From Legionella spiritensis (GTDB taxonomy: Bacteria > Pseudomonadota > Gammaproteobacteria > Legionellales > Legionellaceae), in NCBI RefSeq assembly GCF_900186965.1, contig NZ_LT906457.1:3126501-3190500 (forward strand): DNA of 64,000 nucleotides, written 5' to 3'. Below the pieces are notes generated by a model that did not search any database, was not told where the DNA came from, and worked only from the letters and a program-made list of their open reading frames with translations. The position numbers and the translations under genes are program-made. This document shows, in pieces, positions 1-64,000 of this stretch. Positions within the stretch are counted from its first letter, which is position 1. Each line of letters opens with the position of its first letter.

Positions 1-162
1 ATCGAAGCCCGAGACCAGCGGGATACAGGCAATCAGCGTCAGCAATATGGTAAACAGGGCTAGAAAACGTGACACATTGGGATTTTTATCATCACCGGTA
101 AGGAATACAAACACGCCTCCAATAATCGGCAACCAGATCAATAAATTGAGCAAATGATGCAT
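1..162 (-). CDS. nuoM: NADH-quinone oxidoreductase subunit M (N-terminal 54 residues, cut by window edge)
   Basis: Only the N-terminus of NuoM is in the window. The frame opens with ATG at 162 (MHHLLNLLIWLPIIGG) and runs off the left edge. NuoM is one of the three antiporter-like proton-pumping subunits of complex I in the inner membrane. The visible part is a hydrophobic helix, a short polar loop (TGDDKNPNVSR) and the start of a second helix, as expected for NuoM. An AAGG/GAAGG purine-rich stretch lies just before the ATG. It starts 16 bp beyond the nuoL stop and continues the nuo operon. Identity rests mainly on operon position, since so little is visible. Confidence 0.85.
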   Translation of the reverse strand, partial: MHHLLNLLIWLPIIGGVFVFLTGDDKNPNVSRFLALFTILLTLIACIPLVSGFD

Positions 163-178
163 ACCTTCACCTTAATTA

Positions 179-2152
179 TCAGCCTAACAGCAACCAGCAT
201 AAGAAAACAAACAAACCTATCACCATGACCGTAGCATAATGATAAAGATAACCACTTTGGATATTGCGGCCTTTGGCTGCAAACCATCTTACCGTCCGAC
301 CGGCTCCGTTGACGACCAGACCGTCAATTAATTTCCGATCACCGACATTGTAGAAAAAACGCCCCAGCATTTTGGTGGACGGAACAATAATATACTCGTT
401 AAACGCATCAAACCCGTATTTGTTGAGTAAAATACGGTAAACCCATGAAAATGCACCGGCCAGCTTCGCGGGAATGGCAGGAAAGACAATATAGCATAAC
501 CAGGTGATAACAACGCCGGCCAGAGTTATCCAGAATGTTATGGATCCGGGGGCACGTAACACATCCTGCAGGGGAGAGTGTACTTCCTTGCCAAGCTCTG
601 CCAAAACATTGTGATCAGGTAAAACAAAGAATGATTTTCCTAATAGTGTCGGCACATCATACAACATGGGCATATACATGATATAGCCGAGAATCACCGA
701 AGGAATAGCCAATAACACCAGTGGAACCCAGACAACAGCAGGTGATTCCTTGACATGCTCCCAGGTATGCCTGTCCATTCTCGGAGTGCCGTGGAAGGTC
801 ATAAACAGAGAGCGAAACGTGTAAATCGCCGTCACCATAGCACCTGCGGCCACACAAAAATACGCGTAACCGCTGCCTGGCATCGTGGATTCCCCGACTG
901 CTTCAATAATTGTGTCTTTTGAAAAGAAACCGGCGAAGGGAGGTATGGCGCATAACGCGAGCCCTCCGATTAGATAAGTGATGTAGGTCACCGGCATTTT
1001 TCGCCATAATCCACCCATTTTACGCATATCCTGCTCATGGTGCATACCAATGATGACCGACCCCGCGCCCAAAAACAGCAAGGCCTTGAAGCAGGCGTGA
1101 GTCGTAAGATGAAATATACCGGCACTATAGGCGGACGCTCCCATGGCAGCCATCATGTAACCGAGTTGCGACAAGGTTGAATAGGCGATGACCCGTTTGA
1201 TATCGTTCATGACAATACCAAGAATCCCGGTAAACAATGCACCGGTAGCACCAATAACCAACACAACGGTTAACGCGGTATTGGAGTACTCCATCAATGG
1301 CGATATGCGACCGATCATGAAAACACCGGCCGTTACCATGGTTGCGGCGTGAATCAATGCGGAAATCGGAGTAGGACCCTCCATGGACTCCGGCAACCAG
1401 ACATGCAACGGGATCTGCGCCGACTTACCCATGGCTCCCACAAACAGCAACAAACTGATGACGGTGATCAAGGACCAGGGATGACCTGAAAACAGGGTGA
1501 TTGTTTGCTGATTCAACGCGGAGGCTTGATTAAATACGGTTTCATAATCCAGGCTGCCGGTGTAAGCCAGGACGAGCCCGATACCAAGGACAAAACCGAA
1601 ATCTCCGACCCGGTTCACTAAAAACGCCTTTAAACTGCCCTGCAGAGCAGATTCCTTGCTATACCAGAAGCCGATAAGAAAATAGGAAACCAGACCGACA
1701 CCTTCCCAACCAAAAAACAATTGCAGGAAATTGTTGGCCGTCACCAGCATCAGCATCATGAAAGTAAACAAGGATATATAGCTGAAAAACCGCTGGTACC
1801 CGTCGTCGTCAACCATATAACCGATACTGTAGATATGCACCAGCAGTGATACAAAGGTCACAACCAGCATCATCAAGGAGGTTAGGGGATCAACCAAAAA
1901 TCCCACATGAAAGGCGTAGGGGAAGAATAGTCCTCCGCTTGCCCATGTGTAGAGATTGAAATTAATGACTTCATGACCACCGCCAATAACCGCAAATGCT
2001 ATAAAAACCGAGATGAAAAAAGAAATGGCAACCCCGGCTATCGTCACGGAATGCGCGCCAATCCGTCCAATCTGGTTCCGAAAAAAACCGGCAATGATTG
2101 AACTGACCAGAGGGGCAAAGACAATTATAAGACAAAGTTGTTGAATGCTCAC
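179..2152 (-). CDS. nuoL: NADH-quinone oxidoreductase subunit L
   Basis: NuoL is the distal antiporter-like proton-pumping subunit of complex I, in the inner membrane. The 657-residue product is full length for the family and hydrophobic throughout. It contains the typical core GWEGVGLVSYFLIGFW near residue 150, with its acidic residue, and the MGKSAQIPLHVWLPESMEGP stretch near residue 240, with the lysine used in proton transfer. The start is GTG at 2152, 4 bp after the nuoK stop, so translation is probably coupled. Nothing suggests degeneration. Confidence 0.97.
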   Translation of the reverse strand: MSIQQLCLIIVFAPLVSSIIAGFFRNQIGRIGAHSVTIAGVAISFFISVFIAFAVIGGGHEVINFNLYTWASGGLFFPYAFHVGFLVDPLTSLMMLVVTFVSLLVHIYSIGYMVDDDGYQRFFSYISLFTFMMLMLVTANNFLQLFFGWEGVGLVSYFLIGFWYSKESALQGSLKAFLVNRVGDFGFVLGIGLVLAYTGSLDYETVFNQASALNQQTITLFSGHPWSLITVISLLLFVGAMGKSAQIPLHVWLPESMEGPTPISALIHAATMVTAGVFMIGRISPLMEYSNTALTVVLVIGATGALFTGILGIVMNDIKRVIAYSTLSQLGYMMAAMGASAYSAGIFHLTTHACFKALLFLGAGSVIIGMHHEQDMRKMGGLWRKMPVTYITYLIGGLALCAIPPFAGFFSKDTIIEAVGESTMPGSGYAYFCVAAGAMVTAIYTFRSLFMTFHGTPRMDRHTWEHVKESPAVVWVPLVLLAIPSVILGYIMYMPMLYDVPTLLGKSFFVLPDHNVLAELGKEVHSPLQDVLRAPGSITFWITLAGVVITWLCYIVFPAIPAKLAGAFSWVYRILLNKYGFDAFNEYIIVPSTKMLGRFFYNVGDRKLIDGLVVNGAGRTVRWFAAKGRNIQSGYLYHYATVMVIGLFVFLCWLLLG

Positions 2153-2156
2153 GTTG

Positions 2157-2462
2157 TTAACCTTTTAAATGATTCATCTTATCCACATCGATATTACCCC
2201 GATTACGATAGAGCAACACCACAATTGCCAGACCAATGGCAGCTTCCGCTGCCGCAACCGTCAAAATAAAAAATACGAAAATATTACCTGTAATATCGCC
2301 ATAATAATGCGAAAAAGCGACAAAATTTGTATTTACGGCAAGCAACATAAGTTCGATGCAAACCAGTAAAAGGATCACATTCTTACGGTTTATCAAAATT
2401 CCAACCAGACTAAGGCCGAACAGCATGGCCGTTAAAACAAGATAATGATTTACGGGTATCAT
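2157..2462 (-). CDS. nuoK: NADH-quinone oxidoreductase subunit K
   Basis: NuoK is a small three-helix membrane subunit of complex I that forms part of the proton path between NuoJ, NuoN and NuoA. The 101-residue product has the normal family length. It has three hydrophobic segments and conserved acidic residues in helices two and three: the ELMLLAVN motif near residue 37 and the [16 protein letters not shown] motif near residue 72. It sits between nuoJ and nuoL with gaps of 15 and 4 bp. Confidence 0.97.
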
Positions 2463-2477
2463 GGTTATTCCTAACGA

Positions 2478-3128
2478 TTATTTTTCCGATTTCAGTTTAA
2501 TCAGCTCAATACGGTCGGAGCGTTGCGTCATAATCTGATTTTTAATATTCTGCCGCTTTGAGCGTACAATATTTCTATGAGCCAATGTAATGGCGGAAAT
2601 GATTGCCACAAGCAACAGAACCGCGGCCAGCTCCAGAGCAAATACATAATCGGTATAAAGAACCATACCAATTTGTTCCGTATTAGATAGTTTCGGAATT
2701 TCCTCTTCCGTATCCGCCACATTAATAATTTCTTCATTAGACTGGCTGACGCTTGCTGATTTCTCTACGCTGACGTTAAAGACTCCTTCAGGCAGAGCGA
2801 CAAGCAACAACCCGGTTAGTAAAGCCACCAATATCAACCCGAACGGGAGATAGCGGATAAAATGGGTTCGCATTGATTCCGTATCGATGTTGAGCATCAT
2901 GACTACAAAGAGAAACAGCGTCATAACCGCGCCAACATACACCAGCACCAGGATTAATGCCAGAAACTCGGCTTCCACAAATATCCATAATGCGGCGCTG
3001 GCGAAAAACGTCAATACAAGAAACAACACGCAGCGCACCGGATTATTCTGGGTAATCACCATCAAGGCGGAGCCCAGTGCCAACGCGGCAAACGCGTAAA
3101 AAATTATTTGTGAAAAAAGCTCATGCAT
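2478..3128 (-). CDS. nuoJ: NADH-quinone oxidoreductase subunit J
   Basis: NuoJ is a membrane subunit of complex I that adjoins NuoK, NuoA and NuoH. The 216-residue product has the usual five hydrophobic segments, with the conserved EAEFLALILVLVYVGAVMTL stretch near residues 52-71, which contains the family pi-bulge helix. After the fourth segment there is a long polar loop rich in Ser/Glu. The C-terminus is basic and polar (about residues 190-216), longer than in many homologues. It lies 11 bp from nuoI and 15 bp from nuoK. Confidence 0.96.
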   Translation of the reverse strand: MHELFSQIIFYAFAALALGSALMVITQNNPVRCVLFLVLTFFASAALWIFVEAEFLALILVLVYVGAVMTLFLFVVMMLNIDTESMRTHFIRYLPFGLILVALLTGLLLVALPEGVFNVSVEKSASVSQSNEEIINVADTEEEIPKLSNTEQIGMVLYTDYVFALELAAVLLLVAIISAITLAHRNIVRSKRQNIKNQIMTQRSDRIELIKLKSEK

Positions 3129-3139
3129 CTCGCACCTCG

Positions 3140-3640
3140 TTAGCGGTAATCTTTATCTGCCGCCCTGTCTGCGGCCAGTCTTTTTTCCATTAGGTCGCCC
3201 ACAGCCAAAAGTTTTTCTTTTGTCATGATGTTTTGACCCCGTTCACTGATATGGTAATGATGGATGGGAGTCACCACGATTGAATCAACCGGGCAGGACT
3301 CTTCACACAAACCGCAGTTGATGCATTTAAACATATCAATATCGTAACGGGTTGTCCGTCTCGTGCCGTCATCACGCACATGGGATTCAATGGTTATTGC
3401 AAGAGCGGGACAGACCGCTTCACATAATTTACAGGCAATACACCGTTCCTCGCCGTTAGGGTATCGACGTAAAGCCAGTAATCCGCGGAATCGGGGGGAC
3501 AAAGGAGTCTGCTCTTCCGGAAACTGTACTGTAATTTTTTTCTTAAAAAAATATTTCAGCGTTACACCGAGACCAGCCAGCAGTTCCAGGAACAGGAAAC
3601 TTTTAATGTAATGCTTGATGTATCTGTATGCTTTTTTCAT
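3140..3640 (-). CDS. nuoI: NADH-quinone oxidoreductase subunit I (two [4Fe-4S] clusters)
   Basis: NuoI is a peripheral-arm subunit that passes electrons through clusters N6a and N6b towards NuoB and quinone. The 166-residue sequence contains two classic ferredoxin motifs, [12 protein letters not shown] and [12 protein letters not shown], each with a fourth cysteine for the partner cluster. An N-terminal amphipathic region precedes them. It is collinear with nuoH upstream and nuoJ downstream. Confidence 0.98.
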
Positions 3641-3659
3641 TCGTCAGCTCAGTTGCTCG

Positions 3660-4682
3660 TTAAAACCATGGTTTCAATTGAGTAACAACCATCAGGGCCG
3701 TTACAAACAACCAGACTATGGTCACGGGGATCAATACTTTCCAGCCCAGGCGCATCAGTTGATCATAACGATAGCGCGGAAAAGTAGCGCGAATCCACAA
3801 ATATACAAAGAGAAAGAAAGAAACTTTTAATAATAGCCAGACAAACCCTGGCACTACAAAGAAAATGCTCTCAAGCAGAGGAATTCCTTCAAACGGAGAC
3901 AACCATCCGCCCATGAACAATAGTGCAATAATAGTTGAGATGAGAATCATGCTCGCGTATTCGGAGAGAAAGAAGAGGGCAAACCCTATACCCGCATATT
4001 CCACATGAAATCCCGCGACAATTTCCGATTCCCCTTCGGCCAGATCGAAAGGGGCTCTGTTTGTTTCCGCAATGCCTGCTATCCAAAAAACAAAAAACAG
4101 GGGCATTAAGGGAATAAACCACCAATGCAGCAAACCACCCTGTTGTGAACGAACAATTTCAGTTAAATTCATGCTTCCAGCGGCCAGCAACACACCGACC
4201 AGCGCAAAACCCATGGCAATTTCATAGGACACGGTTTGAGCAGCGCTGCGCAAGGCGCCAAACATGGCGTATTTCGAGTTGGATGCCCAACCGGCGATTA
4301 ATACGCCGTAAACACCCAGTGAACTCATGGCAAACAGGTATAAAACCCCCGCGTTAAGATTGCTTAATACGACGCCTTCGGAAAAGGGTATAACCGCCCA
4401 TCCGACCAGGGAGGGAGCCAGGGCAAACAATGGCGCGATAATAAACAAGTATTTATTGGATCGGGCTGGCAGGACAAGCTCTTTACTGATCAGCTTGATT
4501 AAATCAGCAAATGGCTGCAACAAACCCTTGATGCCGACCCGATTTGGCCCGATTCGTATCTGCATGTAACCAATGACTTTACGCTCGGCATAGGTAAGAT
4601 AAGCGACGCCAATCAGCAACGGAACCACGATGACAATTATTTTTATAACAATCCACAACAAAATGCCTATTTCATGTAGCAT
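3660..4682 (-). CDS. nuoH: NADH-quinone oxidoreductase subunit H
   Basis: NuoH forms most of the quinone chamber at the junction of the membrane and peripheral arms of complex I. The 340-residue product is hydrophobic with about eight predicted helices. It carries the characteristic [19 protein letters not shown] segment near residue 31 and the [20 protein letters not shown] segment near residues 210-229, both lining the quinone channel. It starts 12 bp after nuoG. Confidence 0.98.
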
Positions 4683-4694
4683 ATTCTTACCCGC

Positions 4695-7049
4695 CTAGCG
4701 CTTGATAGTGATTGCAGCAAAGGAATGGCCGAGGTCAACGGTTTCCGGCATCGCGTTGGCTACCCATACGACATCACGTGGCACACGTTCATCTCGTTTC
4801 AGCGGCAATGTTATCTCAATATCTCCCTGAGATACAGTAGCGACCTCACCTAATTTCAATCGATTTGCCGTTTCAGGGTGAACTCTGATACAGGCACTGT
4901 CAGTAGCCGCACAGGTTTGTAATGCCTGAGCATTACGAACGATGGCGTCACTCCGGTACAAAGGCCACTCGCCCACTCGAACCAGTTGCTGATTATGGAA
5001 AGGCAATGATTCCGGATAAAAAGGCTGATATTTCCTGTCGGCCGTCATATCCACTATTCCTTTTATTTCCATCAGCACATCTTCAGAAGACAGATAGTCA
5101 AAATCCTTGCACTGAAGAAGATTCCCGAGAACCCGTAGAATCTTCCATGCCGGACGGGATTCCCCAAAAGGAGTGTAGGCACCCGTCACCGTTTGCCACC
5201 GTCCATCGACATTGATGTAGGTTCCGGAGGTTTCAGCGTACGGTGCCATAGGCAGAATAACATCGGCGTAGTCCAGCATGGATTCCTGCCTGAACGCGGA
5301 AACCAGAACAACGAATTCCGCAGCCAGCATGGATTGTCTTGCGCTAAACGGGTTGGCAAAATCATAACCCGGTTCTGCGGCAAGTAAAAAATAACCTTTC
5401 AGTTTCGCATCCAGCGCCGACTGGACATCCAGGCCAGACTGTTTCACATCCTTACCTGCCACGGTGCGGTGAGGCAACATGCCGGCAAGAGAGGCACCAT
5501 TCGCGTTGGCACCTGAAGTCAGGCGAAGGGTACGAACCTGACTCGTTGTCTCAATAACATTGACAAGAGTACGAAGTAACGCCGCATCGGGATGGTTGTC
5601 ACAAATGGCACCTGTCACAATGACCGCATGCTTCGCCTGCCGCAGGCCATCAGCTATTTTTTGGGACGCTTCGTCTACTTTCAAACCTACCAGGAGACGT
5701 TGTACTTCTTCAGGTAGCCGTTTGCTATCGTCGATCATGGCCAAAGCTATCCTGGCTAATGTGATAGCCATATCCTGAGGTGACGTAACGGCTTTTTCCT
5801 TCACATCAAAATGAAACTCGTAATCAACCGGATTCACGGCATAGATATCAGCGCCATTGCGAAACGCCTTTCTCACCCGAACGCCTGCCAGCGGTACTTC
5901 TCTGTGAATGTTGCACCCTAACAGCAAAACAGCATTCTGATGTTCCAGATCAGCATAGGTCAGTGAATTGGCAATCAGGGCCGGCAAACCATCCTGATCA
6001 CGAAAATCGATTTGCTGTAAACGATGGTCGAGGTTATTGACTCCCAGTTCCCGCATCAGTCTCTGCAATAAATACAATTCCTCCAGTGTCGAGGACGAAG
6101 AGGCAAATGCGGCAAATTGCTCGGGACCATGCTGTTTAATGACTTTACTTATGCCGTCAGCGGTAAATTTCAGTGCTTCCGCCCAATCGACGGTGTGCCA
6201 TTGACCTTCTTTTTTAATCATAGGCTGAGCGGCACGGGCTTCACTTTTAAGTCCCAGGTAACTGAATCTGTCGCGATCAGACAGCCAGGTTTCATTGATT
6301 GCTTCATTTTCCCTGGGTACGGCACGCATCAACTGGTTACGCCGTACGTGCAGAAAAACATTGGAACCAAGGCAATCATGCGGAGCCAGGCTGTCATGCT
6401 GCGTCAACTCCCAGGCACGGGCGGTAAAACGAAACGGTTTGGAAGTCAGGGCGCCGACGGGACACAAATCGATAACATTACCGGAAACCTCGGACACGAT
6501 GCTGTGTTTGACATAAGTGCCTATCTGCATATGTTCGCCGCGGCCTGTTGCCCCAAGTTCACGTAAACCGGCGACTTCATCACCAAAACGAACACAACGT
6601 GTGCAATGAATACAACGAGTCATTTCAGTAGCAATCAACGGCCCCAAATCATCGTCTTCAACGGCGCGTTTGGTATCAATATATTCAGAGGCATCCTCTC
6701 CAAAACCCATAGAGATGTCCTGCAACTCACATTCCCCACCCTGATCACAGATCGGGCAATCCAGAGGATGGTTGATCAGCAGAAACTCCATGACCGCCTG
6801 CTGGGAGCGCAATGCTTCGGCCGATCGGGTATACACCTTCATGCCATCCGTGATAGGGGTGGCACAGGCGGGTACCGGCTTTCTGCCGTTTTCAATTTCC
6901 ACCAGACACATCCGGCAATTGGCAGCCACAGAAAGTTTTTTATGGTAGCAAAAACGAGGAATATAAATATTTTCCGCATCGGCAACCTCGATGATCATTT
7001 TGCCATTTTCAACTTCAAATGTTTTCCCGTCGATTTCAATGGTAGGCAT
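4695..7049 (-). CDS. nuoG: NADH-quinone oxidoreductase subunit G
   Basis: NuoG is the largest peripheral subunit of complex I and carries several iron-sulfur clusters of the electron chain. The 784-residue product begins with a [2Fe-2S] ferredoxin domain (cysteines near 34, 45, 48 and 62, with CRMCLVE). Next is the HPLDCPICDQGGECELQD segment, where the His and three Cys hold one [4Fe-4S] cluster. The CIHCTRCVRFGDE motif follows, then a molybdopterin-oxidoreductase-like domain over the C-terminal two thirds. Length and domain order match other proteobacterial NuoG proteins. It lies 17 bp downstream of nuoF. Confidence 0.97.
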   Translation of the reverse strand: MPTIEIDGKTFEVENGKMIIEVADAENIYIPRFCYHKKLSVAANCRMCLVEIENGRKPVPACATPITDGMKVYTRSAEALRSQQAVMEFLLINHPLDCPICDQGGECELQDISMGFGEDASEYIDTKRAVEDDDLGPLIATEMTRCIHCTRCVRFGDEVAGLRELGATGRGEHMQIGTYVKHSIVSEVSGNVIDLCPVGALTSKPFRFTARAWELTQHDSLAPHDCLGSNVFLHVRRNQLMRAVPRENEAINETWLSDRDRFSYLGLKSEARAAQPMIKKEGQWHTVDWAEALKFTADGISKVIKQHGPEQFAAFASSSSTLEELYLLQRLMRELGVNNLDHRLQQIDFRDQDGLPALIANSLTYADLEHQNAVLLLGCNIHREVPLAGVRVRKAFRNGADIYAVNPVDYEFHFDVKEKAVTSPQDMAITLARIALAMIDDSKRLPEEVQRLLVGLKVDEASQKIADGLRQAKHAVIVTGAICDNHPDAALLRTLVNVIETTSQVRTLRLTSGANANGASLAGMLPHRTVAGKDVKQSGLDVQSALDAKLKGYFLLAAEPGYDFANPFSARQSMLAAEFVVLVSAFRQESMLDYADVILPMAPYAETSGTYINVDGRWQTVTGAYTPFGESRPAWKILRVLGNLLQCKDFDYLSSEDVLMEIKGIVDMTADRKYQPFYPESLPFHNQQLVRVGEWPLYRSDAIVRNAQALQTCAATDSACIRVHPETANRLKLGEVATVSQGDIEITLPLKRDERVPRDVVWVANAMPETVDLGHSFAAITIKR

Positions 7050-7066
7050 TGTCTAAACCTTCTCAA

Positions 7067-8365
7067 TTATGCTGCAACGATCGAGCGTTTGTGCTTAATA
7101 AAATATTCAAATTCATGGTAAAAATGTTTTACAAAACTTTGAACGGGCCAGGCCGCAGCCTCACCCAATGCACAAATAGTGCGTCCATCAATTTTGTTGG
7201 CAACGTTCACCAGTTTATCCACATCACCAGGCTCGCCATGACCTTCTTTAATACGATGGATTAAGCGCACCATCCAACCTGTCCCTTCCCGGCAAGGCGT
7301 GCATTGTCCACAGGATTCATCCATATAAAATTCTGAAATCCTGTAAAGCGCATCCACCATACAGGTGGTTTCATCCATAACGATAACCGCACCGGAGCCC
7401 AGTCCGGAACCGGCTTTCTGTATGCTGTCATAATCCATATCGAGTTCCATCATGACATCGCCCGGCAAAATACGCATTGATGATCCGCCGGGAATCACCG
7501 CTTTGATGCGATTACCGTCACGCATGCCGCCAGCCAGCTCCAGAAGCGTTTTAAAAGGCGTACCAAGTGGTATTTCAAAATTACCCGGTTTATTGACATG
7601 CCCGCTGACTGAAAAGCATTTGGTACCGCCGTTATTGGGTTTACCCAGCTTCAGGAACCATTCCCCGCCTTTTTCCATAATCACCGGAACGGAGGCAAAG
7701 GTTTCGGTATTGTTTATGGTGGTCGGCTTGCCATACAATCCGTAATTGGCAGGAAACGGCGGTTTAAAGCGCGGCAATCCTTTCTTGCCTTCCAGTGAAT
7801 TCAGCAACGCGGTTTCTTCACCGCATATATAGGCTCCTGCACCAAGATGATTATGCAGATCGAAATCAATGCCGGTACCCATAATATTTTTGCCCAGCAA
7901 TCCTTCCTGATAAGCTTCCTTGAGAGCCTGCTCCATACGTACGAAAGGCTCCCAGAATTCACCGCGGATGTAATTATAGCCAACCGTTGAGCCTGTTACG
8001 TAACCGGCGATAACCATACCTTCAATTAACTGGTGCGGGTTGTTACGCAATATTTCCCGGTCTTTGCAAGTACCGGGTTCCCCTTCATCCGAATTGCAGA
8101 CGATATATTTCTGGACAGGAGCATTGCGATTCATAAAGCTCCATTTCAGTCCCGTAGGAAAGCCGGCACCACCTCTCCCGCGCAAGGCCGATGTTTTAAT
8201 CTCCTCAATTATTTGCTCAGGCGGTGTTTTTTCCTTAAGAATACGGCGCCACGCACTATATCCGCCAACACTCAGATAGGATTCCAGTGACCAGGGCTCC
8301 TTGAGGTGGAATGTACGGTAGCAAACTAAATTTTGTGCAACCATGGTACCATTTTTAGCGTTCAT
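7067..8365 (-). CDS. nuoF: NADH-quinone oxidoreductase subunit F (NADH and FMN site)
   Basis: NuoF oxidises NADH with FMN and carries cluster N3. The 432-residue product shows the glycine-rich nucleotide motif [13 protein letters not shown] near residue 64, the [17 protein letters not shown] motif, and the C-terminal [11 protein letters not shown] motif that binds the [4Fe-4S] cluster. The start ATG overlaps the nuoE stop as ATGA (8362-8365), which indicates translational coupling. An internal Met at residue 8 is another possible start. Confidence 0.98.
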
Positions 8366-8865
8366 TGGTACTGCTCCAGAACATGATCAATTTTTTCAGC
8401 ATTCAGATTTTCATGGTAATCTTTATCCACTTGCATCATTGGAGCATTCACGCACGCTCCGAGACATTCAACCGATCTCAGGGTAAAACGGCCATCCTCC
8501 GTTGTTTCCCCCAATTTAATGCCCAGTTTGTTTTCCAGTCCTTTAACAATTTCTGCGGAACCGACCAGCTTGCAGGATATATTGGTGCATACATTGATCA
8601 GATGCCTGCCTATAGGCTTATGTTCATACATGGTGTAGAACGTGGCGGCTTCGTACACGGCGATAGGCGGCATTTCAAGATAATCCGCTACGGCATCCAT
8701 CAACTCTGTAGATAAATACCCATGTTGCTCCTGAACCAGACGTAACGCGCTTAATACGGCCGATTGCTTCTGATCCGGAGGATATTTGGCAATCCATTCG
8801 TCAATTTCACTGATTCGTTCGGCTGATATCAGTTGACAAAGTAATTTAGCTGAATTCTCAGACAT
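8362..8865 (-). CDS. nuoE: NADH-quinone oxidoreductase subunit E ([2Fe-2S], thioredoxin-like)
   Basis: NuoE is the thioredoxin-fold subunit that holds the N1a [2Fe-2S] cluster next to NuoF. The 167-residue product is of normal length. It has a helical N-terminal half and a C-terminal half with cluster ligands in CTNISCKL and [10 protein letters not shown]. It follows nuoD after a 50 bp gap, the largest inside this part of the operon, and overlaps nuoF by 4 bp. Confidence 0.97.
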
Positions 8866-8915
8866 GCTTTCTAACCTTAAATTCGTTTACCCTGACAGGT
8901 GTTGTTTTTCATTTT

Positions 8916-10169
8916 TTAACGGTCAATTTCACCAAATACAATATCCTGACTCGCAAGTATGGCCACCCCGTCCGCCAGCATATGGCCACGGACCATGTCA
9001 TCATAACCGGAAAGATGGGCAAAACCGGGAGCCCGTATTTTTAACCGGTAAGGCTTGTTGGCCCCATCGGATACAAGGTAAATGCCAAACTCTCCCTTGG
9101 GCGCCTCAACCGCAGCATATACTTCTCCGCGCGGCAAACAGAACCCTTCGGTAAAGAGTTTAAAATGATGAATCAAAGCTTCCATATCATGTTTCATTTC
9201 CTCGCGCCGGGGAGGTGTGATTTTATGATCCTGAAAATGCACGGACCCCGGATTTTTACGTAACCATTCCACGCATTGTCTGATAATCCGGTTCGATTGT
9301 CTCATTTCCTCAACACGAACCAGGTAGCGGTCGTAGCAATCGCCGGTTTTACCCACAGGGATATCAAAATCCATTTTGTCGTAAGCCGCATAGGGTTGTT
9401 TTTTTCGTAAATCCCATGCTACGCCGGAACCTCTTAGCATAGGACCGGTAAACCCTCGTTGCAATGCTTCTTCCGGTGAAACAACACCAATGTCAATATT
9501 TCGTTGTTTCCAGATGCGGTTATCCGTCAACAGCGTTTCATACTCGTCAACCCGTTTCGGAAAACGTTCCGTAAACGCCCAGATAAAATCAAGAAGATTA
9601 CCCTGGCGATCCGCATTCATCTTGTCCACTTCCCGTTCGTTATGCCAACGTGACGGCTTGTATTGGGGCATGGTGGCAGGTAAATCACGAGCAACGCCGC
9701 CAGGACGATAATAAGTGGCGTGCATACGGGCTCCGGATACCGCTTCATACACATCGAATAAATCTTCACGCTCCCGGAAGCAATAAAGAAATACCGTCAT
9801 GGCGCCGATATCCAGCGCACAAGCACCCAGCCACAGCAAATGGTTGAGAATTCGGGTGATTTCATCAAACATGGTACGGATATACTGCGCTCTTATCGGC
9901 GGTTCAATGCCCAGTAATTTTTCCATGGCATTAACATACGCATGTTCATTACACATCATGGAGACGTAATCCAGTCGATCCATGTAGCCAATGCTTTGCA
10001 GATAAGGTTTGGTTTCAGCCAGTTTCTCCGTGGCTCGGTGAAGCAGACCGATATGGGGATCGGCTCGAACTATCGTTTCACCTTCCAGTTCCATAACAAG
10101 CCGCAACACACCATGTGCGGCAGGGTGCTGGGGCCCAAAATTAAGGGTATAATTTTTTAGTTCAATCAT
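8916..10169 (-). CDS. nuoD: NADH-quinone oxidoreductase subunit D
   Basis: NuoD (49 kDa subunit) forms the quinone headgroup site together with NuoB. The 417-residue product begins [20 protein letters not shown]. The [13 protein letters not shown] motif, with its quinone-site histidine, is visible, and the C-terminus ends in the typical DIVFGEIDR. The frame is open for 13 codons further upstream, but the ATG at 10169 is preferred. A GGGAG ribosome-binding site sits 7 bp before it, and the resulting protein begins as its relatives do. It overlaps the end of nuoC by 8 bp. Confidence 0.97.
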
Positions 10170-10848
10170 CGTTTGCTCCCTTGGGCATATCAAGGTAGCG
10201 ATTATCATTTCGAATTACCTTGGGTACCAGAACTCTTGGCTCAATATCAACCGGCTCATATATGACCTTTTGCAGATGCGCGTCGTAACGCATTTCAACA
10301 TGACCACTGATGGGAAAATCCTTGCGGAAGGGATGACCGATAAAACCATAATCCGTCAAAATACGTCTGAGATCCGGATGATCTTCAAAGAGAATACCAT
10401 ACAAATCATAAGCTTCCCGTTCGAACCAGTCAGCCACTTTCCAGATATTATGGGCCGAGGGAATAATCAGGTGGTTTTCATCGAGAAATACCTTGACGCG
10501 CACACGCTGATTTCTGACGGTAGATAACAAATGATAAACGACGGCAAAACGCGGCTTGTCAAAAACAAACGCCCTGGACTCCTGAGCCTCTACCCCGCGC
10601 GAAAATCCGCTTTCAGTGGAGGATTCCGTTTCCCAGTCGTAAATACCGTATTGCAGGTAATCGACCGCGCAGAGGTCAATAAGCTGATCAAAAGCGAAAT
10701 CCTCGTGGACTCTCAGTTGCTGTAACACGTTTTTGATAGAATCACGTCCGCATTCCACAGTGATTTCATCGTGCGCCACCTGGACAGATAGTATCTTGTC
10801 CTGCAATTCCTTGTTAATTTTTTCAGCCAAATTCTCAAGTTTAGTCAT
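10162..10848 (-). CDS. nuoC: NADH-quinone oxidoreductase subunit C
   Basis: NuoC (30 kDa subunit) is a cofactor-free structural subunit of the peripheral arm. The 228-residue product contains the family signature in the [20 protein letters not shown] region (near residues 147-166), followed by [16 protein letters not shown]. It is a separate gene, not fused to nuoD as in E. coli, although the two genes overlap by 8 bp. It lies 20 bp downstream of nuoB. Confidence 0.97.
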
Positions 10849-10868
10849 GAATAATTACCTGTGCCGGT

Positions 10869-11345
10869 TTATACTTCAATAACAGGTTTTCGCCTGATTT
10901 TATTTTGTAATTGAATAATACCGTATAAAAGAGCCTCGGCCGTAGGCGGGCAACCCGGTACATAAACATCCACCGGGACGATGCGATCACACCCTCTCAC
11001 AACGGAATAGGAATAGTGGTAGTAACCGCCGCCATTGGCGCACGATCCCATGGAGATCACCCATCTTGGTTCCGGCATTTGATCGTATACGCGGCGCAAG
11101 GCGGGGGCCATTTTATTGCATAAGGTTCCGGCAACGATCATGACGTCGGACTGACGGGGACTGGGTCTGAAAATAATTCCAAAACGATCCAGATCATAAC
11201 GCGCGGCACCAACGTGCATCATTTCGACGGCACAGCAAGCCAATCCAAACGTCATCGGCCACATCGAGCCGCTGCGCGCCCAACCGGCCAGCTTCTCTAC
11301 CGTGGTTGTGACAAAGCCATTTTTCTGCAATTCTGCGACAGCCAT
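10869..11345 (-). CDS. nuoB: NADH-quinone oxidoreductase subunit B (cluster N2)
   Basis: NuoB carries the terminal [4Fe-4S] cluster N2, which reduces quinone. The 158-residue product has the tandem-cysteine motif [10 protein letters not shown] near residues 34-43 and the downstream ligands in the GSCANGG and [11 protein letters not shown] regions. Length and motifs are normal. It lies 81 bp from nuoA, and no separate promoter is obvious in that gap. Confidence 0.98.
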
Positions 11346-11426
11346 AGCAAGCCTCTATAATAGATAATGCGGTTCAATTGAAACCAGGTAACAGGTATCA
11401 CTGAATTGACCGGAGATCCGGGTTCA

Positions 11427-11786
11427 TCATTCCCATTCAAGCGCCCCTCGTTTCCACTCATAAATAAAGCCGATGACCAGGAGGCCAAGAAAAATCATCA
11501 TGGCGGTGAAGCCAAACCAGCCAATTTTGCGCAAAACCAACGCCCATGGAAAGAAAAAAGCCGTTTCCAAATCAAAAATAATAAACAGTATAGCAACAAG
11601 ATAGAATCGCACATCAAATGGCAGGTGTGAACTTTCAAAAGCACCGAAACCGCATTCGTAAGGCGAATTTTTAGCCGCGTCGGGCTTGTGCTTGGCGAGT
11701 ATGGTGCTGGCGGTCAGCATGACTACGCCTAAGACCAAGGCTATGATAATAAAGACTAATACTGGCAAATAGTGAGATAGTATCAT
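11427..11786 (-). CDS. nuoA: NADH-quinone oxidoreductase subunit A
   Basis: NuoA is a small three-helix membrane subunit at the arm junction of complex I. The 119-residue product starts [13 protein letters not shown] and contains the conserved [12 protein letters not shown] segment, with the redox-exposed Cys loop, and [12 protein letters not shown]. The frame is open 16 codons further upstream, but those codons read through the tRNA-Leu gene, so the ATG at 11786 is taken. The gene begins only 18 bp downstream of the tRNA. Confidence 0.96.
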
Positions 11787-11804
11787 TTGTATCGCTCTGA
11801 TAAA

Positions 11805-11889
11805 TGGTGCCGAAGGCCGGACTCGAACCGGCACGGCTTACGCCACCGCCCCCTCAAGACGGCGTGTCTACCAATTCCACCACTTCGGC
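11805..11889 (-). tRNA. tRNA-Leu (anticodon GAG)
   Basis: An 85-nt tRNA with an encoded CCA end. The acceptor arms GCCGAAG and CTTCGGC pair, followed by discriminator A and CCA. A T-arm containing GGTTCGAGTCC and a long variable arm typical of leucine tRNAs are present. The anticodon loop TTGAGGG is closed by CCGTC/GGCGG (one G-U pair), giving anticodon GAG, which reads CUU/CUC. It sits between secG and nuoA on the same strand and is probably processed from a shared transcript. Confidence 0.97.
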
Positions 11890-11898
11890 AAGTTTTAA

Positions 11899-12222
11899 TT
11901 ATTGTTTTCCACTTTTCTCGCTATTAACCGGTACAGGCACACTGCTTTCCTGAGTTTGTTGAGGGATAGCCTGTTGCTCCGCTTTTTTATACTGCATTGT
12001 AACCATATAGGACAAGGACAGACTGGTCACAAAAAATGTCAGCGCCAAACCCCCGGTTAATTTAAACAGAAACCCTCCGGTACCCTGGCTTCCGAATACG
12101 GTATTGGAGGCGCCGGAACCAAAGGCCGCACCAATATCGGCACCTTTTCCGTGCTGGATTAGTACCAGGCCAATCAGCACTATCGCCACCAACACATGTA
12201 TGATTAAAATTAATTGATACAT
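11899..12222 (-). CDS. secG: Preprotein translocase subunit SecG
   Basis: SecG is the small inner-membrane subunit of the SecYEG protein-export channel. The 107-residue product has two hydrophobic helices around a glycine-rich loop ([23 protein letters not shown] region, near residues 20-42), which is diagnostic. The C-terminus is a low-complexity polar tail rich in Gln, Pro and Val. The start overlaps the tpiA end by 13 bp. The order tpiA-secG-tRNA-nuo is common in gammaproteobacteria. Confidence 0.97.
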
Positions 12223-12962
12223 TTGACAATTTCCACAAACTGTTTCGCATTCAGAGATGCGCCGCCAACTAACCCGCCGTCTACATCCGGCATTGAAAAC
12301 AGAGACTCTGCGTTCATTTCATTCACACTGCCGCCATAAAGAAGCGATACGCTATCGGCAACATCCGGATCAAACTTACGAATCAATTGTCTGATAAATG
12401 CGTGGGTTTCCTGCGCCTGCTCAGGGGTCGCCGTCTGTCCGGTGCCAATGGCCCAGACCGGTTCATAGGCAATCACGCCTCCCCTGAAACATTGCCGATC
12501 ACGTTCAGCGACCGCCAGAATCTGACGTGCCAGGATTTCCCCGGTTTGATCTTGCTGGCGTTCTTGCCAGGTTTCTCCCACACAAAGAATGGGTATCATA
12601 CCATGTTCTTTAACATGGTGGTATTTATCTGCGACAAATTTTTCATCCTCACCGAAGAGTTTTCTTCGCTCGGAGTGGCCGGTAAGGACATAGGTACAAT
12701 TGTAATTATTAAGCATGGAGCCGGAATGTTCCCCGGTATAAGCACCCGACTCGGCGGGATAAACATTTTGAGCGCCCCATTGAATTCCCCGCTCCTGTAA
12801 CAGGTTCTGTACCATAGGCAAAAAGATGGCGGGCGGCATAACCACACACTCGCATTTGGGCTCCAGATGCTCAAAAAGTTGTAGCAGTTCCATAAGCAAA
12901 CCGGTGACAAAGGATGTGCTGCCATTCATCTTCCAGTTTCCCGCTACGATTCGCTTCCTCAT
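12210..12962 (-). CDS. tpiA: Triosephosphate isomerase
   Basis: This enzyme interconverts dihydroxyacetone phosphate and glyceraldehyde 3-phosphate in glycolysis and gluconeogenesis. The 250-residue product shows AGNWKMNGS at the N-terminus with the catalytic Lys, the [17 protein letters not shown] segment with the electrophilic His, and the [11 protein letters not shown] motif with the catalytic Glu. The ATG at 12962 ([13 protein letters not shown]) is preferred because GGAG precedes it. A reading frame 9 codons longer exists. It is the first gene of the tpiA-secG-nuo run. Confidence 0.97.
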
Positions 12963-13123
12963 GACGACTCCAGTTATTAACGCGCGCAATATACCGTAAT
13001 GCTTGCATAAATCCTAGTATTTTACTTGATTTTTATTAACAAGTTGCCTGATTATAAATCATGGCTTCCCATCCATCAGAGTACATTCGCATGTTTTAAC
13101 CGGTAGGTACCAGGAGGTTTCCC

Positions 13124-15607
13124 GTGAAAGAACAGCTTCAAGGATTTATATCTCAACTGCTTACGCTAAAGCAGCCTATTGAATTTATAACCATTCACAA
13201 ACTTTTTGAAGAAAACAGGCAACTGTTTGAATCCAGGGAAAGCATACCTGAAGACATGCTCGAGCAATGGCAATTGCTTGGAGAAATTGCGGCTCATTTG
13301 GAAGATTGGCAGAAGTCCCGCGTCAATCTTCATCTTTTTCACACCTATCAGAAAAAATTAGCCGAAGATAAAGGGCAAGCCGCAAAGGAAATCCGTCTTA
13401 AGAGAGGGGTTGAAAAGACCCTTTCAGAACTGGAAAGCCAGCTCAAAAGAAAATATACGGCAATTTACCAGCATTATGCAGCCGAGCAACAGACGGAAGA
13501 TCCCTTGAGAGCCATTTATATCGCTTCAGACACCTGGGATGACAAACTGGTCCAGGATCATCATTACAAGCTGGTAGAGGAGCAAAAACAGTTATTGCAG
13601 AAAAACGCGCTTATCATGCTTTATGAGAATAATCTCGCGCTTTTAGACATCAAAAATCAGATAAAGGAACTGGGTTTGTTTGTTGTATCGTACATGCCGC
13701 GTAATCTGCAGGAAACCCGCGTGAATTTTGAGGGGGAAAAGAAGCGATATGACGATCTTCTGCAACAACTTTCCAGGTCACACCAACAGCTGGCACAGAG
13801 TATATCAACCAAGGAAATAGGGGATAAAATTTCAAATACAACCAGGAAAATCGAGGAAACCAGGTGTCATTTGCTTGAGATTGAAATGGGCATGAAGAGT
13901 ATGGATATTGAGAGCATCGATAGGAATACGTTACTTCAGCAATACATAGATGCAACGGACAAGGAAGAATATATCCGGAACCAGGGTTATATGACTACCT
14001 TATATGACGTTAAAACTGCTATAACCGGCTGGGTCACGAGTATCCCTCAAAAAGTTGGCTCATTGGTTCGATGGGAGACACCCGCTGATCCGGAAGATTT
14101 ATCTTCGAAAGAATCTGCCCTAAAAATAAACAAGCACTTTCAATTTACCCTTGCTCTGCACAGGCAACATCAATTGCAACAACAATTTGAAATCCTTACT
14201 ACTCAACTGAAACATGCTGAAACACTAAAATCAGAAGCAGTGCCCTGCGCCAAAACGGAGGAAATTCACTATCACGCCTCGCGATTATTAAACGAAGCCG
14301 CGCAATTAATCTATCCCGATAAGGAATATCTGTTTTCCGAAGATATGGACAATATTGAACTCTTGCGAAATTTTATCAATTTTCAGCAGAAATTGTCTGA
14401 TAATAAAGATCAGCTGGAGAAAGGCATTAACCTGTTGATCAATTATCAAAAAACGGCCGGATGCAATGCGGAATTACGAACCAGATACGAGATTACTTCC
14501 ATTTTAGAGGAAGATTTGTTTAACGACATTAAAATATTGCGCGATGATAAAAATGCCCGTCAGGTACGTAGGGAAAAGCTGGACTATCTGGAGCAATCTA
14601 TCCGATCCTGTGAGAAATATCTGGCTATTGCAAAAAGGCGCAACGATGCCCATATCAGAGTGGAAGATTGCAACAAACTGCTATTGACGCTCAAAAAATC
14701 CATCCGTGCCCTGCAATCGGAACTAAAACGCCTGGGCTCATTAGACGAACTTGAACAAAAAAATCTGGAGGCACAGAAAGCTGTTTGTCCTTTCATTGAG
14801 AGGCTCGCCCGTGTTGAAGCGGAAAAACTCAGTGATCTTCATGTTTCTACCAAACCGGATAGCCTGCCGGCAATCTTCGAATCCGAATCTTTCTCATCGG
14901 AACGGCATCCCTACCAGGAGACGCTTGGCAAACAGGATGAAAAAATCCGTCAGTTGCAGAAGAACATGCCGCCTGATTGGTATAGATGGTACCGGAGACT
15001 ATATGAGGTCTTGATCAATCAGGATGGTGATGAAAAACTTAAACTGCAAAGCATTCAACTGTTGCGTGACATCCACTTTGAATTACAACACCCCGATGCC
15101 TCGGCGCCCTATGCGGTATTACAGCGTTACCGGCAATTATGTCCGGATCCTGAGCGAGACTGCGATACCTTGCTTGCTTTGAAGCCGGCCTTGCCGATTA
15201 ACCCGGATGATTTATCCCCTCTCAAAAACGAAAAATTACAGGAACAATTGCAACGACTGCAAAGGCAACAGGGCAAAATGGCGGATAACCACCCTCGCGA
15301 GGCAGCCTTGCTGAAACAGGCAACGGACAACCTGCACCAAATTGCCTTACAGATTGAAGACGGGAGCCCTGAAGACTTGCCGGAGAATTTCATTAACAAC
15401 CTGAACGATCCTCGTTATGAAAGCTTGCAACGCCATCGGGGTTTCCTGAAAATTGTGGAATGGCTGGCTGAATTTTGCACGTCTATTCTGGGATTGATTC
15501 GTCGACAGCCGGAAGAAAACTACCGCCATCGCTTTTTCTTCGTTCCGACCCATACCACACAATTGCTGGAAACGACCCATCAGGAATTAATAGCGTGTAC
15601 GGCCTGA
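13124..15607 (+). CDS. Large coiled-coil protein, putative Dot/Icm effector (LepA position)
   Basis: I do not recognise a catalytic domain in this 827-residue protein. It is hydrophilic, rich in Gln, Glu, Leu and Lys, and dominated by heptad-like helices (about residues 70-290, 340-400 and 430-580), with no signal peptide or membrane helix. The C-terminal part (about 600-780) has further helices. Translation starts at GTG with a strong AGGAGG site 6 bp upstream. In L. pneumophila, as I recall, the coiled-coil effector LepA is encoded beside tpiA, so this may be its positional counterpart, although LepA is longer. Transcribed alone and divergent from tpiA. Function is inferred only from architecture and position. 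Confidence 0.6.
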   Translation: MKEQLQGFISQLLTLKQPIEFITIHKLFEENRQLFESRESIPEDMLEQWQLLGEIAAHLEDWQKSRVNLHLFHTYQKKLAEDKGQAAKEIRLKRGVEKTLSELESQLKRKYTAIYQHYAAEQQTEDPLRAIYIASDTWDDKLVQDHHYKLVEEQKQLLQKNALIMLYENNLALLDIKNQIKELGLFVVSYMPRNLQETRVNFEGEKKRYDDLLQQLSRSHQQLAQSISTKEIGDKISNTTRKIEETRCHLLEIEMGMKSMDIESIDRNTLLQQYIDATDKEEYIRNQGYMTTLYDVKTAITGWVTSIPQKVGSLVRWETPADPEDLSSKESALKINKHFQFTLALHRQHQLQQQFEILTTQLKHAETLKSEAVPCAKTEEIHYHASRLLNEAAQLIYPDKEYLFSEDMDNIELLRNFINFQQKLSDNKDQLEKGINLLINYQKTAGCNAELRTRYEITSILEEDLFNDIKILRDDKNARQVRREKLDYLEQSIRSCEKYLAIAKRRNDAHIRVEDCNKLLLTLKKSIRALQSELKRLGSLDELEQKNLEAQKAVCPFIERLARVEAEKLSDLHVSTKPDSLPAIFESESFSSERHPYQETLGKQDEKIRQLQKNMPPDWYRWYRRLYEVLINQDGDEKLKLQSIQLLRDIHFELQHPDASAPYAVLQRYRQLCPDPERDCDTLLALKPALPINPDDLSPLKNEKLQEQLQRLQRQQGKMADNHPREAALLKQATDNLHQIALQIEDGSPEDLPENFINNLNDPRYESLQRHRGFLKIVEWLAEFCTSILGLIRRQPEENYRHRFFFVPTHTTQLLETTHQELIACTA

Positions 15608-15641
15608 ATGAAATGGCAGCATGTCCGGGGCTCCAGTTCCT

Positions 15642-15724
15642 GTAGTCCGTCATGAAGGCAAAGCCGAGATGCGGGATTTCTGTTACACGCCTTCCCGCAA
15701 TCCGCTGTGCTCCTTGCAGGCTAC
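15642..15724. repeat. REP-like inverted pair (family B)
   Basis: Two degenerate, oppositely oriented copies of a roughly 35-bp motif (consensus begins TAGCCCGTCATGAAGGC and ends near ATGCGGGA) lie between the convergent coiled-coil gene and glmM. The same motif recurs near 28.1, 35.56, 36.95, 44.74, 58.40 and 59.21 kb. The rest of the 166-bp spacer is A/T-rich, and I see no gene in it. Confidence 0.6.
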
Positions 15725-15773
15725 CGTTCCTTAATAAAAAAATGGGGTAAAAGTCATTTTTTTATAAAATATA

Positions 15774-17123
15774 CTATCCACTAGCCTGGGCAATGAAAAC
15801 AATTTCATCACGCAGATGTTCGGCATGACGGCACACCTCCTGATCGTCCATACCCTCCACCATCAACCTTAACAAAGGCTCGGTACCCGAGGGACGTAAC
15901 AGAACCCGGCCGCTGTTATTTAATTGCTTGCTTACATCCTCGACCAACCCCATCACCTTGGGATTGATGGCCAACTCCTGGGCCACGTTGGTTTTAATAT
16001 TGATTAATTTCTGGGGCAACAGTTGTATGCCTTCGGTTAACTGCCGTAATGTTTTCTCCTGTTTAACCATGCAAGCCAGAACCTGCAGGGCGGCGATAAT
16101 GCCATCACCCGTGGTGGTTTTATCGAGACAGACAATATGTCCGGACGGTTCCCCTCCAATTTTCCAGTCGTTTTCCTTAAGTGCCTCCAGCACATAACGA
16201 TCACCCACTTTCGTACGCAAAAAGGGAACGCCCATGGCTTGAACGGCTTTTTCCAGCCCGAAATTACTCATTAAGGTGCCCACAACCCCGCCGTGCAGGA
16301 TTCCTCGCAGATGACGGTCTCTGGCAATGATAAAAATCAGTTGATCGCCGTCAACCAATCGGCCTTCGGCATCAATCATCAGGACGCGATCGCCATCGCC
16401 ATCCAGGGCAATACCAAGATCGGCTTTTGTTTCCAGAACTTTTTGCCGTAGCGCTTCCGGCGCGGTTGAACCGCATTGCTGATTAATATTAAATCCATCC
16501 GGTTTATCCCCAATGACAACCACTTCAGCGCCCAGCTCGCTAAACACGTTGGGAGCGATATGATACGTTGCCCCATTGGCACAATCCACCGCTATCTTCA
16601 GGCCGGTCAGACGGGTCATGGACGGGATGGTGGCTTTGCAGAATTCAATATAGCGGCCGGGCGCGTCATTGATTCGCTTTGCCTTGCCAAGATCGAAAGG
16701 TGCTGCCATCTGCAGGGGTTTTTCAATTTCAGCCTCTATCGCCAACTCCAGGGCATCAGGTAATTTGCTGCCGTTTGCCGAGAAAAACTTGATGCCGTTA
16801 TCTTCAAAGGGATTATGCGACGCACTAATGACAATACCGGCGCTGGCACGCAGTGTCTGGGTTAAATAGGCAATGCCCGGGGTAGGCATTGGCCCTAACA
16901 AGTCAACATCCACACCGGCCGCCGATAATCCGGCCTCCAGAGCGGATTCCAGCATATAGCCTGATACACGGGTATCTTTACCGATGATCACTTTTTTACG
17001 CTGGCCGTTCCCGAGCACTCTTCCCAAGGCCCAACCCAATTTCAACATAAATTCCGGATTAACATTGGACATACCGACCTGACCGCGAATCCCGTCGGTA
17101 CCGAAATATTTGCGTTGACTCAT
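15774..17123 (-). CDS. glmM: Phosphoglucosamine mutase
   Basis: GlmM converts glucosamine 6-phosphate to glucosamine 1-phosphate for UDP-GlcNAc, peptidoglycan and LPS synthesis. The 449-residue product starts [17 protein letters not shown]. It has the phosphoserine active-site motif [16 protein letters not shown] (Ser102), the metal-binding DGDGDR motif near residue 240 and the C-terminal phosphate-binding [10 protein letters not shown] loop. It begins one base after the folP stop, so folP and glmM are tightly coupled, as in the ftsH-folP-glmM order of many gammaproteobacteria. Confidence 0.98.
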
Positions 17124-17124
17124 C

Positions 17125-18021
17125 CTATCTTACCTCATCATGTTCTATGTTTACTTGCATCATGGCATCCAGCATGGACAAAGCCTGGCTGGTTTCATCC
17201 ACATCGTGTGTCCGTATGATCGCAACGCCCTGAAGTCCGGCATAAACCGCTATCGCAATACCGGCCATTAGCCGCTCATCCACCGCTTTATTCAATACGG
17301 TACCCAGAGTGCTTTTTCGTGATGCGCCTAACAGTATCGGCAGGCCATGTATTCGGAAGCCTTGTATATGTCTGGTTAACTGCAAATTATGCTGAACCGT
17401 TTTACCGAAACCAAAGCCCGGATCGAGAATCAACCGTTCACGAGGTATTCCCGCCTGCAGACATGCCGTCATCCGTTCTATAAAAAAATCGTTAATTTCC
17501 TCTACTATATCTTTACTATAGTAAGGATTTTCCTGCATGGTGGCCGGTTTACCACGCATATGCATCAGGCAAACAGGGACAGCCAGTCTCGCCGCCATCT
17601 CCAGGGAACCATCTCCGGAAAGTGCACTGATATCATTAATCAGATTAGCACCGGCTTCAATGCCGGCACACATCACGTCCGCCTTGGTGGTGTCAATGGA
17701 CAGACACACATCGCTTTCACGTCGTATACGTTCAATCACCGGCACAATCCGGTCTATTTCCTGCTCCGAGGTAACGGATAATGCACCGGGCCTCGATGAT
17801 TCACCGCCTACGTCAATAATATCCGCACCAGCCTCCACCATGCGCAGGGCTTGTTCGAGTGCCGCATCAGGGTTCGTGAAACAACCGCCATCCGAAAAGG
17901 AATCAGGCGTAATATTCAGTATCCCCATAAGCAACGGTTTCTGCACATAAGTTGTATCAGGGGCATTAGAATAATTGTGAAGCCAATTTAGAAAATACTG
18001 ATTATTCACTATGTTTCTCAA
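17125..18021 (-). CDS. folP: Dihydropteroate synthase
   Basis: FolP condenses p-aminobenzoate with dihydropterin pyrophosphate in folate synthesis and is the sulfonamide target. The 298-residue product contains [15 protein letters not shown] (near residue 32), the [10 protein letters not shown] motif, [11 protein letters not shown] and the C-terminal RTHDV motif, all part of the TIM-barrel active site. The listed start is TTG at 18021. A GTG four codons later (18009) is equally plausible, and no clear ribosome-binding site decides between them. It lies 48 bp downstream of ftsH. Confidence 0.96.
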
Positions 18022-18069
18022 AGTCAGACCACCCGACCCTCAACATAGGCGGGCGGCCTTTGAGTTTAA

Positions 18070-19989
18070 TTAATGCTCGCCGGCAGGGTGATCAACGGTT
18101 TTACCGTTAATGATTTTGGATTCTTCCTTGGAATCCTTCTGATCACTTTCCGTTGTTTTTACGGATTCCCAGTCATCCGGAGGAGAAGGGTTCTTGCCGG
18201 ACATGATTTCCTCAATCTGTTTGGCGTCAATGGTTTCATATTTTATCAATCCTTCGGCCATCATATGCAGCTTGTCAAGATTGGTTTCCAGAATTTGCCT
18301 GGCACGTTGATAATTTCTATCAATGATTTTGCGAACTTCCTCGTCAATACGCTGTGCTGTCTTGTCGGAAATTTCTTTATGCTGACTGACGCTGCGTCCA
18401 AGGAAAACTTCGCCTTCCTCTTCGCCGAACGTCAAGGGACCCATATCGGACAACCCCCAGGTAGTGACCATCTTCCGGGCAATTTCAGTAGAACGCATGA
18501 TGTCATTGGAAGCGCCGGTAGTCACGCTGTCGGCACCAAAAATTAACTCTTCGGCAATTCGTCCGCCAAACAAACTGCATAGCTGGCTTTCCAGGCGACG
18601 CTTGCTATGGCTATACCTGTCCTGTTCAGGCAGAAACATGGTCACGCCCAGCGCCCTTCCACGAGGAATAATCGAGACCTTGTATACCGGGTCATGCTCG
18701 GGAACGGACAGTCCGACAATAGCGTGTCCCGCTTCATGGTAGGCGGTTAATTTTTTCTCACCTTCATCCATAACCATGGAGCGGCGCTCCGCACCCATCA
18801 TGATTTTATCTTTCGCCTTGTCAAGCTCAATCATACTGACTTTTCTTTTATTGGCCCGTGCCGCGAACAGGGCAGCCTCATTGACCAGATTAGCCAGATC
18901 CGCGCCTGAAAATCCTGGTGTACCCCGTGCGACAGGCATCACTTCAACGTCTTTCTCAACAGGTACTTTCTTGAGATGCACTTTTAAAATTTGCTCACGC
19001 CCCCGGATATCCGGCAATGGCACAACGACCTGGCGATCGAAACGGCCTGGCCGTAACAAGGCAGGGTCAAGCACGTCAGGGCGGTTGGTTGCGGAAACGA
19101 CTATTACCCCTTCATTACCTTCAAATCCGTCCATTTCCACCAGCAACTGGTTCAGCGTCTGCTCACGCTCGTCATGCCCGCCACCAAGACCTGCGCCACG
19201 ATGACGGCCAACGGCGTCAATTTCATCTATGAAAATAATGCAGGGAGCGTGTTTCTTGGCTTGCTCAAACATATCACGCACCCGGGAAGCACCGACACCC
19301 ACAAACATTTCCACGAAATCCGAGCCGGAAATGGTGAAAAAGGGCACTTTCGCCTCACCGGCAACGGCTTTAGCTAACAAGGTTTTACCGGTTCCCGGCG
19401 ACCCCACGAGCAAAACACCCTTGGGAATACGACCGCCAAGGTTCTGAAATTTGGTTGGATCACGCAAAAAATCAACCAGTTCCTTGACCTCTTCCTTGGC
19501 TTCATCAACACCGGCGACATCCGCAAACGTGACCTTGACCTGATCTTCACCGAGCAAACGGGCACGCGAGCGGCCAAAGGACATAGCGCCACGACCGCCT
19601 CCGCCCTGCATCTGGCGCATAAAGAAAAACCAGACTCCAATCAACAATAGCATAGGGAACCAGTTGATAAAAATGTGGAGCAGGAAGCTTTCCTGTTGTT
19701 TTTCCTGACCGCTGACATCCACCTTGTTTTTTAACAATTCGCCAAGCAAAGCGTCATCCTGCATCGGCATATACGTCACAAAACGCTGATTTTTCTTGGT
19801 CATACCCTTGATAACACGACCATCTTCAACGGTCACCGTATTGATAGAACCTTGCTCAACTTCTTTCAAAAACTGGCTATACGATAATTTTTGCGTGTCG
19901 GCATGGCGCGGGCCAAAATTGCTGAACACAGAGACCAGGACGATGGCTATGATAAGCCAGAGAAACAGATTTTTTACCATGTCGTTCAA
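18070..19989 (-). CDS. ftsH: ATP-dependent zinc metalloprotease FtsH
   Basis: FtsH is a hexameric inner-membrane AAA+ protease that degrades misassembled membrane proteins and regulators. The 639-residue product has an N-terminal helix (about 7-24), a periplasmic domain, a second helix (about 103-123), an AAA+ domain with Walker A GSPGTGKT (196-203) and Walker [12 protein letters not shown], and a protease domain with the zinc motif HEAGH (418-422). The C-terminal tail is polar and probably disordered. It is 51 bp downstream of rlmE, the classic rlmE-ftsH pair. Confidence 0.98.
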
Positions 19990-20040
19990 AGTATTAACCT
20001 CGATTATGCGTATTACTACGACGATAGAACGATAAAGTTA

Positions 20041-20661
20041 CTATAAATTATAGCCCTTCGCCAGCAAATAGGTTTCCCGCGAGCGAGAACGTGAAGCCAT
20101 CGGTTTACGAATGACCACCTTGTCAAAATGCGACCTGGCCAGTTTGATTACTTCATCAAACCCGGCACCATGAAAAATTTTTATCAGCATGGCTCCCCCC
20201 GGCTTTAACATTTTCCCGGCGAAATCGAAAGCGAGTTCCACCAGATACATGGCGCGCGGGATATCTATGGCGGCCGAACCACTCATATTTGGGGCCATAT
20301 CCGATAAAAGCAAGTCTACTTTACGTTCGGGAATCAAATTTATCAATTGCTGCAATACATCATCTTCACAAAAATCGCCTTGAATAAACTCAACACCCGG
20401 CAGGGCGTCCATCGGCAGCAAGTCCAGAGCCACAATCCGGCCGTGTCCTTGCAGCTTTTCGCTGGCATACTGTGTCCAGCCGCCCGGTGCGGCGCCCAAA
20501 TCAACAATCGTCATGCCAGGCTTCAGCAATTGTTCCTTGATATCGATTTCCTGCAGTTTATAGACAGCCCGGCTTCGATAACCGTCGGTCCGGGCTTTTT
20601 TGACGTAAACATCTTCAAAATGCTCTTGCAACCATTTTTTACTGCTTTTCGAGCGTGGCAT
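20041..20661 (-). CDS. rlmE: 23S rRNA (uridine-2'-O-)-methyltransferase RlmE
   Basis: RlmE (FtsJ/RrmJ) methylates the 2'-OH of U2552 in the 23S rRNA A-loop. The 206-residue product has the SAM-binding motif [14 protein letters not shown] (about 54-67) and the [11 protein letters not shown] motif with the catalytic Asp. Basic N-terminal residues before them suit RNA binding, and the C-terminal [15 protein letters not shown] region is conserved. Upstream it is divergent from yhbY, an arrangement also found in enteric bacteria. Confidence 0.97.
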
Positions 20662-20762
20662 CGTTGAAAAAAAATTGAAAACAAGTACACATGATACTTA
20701 AATTTACTACCGTTTCCCAGCAAAACGTGCAATAATTCGCCATTTATTTTGCAGGAATTGTC

Positions 20763-21029
20763 GTGGATACCGCTTTTAGACAACAACTCAAGGCGAAAGC
20801 CCATCATTTAAAACCCGTTATTCTTATTGGCGCCAAAGGATTGACTCAACCGGTTGTTGAAGAAACTCATCTCGCCTTGCAGACCCATGAACTGATCAAG
20901 GTTAAAATGAACGGAACTGAAAAAGAAGACCGGCCAGTGATAGCCCATGAATTGTGCACTCAATTACAGGCGGAGCTGGTGCAATTGATAGGGAACACCG
21001 CCATTATTTATCGGAAAAGGGACGATTAG
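20763..21029 (+). CDS. yhbY: YhbY-family ribosome-assembly RNA-binding protein
   Basis: This 88-residue protein has a single CRM domain, a small RNA-binding fold associated with assembly of the large ribosomal subunit. The GAKGLTQPVVEE segment (about 22-34) contains the family loop, and HELIKVKMNG follows. The start is GTG at 20763 with AGGA 7 bp upstream, and length and motif placement match E. coli YhbY. The gene is divergent from rlmE across a 101-bp spacer. Confidence 0.96.
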   Translation: MDTAFRQQLKAKAHHLKPVILIGAKGLTQPVVEETHLALQTHELIKVKMNGTEKEDRPVIAHELCTQLQAELVQLIGNTAIIYRKRDD

Positions 21030-21120
21030 TTTCCCCTTGTATTTGACCGACTCATCCTTCCCGCGAAGGCGGGAATCCCTATCCTGCGGCAACGCGTCAC
21101 TATGAAACGGTAGACAGCCT

Positions 21121-21286
21121 CTAGGCTCTGTGAACAAAAATTTTCCCAGCTGCAAATGCGGCTAATTGGCGCCATTATGTCTTTGAATTCGTTAAATAGA
21201 GCCAGCTATTCGCCTCATTCAAAGACATAATGGCACTCAATTATCCACATTTTCGCTTTGCGAAAAAATTTGTTCACAGAACCTAG
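21121..21286. repeat. MITE-like inverted-repeat element, family A (166 bp)
   Basis: The element begins CTAGGCTCTGTGAACAAA and ends with the complement of CTAGGTTCTGTGAACAAA, so the terminal repeats of about 18 bp differ at one position and are flanked by TA. Inside is a second inverted repeat (GCCATTATGTCTTTGAAT and its complement). No ORF is present. Just upstream, 21058-21075 forms a short GC hairpin (TTCCCGC/GCGGGAA) after yhbY. Together with the Fur site these explain most of the yhbY-siderophore spacer. Confidence 0.8.
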
Positions 21287-21312
21287 AAAAATCAATAAAT
21301 TTTACTTGCAAA

Positions 21313-21327
21313 TGAGAATGATTATCA
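21313..21327 (+). promoter_or_regulatory. Fur box upstream of siderophore operon
   Basis: TGAGAATGATTATCA matches the 7-1-7 Fur consensus TGATAATNATTATCA at 14 of 14 defined positions except one, and extends as AATGAGAATGATTATCATT. It lies 43 bp before the first possible start of the siderophore synthetase gene, where it could overlap the promoter. This predicts repression by Fur-Fe(II) when iron is plentiful. Confidence 0.85.
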
Positions 21328-21370
21328 TTTATATTTACCTGTATAGACGGTATCGATGGAGAATCATATT

Positions 21371-23113
21371 ATGGCACTCGCATATGGAAATTTTCATGAA
21401 TTAAGCCATCATCTGCGATTTTTATTGTTTGAAATAGGGATAGGACTCCCGCAAAGCGCGGTGGAACATTTCATCACCCGGGTTCATCATGATTGTCTGC
21501 TGCGGCTGCAACAGGCGGCATTGACAGAGCAATTAATAGAACATCCCATCGCCAGCCACCATGCCCATGATTTTCTTGAACAGTTGCAGGCCAAGATGGC
21601 TAAGTCCCGGCCCGGCAGTGTTTTTTATCAATGGCAGTCACTGCAAAAAGAACTGAATGAAAGCATTGCCAACGAGGCCCTTGCGCTTGCCTACCGTCAA
21701 CGATGGCAGGAAAGTATTCTTCACCAGGCCGCTCCCTTTGGTTCGATGTGGCAATGGATGAGCCAGCAATACAATGCCCAGGAAACGGTTGAACTGCTGG
21801 AACAATGGGGATGTACCGGCCATCCCCATCATCCCAATTTCCGCTGTAAATCAGGTTTCAGCCGTCGTGAAATCATGCAATATTCGCCTGAATTCAATGC
21901 AAAAGTAGCTATCCACTGGGGAGCCTTACGTCGGGACAGGGCCAATTTAACGCATTATTCCACTACTTACCCGCAATTACTGGCCGAACAATTTCCGCGG
22001 GAACATCGTCTCTGGGCAGAGAACCTTCGTTTCAAACAATTTAATCCGGACGATTATTACCCACTCCCCATTCATCCCTGGCAGTGGCGCAACAAAATCC
22101 AGGAGTTACACTCGGAGTTACTCGATCAGAAAGAGTTACTCTTTGTACCACACCATCAAATGACCAGGCCAACGATGTCCTTCCGCACCATGATGCCCGA
22201 GGGAAACAACGTCTGCCACCTCAAGCTCGCGACGGCCGTGCACACCACATCCGCATTGCGCACGGTATCACCGGCCTCCGTTCATAACGGACCGCCTTTA
22301 TCCGCCTGGGTGTCGGGCCTGTTGGCGCAACACGATTATTACCGGCAACAACTCTATTTAGCCAAAGATATGGCCGGGATCAATCTTAACCATCCATCGA
22401 TCCCCCATCATCAGAAAAATCAACTGGCTCTGATTATCCGGGAAAATCCACTGCAATGGATTACTCAAACCCAACGTCTGGTACCGCTTGCCGCCTTATT
22501 CGCCCCCACTCCGTTTGGCGGCAGGCCGCTGCTTACCGAAATTATTGATGCAAGCGGCGTGGCGCCGGAACAATATTTTACCCAATACTGTCGTTGTGTT
22601 TTAACGGGACAGCTGCATCTGATGCTTCGCTACGGCATTGCCCTGGAAAGCCATCAGCAAAATACCCTGGTATGTTTTGAAGATCACAGACCGGCAGCAC
22701 TGGTTATTCGTGATCTTGGTGGTGTCAGGATTTGCACACACGCCCTTTATGATGACCTTGCAAAACCCGTTTTCCATCCGGACTCAACCATTACGACCAA
22801 TCATCTCGAGGACGTAGCCAATAAATTTATCCATGGCAATCTGCAGAGCAACCTGGCGCATTGGATCCGGAGCATCAATCAGCATTACGGCATTGCCGGG
22901 CAGGATCTGTGGCGTATTGTTTATAAAACATTAAAAACGTTGCTGAACCGACTCGCACCGGAAACCCATCCGGCTATATTTCAATGTTACCGGCAAAAAC
23001 TTCTTGTCCAGGCCTGGCAGCATAAAAGTCTGTTATCCATGCGTCTTGTGCAAGGCAACCTACCTGACTTGTTTGTTGCCGCCAGCAATCCGTTGAGTTG
23101 CTTTCATGAATAA
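21371..23113 (+). CDS. IucA/IucC-family NRPS-independent siderophore synthetase (LbtA/FrgA type)
   Basis: The 580-residue product belongs to the NIS synthetases, which join citrate-type carboxylates to amines or alcohols with ATP. Visible motifs are GHPHHPNFRCKSGFS (phosphate-binding region), LPIHPWQW, the LKLATAVHTTSALRTVSPAS stretch around residue 300, and a C-terminal FhuF-like portion with ALESHQQNTLV and RDLGG. I prefer ATG 21371 because GGAG lies 9 bp upstream. An ATG five codons earlier (21356) is possible. Legionella carries two such genes, lbtA (legiobactin/rhizoferrin) and frgA (iron-repressed). The neighbours yhbY/rlmE fit my recollection of the frgA locus, while the two MFS genes downstream resemble lbtABC, so I leave the symbol open. 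Fur box upstream. Confidence 0.9.
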   Translation: MALAYGNFHELSHHLRFLLFEIGIGLPQSAVEHFITRVHHDCLLRLQQAALTEQLIEHPIASHHAHDFLEQLQAKMAKSRPGSVFYQWQSLQKELNESIANEALALAYRQRWQESILHQAAPFGSMWQWMSQQYNAQETVELLEQWGCTGHPHHPNFRCKSGFSRREIMQYSPEFNAKVAIHWGALRRDRANLTHYSTTYPQLLAEQFPREHRLWAENLRFKQFNPDDYYPLPIHPWQWRNKIQELHSELLDQKELLFVPHHQMTRPTMSFRTMMPEGNNVCHLKLATAVHTTSALRTVSPASVHNGPPLSAWVSGLLAQHDYYRQQLYLAKDMAGINLNHPSIPHHQKNQLALIIRENPLQWITQTQRLVPLAALFAPTPFGGRPLLTEIIDASGVAPEQYFTQYCRCVLTGQLHLMLRYGIALESHQQNTLVCFEDHRPAALVIRDLGGVRICTHALYDDLAKPVFHPDSTITTNHLEDVANKFIHGNLQSNLAHWIRSINQHYGIAGQDLWRIVYKTLKTLLNRLAPETHPAIFQCYRQKLLVQAWQHKSLLSMRLVQGNLPDLFVAASNPLSCFHE

Positions 23114-24323
23114 TCGTTTGCAAACCAATATCCTGCTCAGCCAGTTTATTATGTTACTGGCTTTGGAAATGACCAACCCGTTCCTGCCCTTGTTGATCGC
23201 CAGACAAGCGAATATGACAATGGCGTCGACGGTATTATACAGCACCCTGGCTCTGGCTCTTCCGATGCTGGCTAATATCATCATGGGTCCTGTCTGGGGT
23301 ATGGCCGCTGATAAATGGGGCTATAAACCCATGCTGATGCGGGCGGCCTGGGTGCTGGTATTGACCCAGGCGTTAATGATTTTTGCCGAATCCGCCACCT
23401 GGATTCTGATAGTACGCCTTATTCAGGGCGCGTTTGCCGGCTTTATTGTGGCCATGCAAACCTATGCCCTGTCACAATGCGAATGGCAACATAAAAGCCG
23501 ACAACTGGCTCGCCTGCAATCGGCCAAAGCCATTGCTACGACACTGGCAGGCATCACCGGCGGCCTGTTTTTGACCTTGTTCGGTTATCGAGGTCTTTAT
23601 ACCGTCGCCATGCTGTTGTGTCTGCTGACCACTCTCTTTATGCAACACACGCTGCCATCCGTACGGCGAACCACCACACACCCGACTGCAACGCCGCCAT
23701 CATTAGCCAGGCCCATGTCCTTGGGCGGCAGCGTATTTCTCATCCTGTGTCTCATGATTACCATGACCCAGATTGCCAAATTTCTGACCGATCCCGTATT
23801 TACACTGGCACTCAACAAACTTTTTCATGCCAACGTTTTATGGGTTGGTTTGCTCTATTCACTGCCGGCAGTCGGCATGTTATGCAGCGCGGAATGGAGT
23901 GGACGTCAGTTTGATCGATGCCGAACCAATCCGGCCATGGTCAAGCAATATCTTATCAGTTACAGCCTTCTTGGCACGCTCATCATGCTGGGCCACGCCT
24001 TCGCCACCAATCTTTTTCTCCTGTCCGTCGTTCGGATAGGGTGGGGTGTCATTATGGCCGCCATTTTACCGGCCTTGTTTGCGTTAATCAGTGATCATCA
24101 CCAACGACAGGGTTACGCCATCGGAATAGCCAATTCCTTTGCCAAGCTGGGTAATCTCGCAGGGTTGCTATTGGGAGGATGGCTGGCCGGATTTATACCG
24201 TTTCTGCAATTGTTTTTGGTGGTTGCAGCCATTTACGCCCTGATAGCGATTATCAGTTACGGCCCATTAACGGTATTTGGCAAATCACGCTGGTCCTGGC
24301 AGTCCATGAGGGCGGAATTATGA
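23106..24323 (+). CDS. MFS transporter, probable siderophore exporter (LbtB-like)
   Basis: A 405-residue major facilitator protein with about 12 hydrophobic segments. The loop GMAADKWGYKPML near residue 70 is the signature between helices 2 and 3. It overlaps the siderophore synthetase gene by 8 bp and overlaps the next transporter gene as ATGA (24320-24323), so the three are translationally coupled. In Legionella a MFS protein encoded directly after the synthetase exports legiobactin, and by analogy this one would export the product. Direction of transport and substrate are inferred from context. Confidence 0.87.
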   Translation: MNNRLQTNILLSQFIMLLALEMTNPFLPLLIARQANMTMASTVLYSTLALALPMLANIIMGPVWGMAADKWGYKPMLMRAAWVLVLTQALMIFAESATWILIVRLIQGAFAGFIVAMQTYALSQCEWQHKSRQLARLQSAKAIATTLAGITGGLFLTLFGYRGLYTVAMLLCLLTTLFMQHTLPSVRRTTTHPTATPPSLARPMSLGGSVFLILCLMITMTQIAKFLTDPVFTLALNKLFHANVLWVGLLYSLPAVGMLCSAEWSGRQFDRCRTNPAMVKQYLISYSLLGTLIMLGHAFATNLFLLSVVRIGWGVIMAAILPALFALISDHHQRQGYAIGIANSFAKLGNLAGLLLGGWLAGFIPFLQLFLVVAAIYALIAIISYGPLTVFGKSRWSWQSMRAEL

Positions 24324-25491
24324 ACAAATCCGCATGGCTGATGATTTTATTCACCTGGTTTCTTGGCAATCTGGGTATTCACTTCATGACCCCGGCTTTG
24401 CCGGCACTGGCGACCCTTTTCACACCACGCCGCGAATTGCCCAATTGACAATCAGTTTGTTTCTGTTAGGAAAAGCGTTGAGCATGCTCTTTTGGAGCGG
24501 TATTTCTGAGCGACGGGGCCGGAAACCGGTGTTTATAGCCGGCCTGGGCTTGTATGTGGTCAGTAATTTTCTGGCGTCCTGGAGTCCTTCCATGACGGTT
24601 CTACTCATTTGTCGTTTTTTGCAAGGATTGGCGGTTGGCGCCACGCTTCTAATGGGCAGGGCGATGATAAACGACACCCATAACGAACAACAGGCAACCC
24701 AACAATTCGCCTTCCTGTTTTCACTGGCCGGTTTATTGATTTGCTTTCTCCCTTTTCTGGGTGGCGTCATCAACAGCTTTGGCAATTGGCGCGTCGCTTC
24801 CACCATCATGGCAGGCTATGGTTTATTATTGTTGATTTTCAGTCGGATCATGCCGGAAACGATGCCTTACCACGCTTCGATCCCTACCTTGCGCTCCAGC
24901 ATTTCGCTCGTATTTCGCAACACGCTTTTTGTGCGCTATCTTCTGGTGTCCGCCCTGATGATGGCCGGCGAATCGGCGTTTAACACCAGCGCGTCATTCA
25001 TTCTGATTAAAGGTGCCGGCTACAGCGTCTCTCATTACGGAGCCATTAAAACCATCATGGCGATTATGCACATGCTGGGCACCGCGGCTTGCGGGCTGTT
25101 GATACGCTATTTCACCAGCGCCCACCTGGTTGTTCTGGGTGTGCGGCTGTTTGCGGTTTCAGCCTGCGCCATGTGGTTGTTTTCCCTGACCCACGGCAAC
25201 GTGTTACTGACGTTTATCATTCCCATGACCATCTATTATTTTGGCACCGGATTCATTGTAGCCTGCACCACAGCGGCTTCAGTCCGGCCATTTCCCAAGC
25301 AAATGGCTACCGCGCTAGCCCTTACGCTGTTTTGTCAGTTTAATTTTTCCGCATCATTCAGCTTAATCAGCAGCATGCTGAATATTCAAAGTGTCACACC
25401 GTTCATGCTGCTACTCACCGTCATCAGTTTACTCAGTGTCCTGGCATGGCCGGGGACACGTCTGGTTAATCCACGTTTATCAACAACGTGA
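24320..25491 (+). pseudogene. MFS transporter (LbtC-like/Bcr-CflA-like), frameshifted after residue 34
   Basis: The natural start is ATG at 24320, which overlaps the preceding stop as ATGA. That frame reads MNKSAWLMILFTWFLGNLGI through ALPALATLF and then stops at 24448. The rest of the transporter (HTTPRIAQLTISLFLLGK onward, with the ISERRGRKPVF loop and about 11 more helices to 25491) is in the next frame. Adding one T to the TTTT run at 24417-24420, or a -1 slip after TTC at 24419-24421, restores a perfect MFS N-terminus. The gene is therefore disrupted, read through by ribosomal slippage, phase-variable, or affected by a homopolymer error. The intact protein would be about 390 residues. 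In lbtABC-type operons the third gene is an importer. Confidence 0.8.
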
Positions 25492-25586
25492 CAGTCGGGA
25501 CAGGATTGTATAAACTTGTGTACAAATTACTACTGGAAAAGCGAACCGTAAGGATAAATAATCCCGCGCTTTCCCGGCATAAACAG

Positions 25587-26177
25587 ATGAGGTCATTATA
25601 CATTACCGTGTCTCACCCCATACTAAAACACACCCCTAACGCGTTAACTTTTTTACGCCTGATATTGATCATACCGTTTCTGGCTTATCTTTATCAGAGA
25701 AGTTACGTCAACGCGTTCTATATATTTTTGCTGGCGGGGGTGACCGATGGCATAGACGGGTGGCTGGCCCGGCATTTTAACTGGCAGAGCCTTCTCGGTT
25801 CATTTATTGATCCGCTAGCTGATAAATTACTGGTTGCATCCAGCTTTATTTCTCTCGCCCTGATTGGCCGGCTCCCCTGGTGGCTGGTGATTCTGGTTTT
25901 TTTACGGGATTTGACCATTTCCATAGGCGTTCTGGCCTGGTTTTGGCTGATTCAGCGCAAAATTGATTTTGAACCCACTCGCCTGAGCAAAATTAATACC
26001 ACGCTGCAACTGGCCCTTGTAACGCTTTGCCTGTTTGAGTTGGCCTATTTTGAATTCAGCAATTATCTGGTCTCCAGTTTGATAATCCTGACCGCAGCCA
26101 CAACTACGGCTACTTACATATACTACGTCTGGAGCTGGGGCAGAAAAGCCTGTGAGATCAGTCACTTGCCTCAATGA
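25587..26177 (+). CDS. CDP-alcohol phosphatidyltransferase (PgsA-like)
   Basis: A membrane enzyme that transfers a phosphatidyl group from CDP-diacylglycerol to an alcohol. The full signature D-x2-D-G-x2-A-R-x8-G-x3-D-x3-D is present (DGIDGWLARHFNWQSLLGSF, then IDPLAD), and the N-terminus HTPNALTFLRLILIIPF resembles phosphatidylglycerophosphate synthase. The frame is open back to GTG 25488, which overlaps the upstream MFS stop, but the extra 33 residues look non-native, so I place the start at ATG 25587 (196 residues). No strong ribosome-binding site decides this. Adjacent hda is a neighbour of pgsA-like genes in other gammaproteobacteria, so the pair is probably ancestral and the siderophore genes a later neighbour. 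Substrate (glycerol phosphate or other) is uncertain. Confidence 0.85.
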   Translation: MRSLYITVSHPILKHTPNALTFLRLILIIPFLAYLYQRSYVNAFYIFLLAGVTDGIDGWLARHFNWQSLLGSFIDPLADKLLVASSFISLALIGRLPWWLVILVFLRDLTISIGVLAWFWLIQRKIDFEPTRLSKINTTLQLALVTLCLFELAYFEFSNYLVSSLIILTAATTTATYIYYVWSWGRKACEISHLPQ

Positions 26178-26239
26178 CCGGACAATCAAATACGTTGTGA
26201 TAGCACGCTGCGAATGAGTCTGACTGGCATCGTATTACA

Positions 26240-26325
26240 ACGGATTTCGTTAAATTAGGACTCGCTATTCGACTCATTCAAACGTAAAATGGCTCCCAAT
26301 CATTCATCTGTTCGCGTCAAGAATG
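26240..26325. repeat. Decayed internal copy of MITE family A, forming the hda leader
   Basis: TTCGTTAAATTAGGACTCGC, then TATTCGACTCATTCAAA and ATGGC, align with the core of the intact element at 21121-21286 (TTCGTTAAATAGAGCCAGC, TATTCGCCTCATTCAAA, ATGGC). The terminal repeats are missing. The copy fills most of the 145-bp spacer before hda and reaches its start codon, so it supplies the leader and perhaps the promoter. Confidence 0.55.
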
Positions 26326-27015
26326 AAAATTCAACAGACACTAGCCATTCAATTGAATCATCAGGCCTGCCTGAGCAATTTTTGCTGGGGCGAACAGGCG
26401 TTGCTGAAACAGGAAATAGAAAAAATCATCCGGGGCCAGGGAGAACCATTCGTTTATATCTGGGGCAATCCCGGCAGCGGCAAATCCCATTTACTGCAAG
26501 CCTGTTGTCGTGCTTATTATAAACACGATTCGGCAATTTATCTTCCTCTGGATATCTTAAAGGAATGGGGCCCGGCCAGTATTGAAGGAATGAGCCAGCA
26601 TGATCTGATCGCGCTGGATAATCTTGATGCCGTAGCCGGTGACGCTTATTGGGAAGAAGCCCTTTTTCATTTTTACAACCGGGTACGTGATAATGATAAC
26701 GCCTGTTTACTAATCAGCGGGCAGCATGCTCCTACAGTGTCTCCTGTGCGGCTTCCTGATCTGCGTTCGCGCCTGGCCTGGGGATTGGTAGTACATCTTA
26801 AAGAACTCAGTGATGATTTAAAAATAGTCACCATTCAGGAGCAGGCGCACAAACGAGGGTTTCATTTATCAACGAGTGTCGCACAATTTTTAATCAATCG
26901 CTGTGCCCGCAACATGCATGACCTGCAAAGCATTCTTAACCAACTCGACGACGCCTCCCTGGCCGCCCAGCGCAAAATTACCATTCCGTTTGTCAAATCG
27001 GTTCTTGGCGTTTGA
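26323..27015 (+). CDS. hda: DnaA regulatory inactivator Hda
   Basis: Hda binds the DNA-loaded sliding clamp and stimulates hydrolysis of ATP-DnaA, which prevents re-initiation of replication. The 230-residue product is a DnaA-type AAA+ domain without the DnaA DNA-binding domain. It has a Walker A-like motif GNPGSGKSHLL (48-58), a Walker B-like region ALDNLDAVAG, and a sensor region with RSRLAWGLVVHL. Its N-terminal clamp-binding peptide (IQQTLAIQL) is divergent from the enteric QLPLPLQL form. Start at ATG 26323. Its upstream region is a decayed repeat element. Confidence 0.93.
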   Translation: MKIQQTLAIQLNHQACLSNFCWGEQALLKQEIEKIIRGQGEPFVYIWGNPGSGKSHLLQACCRAYYKHDSAIYLPLDILKEWGPASIEGMSQHDLIALDNLDAVAGDAYWEEALFHFYNRVRDNDNACLLISGQHAPTVSPVRLPDLRSRLAWGLVVHLKELSDDLKIVTIQEQAHKRGFHLSTSVAQFLINRCARNMHDLQSILNQLDDASLAAQRKITIPFVKSVLGV

Positions 27016-27194
27016 CTTTTCATAATTCTTAACTATATTTAGGGATTGTTCCTAACCGGATCCCGTGGACAAACCGCGTACGTACCGGAATTATTTTGGC
27101 GGGCTGTCAAAGACAATCCGGCCTGCAAATTTATAGATGAGATTAAGTGTACAGAACATAAGCAACGTCCCTAAAATTTTTCCAGGGAGGGAAA

Positions 27195-27926
27195 ATGGAC
27201 ATTTCACCTGTTACGCGAACAGATATATTGACAGTAGAATCGGCAACAACCGTTTTTGACCATTCACTCATTCAAACACTGGAACGATTCACCAGACAAC
27301 ACTATACGCCGGTCAGCCATGACGAGTTCCTTGCCAACGTGCTCAGCATCTCCAAACAGGGTCATCTGGCTCTTTATTATGACCATCAGGATAAATTGAC
27401 AGGCTTCTCTCGCCTGTGCCGCGAAACCCTTTTCATGCGTTCACGGGAAATTATCATATTTACCGGAGGCACGTACCATAATCCACGCCATTGCATCAGC
27501 TATGAGGCCGCTAAATTCGGCTTGATTCAGGCAATGAAATACAAACTGGAAAATCCGGAAAAGGAACTGGTTCTTTTTTTAAACGCCTCGACCCCCGCCA
27601 AATACCGCTTCCTTGCCGAACAAGCGGAAGTTTTTTATCCATGTAGGGGTATTGTCATACCGGAGCACGTCCTGGCGCTGGTGAAACTTTTAAAACAGCA
27701 AAACGGCTGGTCATCCTGCCCGCAGCATCCGATGCTCCTCAGCAATCAAATAACTTTTCTGGACACAACCCTCCCTACGCCAGATAAAACAAACGAGCAT
27801 GTTGATTATTATTTGACTATAAATCCCGACTATAAAAACGGGAATTCCCTGCTGATTTATCTACCTCTTAACCTGGCTACAATAAGCCACGGCATCAAAC
27901 AGGTTGTCAGTCATGCCGTTTGCTGA
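27195..27926 (+). CDS. Uncharacterised protein, possible GNAT-fold acyltransferase
   Basis: I do not firmly recognise this 243-residue soluble protein. The pattern of a strand pair near residues 57-90 (LALYYDHQDKLTGFSRLCRE, then EIIIFTGGTYHNP), a helix with YEAAKFGLIQAMKYK and another strand (ELVLFLNAS) is reminiscent of a GNAT-like fold, but no acetyl-CoA loop is obvious. No signal peptide or membrane helix is present. Translation starts at ATG with a strong GGGAGGG site 3 bp upstream. The 179-bp spacer before it holds no recognised element. Possibly a Legionella-restricted family; function unknown. Confidence 0.6.
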   Translation: MDISPVTRTDILTVESATTVFDHSLIQTLERFTRQHYTPVSHDEFLANVLSISKQGHLALYYDHQDKLTGFSRLCRETLFMRSREIIIFTGGTYHNPRHCISYEAAKFGLIQAMKYKLENPEKELVLFLNASTPAKYRFLAEQAEVFYPCRGIVIPEHVLALVKLLKQQNGWSSCPQHPMLLSNQITFLDTTLPTPDKTNEHVDYYLTINPDYKNGNSLLIYLPLNLATISHGIKQVVSHAVC

Positions 27927-28017
27927 TCTCTGATCCAGCGCGTGGCGCGTCTGACATAAATACATCGAGGCAAGGGAACACCGAATGATTTAAAATCAAA
28001 CATTTCTGACGGATGAT

Positions 28018-28230
28018 TAGGCTCTGTGAACAACAATGTCCTGGCACCATTTTTTACAAAAGAACGGTAGCCCGTAAGTAGTATTGCGGGTTAATATTAT
28101 CTCAGGAGAACAGGTGAGCGCCTAAGTGAACGGTTTTCCCGCATTTCGACTTCACCTTCATGACGGCTACAAATAAGGGACAAATCATACGCCTTTTTGC
28201 AGCCGTAATTAATTTTGTTCACGAACCTAG
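28018..28230. repeat. MITE family A copy carrying family B motifs (213 bp)
   Basis: The outer ends TAGGCTCTGTGAACAA and the complement of CTAGGTTCGTGAACAAAA form the family A terminal repeat flanked by TA. Inside are two facing copies of the REP-like family B motif (around 28066-28095 and 28135-28175). With the adjacent element at 28227-28367 it fills the 437-bp gap between two convergent genes. No ORF is supported here. Confidence 0.7.
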
Positions 28231-28367
28231 TACAACGTTTCACTGATTCTGTCCTGTTGCCAACGGTACAGAATAGGTAGGTCGGGCGAGGCGCCCGACC
28301 TACGACTTGACCCGCTGTCGCGGCAATAACAAACAAGCAAGACAACTTCAGTGAAACGTTGTACTAG
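28227..28367. repeat. MITE-like element, family C, with perfect 20-bp terminal inverted repeats
   Basis: The sequence begins CTAGTACAACGTTTCACTGA and ends with its exact reverse complement at 28348-28367. The middle (28277-28303) holds a 12-bp-stem hairpin around GTAGGTCGGGCG. There is no coding capacity. The right end contains the stop codon of the gene read from 29638 on the minus strand, and the left end shares CTAG with the preceding element. Confidence 0.85.
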
Positions 28368-29638
28368 AATAACAAAGATGGTTGCTCAGAGCGAACATAG
28401 CCATGATGCAAATCATCCATAGATTGGCTTCGGCTCAACCGGGAAAAATGATCAACTGATGGGGTTTTCCCTTCTTTTCCTGTTCTGAAAAGTCCGAACC
28501 CCCCATCGCACAGTACGGATTTGACTAATTCCGACTTCTCCTGTTTGACTTTTTCCAGCTCCTCCTTCGTGCTTTGCAATTCGCTCCTGGTCTGTCGATG
28601 TTCAATTAGATCCTGTTTTTTCTCCTCCAGGCTGCTTTGCAAGGCAGACAGTTTTCTGGCTTCTTTAGCCACTTTGTCTTTGTCACAAAATGTATCAATT
28701 TTTTCCTTATCCAGTCCAACCCAGCGTCCTATTAAATTTTCTATACCGGGACGCTCCACAAACCAGTACACACTGAGAGCCGCCAGTCCCACCAAAACAC
28801 TGGCCAGGATAATAGGCCAAAACGTAGGCGTCAAAGCCCCGGCGGCAAACAGGCCTCCTACGGCAAGCGCCACGGTTTGGCCGGCAAAAAAGCCGCCACT
28901 GAAAAATATGATACCGGCAATACCCGCTGTTGCTATCTTGCCTGCTTTCAGCCAGGGTTTATTAAGCGATTTTTGCAACTGCTGACGTGCTTCATTCAAC
29001 ATCTCGTGTTTTTTCTGCAATATCTCGATCAATTCAAGGTATTGCGTTATTTCGGCATCGGATTGTGAGTTTGAGTAATTGTCCCTAATCGTCCTTCTGA
29101 TTGCTTTAAGGGACTTAATTTCTTCCAGGTAGATATCAATAATTTTGCGTGAGCTTTTAAAATCAACACCCAGGTTATGGGATATCTCAACCAGATCAAA
29201 GGCACAAAATACAACAATAGACAACAGCGAAAATCCGATGCCTACCAGAAAAATAGTCAATGCCGGTAAATTAAAAATGCCCAGTAAAGCGGTTACACCG
29301 TCAAATCCTTCACAGCCGAAATACACAATCCCGGCAATGGCAAGCCCAAGCAACTTGATTTTGTTAGCCCAGCTTCCGGATTTATGTTTTTTCGCCTCTT
29401 TTTTTTGCCCGTTTTTCGCCAGGGCACGATTCATATCCTTCATCAGGGACACGTATAGCGATTCCAGCAAAAAACGCTCGTTATCTCTTTGCAGTTCAAT
29501 ATTTTTCAGTGTTTCAATCAGCTTTTGTAGTGACATTTCCTGAACAGCAAGGATCTCCTGCCTAATCGAGTCGCTACTTTTAAGTGTTTCAGCAATTTTT
29601 TTGCTGGCGTCTGACAATTGAATAGAATCGAGAGCCAC
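28364..29638 (-). CDS. Membrane/coiled-coil protein under a PmrA-like box, putative Dot/Icm effector
   Basis: A 424-residue protein of unknown function. Two hydrophobic blocks (about 94-153 and 233-292) each look like a membrane hairpin. They alternate with helical regions: residues 1-90, a middle section with LEEIKSLKAIRRTIRDNYSN, and a strong coiled coil around 320-370 rich in Glu, Lys and Leu. The short C-terminal tail is Ser- and Arg-rich (SRLSRSQSMDDLHHGYVRS). The start is GTG with GGAG 8 bp upstream. A PmrA-type operator and a -10 element lie 70-100 bp upstream, a combination typical of Legionella effector genes. The stop codon lies inside the end of a MITE, so the original C-terminus may have differed. 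Confidence 0.7.
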   Translation of the reverse strand: MALDSIQLSDASKKIAETLKSSDSIRQEILAVQEMSLQKLIETLKNIELQRDNERFLLESLYVSLMKDMNRALAKNGQKKEAKKHKSGSWANKIKLLGLAIAGIVYFGCEGFDGVTALLGIFNLPALTIFLVGIGFSLLSIVVFCAFDLVEISHNLGVDFKSSRKIIDIYLEEIKSLKAIRRTIRDNYSNSQSDAEITQYLELIEILQKKHEMLNEARQQLQKSLNKPWLKAGKIATAGIAGIIFFSGGFFAGQTVALAVGGLFAAGALTPTFWPIILASVLVGLAALSVYWFVERPGIENLIGRWVGLDKEKIDTFCDKDKVAKEARKLSALQSSLEEKKQDLIEHRQTRSELQSTKEELEKVKQEKSELVKSVLCDGGFGLFRTGKEGKTPSVDHFSRLSRSQSMDDLHHGYVRSEQPSLLF

Positions 29639-29716
29639 GCTTTTACTCCAAGGACGTTATTACAAGCCTGCCTGGAAAATCCGCAGACAAGTGACATACC
29701 GCCATCATAGTGAATT

Positions 29717-29736
29717 TTTATTAAACAAATATTAAG
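29717..29736 (-). promoter_or_regulatory. PmrA-type operator
   Basis: On the minus strand the site reads CTTAATATT-TG-TTTAATAAA, close to the Legionella PmrA consensus of two cTTAATatT half-sites separated by 2 bp. Seven bases further is TATGAT, a good -10 hexamer, placing the box at the usual -35 position. It lies 79 bp before the start codon at 29638. It predicts control by the PmrA/PmrB system that drives many effector genes. Confidence 0.75.
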
Positions 29737-29791
29737 AAAATTGTAAGGATTGCGAAAAAAATTTTTCACCTGGGAAAATTTTCATAAAAAA

Positions 29792-29872
29792 ACGCAGGTT
29801 CCGTGAACAACATGGAAAGAGCGTCCGTCTACAAGGAGGCTTTCAAAGGTAGTGCGGGTTCACATCCGAATA
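29792..29872. repeat. Fragment of MITE family A end
   Basis: CAGGTTCCGTGAACAACA at about 29792-29809 matches the family A terminal repeat, but no partner end is visible before the POT gene end at 29873. The sequence between is otherwise unremarkable, and I see no gene in it. Confidence 0.45.
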
Positions 29873-31420
29873 TCACGCGTTGGAGGGAATGTGTGTGCAG
29901 GATTGGTCGTTTCTCCCCACCCCGGCGTCGCTTTCATTTTTTGCCGGTTTATCCCGCACCGTGTCGTCATGAGATGGCTCGGCCGGTGTTTTTATATAAC
30001 GGCTCAAACGAGGGGCGATAAGCCACATCAACACCCCGATAACCAGAGTCACAATGCCAATCCACGCGAAAACCCTGGTATAGATAGTCAACGACTCCAG
30101 TCCCGGCTTGATGTTCTCTGGCAAAGACGTCAACGATGCCACGGAGGCGCCGATGAAACCGGCGACTGAAGAGGTTAAAAACCACATGCCCATCACAAAA
30201 CCTGCGATTTGCCTGGGGACAAGCTCGGCAACCATAGCCACACCTAGTGCGGAAACCATTAATTCCCCTGTGCTTTGAAAAAAGTAACTGGCAACCAGCC
30301 ACCAGGACGACACCATGCCTGCTTCATCAGGAGTAAAACGGGCGAAAAACAGTAAAGAAAAGCTTAACCCGCAACAAATCATGCCCACAGCAAATTTATA
30401 AGGAACAGGAAAGGAAACGCCGCGGTGATAAAGCTTGCTGTAAACCATGGCCAGCACAGGACTCATAGCGATAATCCAGATAGGATTCAAAGCCTGAAAA
30501 CTCTGCGGATCAAGCGGAATCCCAAGCAGGGTAGGCACCACATTATTGACGGCGAACAGATTCAATGACGTAGGCATCTGCTGGTAAAGCGTAAAAAACA
30601 CAATGGCTTCGAGCATTAAAACAAAAGCAACCAGCATACGTAAAACCGACGTTTTACGCTCCTGTTTCATATAGAAAAAATAAATGGCGACAACAAGCGC
30701 TGTGACAATCCATAACAACCGCCTGGTTATCGTAACGTGCTGGAGAAGCCAGGCACAAGCCGCCGTGGCCAGGATAATACCCGCGACAACAAGAAACCAC
30801 TGCCGGACTTTAATGATTTTGCTATCCGCATACGTGTTAATATCGGCCACATGACGGCGCTGAAACCAGTAATTGGCCAGCCCGAGAACCAGGCCTATGA
30901 AACTCACAAAATAGGCGTATGAGTAACCATAGATGGAAGACAGGCTCGGCCCCACAAACAAGGCCACGGTCGAACCAAGATTGATGGCCATGTAATACAG
31001 CGTAAAACCACCGTACAGACGATGATCACCATCATCATAACACTTGGCCAGCAAACTGGAGGGATTGGCTTTAAACAGACCATTACCGACACAAATCAAC
31101 CCCAGGGCGAGGAAAACACTTTGTTTATCTGCAATCGTCAGCGCCAGATATCCGAAAGCCAGCGTAAACAGGCCAAGAACAATCGTTCTTTTCGTGCCGA
31201 GCACTTTATCGCCCAGATAACCGCCCAAGGCGACCATTCCATAGACTAGCGCCGAAAATGCCCCGAATGTGAAATAGGCTTCACTGTCGCTAAAGCCGAG
31301 AAAACGAATAAAATACAAGGTTAAAATACCCTGTACCGTATAAAACCCGAACCGCTCCCAGATTTCCAGCATGAAAATCATGTAAAATGCGCGCGGCTGC
31401 TCACGAAATAATGCCAGCAT
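29873..31420 (-). CDS. POT-family proton-dependent oligopeptide transporter
   Basis: An inner-membrane proton/peptide symporter of the POT/PTR family. The 515-residue product has the N-terminal signature EIWERFGFYTVQGILTLYF (E-x2-E-R-F-x-Y motif), the GGYLGDKVLGTKR loop between helices 2 and 3, and about 14 hydrophobic segments. A polar C-terminal tail is rich in Asp, Glu and Asn. I choose ATG 31420, preceded by GAGGG. The frame is open to a TTG at 31480 that would add 20 poorly conserved residues. Intracellular Legionella use amino acids and peptides as carbon sources, which fits the role. It stands alone between two putative effector genes. Confidence 0.92.
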   Translation of the reverse strand: MLALFREQPRAFYMIFMLEIWERFGFYTVQGILTLYFIRFLGFSDSEAYFTFGAFSALVYGMVALGGYLGDKVLGTKRTIVLGLFTLAFGYLALTIADKQSVFLALGLICVGNGLFKANPSSLLAKCYDDGDHRLYGGFTLYYMAINLGSTVALFVGPSLSSIYGYSYAYFVSFIGLVLGLANYWFQRRHVADINTYADSKIIKVRQWFLVVAGIILATAACAWLLQHVTITRRLLWIVTALVVAIYFFYMKQERKTSVLRMLVAFVLMLEAIVFFTLYQQMPTSLNLFAVNNVVPTLLGIPLDPQSFQALNPIWIIAMSPVLAMVYSKLYHRGVSFPVPYKFAVGMICCGLSFSLLFFARFTPDEAGMVSSWWLVASYFFQSTGELMVSALGVAMVAELVPRQIAGFVMGMWFLTSSVAGFIGASVASLTSLPENIKPGLESLTIYTRVFAWIGIVTLVIGVLMWLIAPRLSRYIKTPAEPSHDDTVRDKPAKNESDAGVGRNDQSCTHIPSNA

Positions 31421-31505
31421 GAGCCCTCTTAATCCATTAATTTGACCATTTAAACTATACCAGTTTTTTGTGAATTGCAATCAGGCTTTTTTGCCTGGAT
31501 AGAGG

Positions 31506-31664
31506 CTGGGGCTTGTTGACATGAGATTTATCGAAGCGAAAAATCAGGCCGGGCGCCTCGCTCGACCCTGTATCCCATCCTGATGGCAAACCAACAAATT
31601 CAAAAGGAAAATGGTACCAATCAATCGCATTGGCGGTTGTGAACATTTTTGTGCACAGAACCTA
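31506..31664. repeat. Composite inverted-repeat remnant (families D and A)
   Basis: The left part has the family D end GGGGCTTGTTGACATG (31508-31523). The right part ends with the complement of TAGGTTCTGTGCACAAA, a family A end, at 31664. Its terminal TA plus G provides the stop codon TAG of the minus-strand gene that ends at 31662. No ORF is supported between. Confidence 0.5.
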
Positions 31665-33395
31665 ATGGACATTGGCAGGGTTTTCTCCCTCGCTCTCACC
31701 TTCCTCATCGTCAGATACCTTCTTCGTGGCGGGTTTGGTCGCATCCATACCCCGGACTGCGTCAGGACGTACCGGCGCCAGAGTCTCTCCCGAGATATCC
31801 AGATCCTGCTTGCGTAATATCTCCATTAATGGTCCGGATTTTAATAATTGTTCACGCTCTTGTGCAGACAATCGTATTTCTCCGCCAGCAATTTGTTTCA
31901 TCGCCCTTTGCAGCACCGGAAGAAGTTTCGGCATATTATCAAAGGTGTTTAGCAAGCAGGTTAAATCCTGATGCACGCAGTGCTGTTTGAAAGCCTGCTG
32001 TGACAAGTCTTTTATAAAATTCAGCGCTTCCCTGGGATCATCATTTCTGACGATACGTCCAATTTCTGCATCCAGCTTACCTGCCGCCTCTGTATTTTCC
32101 ATCATGTGCCGTAATCCTGACTCGACATCCTTCTTCCCGGACATGAGCAATTCTATTTTACTGGTTGAATCCAGCATTTTTTCAGGGGCAGGCGAGGGCG
32201 CAGGCAGGCTTTCGTCCAGTATTTCCTTGTCTTTTCCCTTGTCAAGCGCAGGATGCTCACTGTCCGTCACGCTGAGCGGCTTCTCCGATTTATCAAGCAA
32301 CGCTGCGGTTTCTTCCATGGCGTCCTTCAACACGGACGGGGAAGCCGTTGCTTTTTGTCCCCACCCCAGTTTGCCGGCTACCCAGCCACCCAGTTTTTTA
32401 AATAAAGGCGCAACCAGGGGTACTGTGATACGGCCAACAATATACGCGGCGCCTAACCCGGCGCTGGCGGCAAAAATACCTAACCCCACCGGTGGGAAAA
32501 ACAGACTCAGAGCAAGACCGGCCACAGCCAGGGAAGCCAGCCCGATACCCACGCCTTTGTCCAGAAAGGCGGCGGCTCCCATCATGGACAGCTTTTTTTC
32601 CTGCAAGACTTTGGTATCGTGCAGTTTTTGTAATTTCCCTACAGATGCCTGATAGCTCGTTTCCAATGCCTCCAGCTTCTCGCAGTGCGGTTGAGCCGCA
32701 CGCTTATAGGCCGCTTCATCAATGCGACCGTTTTTATAATCGTCCTCAAGTCCTTGCAACAAATCGTGCGCGTCCTTAATTTCATTCTGAATTTCTTCCA
32801 GATTGTTGTTTTCAGCATCGATTTCCAGCTTGACCGCTTTCAACGCCTTGTTTGTTTTATAGCGTTGATATAACAATTTTCCCATGGAAAACACACTGAC
32901 ACCAAGCACCAGACCACCAATGGCAATACCGATGGGGCCTGCGGCAGCCGGCACCAGAAGAGCGGACAACGCCAGGCCCAGAATCACCCCGGAATAAGCC
33001 CAGCTTGCATTGCGACTCAAGGTAATCGGCGGTTTTTTCCCGGCGATGAGCGCGCCAAGATAAATCGCCGGGATACGGATAAAATTCAGGCCGGCTAATG
33101 CCACACCCGCGATTTGAAAACCGGAACCCGCCGCCTGTAGCGTATGGGTAGCATGGCTTAGAGAAATGGCTTTAGTGACACCACCCCCGGTATCGGCCAG
33201 CGTATGCGTCAATCCGGTAAAACCCGGCAATATTTTTTCAAAAAATTTCTGATAAAATTTGCTTTCTTCCGGAAGTTTACCGGTAATGATGACCGGCTTT
33301 CGCATTTCCCCCGCTTTGTTCGTCCACTCTTTAATGGTTTCAGGATCCCATTTTCTCTCTTCATCCGTAAGAATTTCTGATTTTTTCTTACTCAT
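31662..33395 (-). CDS. Multi-pass membrane protein with coiled coil, putative effector
   Basis: A 577-residue protein of unknown function. Hydrophobic blocks lie at roughly residues 80-120 (glycine/alanine rich), 130-175 and 270-325. Between the second and third is a coiled coil (about 190-260, rich in Glu, Leu, Lys). The C-terminal 230 residues are polar and helical and end in an acidic stretch, DDEEGESEGENPANVH, like the Glu-rich C-terminal signals of Dot/Icm substrates. The ATG at 33395 (MSKKKSEILTDEERKW) is preferred over an upstream frame extension of 19 codons. The architecture resembles the 424-residue neighbour on the far side of the POT gene. The stop codon TAG is the first triplet of a family A repeat end. 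Confidence 0.65.
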   Translation of the reverse strand: MSKKKSEILTDEERKWDPETIKEWTNKAGEMRKPVIITGKLPEESKFYQKFFEKILPGFTGLTHTLADTGGGVTKAISLSHATHTLQAAGSGFQIAGVALAGLNFIRIPAIYLGALIAGKKPPITLSRNASWAYSGVILGLALSALLVPAAAGPIGIAIGGLVLGVSVFSMGKLLYQRYKTNKALKAVKLEIDAENNNLEEIQNEIKDAHDLLQGLEDDYKNGRIDEAAYKRAAQPHCEKLEALETSYQASVGKLQKLHDTKVLQEKKLSMMGAAAFLDKGVGIGLASLAVAGLALSLFFPPVGLGIFAASAGLGAAYIVGRITVPLVAPLFKKLGGWVAGKLGWGQKATASPSVLKDAMEETAALLDKSEKPLSVTDSEHPALDKGKDKEILDESLPAPSPAPEKMLDSTSKIELLMSGKKDVESGLRHMMENTEAAGKLDAEIGRIVRNDDPREALNFIKDLSQQAFKQHCVHQDLTCLLNTFDNMPKLLPVLQRAMKQIAGGEIRLSAQEREQLLKSGPLMEILRKQDLDISGETLAPVRPDAVRGMDATKPATKKVSDDEEGESEGENPANVH

Positions 33396-33534
33396 GTCGC
33401 AGTACCGTTGTTTATCAGGATTATTAATACTATAGCAACGAATCCTTAACAAAGAATGACGTGATTGTGCCGGATTTAAATTTAAAATAACGTTTTGATT
33501 CGGGAGATTTTCTCGAATTTATCCTTCTTCACTC

Positions 33535-33564
33535 TTGCCATATCCCGCACAAGTCATCTATATT
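33535..33564 (+). promoter_or_regulatory. Sigma-70-type promoter for the patatin gene
   Basis: TTGCCA, an 18-bp spacer and TATATT form a good -35/-10 pair 30 bp before the ATG at 33594. The predicted leader is short, about 20 nt, and no clear ribosome-binding site is seen in it. Confidence 0.5.
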
Positions 33565-33593
33565 GCAAAATATCATTTATAAAAAATTAATCC

Positions 33594-34703
33594 ATGGCGA
33601 AAAAAGCCCTATATCTTGCCGGCGGAGGTGCTCGCGGCGCCTATCAGGCTGGCGTGCTTAAAGCAATCAGCGCCATACTCGGCGTAAAAAAAATTCCTTT
33701 TGACATGGTAAGCGGCGTCAGCATCGGCAGTATCAACGCGGCGATTCTGGCTGAAAACGCAACCGACTTCCCGGCTGCGGTGGATAAAATGGAAACGCTG
33801 TGGCAGGGGATAAGCTGCTCGCAGATTTTTAATACCAGCAATTACGCCTTAAGCAAATCCGTATTCCGCAATTTAAGTCATATACTCATCAAACAAAGGG
33901 AATCCGGTCATTTACTCAACACCGCCCCTTTACGTGACTTTATTACCACCAATATCAATTTTGACGACATAGAACAGAATATTGCCGGCAACCATCTGCA
34001 AACCATGGAGGTGATCAGCAATTGCTATGAAACGCATCAGACCATTTCTTTTTACCAACATCACAGCCCGCATTTTGAAGACTGGCATTACCCGCGCCAT
34101 TTCAGCGAGCGAACCCACATCCAGGCGGAGCATATTCTGGCGTCCAGCGCTTTGCCGCTGTTTTTCCCCCCGACCAAAATTGACGGATTTCATTATGGCG
34201 ACGGCAGTATGGGTCTGGTTTCTCCTCTTAGAGGCGCCATTCGCTTTCAAGTGGAAAAAATTCTGATTCTGGGCACACGTCAGCTTCCGGAATTAACCCG
34301 TCCGGAAAAGCTGCTAAACGGTGACATTGGTTTCGCACCTATACTGGGAAGCATGCTCAACGGATTGTTTCTCGATAATCTGGATCGCGACATTGAACTG
34401 GTCAACCGCATGAACGATATCGCCCGTATGATTTCCCTGTGGAGAAAGCGCCGCTCCCCCTGGCGCCCGATAGAAACCCTGCACCTAAGACCAAGCATCG
34501 ACGTGGCCGCGATTGCCCAGGCCCAATACCAAAGCATGCCGACCCTGTTACGCTTTTTACTCAACGGGCTTGGCGCCAAAAGCCACTCCGGCGACTTGCT
34601 GAGTTTTTTGTTGTTTGAAAGGGAATTTACCGTGGAATTAATCAAACTGGGTTTTGAAGACACCTTGACGAAGGAAGCCACGCTGCTTAGTTTTTTCAGT
34701 TAA
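33594..34703 (+). CDS. Patatin-like phospholipase
   Basis: A 369-residue patatin-domain lipid acyl hydrolase with a Ser-Asp dyad. Visible are the oxyanion-hole motif GGGARGAYQAGVL (10-22), the nucleophile elbow GVSIG (Ser43) and the DG motif GDGSMG (Asp203), where Ser replaces the commoner Gly/Ala after DG. No signal peptide is present, so it acts in the cytoplasm or is delivered by a specialised system. Legionella genomes carry many patatins, some of them Dot/Icm effectors (the VipD group), and others housekeeping. This one lacks the long C-terminal region of VipD. It lies between a putative effector and aroE; substrate unknown. Confidence 0.9.
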   Translation: MAKKALYLAGGGARGAYQAGVLKAISAILGVKKIPFDMVSGVSIGSINAAILAENATDFPAAVDKMETLWQGISCSQIFNTSNYALSKSVFRNLSHILIKQRESGHLLNTAPLRDFITTNINFDDIEQNIAGNHLQTMEVISNCYETHQTISFYQHHSPHFEDWHYPRHFSERTHIQAEHILASSALPLFFPPTKIDGFHYGDGSMGLVSPLRGAIRFQVEKILILGTRQLPELTRPEKLLNGDIGFAPILGSMLNGLFLDNLDRDIELVNRMNDIARMISLWRKRRSPWRPIETLHLRPSIDVAAIAQAQYQSMPTLLRFLLNGLGAKSHSGDLLSFLLFEREFTVELIKLGFEDTLTKEATLLSFFS

Positions 34704-34728
34704 TCCGCTGTTTTTCAGACAAGTGGCG

Positions 34729-35526
34729 CTACCGCTCCTGCCGCAATGCCCGCAAAACGCTTTCCGTTTCCGGCTCGAATCCATGCCAGATTTCAAACGA
34801 TTCCGCCGCCTGCTCCACCAGCATCCCCAAACCGTCAACCGCCCGGCAGCCATGCTGCCGAACCCAATCGACAAAAGGCGTACTCCCGTTTGAACGATAC
34901 GACAAATCATAACAAAACGGGACAACGCCAAGGAGCCGTTCCGGCCATAGCAGGGATTCCCCCCGCGTACCCGCTGATGTGGCGTGGATGATCACATCAT
35001 AAGTGTCCAGCTCATCAAGAGCGACACAAAAAATCCCGGGAAAATCATGTTGCAAATCCTGCGCCCGCGACAAGGTACGATTGGTCACCGTAAGCGATGT
35101 GATCGACGCAGCCAGCAACGGTGCAATCACCCCCCGTGCCGCGCCGCCCGCCCCCAGTAACAATAGGGTTTTACCCGCCACATCGACATGACGAGACAAG
35201 TCTCTGATGAAACCTGCCCCATCGGTATTGTCGGCGTGCAACACGCCCTGTTCCATCCATAAGGTGTTGGCCGCGCGGGCCTGTTGACATCGTGACGTGG
35301 CAACGCCAGCCATGGCAAAAGCCTCTTCCTTGAACGGCAGGGTGACATTAAGCCCCTTGCCGCCATCCTGAAAAAAACGTTCCACCTGCCGCCTGAATTG
35401 CTGCGGTTGCACCAATATTTTATCGTAGCGAATCGTTATTTTAGCCTGGGCGGCAAACAGGTGATGGATAACAGGCGATAGACTGTGGGCAATGGGATCA
35501 CCCATAACGGCGTAATGGTCGGACAT
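34729..35526 (-). CDS. aroE: Shikimate dehydrogenase
   Basis: AroE reduces 3-dehydroshikimate with NADPH in aromatic amino acid synthesis. The 265-residue product has MGDPIAHSLSPVIHHLFAAQ at the N-terminus (substrate-binding SLSP), NVTLPFKEEAF with the catalytic Lys, the Rossmann loop LLLGAGGAARG and the DLSYRSNGSTPF region near the C-terminus. An AGAGG site lies 4 bp before the ATG. It converges on the patatin gene with a 25-bp gap. The upstream spacer holds a REP-like motif (35558-35592) and the PmrA-like box of the divergent F-box gene. Confidence 0.97.
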   Translation of the reverse strand: MSDHYAVMGDPIAHSLSPVIHHLFAAQAKITIRYDKILVQPQQFRRQVERFFQDGGKGLNVTLPFKEEAFAMAGVATSRCQQARAANTLWMEQGVLHADNTDGAGFIRDLSRHVDVAGKTLLLLGAGGAARGVIAPLLAASITSLTVTNRTLSRAQDLQHDFPGIFCVALDELDTYDVIIHATSAGTRGESLLWPERLLGVVPFCYDLSYRSNGSTPFVDWVRQHGCRAVDGLGMLVEQAAESFEIWHGFEPETESVLRALRQER

Positions 35527-35557
35527 AAAACCTCTTGTATGTTTTAAAGGGCGAACC

Positions 35558-35592
35558 CCGCAATACGGCCTGCGGCCTCCTTACGGGCTACC
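35558..35592. repeat. Single REP-like motif (family B)
   Basis: One copy of the roughly 35-bp motif, CCCGCAATACGGCCTGCGGC followed by CTCCTTACGGGCTAC, in the spacer between aroE and the F-box gene. It forms an imperfect hairpin and has no coding capacity. Confidence 0.6.
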
Positions 35593-35635
35593 ATTGTTCT
35601 TAGCAAAAAGCCACCTGCAGTGCTATAAAAACACG

Positions 35636-35655
35636 CTTAACATTTCGTTAATCTG
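35636..35655 (+). promoter_or_regulatory. PmrA-like operator before the F-box gene
   Basis: CTTAACATT-TC-GTTAATCTG resembles two PmrA half-sites (cTTAATatT) with 2-bp spacing; the first matches 8 of 9 positions and the second about 6 of 9. TACCAT, a fair -10, follows 7 bp later. It lies 69 bp before the ATG. It is weaker than the site at 29717 but has the same layout. Confidence 0.5.
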
Positions 35656-35723
35656 GCCATGATACCATTTGCACAATTTTTGACAAATACTCACCAAGGT
35701 ATTGATTTGCGTAGGAATGTAAC

Positions 35724-36821
35724 ATGCCATCGTTTTTTTTCAACGGCAAAGAGGAGTCCGTTTTACCTGATGAACTCGCCTTGTTCATCCTTGATCATTT
35801 AACCCCCAGGGAAAAACTGCAGTCTCGCAGGGTGTCCCAATATTTTCAATCGCTGTTAAATACGGATTGGCTTTGGCGACCCACAGGAGCCGAAAATCTT
35901 GCCGATTTTGTTGCCCGCATGAAAGAACTTGCCGGTTGGGATAAACAATCGGTGTTAGATGGCAACATGACGCTAACAGACGCCGAAATAAGGATGGGTG
36001 AAGACATAACCCTGTCCCTTATACTTCCAGCCAAAACTGCCAGAAATATACAGTTTCAAATAGTGACCCCACGCTTTCGTGATAAGGCAACAGAGACTCT
36101 TGAATCTCTTTTGGCTTTGAGGGACAAAAACCCCAAAATTTTCAATGATGAGTTTTATAAAATCTGTTTTAGCGAAACCAAACAGAATTTGTTTAGACAA
36201 TCGAATTTTTTTTTGGCAATCAACGCGAGGCATTTTAAAATCATTGCCAGATTGCTGGCGGCAAAAAACTCAAAAGGTAAATACTTCATTGATCTTGATC
36301 AACGGCTTGGTATGATAAGAGATGTTCGCACATCTGCCAGGAGATTGGTCGAGGCCCGATATCAATCTAACCCTCCCCGCTTTAACAGCATCAAGCAATA
36401 TTTTGATCTGGCTCACCAATACCCGGAGCATCGTGACAATCTGTATGCGTTAATTCACCAGGCACTGAGACAATATGCGAAATCGGCACCGGGCCGATCC
36501 GGCTGGAGCGCCTCATTTTTACGCGTTGCCAGCGGCCATATGAACACCACCCATGGTGCACGGATTCACAACCTCCTGTCCGAAGAGCGATATGAACGTA
36601 TTGCCGATGAAGCAACGCTGATCCGCTTTTTACAGGAGTTTAAAAGCAGTCTGCCCGAGGGCAAAATAGTTAAGTCAAACGGCAGGCTGGCAACCACGGT
36701 GTTGTGTCTGGTCAGGGATTTTGCGGGTATTGACTTCTTTAACATGGAAGCCGGCGCGGAAATGACGATGACTACCGAACCTGACACAGAGCATGAAGAA
36801 GAATCGGGATACGGACTGTAA
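35724..36821 (+). CDS. F-box domain protein, putative Dot/Icm effector
   Basis: The N-terminus (about 13-52) reads VLPDELALFILDHLTPREKL, then RRVSQYFQSLLNTDWLWR, which fits the eukaryotic F-box that docks on Skp1 in SCF ubiquitin ligases. The remaining 310 residues are helical with no recognised repeats and no ankyrin or LRR pattern. The C-terminus is acidic (TEPDTEHEEESGYGL), like the E-block translocation signal of Dot/Icm substrates. AGGA lies 7 bp before the ATG. Legionella F-box effectors such as AnkB and LegU1 hijack host ubiquitination, and this protein probably does similarly with an unknown target. A PmrA-like box precedes it. Confidence 0.8.
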   Translation: MPSFFFNGKEESVLPDELALFILDHLTPREKLQSRRVSQYFQSLLNTDWLWRPTGAENLADFVARMKELAGWDKQSVLDGNMTLTDAEIRMGEDITLSLILPAKTARNIQFQIVTPRFRDKATETLESLLALRDKNPKIFNDEFYKICFSETKQNLFRQSNFFLAINARHFKIIARLLAAKNSKGKYFIDLDQRLGMIRDVRTSARRLVEARYQSNPPRFNSIKQYFDLAHQYPEHRDNLYALIHQALRQYAKSAPGRSGWSASFLRVASGHMNTTHGARIHNLLSEERYERIADEATLIRFLQEFKSSLPEGKIVKSNGRLATTVLCLVRDFAGIDFFNMEAGAEMTMTTEPDTEHEEESGYGL

Positions 36822-36826
36822 AGACT

Positions 36827-36849
36827 GCGGGTTGCCATTGGCAACCCGC
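36827..36849 (+). terminator. Hairpin after the F-box gene
   Basis: GCGGGTTGCC, loop ATT, GGCAACCCGC: a perfect 10-bp GC-rich stem beginning 5 bp after the stop codon. The following bases (TAAAATGATT) are not a clear U-tract, so termination may be partial or factor-assisted. Confidence 0.55.
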
Positions 36850-36878
36850 TAAAATGATTCTCCAATCCGTGAAACCCC

Positions 36879-37094
36879 AGGTTCTGAGAACCAATTTTTT
36901 TCCGATCGAAAACAAGGCAACTATTGTTGCGCAACAACTAATAATGTCTTGTAGCCCGTCATGAAGGCGAAGCCGTAATGCGGGAAAACGTTCATAAGTG
37001 GCACATCAAACCCGCAATACGGCCGCAGGCCTTCTTACGGGCTACTGTTTTTTCGCAAAAAATGGTGCGAAGAAAATTTTGGTTCACGAACCTG
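36879..37094. repeat. MITE family A copy with two family B motifs (216 bp)
   Basis: The ends CAGGTTCTGAGAACCAA and the complement of CAGGTTCGTGAACCAAA are inverted repeats of family A. Inside, GTAGCCCGTCATGAAGGCG (36951 onward) and its inverted partner ending in TTACGGGCTAC (about 37045) form a large hairpin. It fills the 281-bp gap between the F-box gene and pepN together with the hairpin at 36827. No gene is seen. Confidence 0.7.
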
Positions 37095-37102
37095 GCGTTG
37101 CC

Positions 37103-39682
37103 TCAGACCTTGAGGCTTTTGGAAACTATTTCACCCAGATCGCGTGACAACTCAAGAGCCGCCAGACGCTCAAGCTGTGCTTTCATTAACCCTTGCCTGA
37201 GGCTGTCAAACCGTCGCCAGCGGGTAAACGGGGTGGCCAGTCTGGCGGCCACTTGCGGATTTAATGTATCAAGCTCGAGTAGCCGGCTTGCCAGAAATTC
37301 ATAACCGCGACCGTCTTTGTCGTGAAAGTGCCGGGGATTATTCATACAAAAAGCGCCTATCAGAGCGCGGACCTTGTTGGGATTGCGCAGGGAAAACGCC
37401 GGATGTTTCAGTAACGCAACAACCCTTTGCAACGTATCGGGCGCTTCAGATGAGGCCTGAACGGCAAACCATTTATCCAGCACCAGTTCGTCTTTCTGCC
37501 ACTGGCGGTAAAATCGCTCGACAGCCTGCTGACGCTCCTGCGGGGAAGAACAGTTATTGAGCAGCGCAAATCCGGCCATTTGATCGGTCATGGTTCGGGC
37601 ATGGTCAAATTGATGCCGGCAAATGTCCAAAGTGTCCTGTTCCCGTGCTTTCATCATGTAAGAGAGACAAATATTACGCAGCTTGCGTTGCCCGTAAGCA
37701 TGCGCATCCATGGTATGTTTTTCCTGCGTCCAGAGCGACTGGTATATGTCCGCAAAGGAGGCGAACAGTCTGTCGCCCAATGCGACACGGTATTGATCGC
37801 GAACGGCTTCCACGGCCTCGACATCAATGTCCGTCATGAAAGCCGTCACGTCTTCAAAGCCCGGCGGCGTCAGTAATTCAGCCCGTAGCGCGTTATCCAG
37901 GGTCGTATCCAGCAAAATATGGTGGCAGGCGTCCAGCAAGGCCTCTGGAATGGCCTTCTCGCCCTTGGCTTGCAATTGCGCCGTCATGGTGTCGATGGCC
38001 AGCGTCTGGGCAATATCCCATTTGGCAAACCCATTGCTTTCAAAACGCAGCAAGGCCAGCAATTCGTTTTGGCCGGTTTTTCTTTTCAGTTTGACCGGCG
38101 CTGAAAAATCGCGTAACAGCGACACATAAGGTTTCTGTTTGATGCCTGTAAACACAAAGGTTTGCCGCTGCTCCTTTAATTCCAGTACATCCCGTTCAAT
38201 GGGAAGTTCATGCCCCTGCTGGTCAAACAAGGCTATTTTGACTGGAATATGAAACGGTTTTTTATCAACCGACTCCGGGGTCGATGGGCAATGCTGGCTC
38301 AGGATCAGGGTCAGGCAGTCCTTCTGATAATCGGTTTCTACCGTTACTTCCGGCGTGCCGGCCTGGCTATACCAGTATTTAAACTGCGTCAAATCGACCT
38401 CATTGGCGTCTTCCATGGCCGCCACAAAGTCATTGATTGTGACCGCCTGGCCGTCATGACGCTCGAAATACAAATCCATGCCGCGACGAAATCCTGCCTT
38501 GCCCAGCAAGGTATGCTGCATCCTAATCACTTCCGCACCCTTGTTGTAAACCGTTGCGGTGTAAAAATTATTGATTTCCTGATACGATTCCGGCCTGACC
38601 GGATGCGCCATACTGCCGGCGTCTTCCGGAAATTGTGCGGTACGCAGGATTCTTACGTCATCAATACGACTCACATCCCTGGAATTCATGTCACGCGAAA
38701 ATTCCTGATCCCGAAACACCGTCAAACCTTCTTTCAAACTGAGTTGAAACCAGTCCCTGCAAGTCACCCGGTTACCGGTCCAGTTGTGAAAATACTCATG
38801 CCCGACCACGCCTTCGATGGCGGCAAAATCCTGATCGGTGGCCGTATCCGGACGGGCCAGAATGTATTTGGAATTAAAAATGTTCAACCCTTTGTTTTCC
38901 ATGGCGCCCATATTAAAATCACTGACCGCCACGATCATGAAAATATCCAGATCGTACTCACGGCCAAATTCTTCCTCATCCCAGCGCATGGCCTTTTTTA
39001 AAGACGCCATGGCATGGCCGCATTTGTCTTCATTACCGGGCTCGACATAAATCCTTAAAGCAACCGTCCTGCCCGAACAGGTCGTAAAGGTATCTTCCAC
39101 ACAGCGTAAATGGCCGGCGACCAGCGCGAAGAGATACGAGGGTTTTTTAAAGGGATCTTGCCACACCACCCAATGCCGGCCTTCGGAGGATTCGCCGGAC
39201 TCGATCAGGTTGCCGTTGGATAAAAGAACCGGATATTTTTGCTTATCGGCGCTGATGCGTGTCGTATAGGTGGTCAGAACATCGGGACGATCCGGAAAAA
39301 AAGTGATGCGGCGAAATCCCTGGGCTTCACACTGGGTGCAAAACAGATGATTGGAACGATACAGGCCGGATAACTGGCTGTTGTCCTGGGGGCGGATCCG
39401 GGTAACTATTTTGAGGGCCGCCTGATCCGGACAATGATCCACAATCAAATCACTGCCTTCAAAACGATACTCCTTTTCCGTCAGCAAACGATCATCGACG
39501 GACAACTGTATCAACTCCAGTTCATCACCATACAGATGCAAGGGGCCGTTGTTTAAACGCGTCACCACCATACGGTTTTCAATAAGGGCATGATCATCGA
39601 ATAAATCAAAATTCAACGCCACCGACTCGACAGCAAAAACCGGGGGTTGGTAATCTTTCAGGTAAACGGTCGTGTTTTGCAT
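37103..39682 (-). CDS. pepN: Aminopeptidase N (M1 family)
   Basis: A zinc aminopeptidase that removes N-terminal residues from peptides in the cytoplasm. The 859-residue product contains the substrate-anchoring GAMEN motif and, about 31 residues later, HEYFHNWTGNRVT with the zinc motif HEXXH; the third ligand Glu follows in LKEGLTVFRDQEFS. Length matches E. coli PepN (870). Two ATGs are available, at 39688 and 39682. I prefer 39682 because GGAG lies 8 bp before it, against 2 bp for the other. It is single, facing the prkA operon across a 208-bp spacer. Confidence 0.97.
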   Translation of the reverse strand: MQNTTVYLKDYQPPVFAVESVALNFDLFDDHALIENRMVVTRLNNGPLHLYGDELELIQLSVDDRLLTEKEYRFEGSDLIVDHCPDQAALKIVTRIRPQDNSQLSGLYRSNHLFCTQCEAQGFRRITFFPDRPDVLTTYTTRISADKQKYPVLLSNGNLIESGESSEGRHWVVWQDPFKKPSYLFALVAGHLRCVEDTFTTCSGRTVALRIYVEPGNEDKCGHAMASLKKAMRWDEEEFGREYDLDIFMIVAVSDFNMGAMENKGLNIFNSKYILARPDTATDQDFAAIEGVVGHEYFHNWTGNRVTCRDWFQLSLKEGLTVFRDQEFSRDMNSRDVSRIDDVRILRTAQFPEDAGSMAHPVRPESYQEINNFYTATVYNKGAEVIRMQHTLLGKAGFRRGMDLYFERHDGQAVTINDFVAAMEDANEVDLTQFKYWYSQAGTPEVTVETDYQKDCLTLILSQHCPSTPESVDKKPFHIPVKIALFDQQGHELPIERDVLELKEQRQTFVFTGIKQKPYVSLLRDFSAPVKLKRKTGQNELLALLRFESNGFAKWDIAQTLAIDTMTAQLQAKGEKAIPEALLDACHHILLDTTLDNALRAELLTPPGFEDVTAFMTDIDVEAVEAVRDQYRVALGDRLFASFADIYQSLWTQEKHTMDAHAYGQRKLRNICLSYMMKAREQDTLDICRHQFDHARTMTDQMAGFALLNNCSSPQERQQAVERFYRQWQKDELVLDKWFAVQASSEAPDTLQRVVALLKHPAFSLRNPNKVRALIGAFCMNNPRHFHDKDGRGYEFLASRLLELDTLNPQVAARLATPFTRWRRFDSLRQGLMKAQLERLAALELSRDLGEIVSKSLKV

Positions 39683-39890
39683 AAACATTGCTCCATTTTC
39701 AACATCATGGTTGCGGATGAAATAGGGAATTGATTTTTTTTAATATTTTTCTGTGATAGCTTCTACCATCACGAGTCATTTTAGCTATACTAAATTTAAG
39801 ATAGTTTCTCGCTTTTATCAGCGAAATGCAAAACAAACAAGAAGTAAAATAGCGTTTTCCCATCAGGGATCAGTAATAAGGGGCCGGCTT

Positions 39891-41822
39891 ATGAATACAG
39901 ATGATTTTTTAACGAATTACACCAGACGCTTTGTGGACAACAAGGAAGAGGAGCTTAGCTTAAACGAGTATCTGGAACTGTGTAAAACTGATCCGGGGGC
40001 CTTTGCCAACCCGGCGGAACGGCTGTTAATAGCTATCGGTGAACCGGAAATGCTCGACACCCGCCATGATCCGGTGTTGTCCCGTCTTTTTTCCAACAAA
40101 ATTATTCCGCGATATGAGGTGTTTTCCGAGTTTTATGGCATGGAAGAACCTATTGAACAGATTGTCGGCTTTCTGAAGCACGCGGCACAAGGGCTGGAAG
40201 AAACCAAACAGGTTCTTTACCTCCTCGGACCGGTTGGCGGTGGAAAATCCTCTCTGGCCGAAAAACTCAAGGATCTCATGCAGAAAGTACCTTTCTACGC
40301 CATCAAGGGCTCACCCGTTTTTGAATCACCCCTGTCCCTGTTTGATCCGGAAGAAGACGGCGAATTACTTCAGGAACGCTACGGCATTCCAACCCGCCAT
40401 CTCCGCTACGTCATGTCCCCCTGGGCCGTAAAACGATTGCAGGAATACAATGGCGACATTAATCAATTCAAAGTCATCAAGGTCAAACCGTCCCGCCTGA
40501 AACAAATCGCTGTTTCCAAGACGGAGCCGGGTGATGAAAACAACCAGGATATTTCCTCACTGGTCGGTAAAGTCGATATCCGTAAACTGGAAGAGTTCTC
40601 TCAGGACGATCCGGACGCCTACAGTTTCTCCGGAGGTCTTTGCCGTGCCAACCGCGGTATTATGGAGTTTGTGGAAATGTTCAAAGCGCCTATTAAGGTG
40701 CTCCATCCCTTGCTGACCGCAACTCAGGAAGGCAATTACAATCCCACAGAAGGATTGTCCGCCATACCGTTTGAGGGCATTATTCTCGCCCACTCCAACG
40801 AGGCGGAATGGCAGACGTTTCGCAATAATAAAAACAACGAGGCGTTTATAGACCGGATTAATATCGTTAAAGTGCCCTACTGCCTTCGCATTTCGGAAGA
40901 AACCAGAATTTACCAGAAACTGCTGGATAACAGTTCCTTAAGAGAAGCACCCTGTGCGCCCGGCACCCTCGATATGCTGGCACAGTTTTCCGTACTGACC
41001 CGCTTGAAAGAACCACAGAACTCAAGCATCTATTCAAAGATGCGCGTCTATAATGGCGAAAGTCTGAAAGACACCGATCCGAAAGCCAAATCCTATCAGG
41101 AATACCGCGATTTTGCCGGGGTTGATGAAGGAATGAGCGGCATCTCCACCCGCTTCGCCTTCAAAATCCTGTCAAAAGTGTTCAATTTCGATCATACGGA
41201 GGTGGCGGCCAACCCCGTGCATTTGATGTACGTGCTGGAGCGGCAAATAGAACAGGAACAATTCCCGCAGGAACTGCAGGAAAAATACCTGACCTTTATC
41301 AAGGAACACTTATCTCATAAATACGTGGAATTCATCGGCAAGGAAATTCAGACTGCTTACCTGGAATCCTATTCCGAATACGGACAAAATATTTTCGACC
41401 GTTATATTACCTATGCGGACTTCTGGATTCAGGATCAGGATTATCGGGATCCGGATACCGGTGAAATTTTCGATAGGGGCTCGCTTAATTCCGAGCTGGA
41501 AAAAATCGAAAAACCCGCCGGCATTTCCAATCCCAAGGATTTCCGTAACGAAGTCGTGAACTTCGTGCTGCGCGCACGCGCGAACAATCACGGCAAAAAT
41601 CCCGTGTGGAACAGCTACGAAAAATTAAAAACCGTCATTGAAAAGAAAATGTTCACCAATACGGAAGATCTGTTACCGGTCATATCCTTTAATGCCAAGG
41701 CATCGGAAGACGACAAGAAAAAACATGAGGAGTTTATCTCTCGCATGGTTGAGAAAGGCTATACACGCAAACAGGTCCGACTGCTGTGCGAATGGTATTT
41801 ACGTGTGCGCAAATCGCAATAA
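39891..41822 (+). CDS. prkA: PrkA-family AAA+ protein kinase (YeaG)
   Basis: PrkA/YeaG is an AAA+ ATPase with a kinase-like C-terminal domain, linked in enterobacteria to nitrogen starvation and stationary-phase survival and in Bacillus to sporulation. The product is 643 residues, near the 644 of E. coli YeaG. It has Walker A GPVGGGKSSL (113-122), the KGSPVFESPL segment and the YKVIKVKPS-like insertion. ATG 39891 is chosen because AAGGGG lies 7 bp upstream; the frame is open for 46 codons before it, but those are not family-like. It is the first gene of a three-gene operon with yeaH and the SpoVR gene. Confidence 0.96.
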   Translation: MNTDDFLTNYTRRFVDNKEEELSLNEYLELCKTDPGAFANPAERLLIAIGEPEMLDTRHDPVLSRLFSNKIIPRYEVFSEFYGMEEPIEQIVGFLKHAAQGLEETKQVLYLLGPVGGGKSSLAEKLKDLMQKVPFYAIKGSPVFESPLSLFDPEEDGELLQERYGIPTRHLRYVMSPWAVKRLQEYNGDINQFKVIKVKPSRLKQIAVSKTEPGDENNQDISSLVGKVDIRKLEEFSQDDPDAYSFSGGLCRANRGIMEFVEMFKAPIKVLHPLLTATQEGNYNPTEGLSAIPFEGIILAHSNEAEWQTFRNNKNNEAFIDRINIVKVPYCLRISEETRIYQKLLDNSSLREAPCAPGTLDMLAQFSVLTRLKEPQNSSIYSKMRVYNGESLKDTDPKAKSYQEYRDFAGVDEGMSGISTRFAFKILSKVFNFDHTEVAANPVHLMYVLERQIEQEQFPQELQEKYLTFIKEHLSHKYVEFIGKEIQTAYLESYSEYGQNIFDRYITYADFWIQDQDYRDPDTGEIFDRGSLNSELEKIEKPAGISNPKDFRNEVVNFVLRARANNHGKNPVWNSYEKLKTVIEKKMFTNTEDLLPVISFNAKASEDDKKKHEEFISRMVEKGYTRKQVRLLCEWYLRVRKSQ

Positions 41823-41895
41823 TACAGATAAATTCGGCCGTGGTACCGGATGATTTCCGAATGCCACGGCCCGAATGACTGATAAGGATGTGAGG

Positions 41896-43161
41896 ATGTC
41901 GCAACTAATAGACCGTCGGCAAAACGCCGGTAAAAAAAGTACGGTAAATCGTCAGCGTTTTCTGAGACGCTATAAACATCAAATCAAGCGTGCCGTCTCC
42001 GATGCCATGGGCAAGCGCAGCATTACCGATATCGATCAGGGCGAGCAAATCAGCATACCTGCAAAAGACATTTCCGAACCGCGCTTTCATAAAGGGAGGG
42101 GCGGCTACGTCGAACGTGTCCTGCCGGGCAATGATCAATTTATAGCCGGAGACCGGATCAAGCGTCCGGAAGAGCAGGGTGGTGGTGGAGGCGGGAGCCA
42201 GGCCAGCAACGGCGGCGAGGGCGAAGACGAATTCGTCTTTCAACTGTCTCGTGAAGAATTCCTGGAACTCTATTTTGAAGATCTCGAATTACCCGACCTG
42301 GTCAAAAAAGAGCTGGCACGCATGACAACCTACAAAACCGTGCGCGCCGGAGTAACCAGCAGCGGGATCCCCAGTAACATCAACGTGGTGCGATCCATGC
42401 GTCAGGCAACAGGCAGACGTGTGGCACTGGCTTCTCCCTACAAACGTCAGCTACGGGCGGCAGAAGCCGAGCTGGCCAGACTGGAAGAACAATCCAGCCC
42501 GGAAAAAGTCGACCTGCTACGATTGCAGCGCGATATTGAATTTCTCAAGAAAAAAATTCAATCCGTGCCGTTTATCGATACCCTGGATTTGCGCTATAAC
42601 AACCGCGTTCGTATTCCGGCGCCCTCGACCCAGGCCGTGATGTTTTGTGTCATGGATGTATCCGGTTCCATGGACGAGGCGAAAAAAGACATTGCCAAGC
42701 GTTTTTTTATTTTGCTGTATCTGTTTCTTACCCGAAACTATGAAAAAATAGAACTGGTTTTTATTCGCCACCATACCTCCGCCAAGGAAGTCAATGAAGA
42801 AGAATTCTTTTACTCCCGCGAAACCGGAGGAACCGTCGTATCCAGCGCCCTGGAATTGTTGAACACGATCATCGAAGCGCGCTATCCGCCTTCCGCATGG
42901 AATATCTATGTGGCACAGGCATCCGACGGCGATAACTGGAACGCCGACTCGCCCTATTGCCAGGAGTTATTACAAGAACAGATTATGCCCCTGCTGCAGT
43001 ACTTTGCGTACATAGAGATTATGCCCCGCCATCACCAGAGCTTATGGGAAGTCTACCAGAAAGTGCGCCAGCAATACCCTAATTTCGCTATGGAAAATAT
43101 TGATAATGTCGCCGATATCTATCCGGTATTTCGTGAATTATTCAAAAGGAAGGTGGTATGA
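41896..43161 (+). CDS. yeaH: YeaH/DUF444 protein with VWA domain
   Basis: YeaH proteins always travel with PrkA and SpoVR; their molecular function is not established. The 421-residue product has a basic N-terminus (MSQLIDRRQNAGKKSTVNRQ), a glycine-rich linker (EEQGGGGGGSQASNGGEGED near residue 95) and a C-terminal von Willebrand A-like domain with the metal-site motif CVMDVSGSM. ATG 41896 is chosen, with AAGGATGTGAGG upstream. The end overlaps the next start as ATGA (43158-43161). Confidence 0.95.
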   Translation: MSQLIDRRQNAGKKSTVNRQRFLRRYKHQIKRAVSDAMGKRSITDIDQGEQISIPAKDISEPRFHKGRGGYVERVLPGNDQFIAGDRIKRPEEQGGGGGGSQASNGGEGEDEFVFQLSREEFLELYFEDLELPDLVKKELARMTTYKTVRAGVTSSGIPSNINVVRSMRQATGRRVALASPYKRQLRAAEAELARLEEQSSPEKVDLLRLQRDIEFLKKKIQSVPFIDTLDLRYNNRVRIPAPSTQAVMFCVMDVSGSMDEAKKDIAKRFFILLYLFLTRNYEKIELVFIRHHTSAKEVNEEEFFYSRETGGTVVSSALELLNTIIEARYPPSAWNIYVAQASDGDNWNADSPYCQELLQEQIMPLLQYFAYIEIMPRHHQSLWEVYQKVRQQYPNFAMENIDNVADIYPVFRELFKRKVV

Positions 43162-44690
43162 GAAAAAAAAAGCCCATTTCAACCGGCGCCGAATGGACCT
43201 TTGAATTAATTCAAGCCTACGACAAGGAAATAGCCCGTCTGGCCGGCGACTTCAAGCTCGATACCTATCCGAATCAAATCGAAGTGATTACCGCCGAACA
43301 GATGATGGATGCCTACGCTTCGGTAGGCATGCCCATCGGCTATCATCACTGGTCTTTCGGCAAGCATTTTGTCGGAGTTGAAAAAAGCTATAAACGGGGA
43401 CAGATGGGGCTGGCTTATGAACTGGTTATTAACTCCAATCCCTGTATTTCCTATTTGATGGAAGAGAATACCATGGCCATGCAGGCTCTGGTCATCGCAC
43501 ACGCCTGTTATGGCCACAACTCGTTCTTCAAGAATAATTACCTGTTTAAAATGTGGACTTCGGCGGATGCCATCATCGATTATCTGGTGTTTGCCAGAAA
43601 TTACATCAGCGAATGCGAGTTACGGCACGGGATCGATGAAGTGGAAGCCGTCCTCGATGCCTGCCATGCGTTGATGAATTATGGTGTGGATCGCTACAAA
43701 CATCCCGCCGGACTCTCCATTCAGGAAGAAAAAATCAGGCAGCAAAACCGGGAAGTATATCTGCAATCCCAGGTCAATGAATTATGGCGCACCATCCCGC
43801 AAAACAAACAGGTGGATGCCAACGGCGAAAAAAAACGATTTCCGGAGGAGCCGCAGGAAAACATTCTGTATTTTATTGAAAAAAATGCGCCTTTACTGGA
43901 GTCATGGCAACGGGAAATCGTGCGCATAGTCCGTAAAATCGCGCAGTATTTTTATCCACAAGGCCAAACCAAAGTCATGAACGAAGGCTGGGCCTGCTTC
44001 TGGCATTACACGCTTCTCCACGCCCTCTATGACGAGGGACTGGTCACCGACGAATTTATGCTGGAAATTCTGCAAAATCATACCAATGTTATCATGCAAC
44101 CGCCGTTTAACAGCCCTTATTATAACGGTATCAATCCCTACACGCTGGGTTACCATATGATGCAGGATATCCGGCGGATTTGTGAAAACCCCACCGAGGA
44201 GGATCGGCACTGGTTTCCTTTTCTGGCCAACACCGACTGGCTGACCGGACTGGATACCGCCATGCGTAATTTCAAGGATGAGAGTTTTATCGCCCAGTAC
44301 TTGTCACCGCGCTTGATCCGGGAACTGAAACTGTTTCATATCGTCGATGACCACAGGCAATCGGAACTGGTCGTTGAGGCAATCCACAATGAACAAGGGT
44401 ATAAACAAATTCGGGAAGCACTCTCAAGGCAATATAATCTGGGTTATCTGGAACCGGATATACAGGTGTATTCCGTTGATGTGGAAGGTGATCGCTCTCT
44501 GACGCTGCAATATACCCAGCAACATAGCATACCGCTGGGCGACAATACCCGGGAAGTACTGAAACATCTTCATACGCTGTGGAAATTCCCGGTCGTACTG
44601 CATGCCGTTGATACGCAAGGTCGGGTTACGGAGGAATATCATTGTCCGCCTCGTCCTGTTAAAAACCACAAGGAAAAAGAAACGCATTAG
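43158..44690 (+). CDS. ycgB: SpoVR family protein (YcgB)
   Basis: The third member of the PrkA-YeaH-SpoVR set, of unknown biochemical activity, tied to spore cortex formation in Bacillus and to stress response in Gram-negatives. The 510-residue product has the expected length, with typical segments GMPIGYHHWSFGKHF near residue 54 and MNEGWACFWHYTLLHALYDEG near residue 275, whose histidines could bind metal. The start overlaps yeaH by 4 bp. The stop codon TAG is also the first triplet of a family A repeat end (TAGGTTATGTGGAC), so the element abuts or trimmed the gene. Confidence 0.96.
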   Translation: MRKKKPISTGAEWTFELIQAYDKEIARLAGDFKLDTYPNQIEVITAEQMMDAYASVGMPIGYHHWSFGKHFVGVEKSYKRGQMGLAYELVINSNPCISYLMEENTMAMQALVIAHACYGHNSFFKNNYLFKMWTSADAIIDYLVFARNYISECELRHGIDEVEAVLDACHALMNYGVDRYKHPAGLSIQEEKIRQQNREVYLQSQVNELWRTIPQNKQVDANGEKKRFPEEPQENILYFIEKNAPLLESWQREIVRIVRKIAQYFYPQGQTKVMNEGWACFWHYTLLHALYDEGLVTDEFMLEILQNHTNVIMQPPFNSPYYNGINPYTLGYHMMQDIRRICENPTEEDRHWFPFLANTDWLTGLDTAMRNFKDESFIAQYLSPRLIRELKLFHIVDDHRQSELVVEAIHNEQGYKQIREALSRQYNLGYLEPDIQVYSVDVEGDRSLTLQYTQQHSIPLGDNTREVLKHLHTLWKFPVVLHAVDTQGRVTEEYHCPPRPVKNHKEKETH

Positions 44691-44890
44691 GTTATGTGGA
44701 CAATTTTTTTTCAAAAGAACAGCCCGTAAGGAGGCCTGCGGCCGTATTGCGGGTTTCATGCCCCCAATATTGTCCCAAGAGAACAGGTAAATACCGAAAT
44801 GGACGTAATCCCGCATTTCGGCTTCGCCTTCATGACGGGCTACAGGAAACTGTTATTTGTTTAGAACTACAAGGCTTGTTGACAGAACCT
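44688..44890. repeat. MITE family A/D composite with two family B motifs (203 bp)
   Basis: It starts TAGGTTATGTGGACAATTTT and ends TTGACAGAACCT, where a family D end (GGCTTGTTGACA) is fused to a family A end. Inside, GCCCGTAAGGAGGCCTGCGG and an inverted partner ending CTTCATGACGGGCTAC form the REP-like pair. With the hairpin at 44891 it fills the 244-bp space between the SpoVR and aminopeptidase genes. Confidence 0.65.
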
Positions 44891-44922
44891 GACCGAGATT
44901 GTCTTTAAAAACAACCTCGGTC
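44891..44922 (-). terminator. Hairpin between ycgB and lapA (convergent)
   Basis: GACCGAG + TTGT pair with ACAA + CTCGGTC around a CTTTAAAA loop (one unpaired base on each side). It lies 12 bp after the lapA stop and can serve both convergent transcription units, although a strong U-run is missing. Confidence 0.5.
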
Positions 44923-44934
44923 ATTCGGCTTACT

Positions 44935-46134
44935 TTATTCGCTGGCCAGCTCTATGGCAAACGCCAGACCAAGCTTGGTGAAGTTGGTCATGTGCTCCAG
45001 ATTTAATAAAGAGATCTGATCATCAGACGAGTGTATATAGGGATTATGATCTTCAAAATTGGTCTCGCATGGGAATGCTGCGGGAATTCCCTCAGCCATC
45101 CATGACGCGTGATCACTGCAACCATAACCGCAACGCGAATAATCCACGGGAACCTTGACGTAAGTCTGAATCAATTGCGCCACGAAATCACTCAGATTTT
45201 TATCCGTATAATCTCTGAAGACCCACATGGTCGGATCATTCTGATCGTTACGAAAACCGGTCATATCAAATTGTATGGCGGCCTTCACGGGAATGTGTTT
45301 GTCCAGAAAATCCTGCACGACATACTGCGATCCCACCAGACCACGCTCTTCCGCGGCATACCAGACAATATAAACAGGACGCTTAAACTCATGCTGGCTG
45401 GACAGCAACACGCGCGCCAGTTCCATCACGCTGGATGAACCGCTGCCGTCATCACCGGCACCGGGCATACGTCCGTCCAGAGTATCCATGTGCGCACCGA
45501 TGACTACCGCCGGCGCGTCAATATCCTTGCCGATGACCGTCACAACGGAAGGTTGCTTATACCACCAGCCCGTATTGACAAAATAGGTGGCCGTATCCTG
45601 ACGCCCGTATTCAGCCGCCATGGTTTCAAAGGTTGCTTTAAGCCATTCAGCCGTTTCAACGCCGGTATCCTTGGTGGCGGAACGATTGTAATAATTAGTC
45701 AAATGCGTCAGGGTTGACCAGATATTATCGGGATTTACTTTCGCCAACGCCGCTTCCACCTCATCCTGGTGTCTGATTTCATATGCATCGACAGCGGTTA
45801 TTTTTTTACTCACAGCCTTTTTATTTAACAGTTGCTCCGCCGTTTGTGACCGTAATCCTTTGCCGGTTCCGGCCAGTTTGTGGCTCACATTAACAAACTT
45901 CCCGCAACGAACCTTTTCGGCCAATATGGCGATGTTATCGAGCTGATCGGACGGCACTTCCACAATCTTAAACGCCTTGTTCTCGGCAAGCACTTTGTAG
46001 TCGGATGACAATTTGCCGGCCAGACATTGCGGTACCTGTATCTGCTCCATAATCCGGGTGGGCTGAGCTGCCATGGACGTAGTGGTTATAAAAAGACCCG
46101 TAGACAGGCCGGTTATCCATTGTTTGATGCGCAT
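44935..46134 (-). CDS. lapA: Exported M28 zinc aminopeptidase (LapA/LapB type)
   Basis: A secreted leucine-type aminopeptidase. The 399-residue precursor has a signal peptide (MRIKQWITGLSTGLFITTTS, then MAA-Q as the likely cleavage site). The M28 domain shows the co-catalytic zinc ligands in order: GAHMDTLDGRMPGAGDDGSG (His, Asp), YAAEERGLVGS (catalytic Glu pair), FDMTGF (Asp) and CSDHASWMAEGIPAAFPCE (His). GGAG lies 5 bp before the ATG. In L. pneumophila two such enzymes, LapA and LapB, are type II-secreted, and lapA, as I recall, is next to mavN. The same divergent pairing here supports LapA. Confidence 0.9.
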   Translation of the reverse strand: MRIKQWITGLSTGLFITTTSMAAQPTRIMEQIQVPQCLAGKLSSDYKVLAENKAFKIVEVPSDQLDNIAILAEKVRCGKFVNVSHKLAGTGKGLRSQTAEQLLNKKAVSKKITAVDAYEIRHQDEVEAALAKVNPDNIWSTLTHLTNYYNRSATKDTGVETAEWLKATFETMAAEYGRQDTATYFVNTGWWYKQPSVVTVIGKDIDAPAVVIGAHMDTLDGRMPGAGDDGSGSSSVMELARVLLSSQHEFKRPVYIVWYAAEERGLVGSQYVVQDFLDKHIPVKAAIQFDMTGFRNDQNDPTMWVFRDYTDKNLSDFVAQLIQTYVKVPVDYSRCGYGCSDHASWMAEGIPAAFPCETNFEDHNPYIHSSDDQISLLNLEHMTNFTKLGLAFAIELASE

Positions 46135-46282
46135 TGTTTCTCCTTAAATTCAATAAAAATGCCTCCTGATAGTACATGATGATCGCCAGGATGCAACTTT
46201 ATTTTTCCGGTTAAATAACTGCCGAGCACCATGAGCCAGATCGTCTCACAATCATAATGATTTTTTTTATATCACAATTTAT

Positions 46283-46297
46283 TGATAATCATTTTCA
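46283..46297 (+). promoter_or_regulatory. Fur box upstream of the MavN-like gene
   Basis: TGATAATCATTTTCA matches the 7-1-7 Fur consensus TGATAATNATTATCA with one mismatch. It is 46 bp upstream of the ATG at 46344, in the spacer between the divergent lapA-like gene and this gene. It predicts induction under iron starvation. Confidence 0.82.
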
Positions 46298-46343
46298 TTT
46301 GTTATAAAGTACCAAGACCTTAAATATGCCTCAAAGATAGACA

Positions 46344-48260
46344 ATGAAAACAAAAAAGAATCTCTCTCGCCTCCTGGCTCTTTTATTGACCTTCGGTGCG
46401 AGTATCATCCTCGGTTTTTTAAGTTTTGGCGGTATGTATGCGCTGTTGCCGCTGTTGCCACTCGCTATCGGAGCCTTTGTCCTATCCGTCGCCTATGAAG
46501 GTGAAATTTACAACAAGAACATCCAGGGTGCGCTTGATAAGCTGACCCGACGAGATTATCTGAAACGTCATCTGGCCAACGAGTATTTATTATCGTTATT
46601 CAAAAATGGTATCGACACCGAAGCAAGAGGCTGCCCATTGTTCTTTGGGCATTACAAACAGCAACTTGAGGAACTGGCTAAATTAAGCGGTAAAAAACTG
46701 GATCCCGCCAGCAAGGCCCGCAAAAAACAGGTTAAGAAAACCCTGCGCGGTATGGAAAAATGGTTCGCCATGCAAGTGTTCCCTCCTGCCGGAGAAGATA
46801 AAACTCTTTTAAGCAATTATGAGATAGAACTGAGAGACTGGCTGGCTGAAAATGGACAACAGGAAAGACAGAATTTATTCAAACTCCGCCACCGGCAATT
46901 CCGGCTTACCCAGGGATTTAGTGTGTTGTCCGGCTTGTTTATGGGCCTTGGAACGACCTATCTCCTGGTGGAGGCGTTTGCCACTATTCCCCTGCTGGCC
47001 GCTATCCCGTTTGGAATATTACCGGTGCTTATCGTCCCAATGGCCATTATCGCCGGAGCCGCCTGGGGATTGTTGACCTACAACACCATAACCGACATGA
47101 TCAACAACGACACCCTTCGCAAGTGGTACAAAAGGATTCGAGACGACTTAAAGGAAGGATTAACCCTGCGAAATGTCCTGATCGTGGGTATGGCGGTTCT
47201 ACTGGTCTCCCTGGCGGTGGCGCTTACCATCTGTACCGCAGGCACATGGTGGACCGTGGCCAAACATTCTCGCCCCTTATTTGCCTGGATGGGGAAAATG
47301 CCGGGTTTTATCATGGGTGTTATCAATCCCCTGATTACCGGCATTGCGGCATTATCCTTTAATCTGGAAAACACGGCCGGTTCTCTCGAAATTGTATACG
47401 GTCTCCTGAGCAGTGGCCACAACTGGTTCAGCCGCGCCTATGAGAGCATCCATCAAAGCATCCTCGGATTGCTGCAACGGGAAAACTGGCTGCAAATTCT
47501 TAATCCGTTCCGGCTTTTGCTCAAGGTGACCATCGTACCTTTGCGTATATTGTTATTTTTCGGTCACTTGATAAGCATAGGCGTGACGGCCGATCGCGTT
47601 CCCGGCATTCCAGCCATCGTTTCAGCGATTCTCGGCATTATCAGCGAAGGCTTTGAAGACATGCATTATTTCGTGGAGCACGCTCACGATCAGGAAGAAG
47701 CTGATTTTAACGATTTACTGGATAAACGCTTGAATCCTGAAGAAGCAGGGCATGATCACAGTACCGATTTACCCACCCGTATTCTCAAACTGATTTTCTC
47801 ACCGGTTTACTTGCTGGCCGCCGGCTGGGATTACCTGGCTTTCCGCCTGGTATCCGCTCCCCGCCCAACCAGCGAAGCGCTGACTTTTGCAGACGCCTGG
47901 AAAAAACAAACCGGACAGAAGATAGATCGCCGCACCGAAGAGCACGTTGATGTTGCAGCGCCTGCTGAACAATGGCAAGCCCAGCACGCCGTCTATAAGA
48001 TAGAGCGCTACAAGGCAAAACACTTCGGCGGCCTGATTCTGGCAGATCGTTCCGGCGCAAGGCAAAAAATTGAGGGATTAAACGCCCTGCAACAGGATTT
48101 GCGCCATCTTGATTTCAGAGTACAAACGCCCAAGGCACGCATCGAGCAGGAACAAGAGAAGGCGATGTATAACCGTCATCGCCTCTTTAGCCATGGTAAC
48201 ACCAGCACGCAGCAATTATTAGATGATCTCCCCCAACAAATCAGTGCCCCGGCCGCGTGA
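46344..48260 (+). CDS. mavN: MavN/IroT-like iron-regulated multi-pass membrane protein
   Basis: A 638-residue protein with about eight hydrophobic segments: two near the N-terminus (about 10-50), a pair near 190-245, a pair near 275-300 and 320-345, and weaker ones near 395-425 and 480-500. Soluble basic stretches lie between. No transporter family motif is obvious to me. The Fur box, the membrane topology, the length and the lapA neighbour together fit MavN (IroT), the L. pneumophila Dot/Icm effector that inserts in the vacuole membrane and supplies ferrous iron to the bacterium. The polar C-terminus (STQQLLDDLPQQISAPAA) suits a translocation signal. The match to MavN is from context and recollection, not alignment. 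Confidence 0.72.
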   Translation: MKTKKNLSRLLALLLTFGASIILGFLSFGGMYALLPLLPLAIGAFVLSVAYEGEIYNKNIQGALDKLTRRDYLKRHLANEYLLSLFKNGIDTEARGCPLFFGHYKQQLEELAKLSGKKLDPASKARKKQVKKTLRGMEKWFAMQVFPPAGEDKTLLSNYEIELRDWLAENGQQERQNLFKLRHRQFRLTQGFSVLSGLFMGLGTTYLLVEAFATIPLLAAIPFGILPVLIVPMAIIAGAAWGLLTYNTITDMINNDTLRKWYKRIRDDLKEGLTLRNVLIVGMAVLLVSLAVALTICTAGTWWTVAKHSRPLFAWMGKMPGFIMGVINPLITGIAALSFNLENTAGSLEIVYGLLSSGHNWFSRAYESIHQSILGLLQRENWLQILNPFRLLLKVTIVPLRILLFFGHLISIGVTADRVPGIPAIVSAILGIISEGFEDMHYFVEHAHDQEEADFNDLLDKRLNPEEAGHDHSTDLPTRILKLIFSPVYLLAAGWDYLAFRLVSAPRPTSEALTFADAWKKQTGQKIDRRTEEHVDVAAPAEQWQAQHAVYKIERYKAKHFGGLILADRSGARQKIEGLNALQQDLRHLDFRVQTPKARIEQEQEKAMYNRHRLFSHGNTSTQQLLDDLPQQISAPAA

Positions 48261-48271
48261 CGTGTCATTAC

Positions 48272-48307
48272 AGTCGTCGTATTTCGGCTACGCCGATAAC
48301 GACGACT
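48272..48307. terminator. Hairpin between convergent mavN-like and rep genes
   Basis: AGTCGTCGT pairs exactly with ACGACGACT, continuing inward with TCGGC/GCCGA around a TAC loop and an internal mismatch. It sits 12 bp after one stop and 3 bp before the other, as expected for a shared bidirectional terminator, but no U-run is seen. Confidence 0.5.
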
Positions 48308-48309
48308 CC

Positions 48310-50313
48310 TCAAGTCAATAAATTCTTTAATCCCGCCAGATGCGAACGCGCCAGTTCTCTGGATTTGACTTCGTTGCGCTCTATCGTTTTACCAAACCAC
48401 TCCAGACTGTCTTTGGGCAGTTCGTCTAAAAAGCGGCTGGGTTGGCAATCCAGCAATTCGCCGCCGCGGCGACGTTGCCTGGCAAGGGTAAAGCACAATC
48501 CCTTGCGGGCGCGAGTGATGCCGACATAGGCCAGACGGCGTTCCTCATCGATCTGTTCGTCTTCGATACTGGTGCGGTGCGGCAGCAATTCTTCCTCCAT
48601 GCCGACCAGATAAACATAGGGGAACTCCAGCCCTTTGGACGCGTGCAACGTCAGTAATTGAATGGTGTCCTTGTCCTGTTCATCCGATTGTTCCAGGATA
48701 TCAATGAGAATCAGCTTGTTCACAACCTCGGCCAATCCCTGCCCAGTATCTTTCGCCAGCAGTCGTCCTACCCATTCAATCAATTCCCAGACACTCTCCA
48801 TCCGTTTTTGCGCTTTGGCCGGTGTATCGCTTTGCTCATAAAGATACGCTTCATAACCGCTGTCTTCCACCATGTCGCGCAACACATCAATACCGCCTTG
48901 CGTCTGCTGACGGCTTTTTATATGCTCAAACCAGTGTTTGAATTGCGCCAGGGCAGCTCTGGGTTTATCGCCAATCCTGTCGGCCAGCGCCAGATGATCG
49001 GCGCAGGCGTAAAGACTTCGACCCTGACTTTGCGCGTAATGGCCAAGCGCATCCAATGTTGAATCGCCAATACCCCGTTTTGGGGTATTGATCACTCGTA
49101 AAAACGCCGCGTCATCGGCTTCGTTACACAGGAGTTTCAGATAGGCGAAAATATCCTTGATCTCGGTACGGGCAAACCAGGATTGACCACCGCTGATCCG
49201 ATAGGCAACCCCATGATGACGAAGCACTTTTTCAAAAATTCGTGACTGATGATTGCCGCGATACAAAATGGCGTAATCACCAAACGGATGACCCATTCGT
49301 AATTTATGACTGATTAAATCAGCCACCACCTGCTCCGCTTCATCCTGTTCATCCCTGCAGCACAACACCCGCAAGACCTCACCATGCCCCAAATCGCTCC
49401 ACAACCGCTTGTCAAACAAATGGGGGTTATTGGCAATCAAGGTATTGGCCACATGCAAAATTCTGCTGGTGGAACGATAATTCTGTTCCAGTTTGATGAC
49501 GTTGAGTCCCGGATAATCCTTTTGCAATTGTGCCAGATTTTCCGGTTTGGCGCCTCGCCAGGCGTAAATAGACTGATCATCATCCCCGACCACCGTAAAG
49601 CGGGCCCGGACACCAACCAGCAATTTCACCAGCTCGTACTGACTGGTATTGGAATCCTGATATTCATCAATCAATAAATGACGAATACGATTTTGCCAGC
49701 GCTCACGTACCTCGGCATGCTGTTGCAACAACCGGACAGGAACACGGATCAAATCGTCAAAATCCACCGCGTTATAAGCGTTCAATGCCTGCTGGTAGGC
49801 GGGATACAGTCGTGCCGCCTCCTCATGAGAAGGCGTGACAGGTGGCAGCGCCAGTACCTGTTCCGGTGTCAGTAACTGATTTTTCCAGTGGGAGATTATC
49901 TGTTGCATCTGTAACAAATAATCACGTACGGAAGCCTTACCGGCCGGCAGAAACCCTCGTAACAACTGTAAGCTGTCCTCGGCATCAAAAATAGAGAACC
50001 CTTTCTTTAAACCGCATAACGCCAAATCCTTTTTAATCAGACTTAAACCGAGCGTATGGAACGTAGCGACTTTCAATCCCCGTCTTTTTGCCGCAGGCAA
50101 GGTTAAAGCGACGCGAGAGCGCATTTCATTAGCCGCCTTGTTAGTAAATGTCACCGCATAAACCGAAGGCGCGGCATAACCACATTCTTCTACCAGATAA
50201 GCGATTTTTCGCGTAATCACGCGCGTTTTGCCACTGCCGGCGCCGGCAAGCACCAGCAACGGGCCGTCGATATAAGTTACGGCGGCCATTTGTTGGGGAT
50301 TCAGCACCATCAT
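48310..50313 (-). CDS. rep: ATP-dependent DNA helicase Rep
   Basis: A superfamily 1 3'-5' DNA helicase that helps replication forks pass obstacles. The 667-residue product has the Q-motif LNPQQMAAV, Walker A LAGAGSGKTRVIT, the AVTFTNKAANEMR motif, DEYQDSN (motif II), GDDDQSIYAWRGA (motif III) and LLTLHASKGLEFPYV (motif V). Length and the opening LNPQQMAAVTYIDGPLLVLA favour Rep over the longer UvrD. I place the start at ATG 50313; the frame extends 12 codons upstream to a TTG. It is divergent from hslO. Confidence 0.93.
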   Translation of the reverse strand: MMVLNPQQMAAVTYIDGPLLVLAGAGSGKTRVITRKIAYLVEECGYAAPSVYAVTFTNKAANEMRSRVALTLPAAKRRGLKVATFHTLGLSLIKKDLALCGLKKGFSIFDAEDSLQLLRGFLPAGKASVRDYLLQMQQIISHWKNQLLTPEQVLALPPVTPSHEEAARLYPAYQQALNAYNAVDFDDLIRVPVRLLQQHAEVRERWQNRIRHLLIDEYQDSNTSQYELVKLLVGVRARFTVVGDDDQSIYAWRGAKPENLAQLQKDYPGLNVIKLEQNYRSTSRILHVANTLIANNPHLFDKRLWSDLGHGEVLRVLCCRDEQDEAEQVVADLISHKLRMGHPFGDYAILYRGNHQSRIFEKVLRHHGVAYRISGGQSWFARTEIKDIFAYLKLLCNEADDAAFLRVINTPKRGIGDSTLDALGHYAQSQGRSLYACADHLALADRIGDKPRAALAQFKHWFEHIKSRQQTQGGIDVLRDMVEDSGYEAYLYEQSDTPAKAQKRMESVWELIEWVGRLLAKDTGQGLAEVVNKLILIDILEQSDEQDKDTIQLLTLHASKGLEFPYVYLVGMEEELLPHRTSIEDEQIDEERRLAYVGITRARKGLCFTLARQRRRGGELLDCQPSRFLDELPKDSLEWFGKTIERNEVKSRELARSHLAGLKNLLT

Positions 50314-50411
50314 CGTCTCGTCCAAAAAATCGCCATTATCGCGTGACAATGCCGTGCAGGCAATCCACTTTGTGTTAGAATCGCAATTTTGTCGCCCAAT
50401 ATTGTTCCATC

Positions 50412-51257
50412 ATGAAAGAAACCGATACCCTGCAACGTTTTTTATTTGAGAACGCCAGCATTCGAGGTGAAATTACACATCTTGAAACCACCTACCAAAC
50501 CATCATGGCTCAGCGCCCTTATCCGGCAATGGTCAGGAATTTGCTGGGTGAGGCATTGATTTCCTGTTTACTGTTGACAGGAAGCATCAAATTTGAAGGA
50601 GAGCTCAGTCTGCAGTTTCAGGGCGACAAGCGTTTGCCACTGCTGCTTGTACAATGCGATCATCAATTAAATATACGCGCCTTCGCCAAATACGAGGAAG
50701 GGCTTGAAATCGCCGATTATGCCGACTCATTTCTACAGGGACGCATGGTGTTAACCATCAATCAATACCAGAACACCCAGGCTTACCAGAGTATGGTACC
50801 TATTTCCTCCACCTCCATGAGTGAAAATCTCATGCATTATTTTGCCCAGTCCGAACAAGTGGCCAGCCGGGTATGGCTTGCGGTCAATGAGGAGCGGGTT
50901 GCCGGGATGCTGCTGCAGCTCATGCCCGGTCAGGATACTCTGCAACGCGAACAATTCTGGGAATACGCCGTGCAGTTAGGCCAGACGGTAAGCGAACAGG
51001 AATTACTGACCCTCGATAACCAGACCCTGCTGCATCGTTTATACCACGAAACCGAATTACGGCTGTTTAACAGCCGGCCGGTGCAATTTCAATGCCGCTG
51101 CAACCATGACAAAATGCGGCAGGTTTTGAAAATACTGGGCGAGAAGGAAGCAGGGGAGCTTCTTAAAGAACAAGGTAACATTGAAGTCCGTTGTGATTTT
51201 TGCAACAGCTGTTATACGTTTGACGCGATTGATGTTGCCGTTTTATTCCGTGAATAA
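50412..51257 (+). CDS. hslO: Redox-regulated chaperone Hsp33
   Basis: Hsp33 is an ATP-independent holdase activated by oxidation and unfolding. The 281-residue product carries the zinc redox switch at the C-terminus, Cys228-x-Cys230 and Cys261-x2-Cys264 (FQCRCNHDK, RCDFCNSC), with one further Cys267. Length is slightly below the 292 of E. coli. The gene is divergent from rep across about 100 bp and convergent with an unknown gene. Confidence 0.97.
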   Translation: MKETDTLQRFLFENASIRGEITHLETTYQTIMAQRPYPAMVRNLLGEALISCLLLTGSIKFEGELSLQFQGDKRLPLLLVQCDHQLNIRAFAKYEEGLEIADYADSFLQGRMVLTINQYQNTQAYQSMVPISSTSMSENLMHYFAQSEQVASRVWLAVNEERVAGMLLQLMPGQDTLQREQFWEYAVQLGQTVSEQELLTLDNQTLLHRLYHETELRLFNSRPVQFQCRCNHDKMRQVLKILGEKEAGELLKEQGNIEVRCDFCNSCYTFDAIDVAVLFRE

Positions 51258-51294
51258 TTGTGTGTTGCCTGCACGGCAAAACGCGTAGGCCGAA

Positions 51295-51936
51295 TCAGAT
51301 GTTTCTACCGGTAGAAAGTGTCTCACGCCCTTTTGGACTCCCCTCCGGTTCTTTTGTTGTATAAGAGGTAAAAAATCGCAGAAACCTGCTTACAATACCA
51401 ACTTCAGATGACTCCGCTGTTTGCCCTGATGGTGTTTTCTCATGCGATATACTGCTTTTCTTAAAAGGTTGTTGTCCGGTTGCTTCCGATATCGCAGGAC
51501 TGACAAGACGAGTTTGATCATTATGTTCCAAACCCTCAGGGATAGCATTAGCCTCGTTATAAGCCGCCATGAAAACAGTCCTTTCTTCCATCGTTATAAG
51601 CTTGTATTGTTCCAGCGCGCTCAAAATCTGATCCAGCTTTTTCGCATCGATGGTATGTCCAAACTGGGCATGATAATGACGAAACCTTCTATCAAAATCA
51701 TCTTGATGATAACGCTCATGATCAACATGATAGCGTTGTACAAAACGAGTAACGCCTAATTCGACAACCTGGGATGTAAAAAAATGTCTTAATTGTTCCC
51801 TGATCGCATCAACTTGCTTAAAAAACAAAGCACGTCTGTTACTATCCAGTGATGCGTAATTTAGATAGACGGTTATGGTATCATCAAACAAGCTGACATT
51901 AATTTTTCCACATAAATGAGTAAACGCTTTAGCCAC
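51295..51936 (-). CDS. Uncharacterised protein, Legionella-type
   Basis: I do not recognise this 213-residue protein. Residues 1-135 look like a compact alpha/beta domain (INVSLFDDTITVYLNYASLD, then helices including a His-rich RFVQRYHVDHERYHQDD). The C-terminal 75 residues are low-complexity, rich in Ser, Glu and Thr, with one short hydrophobic patch (VGIVSRFLRFFTSYT). There is no signal peptide. The start is GTG at 51936 with only a weak GGGGAT upstream. It converges on hslO and lies 85 bp downstream of another unknown minus-strand gene. The tail would suit a translocated protein, but this is only a guess. Confidence 0.6.
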   Translation of the reverse strand: MAKAFTHLCGKINVSLFDDTITVYLNYASLDSNRRALFFKQVDAIREQLRHFFTSQVVELGVTRFVQRYHVDHERYHQDDFDRRFRHYHAQFGHTIDAKKLDQILSALEQYKLITMEERTVFMAAYNEANAIPEGLEHNDQTRLVSPAISEATGQQPFKKSSISHEKTPSGQTAESSEVGIVSRFLRFFTSYTTKEPEGSPKGRETLSTGRNI

Positions 51937-52021
51937 AAGAGATCCCCGAAATCAAATTCGGTAGCACAATAGGCGAAAAAAGATAGAGATTAACGATGTG
52001 ATTTTTAATCATAATACCACT

Positions 52022-52519
52022 TTATTGCATGGGCAAATCCGGCATGGAAATAACCGTGTGGCTATCCATATCCAGTTCCAGTCCCTCATGGCGCATGGCC
52101 TGCAAAATGTTCTGTAGCGTTAAAAACTGTGCGCTGAGTTCGGAGTACAAATCAGCCAGCTGACTTTCCTGTAATTCGCTGACAGTTAAATAAGCGGCCT
52201 GTCCCATATCCGTAAAATAATTGAGACTGACTTTTCTTTTTTTCGCCATGCCGGGGAAAAGACCGCAGAATAACAGACTCTTGTCACCGACATCACGCAG
52301 CAATTCGACCTGACGTCGCCCAGTATTATTCATGGATTCGAGAAAATCAAGGGCAATAACCGATTCAATCAGCCTGGGTCCCTGGGTATAGCGCATCAGC
52401 AGGAAAACCAGATAACTTTCTGTATTTTCATTAAGAATCAAGCGAGTAGCAGCCTGTGCCTCGTTCACTAACGCATGCCATTGGCTGATTTCAGTGGGAT
52501 GCAAAATCAATTTCTTCAT
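52022..52519 (-). CDS. Conserved hypothetical protein
   Basis: A 165-residue, mainly helical soluble protein that I cannot assign. Segments such as WHALVNEAQAATRLILNENT and SYLVFLLMRYTQGPRLIESV look well ordered, and the chain ends MPDLPMQ. ATG 52519 is preferred because GGGGG lies 6 bp upstream; the frame allows four more codons to 52531. Codon use and composition look like the housekeeping neighbours. Upstream, a perfect palindrome separates it from the divergent phosphatase gene. Confidence 0.7.
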   Translation of the reverse strand: MKKLILHPTEISQWHALVNEAQAATRLILNENTESYLVFLLMRYTQGPRLIESVIALDFLESMNNTGRRQVELLRDVGDKSLLFCGLFPGMAKKRKVSLNYFTDMGQAAYLTVSELQESQLADLYSELSAQFLTLQNILQAMRHEGLELDMDSHTVISMPDLPMQ

Positions 52520-52603
52520 GACTTCCCCCATTTTTACGTCCTACTCCAAGTTTAGCAAACAACATACCAACCTGGCAGATATATCCAGGAAACTTCAAAA
52601 TGC

Positions 52604-52639
52604 GAGTTTCCAGGCTCTGTGCACAGAGCCTGGAAACTC
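52604..52639. repeat. Perfect 36-bp palindrome
   Basis: Two 18-bp arms with no loop: the left arm is GAGTTTCCAGGCTCTGTG and the right arm is its exact reverse complement. The centre (AGGCTCTGTGCACAGAGCCT) equals two family A repeat ends joined head to head. A second inverted repeat, TCATCCTGT...ACAGGATGA with a 15-nt spacer, follows at 52638-52670. Both lie in the 199-bp divergent spacer before the phosphatase gene. Confidence 0.9.
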
Positions 52640-52718
52640 ATCCTGTTGAATATTGTTATTTACAGGATGACGTACTAAACTGTGGCAATCCTTTCTCCGT
52701 GGCCCGTGAGATAATGGC

Positions 52719-53693
52719 ATGAAATACAAGGGGTTCATTCAAGTCGTTTCGACCGCACTGATGCTGTTTCATAATCAGGGCTTTTCATTGAGCAATCCCG
52801 AATCGTGTGAGGCAAGCAGGGCAAAACCATGTATTGTGCAAGACACCGCCCGGAAGACTGCCCCCGTCACGAACCTTCGTCACAGTCGGATGATTGGGGA
52901 GTACTACCACGGCAACATAGCCGGAGTCCAGGCATTGCTGGCCTCGGCAAGCGAAGCACCAAGTAAAACCGGCTGGGAGGATATTGCGAGATACATACGC
53001 AACCAGGCAAATTACAAACCCAATCACGTTCTGGTCATCGATTTACGCCAGGAAAATCACGGCTATCTTAACGGCAACGCCATTACTCTGTGCGATTTGC
53101 ACAACTGGCTAAACCTTGGCAAGTCGACCGATCAAACCATCGCGGACGAATCCCGATGGCTGCAAAGCCTGGCCGTTGATCCGGCCATAGAAAATGTGTT
53201 GACTTCGCAGCAATTCGACAAACAGGAGTATAATGCCGGAAAAATCATTCCGATTAAAACCCTGCAAAGCGAACAGGATCTGGTACAGTCCATGGGCTTT
53301 GCCTATCTTCGTCTGGCCATTGCCGATCATCGCGCCCCGCAGGATGACGAAGTTGATAAATTCGTGTCTCTGGTCAATCAATTGCCGAAACATCATTGGC
53401 TGCATATCCACTGCCGGGGCGGAAAGGGCCGTTCCACAACATTTCTTGCCATGTATGACATGCTGAAAAATGCCGATAAAGCCTCGTTTAACGATATCCT
53501 TGCTCGCCAGGCGTCCATTCCTCCTTACTATGATTTAACTCAAATTGTCAGAAACGCTCCGGAATACACCGTTTACTACCAGGAACGGTTGACTTTTTTG
53601 ACTTATTTTTATCAATTTGCCCAACAACGGCTGAGTGGTTATTCCGGAAGCTGGACACAATGGAAAGTCGAACACCAATTGCAAAATACGTAA
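52719..53693 (+). CDS. Exported phytase-like cysteine phosphatase (PTPLP family)
   Basis: A 324-residue protein with the cysteine-phosphatase P-loop HCRGGKGRST (Cys232, Arg238; C-x5-R) and an upstream general-acid loop ADHRAPQDDEVDKFV (Asp203). The combination fits the PTP-like inositol polyphosphate phosphatases (bacterial PhyA-type phytases) better than ordinary tyrosine phosphatases. An N-terminal hydrophobic stretch (MKYKGFIQVVSTALMLFHNQ) looks like a signal peptide, so it is probably exported and may be type II-secreted. Substrate could be inositol phosphates, phosphoinositides or phosphoproteins. It is followed by two hairpins and an operon of two more exported proteins. Confidence 0.85.
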   Translation: MKYKGFIQVVSTALMLFHNQGFSLSNPESCEASRAKPCIVQDTARKTAPVTNLRHSRMIGEYYHGNIAGVQALLASASEAPSKTGWEDIARYIRNQANYKPNHVLVIDLRQENHGYLNGNAITLCDLHNWLNLGKSTDQTIADESRWLQSLAVDPAIENVLTSQQFDKQEYNAGKIIPIKTLQSEQDLVQSMGFAYLRLAIADHRAPQDDEVDKFVSLVNQLPKHHWLHIHCRGGKGRSTTFLAMYDMLKNADKASFNDILARQASIPPYYDLTQIVRNAPEYTVYYQERLTFLTYFYQFAQQRLSGYSGSWTQWKVEHQLQNT

Positions 53694-53723
53694 TTGATTC
53701 AGCCCTGTTGGGTTGTTTTCCAG

Positions 53724-53752
53724 TAACCTATCCATTTAGTATGGATAGGTTA
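53724..53752. repeat. Inverted repeat with 12-bp arms
   Basis: TAACCTATCCAT, loop TTAGT, ATGGATAGGTTA. The arms are A/T-rich, so it is as likely an operator-type site as a terminator. It lies 31 bp after the phosphatase gene and 27 bp before the strong terminator at 53779. Confidence 0.7.
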
Positions 53753-53778
53753 TGATATACAAATTGTTCTAAAATTGT

Positions 53779-53818
53779 CTACGTGCCGCGACTTGTTCTC
53801 GGCACGTAGATGTTTTTT
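53779..53818 (+). terminator. Rho-independent terminator or attenuator
   Basis: Perfect 10-bp stem CTACGTGCCG / CGGCACGTAG with an 11-nt loop, then A and TGTTTTTT. It ends 39 bp before the start of the next gene. It may end the phosphatase transcript, or act as an attenuator in the leader of the following operon. Confidence 0.85.
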
Positions 53819-53856
53819 AAGAATTAAAACCATGCCAAACGAAATGGAGTAAAAAC

Positions 53857-55155
53857 ATGACGCTACGATTAGGCACAACAGGACGCTGCTGGATGTTGGC
53901 CATCGGATTATTATTGATATCGATGACCGGTACCGCCGCCACCTATACAACACCCCAGGCGTTTATGGATTTGTATTTCGATTTCACAGGTACGGGAGAG
54001 ACGGATTTTCCCGCCGGCAAAACCACGATTTCACAATACCTGATCCAGTCGGAACAAACTAAAAAGGCCAGCAATCCCTTTAATGGCCCCCTGATACTGA
54101 TCCTGGACTCTTCCATTTATATTTACGATCAGAACAGGCAGCTTTTGTACAAGAAATTATTACGAACCAACCGCTCCACCGGTTTTTTTGAGATGACCGC
54201 CGTCTCCCACGTGGGCCCCGCGTTGGCCTATCTGGCTAAAATCAAGGAAAACGGCGACGATTCCTGGAAAGCTGCCCTGACCAGTCTGTTAGCCGATATC
54301 AAAAAAGTAAAGGCGCTGAATGCCCAAACCTCCAACAACTGGCTGCAACAACTCAACATCAAGGCCTGGCAAGGACATGAGCAACAAATCCAGGCCATGG
54401 TTGACTACGCCATGTCCATGGCCGGCAACTATATCGTCAATATTCAAAACGGCGCAACGTTCGATCTGTCGTCGGTACAAAACCAGTTTTTTAACGGCAA
54501 CAAGGATTATCCCATTCCCTATAATTCTGTCATGGTAGGAACCTTTATGCTGACCGCGCTGCAAAGCATGGCCGAAGTTCACGACGACGTGGTCAAACTC
54601 AAGCTCGACTGGGCGAACGCCATGGTCATCGTGCGAAATGTGGCCGGCAGTAATGTCACAGCAGGATTAACCAGCGGTAGCAACTGGATGGTGCCGTTTG
54701 TACACGCTTTGGCCGGCGGCAATCTGCCTGCCAATCGGGTGTTTATTCCCGCCTATGCGAAAGTATTACCCGATGTCGGTCAAAATCCTTTGCCCGAGTC
54801 CACCTATAAATATTACGTGAATGGCGTGTGGGGCAGTGTGTTTAATCGCACTCAGATTGCAGGGCAGGTTTTTACCGATCTGGAAACCATTTATTTACCG
54901 GGACGACCGGCCATACCCGGGGATTACAATTATTCGAAGGCCGGCGACATCATTGATTTTATGGTTCGCCTGAAACATTCGCTACAGGATTCCCGGGAAA
55001 TGCTATCCAATACGGTAGGTTTCTGGATGTCTGGAGAATTACTCGACAAAAACTGGGATTTAACGAAAATCGAGATCCCGGGACTGACCAGCGGGTTTCC
55101 GGAAGGTGTCAAACAATACCCGTCACAAAATCCGGCCATTGGACAATCATCATGA
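53857..55155 (+). CDS. Exported protein of unknown function, operon partner of the EAR-propeller protein
   Basis: A 432-residue precursor with a clear Sec signal peptide (a hydrophobic core LAIGLLLISMTG ending TAA before TYTTPQ). The mature part is mostly alpha/beta with a DLYFDFTGTGETDFPAGKT segment near residue 43 and an LILILDSSIYIYDQN strand pair near residue 84. The C-terminus (GLTSGFPEGVKQYPSQNPAI) is polar. I do not recognise a family. GGAG lies 7 bp before the ATG. The stop overlaps the next start as ATGA, so both proteins are made together and probably act together outside the cytoplasm. Confidence 0.75.
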   Translation: MTLRLGTTGRCWMLAIGLLLISMTGTAATYTTPQAFMDLYFDFTGTGETDFPAGKTTISQYLIQSEQTKKASNPFNGPLILILDSSIYIYDQNRQLLYKKLLRTNRSTGFFEMTAVSHVGPALAYLAKIKENGDDSWKAALTSLLADIKKVKALNAQTSNNWLQQLNIKAWQGHEQQIQAMVDYAMSMAGNYIVNIQNGATFDLSSVQNQFFNGNKDYPIPYNSVMVGTFMLTALQSMAEVHDDVVKLKLDWANAMVIVRNVAGSNVTAGLTSGSNWMVPFVHALAGGNLPANRVFIPAYAKVLPDVGQNPLPESTYKYYVNGVWGSVFNRTQIAGQVFTDLETIYLPGRPAIPGDYNYSKAGDIIDFMVRLKHSLQDSREMLSNTVGFWMSGELLDKNWDLTKIEIPGLTSGFPEGVKQYPSQNPAIGQSS

Positions 55156-56348
55156 CCATAAAACATAAGCTGACCGGTTTTTTCCTTATGATCGGCCTGT
55201 TGTCTCCGCTTTTTGCCGGCCAAATCCTGTCGGTAGCAGAGACGCTGACAACCTCTGGCGCACGCGAGGTAACGCCTTTCAAACTGAATCATGAGCAATT
55301 TCTGGCGGTAGCGCAACTGGCCGAGGACATTCCCGACACCCCGGCGAACATGAATGGCGGCAATTCCGATATTGCCGTGGTAATTTTCAAAAAACAATCC
55401 GGCGGCTATAAGGAATATCAGCGTATTCCCAGCCATGGCAATGAAAGCGTCGAATTTTTTACCATAGACAACAACGCGTTTCTTGCGGTGGCCAGTATTC
55501 GTTCCGGACCACACGCGCCCTATAATATGAATACCTATTCCAAATTATACCGCTGGGATGGGCATTATTTTTACCCGGTGCAACAGTTTTTTACCTTCGC
55601 CGCCAAACAATGGCATTATTTCACTATTGGCAATCGCCGTTTTCTGGCCGTAGCCAACGGGGTTACCGCCGGTGAGGCAAATACCCGGGACGCCAATACC
55701 AACTCCATGGTTTACGAGTGGGATGGTCGGCAATTTAAACCATTTCAGTCCATCCCCTCGCAATGGGCTTACAGCTTTGAAACATTTAACATGGACGGAC
55801 AGCACTATCTGGCTCTGGCTGATCATCTCAAGCAATCAAGCCTGTACCGCTGGAATGGACAACAATTCATATCCGTGCAGCTTTTCAAAGGAAACGGCGG
55901 GCGAGCTTTTAAATTTTTTACTATTGCAGACAAGCACTACCTGGCTTATGCCAACATCAGCAACGATTCCGTTGTCTATAAGTGGAACGGCAGACAATTT
56001 GTTTCCTACCAGACTCTAAAAGGAGCCGGAGGCCGTAATTTCGCTTTTTTCACCCGGAATGGTCATTATTATCTGTTACGGATTAATTTTATTCTGGGTG
56101 ATCGCACCAATCCTGAAACCTCCTTGTCCTCACCGCTCTATGAATGGAAAAAGGATCGTTTTATGGTCGTTGAAACCATCCCGACGTTCGGCGGCGTCAG
56201 TGCGGCGTTATTTGCAAACGCCGGCCAGACATTTATCGCCGTGGCCAACAGTTTAAGCGCCGATCGCCGTTTTCGGGTGGATTCCGTGATTTATCGTATC
56301 AATACGACAGCAAAATCCGGGAGCCATTCAAACCCTGGAAAACCCTGA
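55152..56348 (+). CDS. Exported seven-bladed EAR (EPTP)-repeat beta-propeller protein
   Basis: A 398-residue precursor with a signal peptide (MTIKHKLTGFFLMIGLLSPL, then FAG). The mature part has seven repeats of about 45-50 residues, each with an F-x-x-F-x-I-x2-x-x-[FY]-L-A-V-A-[NS] core and usually a following [IV]-Y-x-W-x-G-x-x-F strand. Cores lie near residues 43-54, 100-115, 155-170, 209-224, 253-268, 297-312 and 351-366. This fits the EAR/EPTP propeller of vertebrate LGI1, GPR98 and TSPEAR, which is rare in bacteria. It is presumably a ligand- or surface-binding module. Start overlaps the upstream gene by 4 bp; the 3' end overlaps the convergent gene by 21 bp. Confidence 0.85.
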   Translation: MTIKHKLTGFFLMIGLLSPLFAGQILSVAETLTTSGAREVTPFKLNHEQFLAVAQLAEDIPDTPANMNGGNSDIAVVIFKKQSGGYKEYQRIPSHGNESVEFFTIDNNAFLAVASIRSGPHAPYNMNTYSKLYRWDGHYFYPVQQFFTFAAKQWHYFTIGNRRFLAVANGVTAGEANTRDANTNSMVYEWDGRQFKPFQSIPSQWAYSFETFNMDGQHYLALADHLKQSSLYRWNGQQFISVQLFKGNGGRAFKFFTIADKHYLAYANISNDSVVYKWNGRQFVSYQTLKGAGGRNFAFFTRNGHYYLLRINFILGDRTNPETSLSSPLYEWKKDRFMVVETIPTFGGVSAALFANAGQTFIAVANSLSADRRFRVDSVIYRINTTAKSGSHSNPGKP

Positions 56349-57323
56349 ATAACGGATGGTATCCACTGCCGCATTGTCAGCAACAGGAGTCACAAAAGCG
56401 TCGATGAATGCCTGCCAGAAATCATCATAAAGATAACGCTGCAGTGGGTGCTCATCCTCTACGGGGAAGCATGGCCCGTGATTAGCTTCCAGCAACCACA
56501 GCCGTCCCGTATCATCGGCCATGAAATCAAACCCGAAAATGGCCATACGACGTCGTTCACCGCATTGGAATGCTTGCGGAAATTCACGATTCAATCCCGC
56601 CAGCACCCTCGACACCATAGGCTCTATTTGGTGCATCTGCGCTGCAAAAAAAGCAAATCGTCGTGAGGGGATCTGCAAAACATTCACATCGCTTTCATGC
56701 AGATGCTCGTTGGTCAGATGGGGGCGCAAATCCGTAAAACCATTGCGGGAGTAAGGCGATAAAGCGACATTAAAATAACCGTCCTGATAAAGGTAGGAAC
56801 CGGCGTAGTTCGTTAGAATGACAAACAGGCGAATGCTGTATTTGCGATCATCACGTAACAACTGGGGATTGGTAATATATCGCTGCAACACATGAATCCC
56901 GCCCAAACGCCGGGGATTCAGATAATGACGCTCAATCTCCCCGATCGATTGAAAAATTTTAATCTGCTGACCATTGTTTAATAGAGACGGCTTTAAAATC
57001 CATGTTTCCGGTGCGGACGTACTTTGCCCTTGACGGTCAGCCAGGCGATTCAACACGCCAGGCCAGTTATGATCATCAATACTATGGGTTTCGGGCATCA
57101 CCTCCGGACAATAACGGGTTACCAGAGCCGCGAGCCGATGTTTGTATTCCAGACATTGCGCCGCAGCCTCATCAAAATGCAGATTGGTTTCGCCAAATCC
57201 GGCCCGCTTTGCAAAGCGCGTGGCAATCCAGCCTTGTGCGCGCAACAACCGACTCAAATTATAATGGGTAGGGGACTGTTCAGGAGCCAAACAGTACCGT
57301 CTTGTTCCTGGTTTCATTGACAT
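56328..57323 (-). CDS. Tubulin-tyrosine ligase (TTL) family ATP-grasp protein
   Basis: A 331-residue protein with the TTL-type ATP-grasp pattern: WILKPSLLNNGQQIKIF (ATP-binding Lys111), GGIHVLQRYITNPQLL (141-156), KYSIRLFVILTN (161-172), FGFDFMADDTGRLWLLEANHGPCF (263-286) with metal-binding Asp, Glu and Asn. TTL enzymes add amino acids (Tyr, Glu, Gly) to protein tails such as tubulin in eukaryotes; bacterial members are uncharacterised and the substrate here is unknown. No signal peptide is present. Start ATG at 57323 has only weak ribosome-binding sequence. The gene is convergent with the propeller gene and overlaps it by 21 bp, and is divergent from the J-domain gene. Confidence 0.85.
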   Translation of the reverse strand: MSMKPGTRRYCLAPEQSPTHYNLSRLLRAQGWIATRFAKRAGFGETNLHFDEAAAQCLEYKHRLAALVTRYCPEVMPETHSIDDHNWPGVLNRLADRQGQSTSAPETWILKPSLLNNGQQIKIFQSIGEIERHYLNPRRLGGIHVLQRYITNPQLLRDDRKYSIRLFVILTNYAGSYLYQDGYFNVALSPYSRNGFTDLRPHLTNEHLHESDVNVLQIPSRRFAFFAAQMHQIEPMVSRVLAGLNREFPQAFQCGERRRMAIFGFDFMADDTGRLWLLEANHGPCFPVEDEHPLQRYLYDDFWQAFIDAFVTPVADNAAVDTIRYSGFSRV

Positions 57324-57429
57324 TTGGTTTCATGACTCGCTTTATAATAGCCACAACATGATTAAATTTATATCAAAATGTATGATATGATATACTGTAA
57401 ATATATGGCAACAAAATTCGGAAAAAGAC

Positions 57430-58362
57430 ATGTCCAGCACACCTGAAGATGCAAAACCGGAAACCCAGAAGCAACCATCGTCCAACATTCAAAGGATAAA
57501 CGGCGCCGGCAATTTCTATGAGGTATTGGGAGTTGCTCAGGATGCCAGCCCGTCCGAGATAAAAAAAGCTTATTTCAAAGCGGCAAAAGAGGTACATCCC
57601 GATAAAAATCCCGAAAACGTGAAGAAAGAAAGCGAAGCGGCTTTTGACAAGCTTCATAACGCCTACGAAACATTAAGCGACGAGGGAAAACGGGCCACCT
57701 ACGATAATACCCTGAAACAAACCTCCTCACAAACGCAGACTCAAACCAATACGGAAAGCAGTATCGTGGTAGCCAAAAGCCCGACCTCCGCACCGGAAAA
57801 AAGCAAGCCCAAGACTGAAAAAAAGCCGGAAGAAGATGCGAAACCGGAAGAAATAACCGATAAAAAAGAGGAAACCGCCGCTGAAAAACCGGCCGGACCC
57901 CAAAAAAATAAAGCACAACAAGTCAATGACAAGCTTTACGATTTCATGAAAGAGATTTATTCCACCGATGGCATTGACGATCCAGTGATAAAAGCATGGC
58001 TAAAATTCATGCAAACGATGATGGAATTAAATCAGGCGCTCACCAATGCCTTGCTCGGCAAACTCTTTTCCGACAAGAAAGCGGACAAGGGGAACAAGGA
58101 AGAAAATATTGTGGAAGATGAGCTTGCCCAGGAAGACACGCCTCTGTCAGAAATGACGTCGACTGACAATAATCAGCTTGCCATTGAAGACAACAAGGAA
58201 AGCAGCCCGCTGATGCTAACGGCGGCGTCAGACACGTTGGCCATAACAGACGGTTCCGAGCTCAACGACAAGGACATCCCAAGCCTTGATTCTTCCGGCG
58301 GCACCAATGAAATGACCTCATCCCAGGAGCTTGACCAGCCAGATACCATTGCGCCGAAATAA
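57430..58362 (+). CDS. J-domain (DnaJ-like) protein, possible effector
   Basis: A 310-residue protein with a complete J domain (about 28-92) including the HPD tripeptide (56-58), which stimulates Hsp70 ATPase. There is no Gly/Phe region, zinc domain or client-binding domain. A long charged, Lys/Glu/Pro-rich linker (95-165), a short helical section (about 168-220) and an acidic, Ser/Thr-rich C-terminus follow. GGAA lies 8 bp before the ATG. The design suggests recruitment of an Hsp70 (bacterial or host) by an otherwise disordered protein. It could be a Dot/Icm substrate, but there is no direct evidence. The 106-bp upstream spacer is A/T-rich with several possible -10 elements. Confidence 0.75.
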   Translation: MSSTPEDAKPETQKQPSSNIQRINGAGNFYEVLGVAQDASPSEIKKAYFKAAKEVHPDKNPENVKKESEAAFDKLHNAYETLSDEGKRATYDNTLKQTSSQTQTQTNTESSIVVAKSPTSAPEKSKPKTEKKPEEDAKPEEITDKKEETAAEKPAGPQKNKAQQVNDKLYDFMKEIYSTDGIDDPVIKAWLKFMQTMMELNQALTNALLGKLFSDKKADKGNKEENIVEDELAQEDTPLSEMTSTDNNQLAIEDNKESSPLMLTAASDTLAITDGSELNDKDIPSLDSSGGTNEMTSSQELDQPDTIAPK

Positions 58363-58395
58363 GGTGTGTGATTTGTCTTTTTTTGTAGTATTTCC

Positions 58396-58425
58396 TGTAG
58401 CCCGCCATGAAGGCTTCGCTCTGAG
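58396..58425. repeat. Partial REP-like motif (family B)
   Basis: GTAGCCCGCCATGAAGGCTT and neighbouring bases match one half of the family B motif. It stands alone, 34 bp after the J-domain gene, and may act in 3'-end formation. No partner copy is visible nearby. Confidence 0.45.
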
Positions 58426-58582
58426 GAATCTCGACATTTTTTTGAACAAAAAAATGGAAGCGCCTATGTTTTTGTGATCAAATTCAGATTACCTCGATCT
58501 GCCCCCTCTCCCGCGCCAGGAATTTGAGTAACAGGATGATGTTTTTTCGCGGGATGAGGGTTGGGGAGAGGGCTTGTCACGG

Positions 58583-58711
58583 ATGGTCATTGACGATGAG
58601 ATATGGTGTCGTTTAGAAACGTTGCTTCCAAAACCTAAGGGACGTCATGGTAAGGATGAGCAGTTGTTTATGGAGGCGACAGGCGGGATGCTTCAAACGG
58701 CTTTACTTTAA
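58583..58711 (+). pseudogene. IS5-family transposase N-terminal remnant
   Basis: A 42-codon frame reads MVIDDEIWCRLETLLPKPKG, then RHGKDEQLFMEATGG, which resembles the N-terminus of IS5-group transposases of the WxxLxPLLPxxKGRxGxDxR type. It then loses similarity and stops. The DDE catalytic region is absent. It overlaps the end of the DUF559 remnant tail by a few bases in the opposite direction. Confidence 0.7.
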
Positions 58712-59086
58712 AGCAGTCATGATGACGTCGAGGACTGTTGGCGTGTGCTGAAAGATATCATGATTCCAAAAGCGGAGCACTTTAAAACCACGTGTCTTTA
58801 GTCAATCAGTACGTTTCGTATCGTAAATTTGATTGTGCAGGTGTTGACCACCATCAAGTTCGATAATCAGCCGTTTTTCAAGACAGGCAAAATCAACGAT
58901 GTAGTCGCTTATTGGTACTTGTCTCTTGAATTTAAATCCAGGTCTATTCGCTCGAAGATAGTACCATAGATGCCTCTCAGCATCCGTACTGTTTTTCCTT
59001 AAATCGCGGGCTCGTTGCCTTAACACCGATTTTTCCACACCCTCTCCCCAACCCTCTCCCGCAAAAAATATCATCCTACTACTCAA
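58703..59086 (-). pseudogene. DUF559 endonuclease-like protein, interrupted by a TGA codon
   Basis: The frame begins in the right inverted-repeat arm and encodes RQRARDLRKNSTDAERHLWY, then LRANRPGFKFKRQVPISDYI, VDFACLEKRLIIELDGGQH and YDTKRTD. These are the conserved core of DUF559 (Vsr/restriction endonuclease-like fold) with its E-x-D-G-G-Q-H catalytic motif. A TGA at 58804-58802 stops it after 94 codons. The same frame continues LKTRGFKVLRFWNHDIFQ to a natural TAA at 58703-58705, the expected C-terminal strand. A single nonsense change therefore inactivated an otherwise full-length gene of about 127 codons. Confidence 0.8.
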
Positions 59087-59287
59087 ATTCCTGGCGCGGG
59101 AGAGGGGGCAGATCGAGGTAATCTCAAAAATCTGTGTTCAAATTCAGTCTGGGATAGCTATAAAAAACGTTAGGGATATGTATTTTTAACAAAAATATGT
59201 CAGGATCACTCAGGGCGAAGCCGTAATGCGGGATAACGCTCTTTTGTAAAAAAATGGTGCCGTGACATTTTTGTTCACGGAACCGGA

Positions 59288-59372
59288 GGCTTGTTGACAT
59301 GTCATTTCATGGTTGCATAACGGCACGCAATTAGCCACATTTTCGCTTCACGTTATGAAATGTCAACAAGCC
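59288..59372. repeat. Inverted-repeat element, family D (85 bp)
   Basis: It starts GGCTTGTTGACATG and ends TGTCAACAAGCC, so the ends are inverted repeats of about 12-13 bp. The inner part (CAATTAGCCACATTTTCGCTT) resembles the inner part of the family A element at 21121. Just upstream (59212-59284) is a partial family B motif and a family A end (TTTTTGTTCACGGAACC). These and the remnant element fill the spacer before typA. Confidence 0.65.
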
Positions 59373-59494
59373 CTGCTCATCTGGATAGGATTTACTGACA
59401 TTCCGATGTATAATGATAAATTGATGAACACTTTCTGCCTGTCATGCCGCTGACAACACCCGGCATAACGCTTTACTGTAAACCAAGGCCCTTT

Positions 59495-61318
59495 ATGATA
59501 GAGAAGATACGTAATATTGCCATCATCGCGCACGTCGATCACGGCAAAACCACCCTCGTCGATAAATTACTGCAACAAACCGGTACGCTTAACGAGCGCG
59601 CGCCCAAAGTGGAGCGCGTCATGGATTCCAACGCGCTGGAAAAGGAGCGCGGTATCACCATTCTCGCTAAAAACACCTGTGTTAACTGGCAGGATCATCA
59701 AATTAATATCGTCGACACGCCCGGGCACGCGGATTTCGGAGGTGAGGTTGAACGCATCCTGTCCATGGTGGACAGTGTTTTATTGCTGGTAGACGCGGTG
59801 GACGGCCCGATGCCGCAAACCCGCTTCGTCACCCAGAAAGCCTTTGCCCGCGGTTTAAATCCCATCGTTGTGATCAATAAAATCGATCGTCCCGGCGCAA
59901 GGCCGCATTGGGTGATGGATCAGGTTTTTGATTTGTTTGACAATCTGGGCGCTACCGATACCCAGCTTGATTTTCCGGTAGTTTATGCCTCCGCCTTAAA
60001 TGGCTACGCCAAACTGGATCTCACCGATGAGACAGAGGATATGTCGGCGTTGCTGCAAACCATCATTGATCGGGTACCGCCGCCGCAGGTGGATGAATCA
60101 GGTCCGTTTCAAATGCAAATCAGCTCTCTGGATTACTCGTCCTATGTCGGCACCATTGGCATTGGCCGCATTACCCGGGGGCAAATCAAGGCCAAATCGC
60201 CCGTTAAAATCATCGACAAGGAAGGAAACATCCGCAACGGACGTCTGCTTCAGCTACTTGGATTTAAAGGATTGGAGCGGGTGGAAATTGCCGAGGCAAG
60301 TGCCGGAGACATTATAGCGGTCACCGGTATCGAGCAACTCAATATTTCAGACACCTTGTGTGATCCCAATCTGGTCGAACCCATGCCGGCGTTAACCGTC
60401 GACGAACCCACCATCAGCATGACCTTTCAAGTCAACGATTCCCCCTTTGCCGGGCAGGAGGGCAAATTTGTCACCAGCCGCAAGATACGCGAGCGATTGC
60501 AGACAGAATTATTACATAATGTGGCCTTGCGCGTGGAAGACACGGAAGATCCGGATAAATTCCGGGTATCGGGACGAGGGGAATTGCATTTATCGATACT
60601 CATTGAAAACATGCGCCGGGAAGGCTACGAACTGGCGATCAGTAAACCGGAAGTTATTTTACGGGAAGAAAACGGCGAGCCGCAGGAACCCTATGAGCGG
60701 TTGACCATTGATGTCGAGGAAAATCACCAGGGTACCATCATGGAGAAACTCGGCGAGCGCCGTGGTGAGTTACAAAATATGATCCCGGATGGCAAGGGTC
60801 GGGTACGTCTGGATTATCTCATTCCCACTCGCGGCCTTATCGGTTTTCACACCGAATTTTTATCAAGCACATCGGGAACCGGCCTGATGTATCATGTCTA
60901 TGATCATTATGGTCCCGCCTTTCGCGGACGTTTGGGTAAACGCAACAACGGTGTGCTTATCGCCAATTGCCAGGGTGCGGCCCGCGCCTTTGCCCTGTTT
61001 AATTTACAGGAACGAGGCCGTCTGTTCATCGAGCCTCAAACAGTCTGTTACGAAGGAATGATTGTCGGTATTCACTCGCGTGATAACGATTTGGTGGTCA
61101 ATGTCACCAAGGAAAAACAATTGACTAATATTCGAGCATCTGGTTCGGATGAAAATATTATTCTGACCCCTTCGGTGAAATTGTCGCTCGAACAAGCTCT
61201 TGAATTCATTGACGACGATGAACTGGTGGAGGTGACGCCCAAGTCGATTCGATTGCGCAAAAAAACCTTGAAAGAACATGAGCGCAAACGCGCGTCACGC
61301 GCCCAGTCGGAAGAGTAA
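59495..61318 (+). CDS. typA: Ribosome-associated GTPase TypA/BipA
   Basis: TypA is a translational GTPase related to EF-G and LepA/EF4 that acts in ribosome assembly and stress adaptation. The 607-residue product has all G motifs: [10 protein letters not shown] (G1), the RGITI switch region, [14 protein letters not shown] (G3), NKIDRPGAR (G4) and ASALNGYA (G5). EF-G-like domains and the BipA-specific C-terminal domain follow. I select ATG 59495 ([19 protein letters not shown]), with AAGG 7 bp upstream; the frame is open 17 codons earlier without conserved sequence. Confidence 0.97.
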
Positions 61319-61491
61319 TACGGGCGAACGGCTGGCGAAGGATCGCCTGCCTCTTTATAGCAAGTGCACTAGGGGGTATTCTCAATAATATGATAGAATT
61401 TAAGCAATCATCATTATTGTAGTCATAACTTGTGTCGAGTGCTCGGTTCCGGTGCAAGGAAGGAAATGAACCATTAACCATCTGACAAAAT

Positions 61492-62379
61492 ATGAAACAG
61501 AAATTTCAACGCGTTATCTTGTATGCACGCCAGCACCGCGCTAACGAAGGTGTTAATGAGAGTCTGCAACGTCTGGTGAAATTTTTAAAAAAACAGCAGA
61601 TAGACGCTTATCTCGATACGGACACCGCCGGTTCCTTTACTATCAAACTTCCCATCCTGGAACGTGCCTGCATGGGCAAAAAGCAGGATTTAATTATTGT
61701 GGTCGGTGGGGACGGCAGTTTGCTTTCCGCCGCGCGCATGGCCATTAAGGTCAATGTTCCGGTTATCGGGATCAACCGCGGCCGTCTGGGCTTTTTAACA
61801 GACATCAATCCAAACGATATGGAAGAGCAGTTGAAGGCTGTTCTGAACGGCGAATATCAGGAGGAACATCGATTCCTGCTGCAAACCCGCATTCATGATG
61901 AAGAAAACACCTATTTTCAGGGTGACGCCCTCAACGATGTGGTTCTGGGGCGCGGCAGTGAAACCCATTTGATTGAATTTGACGTTTATATTAATCAACA
62001 ATTCGTCAGCCACTACCGCTCGGATGGTTTGATACTGGCCACACCCACCGGCTCCACCGCCTACGCCTTGTCGGCCGGCGGCCCAATCATGCACCCGCAA
62101 ATCAACGCCATCGTACTGGTGCCAATGTTTCCACATAGTTTAAGTTCACGACCCTTGGTCATTGACAGCCAGTCCAGGATAGATCTGGTTATCAGCGAAC
62201 GCAATGAAACGGATTTGCGCATCAGTTGTGACGGCCATGAATCACGCATGGTCAAACCCAGACAACAGGTATCTATTGAAAAAAATGCCCAGCAACTTCG
62301 CTTGCTGCATCCCGTGGATTACCATTATTATGATACATTACGGATAAAACTCGGCTGGGAATCCAAACACCAGGGATAA
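61492..62379 (+). CDS. nadK: NAD kinase
   Basis: NadK phosphorylates NAD to NADP using ATP. The 295-residue product has the GGDGS motif ([13 protein letters not shown], about 63-75), [11 protein letters not shown] and the glycine-rich [17 protein letters not shown] loop, in the normal order. The ATG has no strong ribosome-binding site directly before it. The 173-bp spacer after typA is A/T-rich and probably contains its promoter, although I cannot define one confidently. recN follows after 3 bp. Confidence 0.97.
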
Positions 62380-62382
62380 ATC

Positions 62383-64000
62383 ATGCTCACTGCCTTGCGT
62401 ATCGAAAATTTTGCCATAGTCAAACATCTTGAGCTGGATTTTGCCCAGGGTATGACAGCCTTTACCGGCGAAACCGGTGCCGGAAAATCCATTATGATAG
62501 ACGCCTTGATGCTGGCCTTAGGCGGACGGGGAGACGCGTCTGTGATCCGTCATGGTGAGGAAAAATGCGACATCGTCGCCACCTTTCAGATCTCTTTGCA
62601 ATCCGAACCCGCCCTTTGGCTCAAGGAACATGATATTGGCTGGGAAGACGGTGAGATTATCCTGAGAAGGGTACTGTATGCCGAAGGCCGGTCGAAATCA
62701 TTCGTTAACGCCCAACCGATTCCACTTCAAAAGATCAAGGAACTCAGCGAAATGCTGGTGCATATTCACGGACAGCACCAGCATCAGACCTTGCTGCAAC
62801 ATCCGACACACCGCCAGCAACTTGATCATTACGCGGAACATGGCCCTCTTCTACAGGAAATCCAGACGCTTTATAAAACATGCCAGAAAATTCGTTCCGA
62901 ACTGGAGGATCTGCAAGAACAGGATAAAAACCAGGATCGCGTGGCGCTTCTAGCCTTTCAAATTGACGAGTTGCAATCCCTGAATATTCAGGAAGGCGAC
63001 ATGCAACGTCTCGGTGAGGAGCATCAGCTCCTCCATCACGCCCAGGACTATTTGCAGCACAGCCACCACATTGCCCGGACTTTAAATGGCGATGAGGATA
63101 TCACCGTTTGCGGCATGTTAAATCAGATCCTGCATTGGCTGCAGCAATTGCCCGAAGAACATCCCGCCATTAAAAACAGTAAGGATTTGCTTAATAACGC
63201 CTTGATCCAGTGTGAGGAAACGCTCAATGAACTACGGGGTTTTTCCGATCAGGTACATCTTGATCCGGAGCGTTTGCAGGAGGTTGAGGAACGGATCAGC
63301 GAGTTGCATCAAGCCGCCCGTAAATACCACAAAGACGTCGATCAACTGCCCGAACATCTGCGGCAGTTACAACTTGAATTACAGCAATTGAAAGACAGTG
63401 AACAGAGGGTATCGCATTTGCAACAGCAATACGATCAGCAACTGCAAACCTTTGAGCAAACCGCTCGGAAATTAAGTGCTTCCCGCAAACAGGCCGCTGA
63501 AAAATTAAGTGCCGAGATAACCGCCATTATCCGGAAACTCGGTATGCCGAACGGTCGGGTGGAAATCGCTATGACACCGCTGGATAAAATGCAACCACAT
63601 GGCCTGGACAGGGTGGAATACAAAGTATGCACCAACCCGGGCACCATGCCGGACGCCCTGAACAAAATCGCTTCCGGCGGCGAGCTGTCCCGCATCAGCC
63701 TGGCTATTCAAATGATTACGGCACAACGAGGCGCCACACCGACCCTGCTGTTTGATGAGGTGGATGTCGGCATAGGCGGCGCGACCGCCGCCCTGGTTGG
63801 GCAACTTCTGCGTAAGCTGGGCGAGCGTCTGCAGGTCTTTTGTGTGACCCACCAGCCTCAGGTTGCTTCAAGCGCCCACCATCATTTTGTCGTTGAAAAA
63901 TACAGCGAGCAGGAACAAACCTTTTCCCGCATTATTTCCCTGCTGGAAGACGATAAAATCAATGAAATTGCGCGCATGCTGGGTGGATTGACCATCACCG
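62383..64000 (+). CDS. recN: DNA repair protein RecN (C-terminus cut by window end)
   Basis: RecN is an SMC-like ATPase that supports recombinational repair of double-strand breaks. The visible 539 residues include the N-terminal Walker A FTGETGAGKSIMIDAL (about 28-43), a long coiled-coil middle (about 160-400, Gln/Glu/Leu-rich), the ABC signature IASGGELSRISLAIQM and Walker B TLLFDEVDVGIGG, ending in IARMLGGLTIT. Only the last few residues seem to be missing, judging from the family length of about 555. AGGGAT precedes the ATG. It is transcribed with nadK, a common pairing. Confidence 0.96.
   Translation, partial: MLTALRIENFAIVKHLELDFAQGMTAFTGETGAGKSIMIDALMLALGGRGDASVIRHGEEKCDIVATFQISLQSEPALWLKEHDIGWEDGEIILRRVLYAEGRSKSFVNAQPIPLQKIKELSEMLVHIHGQHQHQTLLQHPTHRQQLDHYAEHGPLLQEIQTLYKTCQKIRSELEDLQEQDKNQDRVALLAFQIDELQSLNIQEGDMQRLGEEHQLLHHAQDYLQHSHHIARTLNGDEDITVCGMLNQILHWLQQLPEEHPAIKNSKDLLNNALIQCEETLNELRGFSDQVHLDPERLQEVEERISELHQAARKYHKDVDQLPEHLRQLQLELQQLKDSEQRVSHLQQQYDQQLQTFEQTARKLSASRKQAAEKLSAEITAIIRKLGMPNGRVEIAMTPLDKMQPHGLDRVEYKVCTNPGTMPDALNKIASGGELSRISLAIQMITAQRGATPTLLFDEVDVGIGGATAALVGQLLRKLGERLQVFCVTHQPQVASSAHHHFVVEKYSEQEQTFSRIISLLEDDKINEIARMLGGLTIT

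What the first reader, a model, noticed from the sequence alone, without database searches (positions are those of the whole stretch)
55152..56348. Bacterial exported EAR-repeat propeller with exactly seven repeats
Seven F-x-I...[FY]-L-A-V-A-N cores spaced by about 45-55 residues are visible, the number of blades in vertebrate LGI/EPTP propellers. It carries a signal peptide and sits in an operon with an unknown exported protein. EAR repeats in vertebrates bind cell-surface proteins, so a secreted bacterial version could act on host or amoeba surfaces.
Basis: partly seen in the sequence, partly recalled or inferred. Interest (0 to 1): 0.72.

Follow-up and report, generated by a model that had tools for sequence, protein, structure and literature searches.

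The report
Bacterial epilepsy-type propeller with partner
This Legionella gene encodes a true seven-bladed relative of the propeller in the human epilepsy protein LGI1, but in bacteria it usually sits beside one partner gene of unknown function and often among nutrient-breakdown genes, so it looks more like half of a small-molecule-processing pair than a host-cell binder.

Summary
In detail: gene 55152-56348 encodes seven EPTP repeats, each over Pfam's cut-off, and the AlphaFold2 model is a seven-bladed propeller whose best PDB matches are LGI1. Outside Legionellaceae 27 of 27 loci hold both genes (one weak EPTP match dropped). In Legionellaceae 18 of 22 EPTP genomes have DUF5624 adjacent; co-occurrence p = 4e-14. 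The two proteins share export state: of 44 pairs 16 both exported, 27 neither, one unclear. In 17 of 26 non-Legionellaceae loci the pair lies with an HpaI aldolase, an amidohydrolase and a LysR regulator; no exported Legionella EPTP locus does. A six-residue rim (R-E-K-Y-R-R) is identical in 41 of 48 propellers. I read it as a two-protein module, most likely a small-molecule catabolic unit, exported in most Legionella copies. Host-surface binding is not excluded but has no positive support here. Complex, substrate and reaction are inferred, not shown.

The parts
55152..56348 (+). EPTP/EAR seven-bladed propeller gene, 398 aa
   Evidence: Pfam PF03736 E 5.1e-61, 7 stretches; AF2 pLDDT 91.0, pTM 0.87; the first 7 rows of the Foldseek PDB list are all LGI1
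55152..55217 (+). putative Sec signal peptide (residues 1-22; end point judged by eye)
   Evidence: 10-residue hydropathy maximum 2.19 ahead of the core; helix 7-20 in the model
55239..55325 (+). EPTP repeat 1 (profile 6-34)
   Evidence: 24.3 bits
55413..55559 (+). EPTP repeat 2
   Evidence: 37.6 bits
55569..55724 (+). EPTP repeat 3
   Evidence: 32.4 bits
55731..55856 (+). EPTP repeat 4
   Evidence: 54.9 bits
55863..55988 (+). EPTP repeat 5
   Evidence: 42.5 bits
55995..56078 (+). EPTP repeat 6 (profile 1-28)
   Evidence: 24.3 bits
56157..56300 (+). EPTP repeat 7
   Evidence: 27.2 bits
53857..55155 (+). partner gene, DUF5624 protein, 432 aa, with its own putative signal peptide; its stop overlaps the EPTP start (ATGA)
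   Evidence: PF18538 E 4.4e-54; PDB 4jx2 E 6.7e-155; hydropathy maximum 2.67
54178..54561 (+). DUF5624 domain, holding H118 (44 of 44 aligned) and E112 (43 of 44)
   Evidence: (G000:C1:3180678-3181061)
53776..53812 (+). strong hairpin followed by a U run, between the upstream phosphatase gene and the pair; terminator-like
   Evidence: fold of 53740-53856: -30.4 kcal/mol, z -4.01, 0 of 200 shuffles as stable; the pattern scan, which allows loops of 3-8 only, did not list it

Best explanation
The gene is one half of a conserved two-protein module. SEEN in the sequences: the EPTP propeller and a DUF5624 protein are kept together in Pseudomonadota and Actinomycetota in differing arrangements and share their export state. 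In the Paraburkholderia/Burkholderia group, an Acidovorax, a Sphingopyxis bin and a Sinorhizobium they lie with an HpaI-type aldolase, an amidohydrolase and a LysR regulator, often with an MFS transporter and a porin. INFERRED: the pair moves between lineages as a unit; the two proteins form one functional unit, probably a complex, that binds and converts a small cyclic or aromatic-derived acid early in a pathway. The product would go to the amidohydrolase (lactone opening) and the aldolase (release of a keto acid). The R-E-K-Y-R-R rim at the mouth of the propeller's central channel would be the ligand site, and DUF5624 would supply the other half, with R103, E112, H118, W162, W252 and R371 as candidate active-site residues. 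In most Legionella copies, this one included, both members carry signal peptides, so the unit would work in the periplasm or outside the cell.
For: Linkage: outside Legionellaceae 27 of 27 loci have both genes (14 found through EPTP; 13 through DUF5624; seen). In Legionellaceae 18 of 22 EPTP genomes have DUF5624 adjacent (17 intact, 1 broken). Co-occurrence in 143 genomes: 19 both, 3 EPTP only, 9 DUF5624 only, 112 neither, Fisher p 4e-14. Arrangements differ: DUF first, EPTP first, divergent, or with an MFS gene between. Export state matched in 43 of 44 pairs, one unclear; the label needs three changes on each tree. Lentzea with Sphingopyxis, and Streptomyces with a Hyphomicrobiales bin, are sisters in both trees. 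HpaI, amidohydrolase and LysR in 17 of 26 loci (types). Rim identical in 41 of 48.
Against: No complex, ligand or activity is shown. None of the exported Legionella EPTP loci has any of the catabolic neighbours tested, and 9 of 26 non-Legionellaceae loci lack the aldolase-amidohydrolase set, five of them on stretches of 12 kb or more. Nine Legionellaceae genomes keep DUF5624 without EPTP and 3 EPTP without DUF5624, so the two are separable there. The rim is kept in 27 of 28 non-exported but only 14 of 20 exported propellers. The DUF5624 model matches no solved structure but 4jx2 (next best E 0.83), so no enzyme class can be named. Neighbour names are best profile matches below NCBIfam's cut-offs. 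The two trees differ in places (for example Acidovorax), the distance correlation (r 0.71-0.83) had no control, several loci are metagenome bins, and the 13 DUF5624-found loci are close kin.
Confidence: 0.5

Rival explanations
1. Surface-binding protein: the exported propeller binds proteins on amoeba or animal cells, as LGI1 binds ADAM22.
For: LGI1-type propeller by profile and fold. Exported form in a Legionella clade. Coupling with DUF5624 is looser in that family, and all six Legionella propellers with a changed rim are exported ones. A paper on sponge-associated Thaumarchaeota lists an EPTP domain under host-symbiont interaction (PMC7848895, passages seen).
Against: Relatives in free-living soil bacteria carry no export signal and often sit among catabolic genes. 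The window's own rim is the common R-E-K-Y-R-R, which argues for the common ligand. The partner has no adhesin-like Pfam or fold match.
Confidence: 0.12
2. The two proteins are separate enzymes for neighbouring steps of one pathway and never touch each other.
For: Shared catabolic context. In 13 of 13 loci found through DUF5624 a transporter gene lies between them. Each occurs alone in some Legionellaceae.
Against: Short overlaps or gaps under 50 bases in many loci, matched export and like grouping in both trees suggest a tight link, though they do not prove contact.
Confidence: 0.25
3. The propeller is a dedicated scaffold or maturation factor for DUF5624 (or the reverse), with no chemistry of its own.
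For: Pairing and matched localisation. Propellers are often scaffolds (general knowledge).
Against: Nine Legionellaceae genomes have DUF5624 and no EPTP match, so DUF5624 can persist without it. A conserved charged rim looks more like a ligand site.
Confidence: 0.13

Closest known systems
LGI1 EPTP propeller (PDB 5y2z, 8hpy, 5y31, 9kzc)
   Same: Seven EPTP repeats, seven-bladed propeller. A profile of 22 bacterial proteins finds four distinct PDB sequences at E up to 0.01, all LGI1 (best 1.5e-25); Foldseek TM up to 0.85 by target length. Of the three rim positions covered by the best stretch, Y207 and R295 are kept.
   Different: No leucine-rich repeats matched. About 16% identity in the structure alignment. 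R251 of the rim is M in LGI1. Neighbour is DUF5624; many bacterial members are not exported.
DUF5624 protein lpg1979, PDB 4jx2 (L. pneumophila; title seen)
   Same: The upstream partner is its homologue over residues 25-428 (E 6.7e-155).
   Different: I found no report of an activity or a partner: DUF5624 and lpg1979 gave no paper, 4JX2 gave three unrelated ones by listing.
Catabolic gene sets with PDC/sulfomuconolactone-type amidohydrolase, HpaI aldolase and aromatic-acid MFS transporter
   Same: Genes of these types lie with the pair in 17 of 26 non-Legionellaceae loci (aldolase and amidohydrolase) and 16 of 26 (MFS) (types from representatives).
   Different: Scores lie below the curated cut-offs for any named enzyme, so the pathway is unnamed; I recall no described pathway that includes EPTP or DUF5624.
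PcaD-like alpha/beta hydrolases
   Same: A related hydrolase gene lies beside the pair in three Legionellaceae loci (L066, L067, L081), L084 of another family, two Coxiellaceae-named bins and two Streptomyces copies.
   Different: Best NCBIfam match is PcaD at 77.6 bits against a cut-off of 255.85 (one member tested); substrate unknown.

Membership tests
EPTP/EAR repeat family (PF03736) | Repeats over Pfam gathering score | tested here: met
   7 of 7 single repeats at 24.3-54.9 bits against 21
EPTP/EAR repeat family (PF03736) | Seven repeats folding as a seven-bladed propeller | tested here: met
   28 strands, read as 7 groups of 4, pLDDT 91; best solved matches are LGI1. Seven repeats in LGI proteins: PMC3691968, passage seen
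LGI protein family | LRR domain ahead of the propeller | tested here: not met
   Only EPTP reaches its cut-off in the 398-aa protein
LGI protein family | Binding of an ADAM22-type receptor | not testable with these tools
   No binding assay or complex prediction available
DUF5624 (PF18538), partner protein | Match over gathering score | tested here: met
   182.4 bits against 25; 9 of 9 distant partners given to Pfam also over it; the other partners were found by that family search or by the A2 profile
Secreted host-directed protein | Signal for export | tested here: inconclusive
   Signal-like N-terminus by hydropathy; no SignalP, no secretion data
Secreted host-directed protein | Acts on a host surface | not testable with these tools
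   Needs experiment; such a test in Legionella is referred
Catabolic enzyme unit | Conserved place among catabolic genes | tested here: inconclusive
   Met in 17 of 26 non-Legionellaceae loci, not met in the window nor in any exported Legionella EPTP locus
Catabolic enzyme unit | Measured activity | not testable with these tools
   No substrate known

The most novel reading that the evidence does not exclude
EPTP propeller plus DUF5624 is an undescribed two-subunit enzyme: the propeller's R-E-K-Y-R-R channel mouth holds the substrate, DUF5624 (for which Foldseek found no relative in the PDB beyond 4jx2) completes the active site, and the product enters a lactonase-aldolase pathway. The vertebrate LGI/EPTP propellers of synapses would then be a late re-use of a bacterial enzyme subunit whose ligand site became a protein-binding site.
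Probability: 0.2. Interest if true: 0.85.

Novelty: new variant of a known kind. Interest (0 to 1): 0.62.

Why it matters
EPTP propellers are described mainly from vertebrate brain and ear proteins, and the one prokaryotic mention that I found (PMC7848895, passages) lists the domain under host-symbiont interaction. A bacterial branch tied to one unknown protein family, and often to catabolic genes, gives both families a genomic setting that I found in no paper. It offers non-pathogens in which to look for the substrate and makes the origin of the LGI propeller a testable question. It also warns against reading eukaryote-like domains in Legionella as host-directed by default.

Tried and rejected
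Fusion of the two genes: G816 showed DUF5624 in a 978-aa frame, but the excess is an over-long upstream start. Weak hit in G236 (one match, E 8.9e-4, 42-aa frame): none of the five window proteins found a relative in its locus L085, so I dropped it as chance; the tally of 5 of 369 includes it, and it is not in the 27. Phage carriage: no match in 50,697 phage records. Fold relatives of DUF5624: none beyond 4jx2. Upstream phosphatase, downstream TTL and DnaJ-domain genes as parts of the module: no relatives in the 24 fetched loci L062-L085, apart from one DnaJ-domain match in L084 not adjacent to the pair; a hairpin separates the phosphatase gene. Alternative partner in the nine DUF5624-only genomes: I saw no gene common to all nine in the listings (read by eye). 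Rim positions were chosen after seeing the conservation, so their agreement is a description, not a test. The hydropathy threshold (about 1.65) was set by inspection; scores of 1.54-1.63 in DUF5624 of L076, L119 and L143 were settled by reading the N-terminus (exported, unclear, over-long start), and L114 (1.84 and 1.69) also by its twin-arginine motifs. Left out of the 44 pairs: L082, L083 (broken), L075, L078, L079, L080 (no DUF5624 in the locus).

Full report
1. The observation. The ORF at 55152-56348 (+) encodes 398 aa. Pfam EPTP matches at E 5.1e-61 with seven stretches. In a whole-genome search the seven repeats are found one by one, 24.3 to 54.9 bits against a cut-off of 21, and no other gene has a match. 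AlphaFold2 on 22 homologues gives pLDDT 91.0 and pTM 0.87 with 28 strands, which I read as seven groups of four (I had no coordinates, so ring closure rests on the alignment to LGI1). Foldseek ranks seven LGI1 chains first (E 5.8e-17 to 9.1e-16; TM 0.69-0.71 by query, 0.83-0.85 by target where the chain is the propeller alone); other propellers follow from 3e-8. A profile of the 22 bacterial proteins finds only LGI1 in the PDB at E up to 0.01 (best 1.5e-25).

2. The genome. The window lies in a 3.35-Mb single-contig genome. A same-genus genome (G007) has a contig of the same length (347,120) as a Legionella quinlivanii record, and other family genomes match named Legionella contigs in the same way, so I take the window to be from a Legionella species; which one I did not determine. 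GC content over the pair (0.47-0.50 in windows from 53600 to 56599) is near that of its surroundings (0.43-0.49).

3. The partner. The upstream gene (53857-55155) overlaps the EPTP gene by four bases and encodes a DUF5624 protein (E 4.4e-54), homologous to PDB 4jx2 (E 6.7e-155; title: putative secreted protein lpg1979). Its model (pLDDT 77.3) matches only 4jx2; the next match has E 0.83. A strong hairpin with a U run (53776-53812, z -4.01) lies between the pair and the upstream phosphatase gene. The pattern scan did not list it (its loop limit is 8), and the scan's promoter and terminator counts were no higher than in shuffles.

4. Distribution. EPTP: 22 of 143 Legionellaceae genomes, 5 of 33 genera (the order search returned 143 genomes with the same tally); 5 of 369 genomes drawn from the class, of which three were Legionellaceae already counted, one weak match was dropped and one (G328) was new; 2 of 278 in the family of the Sphingopyxis bin, itself included. 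DUF5624: 28 of 143 Legionellaceae, 13 of 349 in the family of P. acidicola, itself included, and 1 of 394 in the class of Lentzea, which is Lentzea itself. Among the 143 genomes 19 have both, 3 EPTP only, 9 DUF5624 only, 112 neither: Fisher p 4e-14, not corrected for kinship.

5. Linkage. In the 22 EPTP genomes of the family, 17 have an intact adjacent DUF5624 gene, one has a broken one (G138), one has it on another contig (G097) and three have no match (G104, G120, G123). Outside the family I examined 14 loci found through EPTP (G328; nine of the 26 loci; three places in two plasmid records; G1534) and 13 found through DUF5624. All 27 hold both genes. Nine distant partners given to Pfam are all DUF5624 over the cut-off. 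The arrangement differs: DUF5624 first, EPTP first, divergent (5 Legionella loci), or, in all 13 loci, separated by 1.3-1.5 kb that hold an MFS gene.

6. Shared address. Of 44 loci with both genes intact, 16 have a signal-like N-terminus on both proteins (14 Legionellaceae, L113, and L114 with twin-arginine motifs on both), 27 on neither, and L119 is unclear. No pair is clearly mixed. On each gene's tree the export label needs at least three changes (two forced by well-supported branches; L119 left out). Thus few independent switches lie behind the count, but both proteins switched each time. Lentzea groups with Sphingopyxis, and Streptomyces with a Hyphomicrobiales bin, in both trees, which suggests joint transfer. 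The trees are not identical (for example the places of Acidovorax and L113 differ), and no formal test was run. Pairwise tree distances correlate at r 0.71 (all 44) and 0.83 without three long-branched rows, with no control for shared descent.

7. Catabolic setting. In all 13 loci found through DUF5624, and in L116 (P. acidicola's other copy), L122 (Sphingopyxis bin), L126 (Acidovorax) and L128 (Sinorhizobium), the fetched stretch holds relatives of the L134 HpcH/HpaI aldolase, Amidohydro_2 protein and LysR regulator: 17 of 26 non-Legionellaceae loci tested (G328, the 27th, was run with the Legionella loci and has only the hydrolase described below). A related MFS transporter is in 16 of 26 and a related porin in 11 of 26. 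L116 adds a LigB-type dioxygenase and a class II aldolase. Only representatives were run against Pfam and NCBIfam; the best names there (4-sulfomuconolactone hydrolase; HpaI/GarL aldolase; aromatic acid/H+ symporter) are all below their cut-offs, so I name types, not enzymes. Of the nine loci without the set, four are short (L114, L119, L120, L162) and five are not (L113, L121, L125, L127, L147). Eight loci, G328 and three Legionellaceae among them, have a PcaD-like alpha/beta hydrolase beside the pair instead; in all eight neither protein has an export signal. None of the exported Legionella EPTP loci has any of the seven neighbour types tested; one DUF5624-only locus (L153) has an MFS match at 35%.

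8. The rim. At or next to the start of the strand that I take as the innermost of blades 1-6 (by analogy with WD40, an inference) stand R38, E98, K152, Y207, R251 and R295. This R-E-K-Y-R-R set is identical in 41 of 48 propellers, including the window's: 27 of 28 without and 14 of 20 with an export signal. The seven that differ are three of the four with no DUF5624 gene in the locus (L078, L079, L080), three of the five with the divergent arrangement (L068, L070, L072), and L119. Since L068, L070, L072 and L078 are one clade and L079 and L080 another, this is suggestive only. In DUF5624, R103, H118, W162, W252 and R371 are the same in 44 of 44 and E112 in 43.

9. Reading. Conserved pairing, shared address, like grouping in trees and a frequent catabolic setting point to a unit that handles a small molecule. 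The pair's own step, its complex and its ligand are inferred. In the exported Legionella copies the catabolic neighbours are absent, the two members are sometimes found alone and the rim is changed in some, so the role may have shifted there; host binding stays possible at about 0.12.

10. Literature. EPTP with Legionella gave one paper, unrelated by its listing; DUF5624 none; lpg1979 none; EPTP with Burkholderia none; 4JX2 three, unrelated by listing; EPTP with prokaryot seven, of which I read passages of two: PMC3691968 (LGI review; LGI genes appear in chordates; seven EPTP repeats) and PMC7848895 (EPTP domain in a sponge-symbiont thaumarchaeal bin, under host-symbiont interaction). Searches were read as listings only. 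In these searches of open-licence papers I found no description of bacterial EPTP-DUF5624 pairs; most subscription papers and all bioRxiv preprints are not held.

Noticed in passing
window 52719-53693 (+): Exported-looking PTP-like phytase (PF14566, E 7.3e-26) related to the Xanthomonas effector family XopH (E 6.5e-54, below cut-off), with an HCRGGKGR motif; not found beside the pair in the 24 relatives' loci searched.
   Followed up: partly
window 56328-57323 (-): Tubulin-tyrosine-ligase-like protein (PF03133, E 9e-24), convergent with the EPTP gene and overlapping its end by 21 bases.
   Followed up: no
window 57430-58362 (+): Protein with an N-terminal J domain (PF00226, E 4.7e-23) and a long acidic, low-complexity remainder (by eye).
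   Followed up: no
L066, L067, L081, L084, L121, L125, L127, L147: PcaD-like alpha/beta hydrolase beside the pair; by eye the nucleophile motif reads GFAS and the expected catalytic His is Gln in L066 and L121, so the usual triad may be altered.
   Followed up: partly
L114:913-3464: Both members of the pair carry twin-arginine signal motifs in a Hyphomicrobiales bin, the only such case noticed among the 44 pairs.
   Followed up: partly
L082, L083 (G138) and L124: A Legionella tunisiensis genome holds a broken DUF5624 gene and two EPTP stretches, one in three frames; low-quality assembly, left as found.
   Followed up: no
L127 and L147 (NZ_CP108478.1): One Streptomyces mirabilis plasmid carries two very similar copies of the EPTP-DUF5624-hydrolase set about 220 kb apart.
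   Followed up: partly
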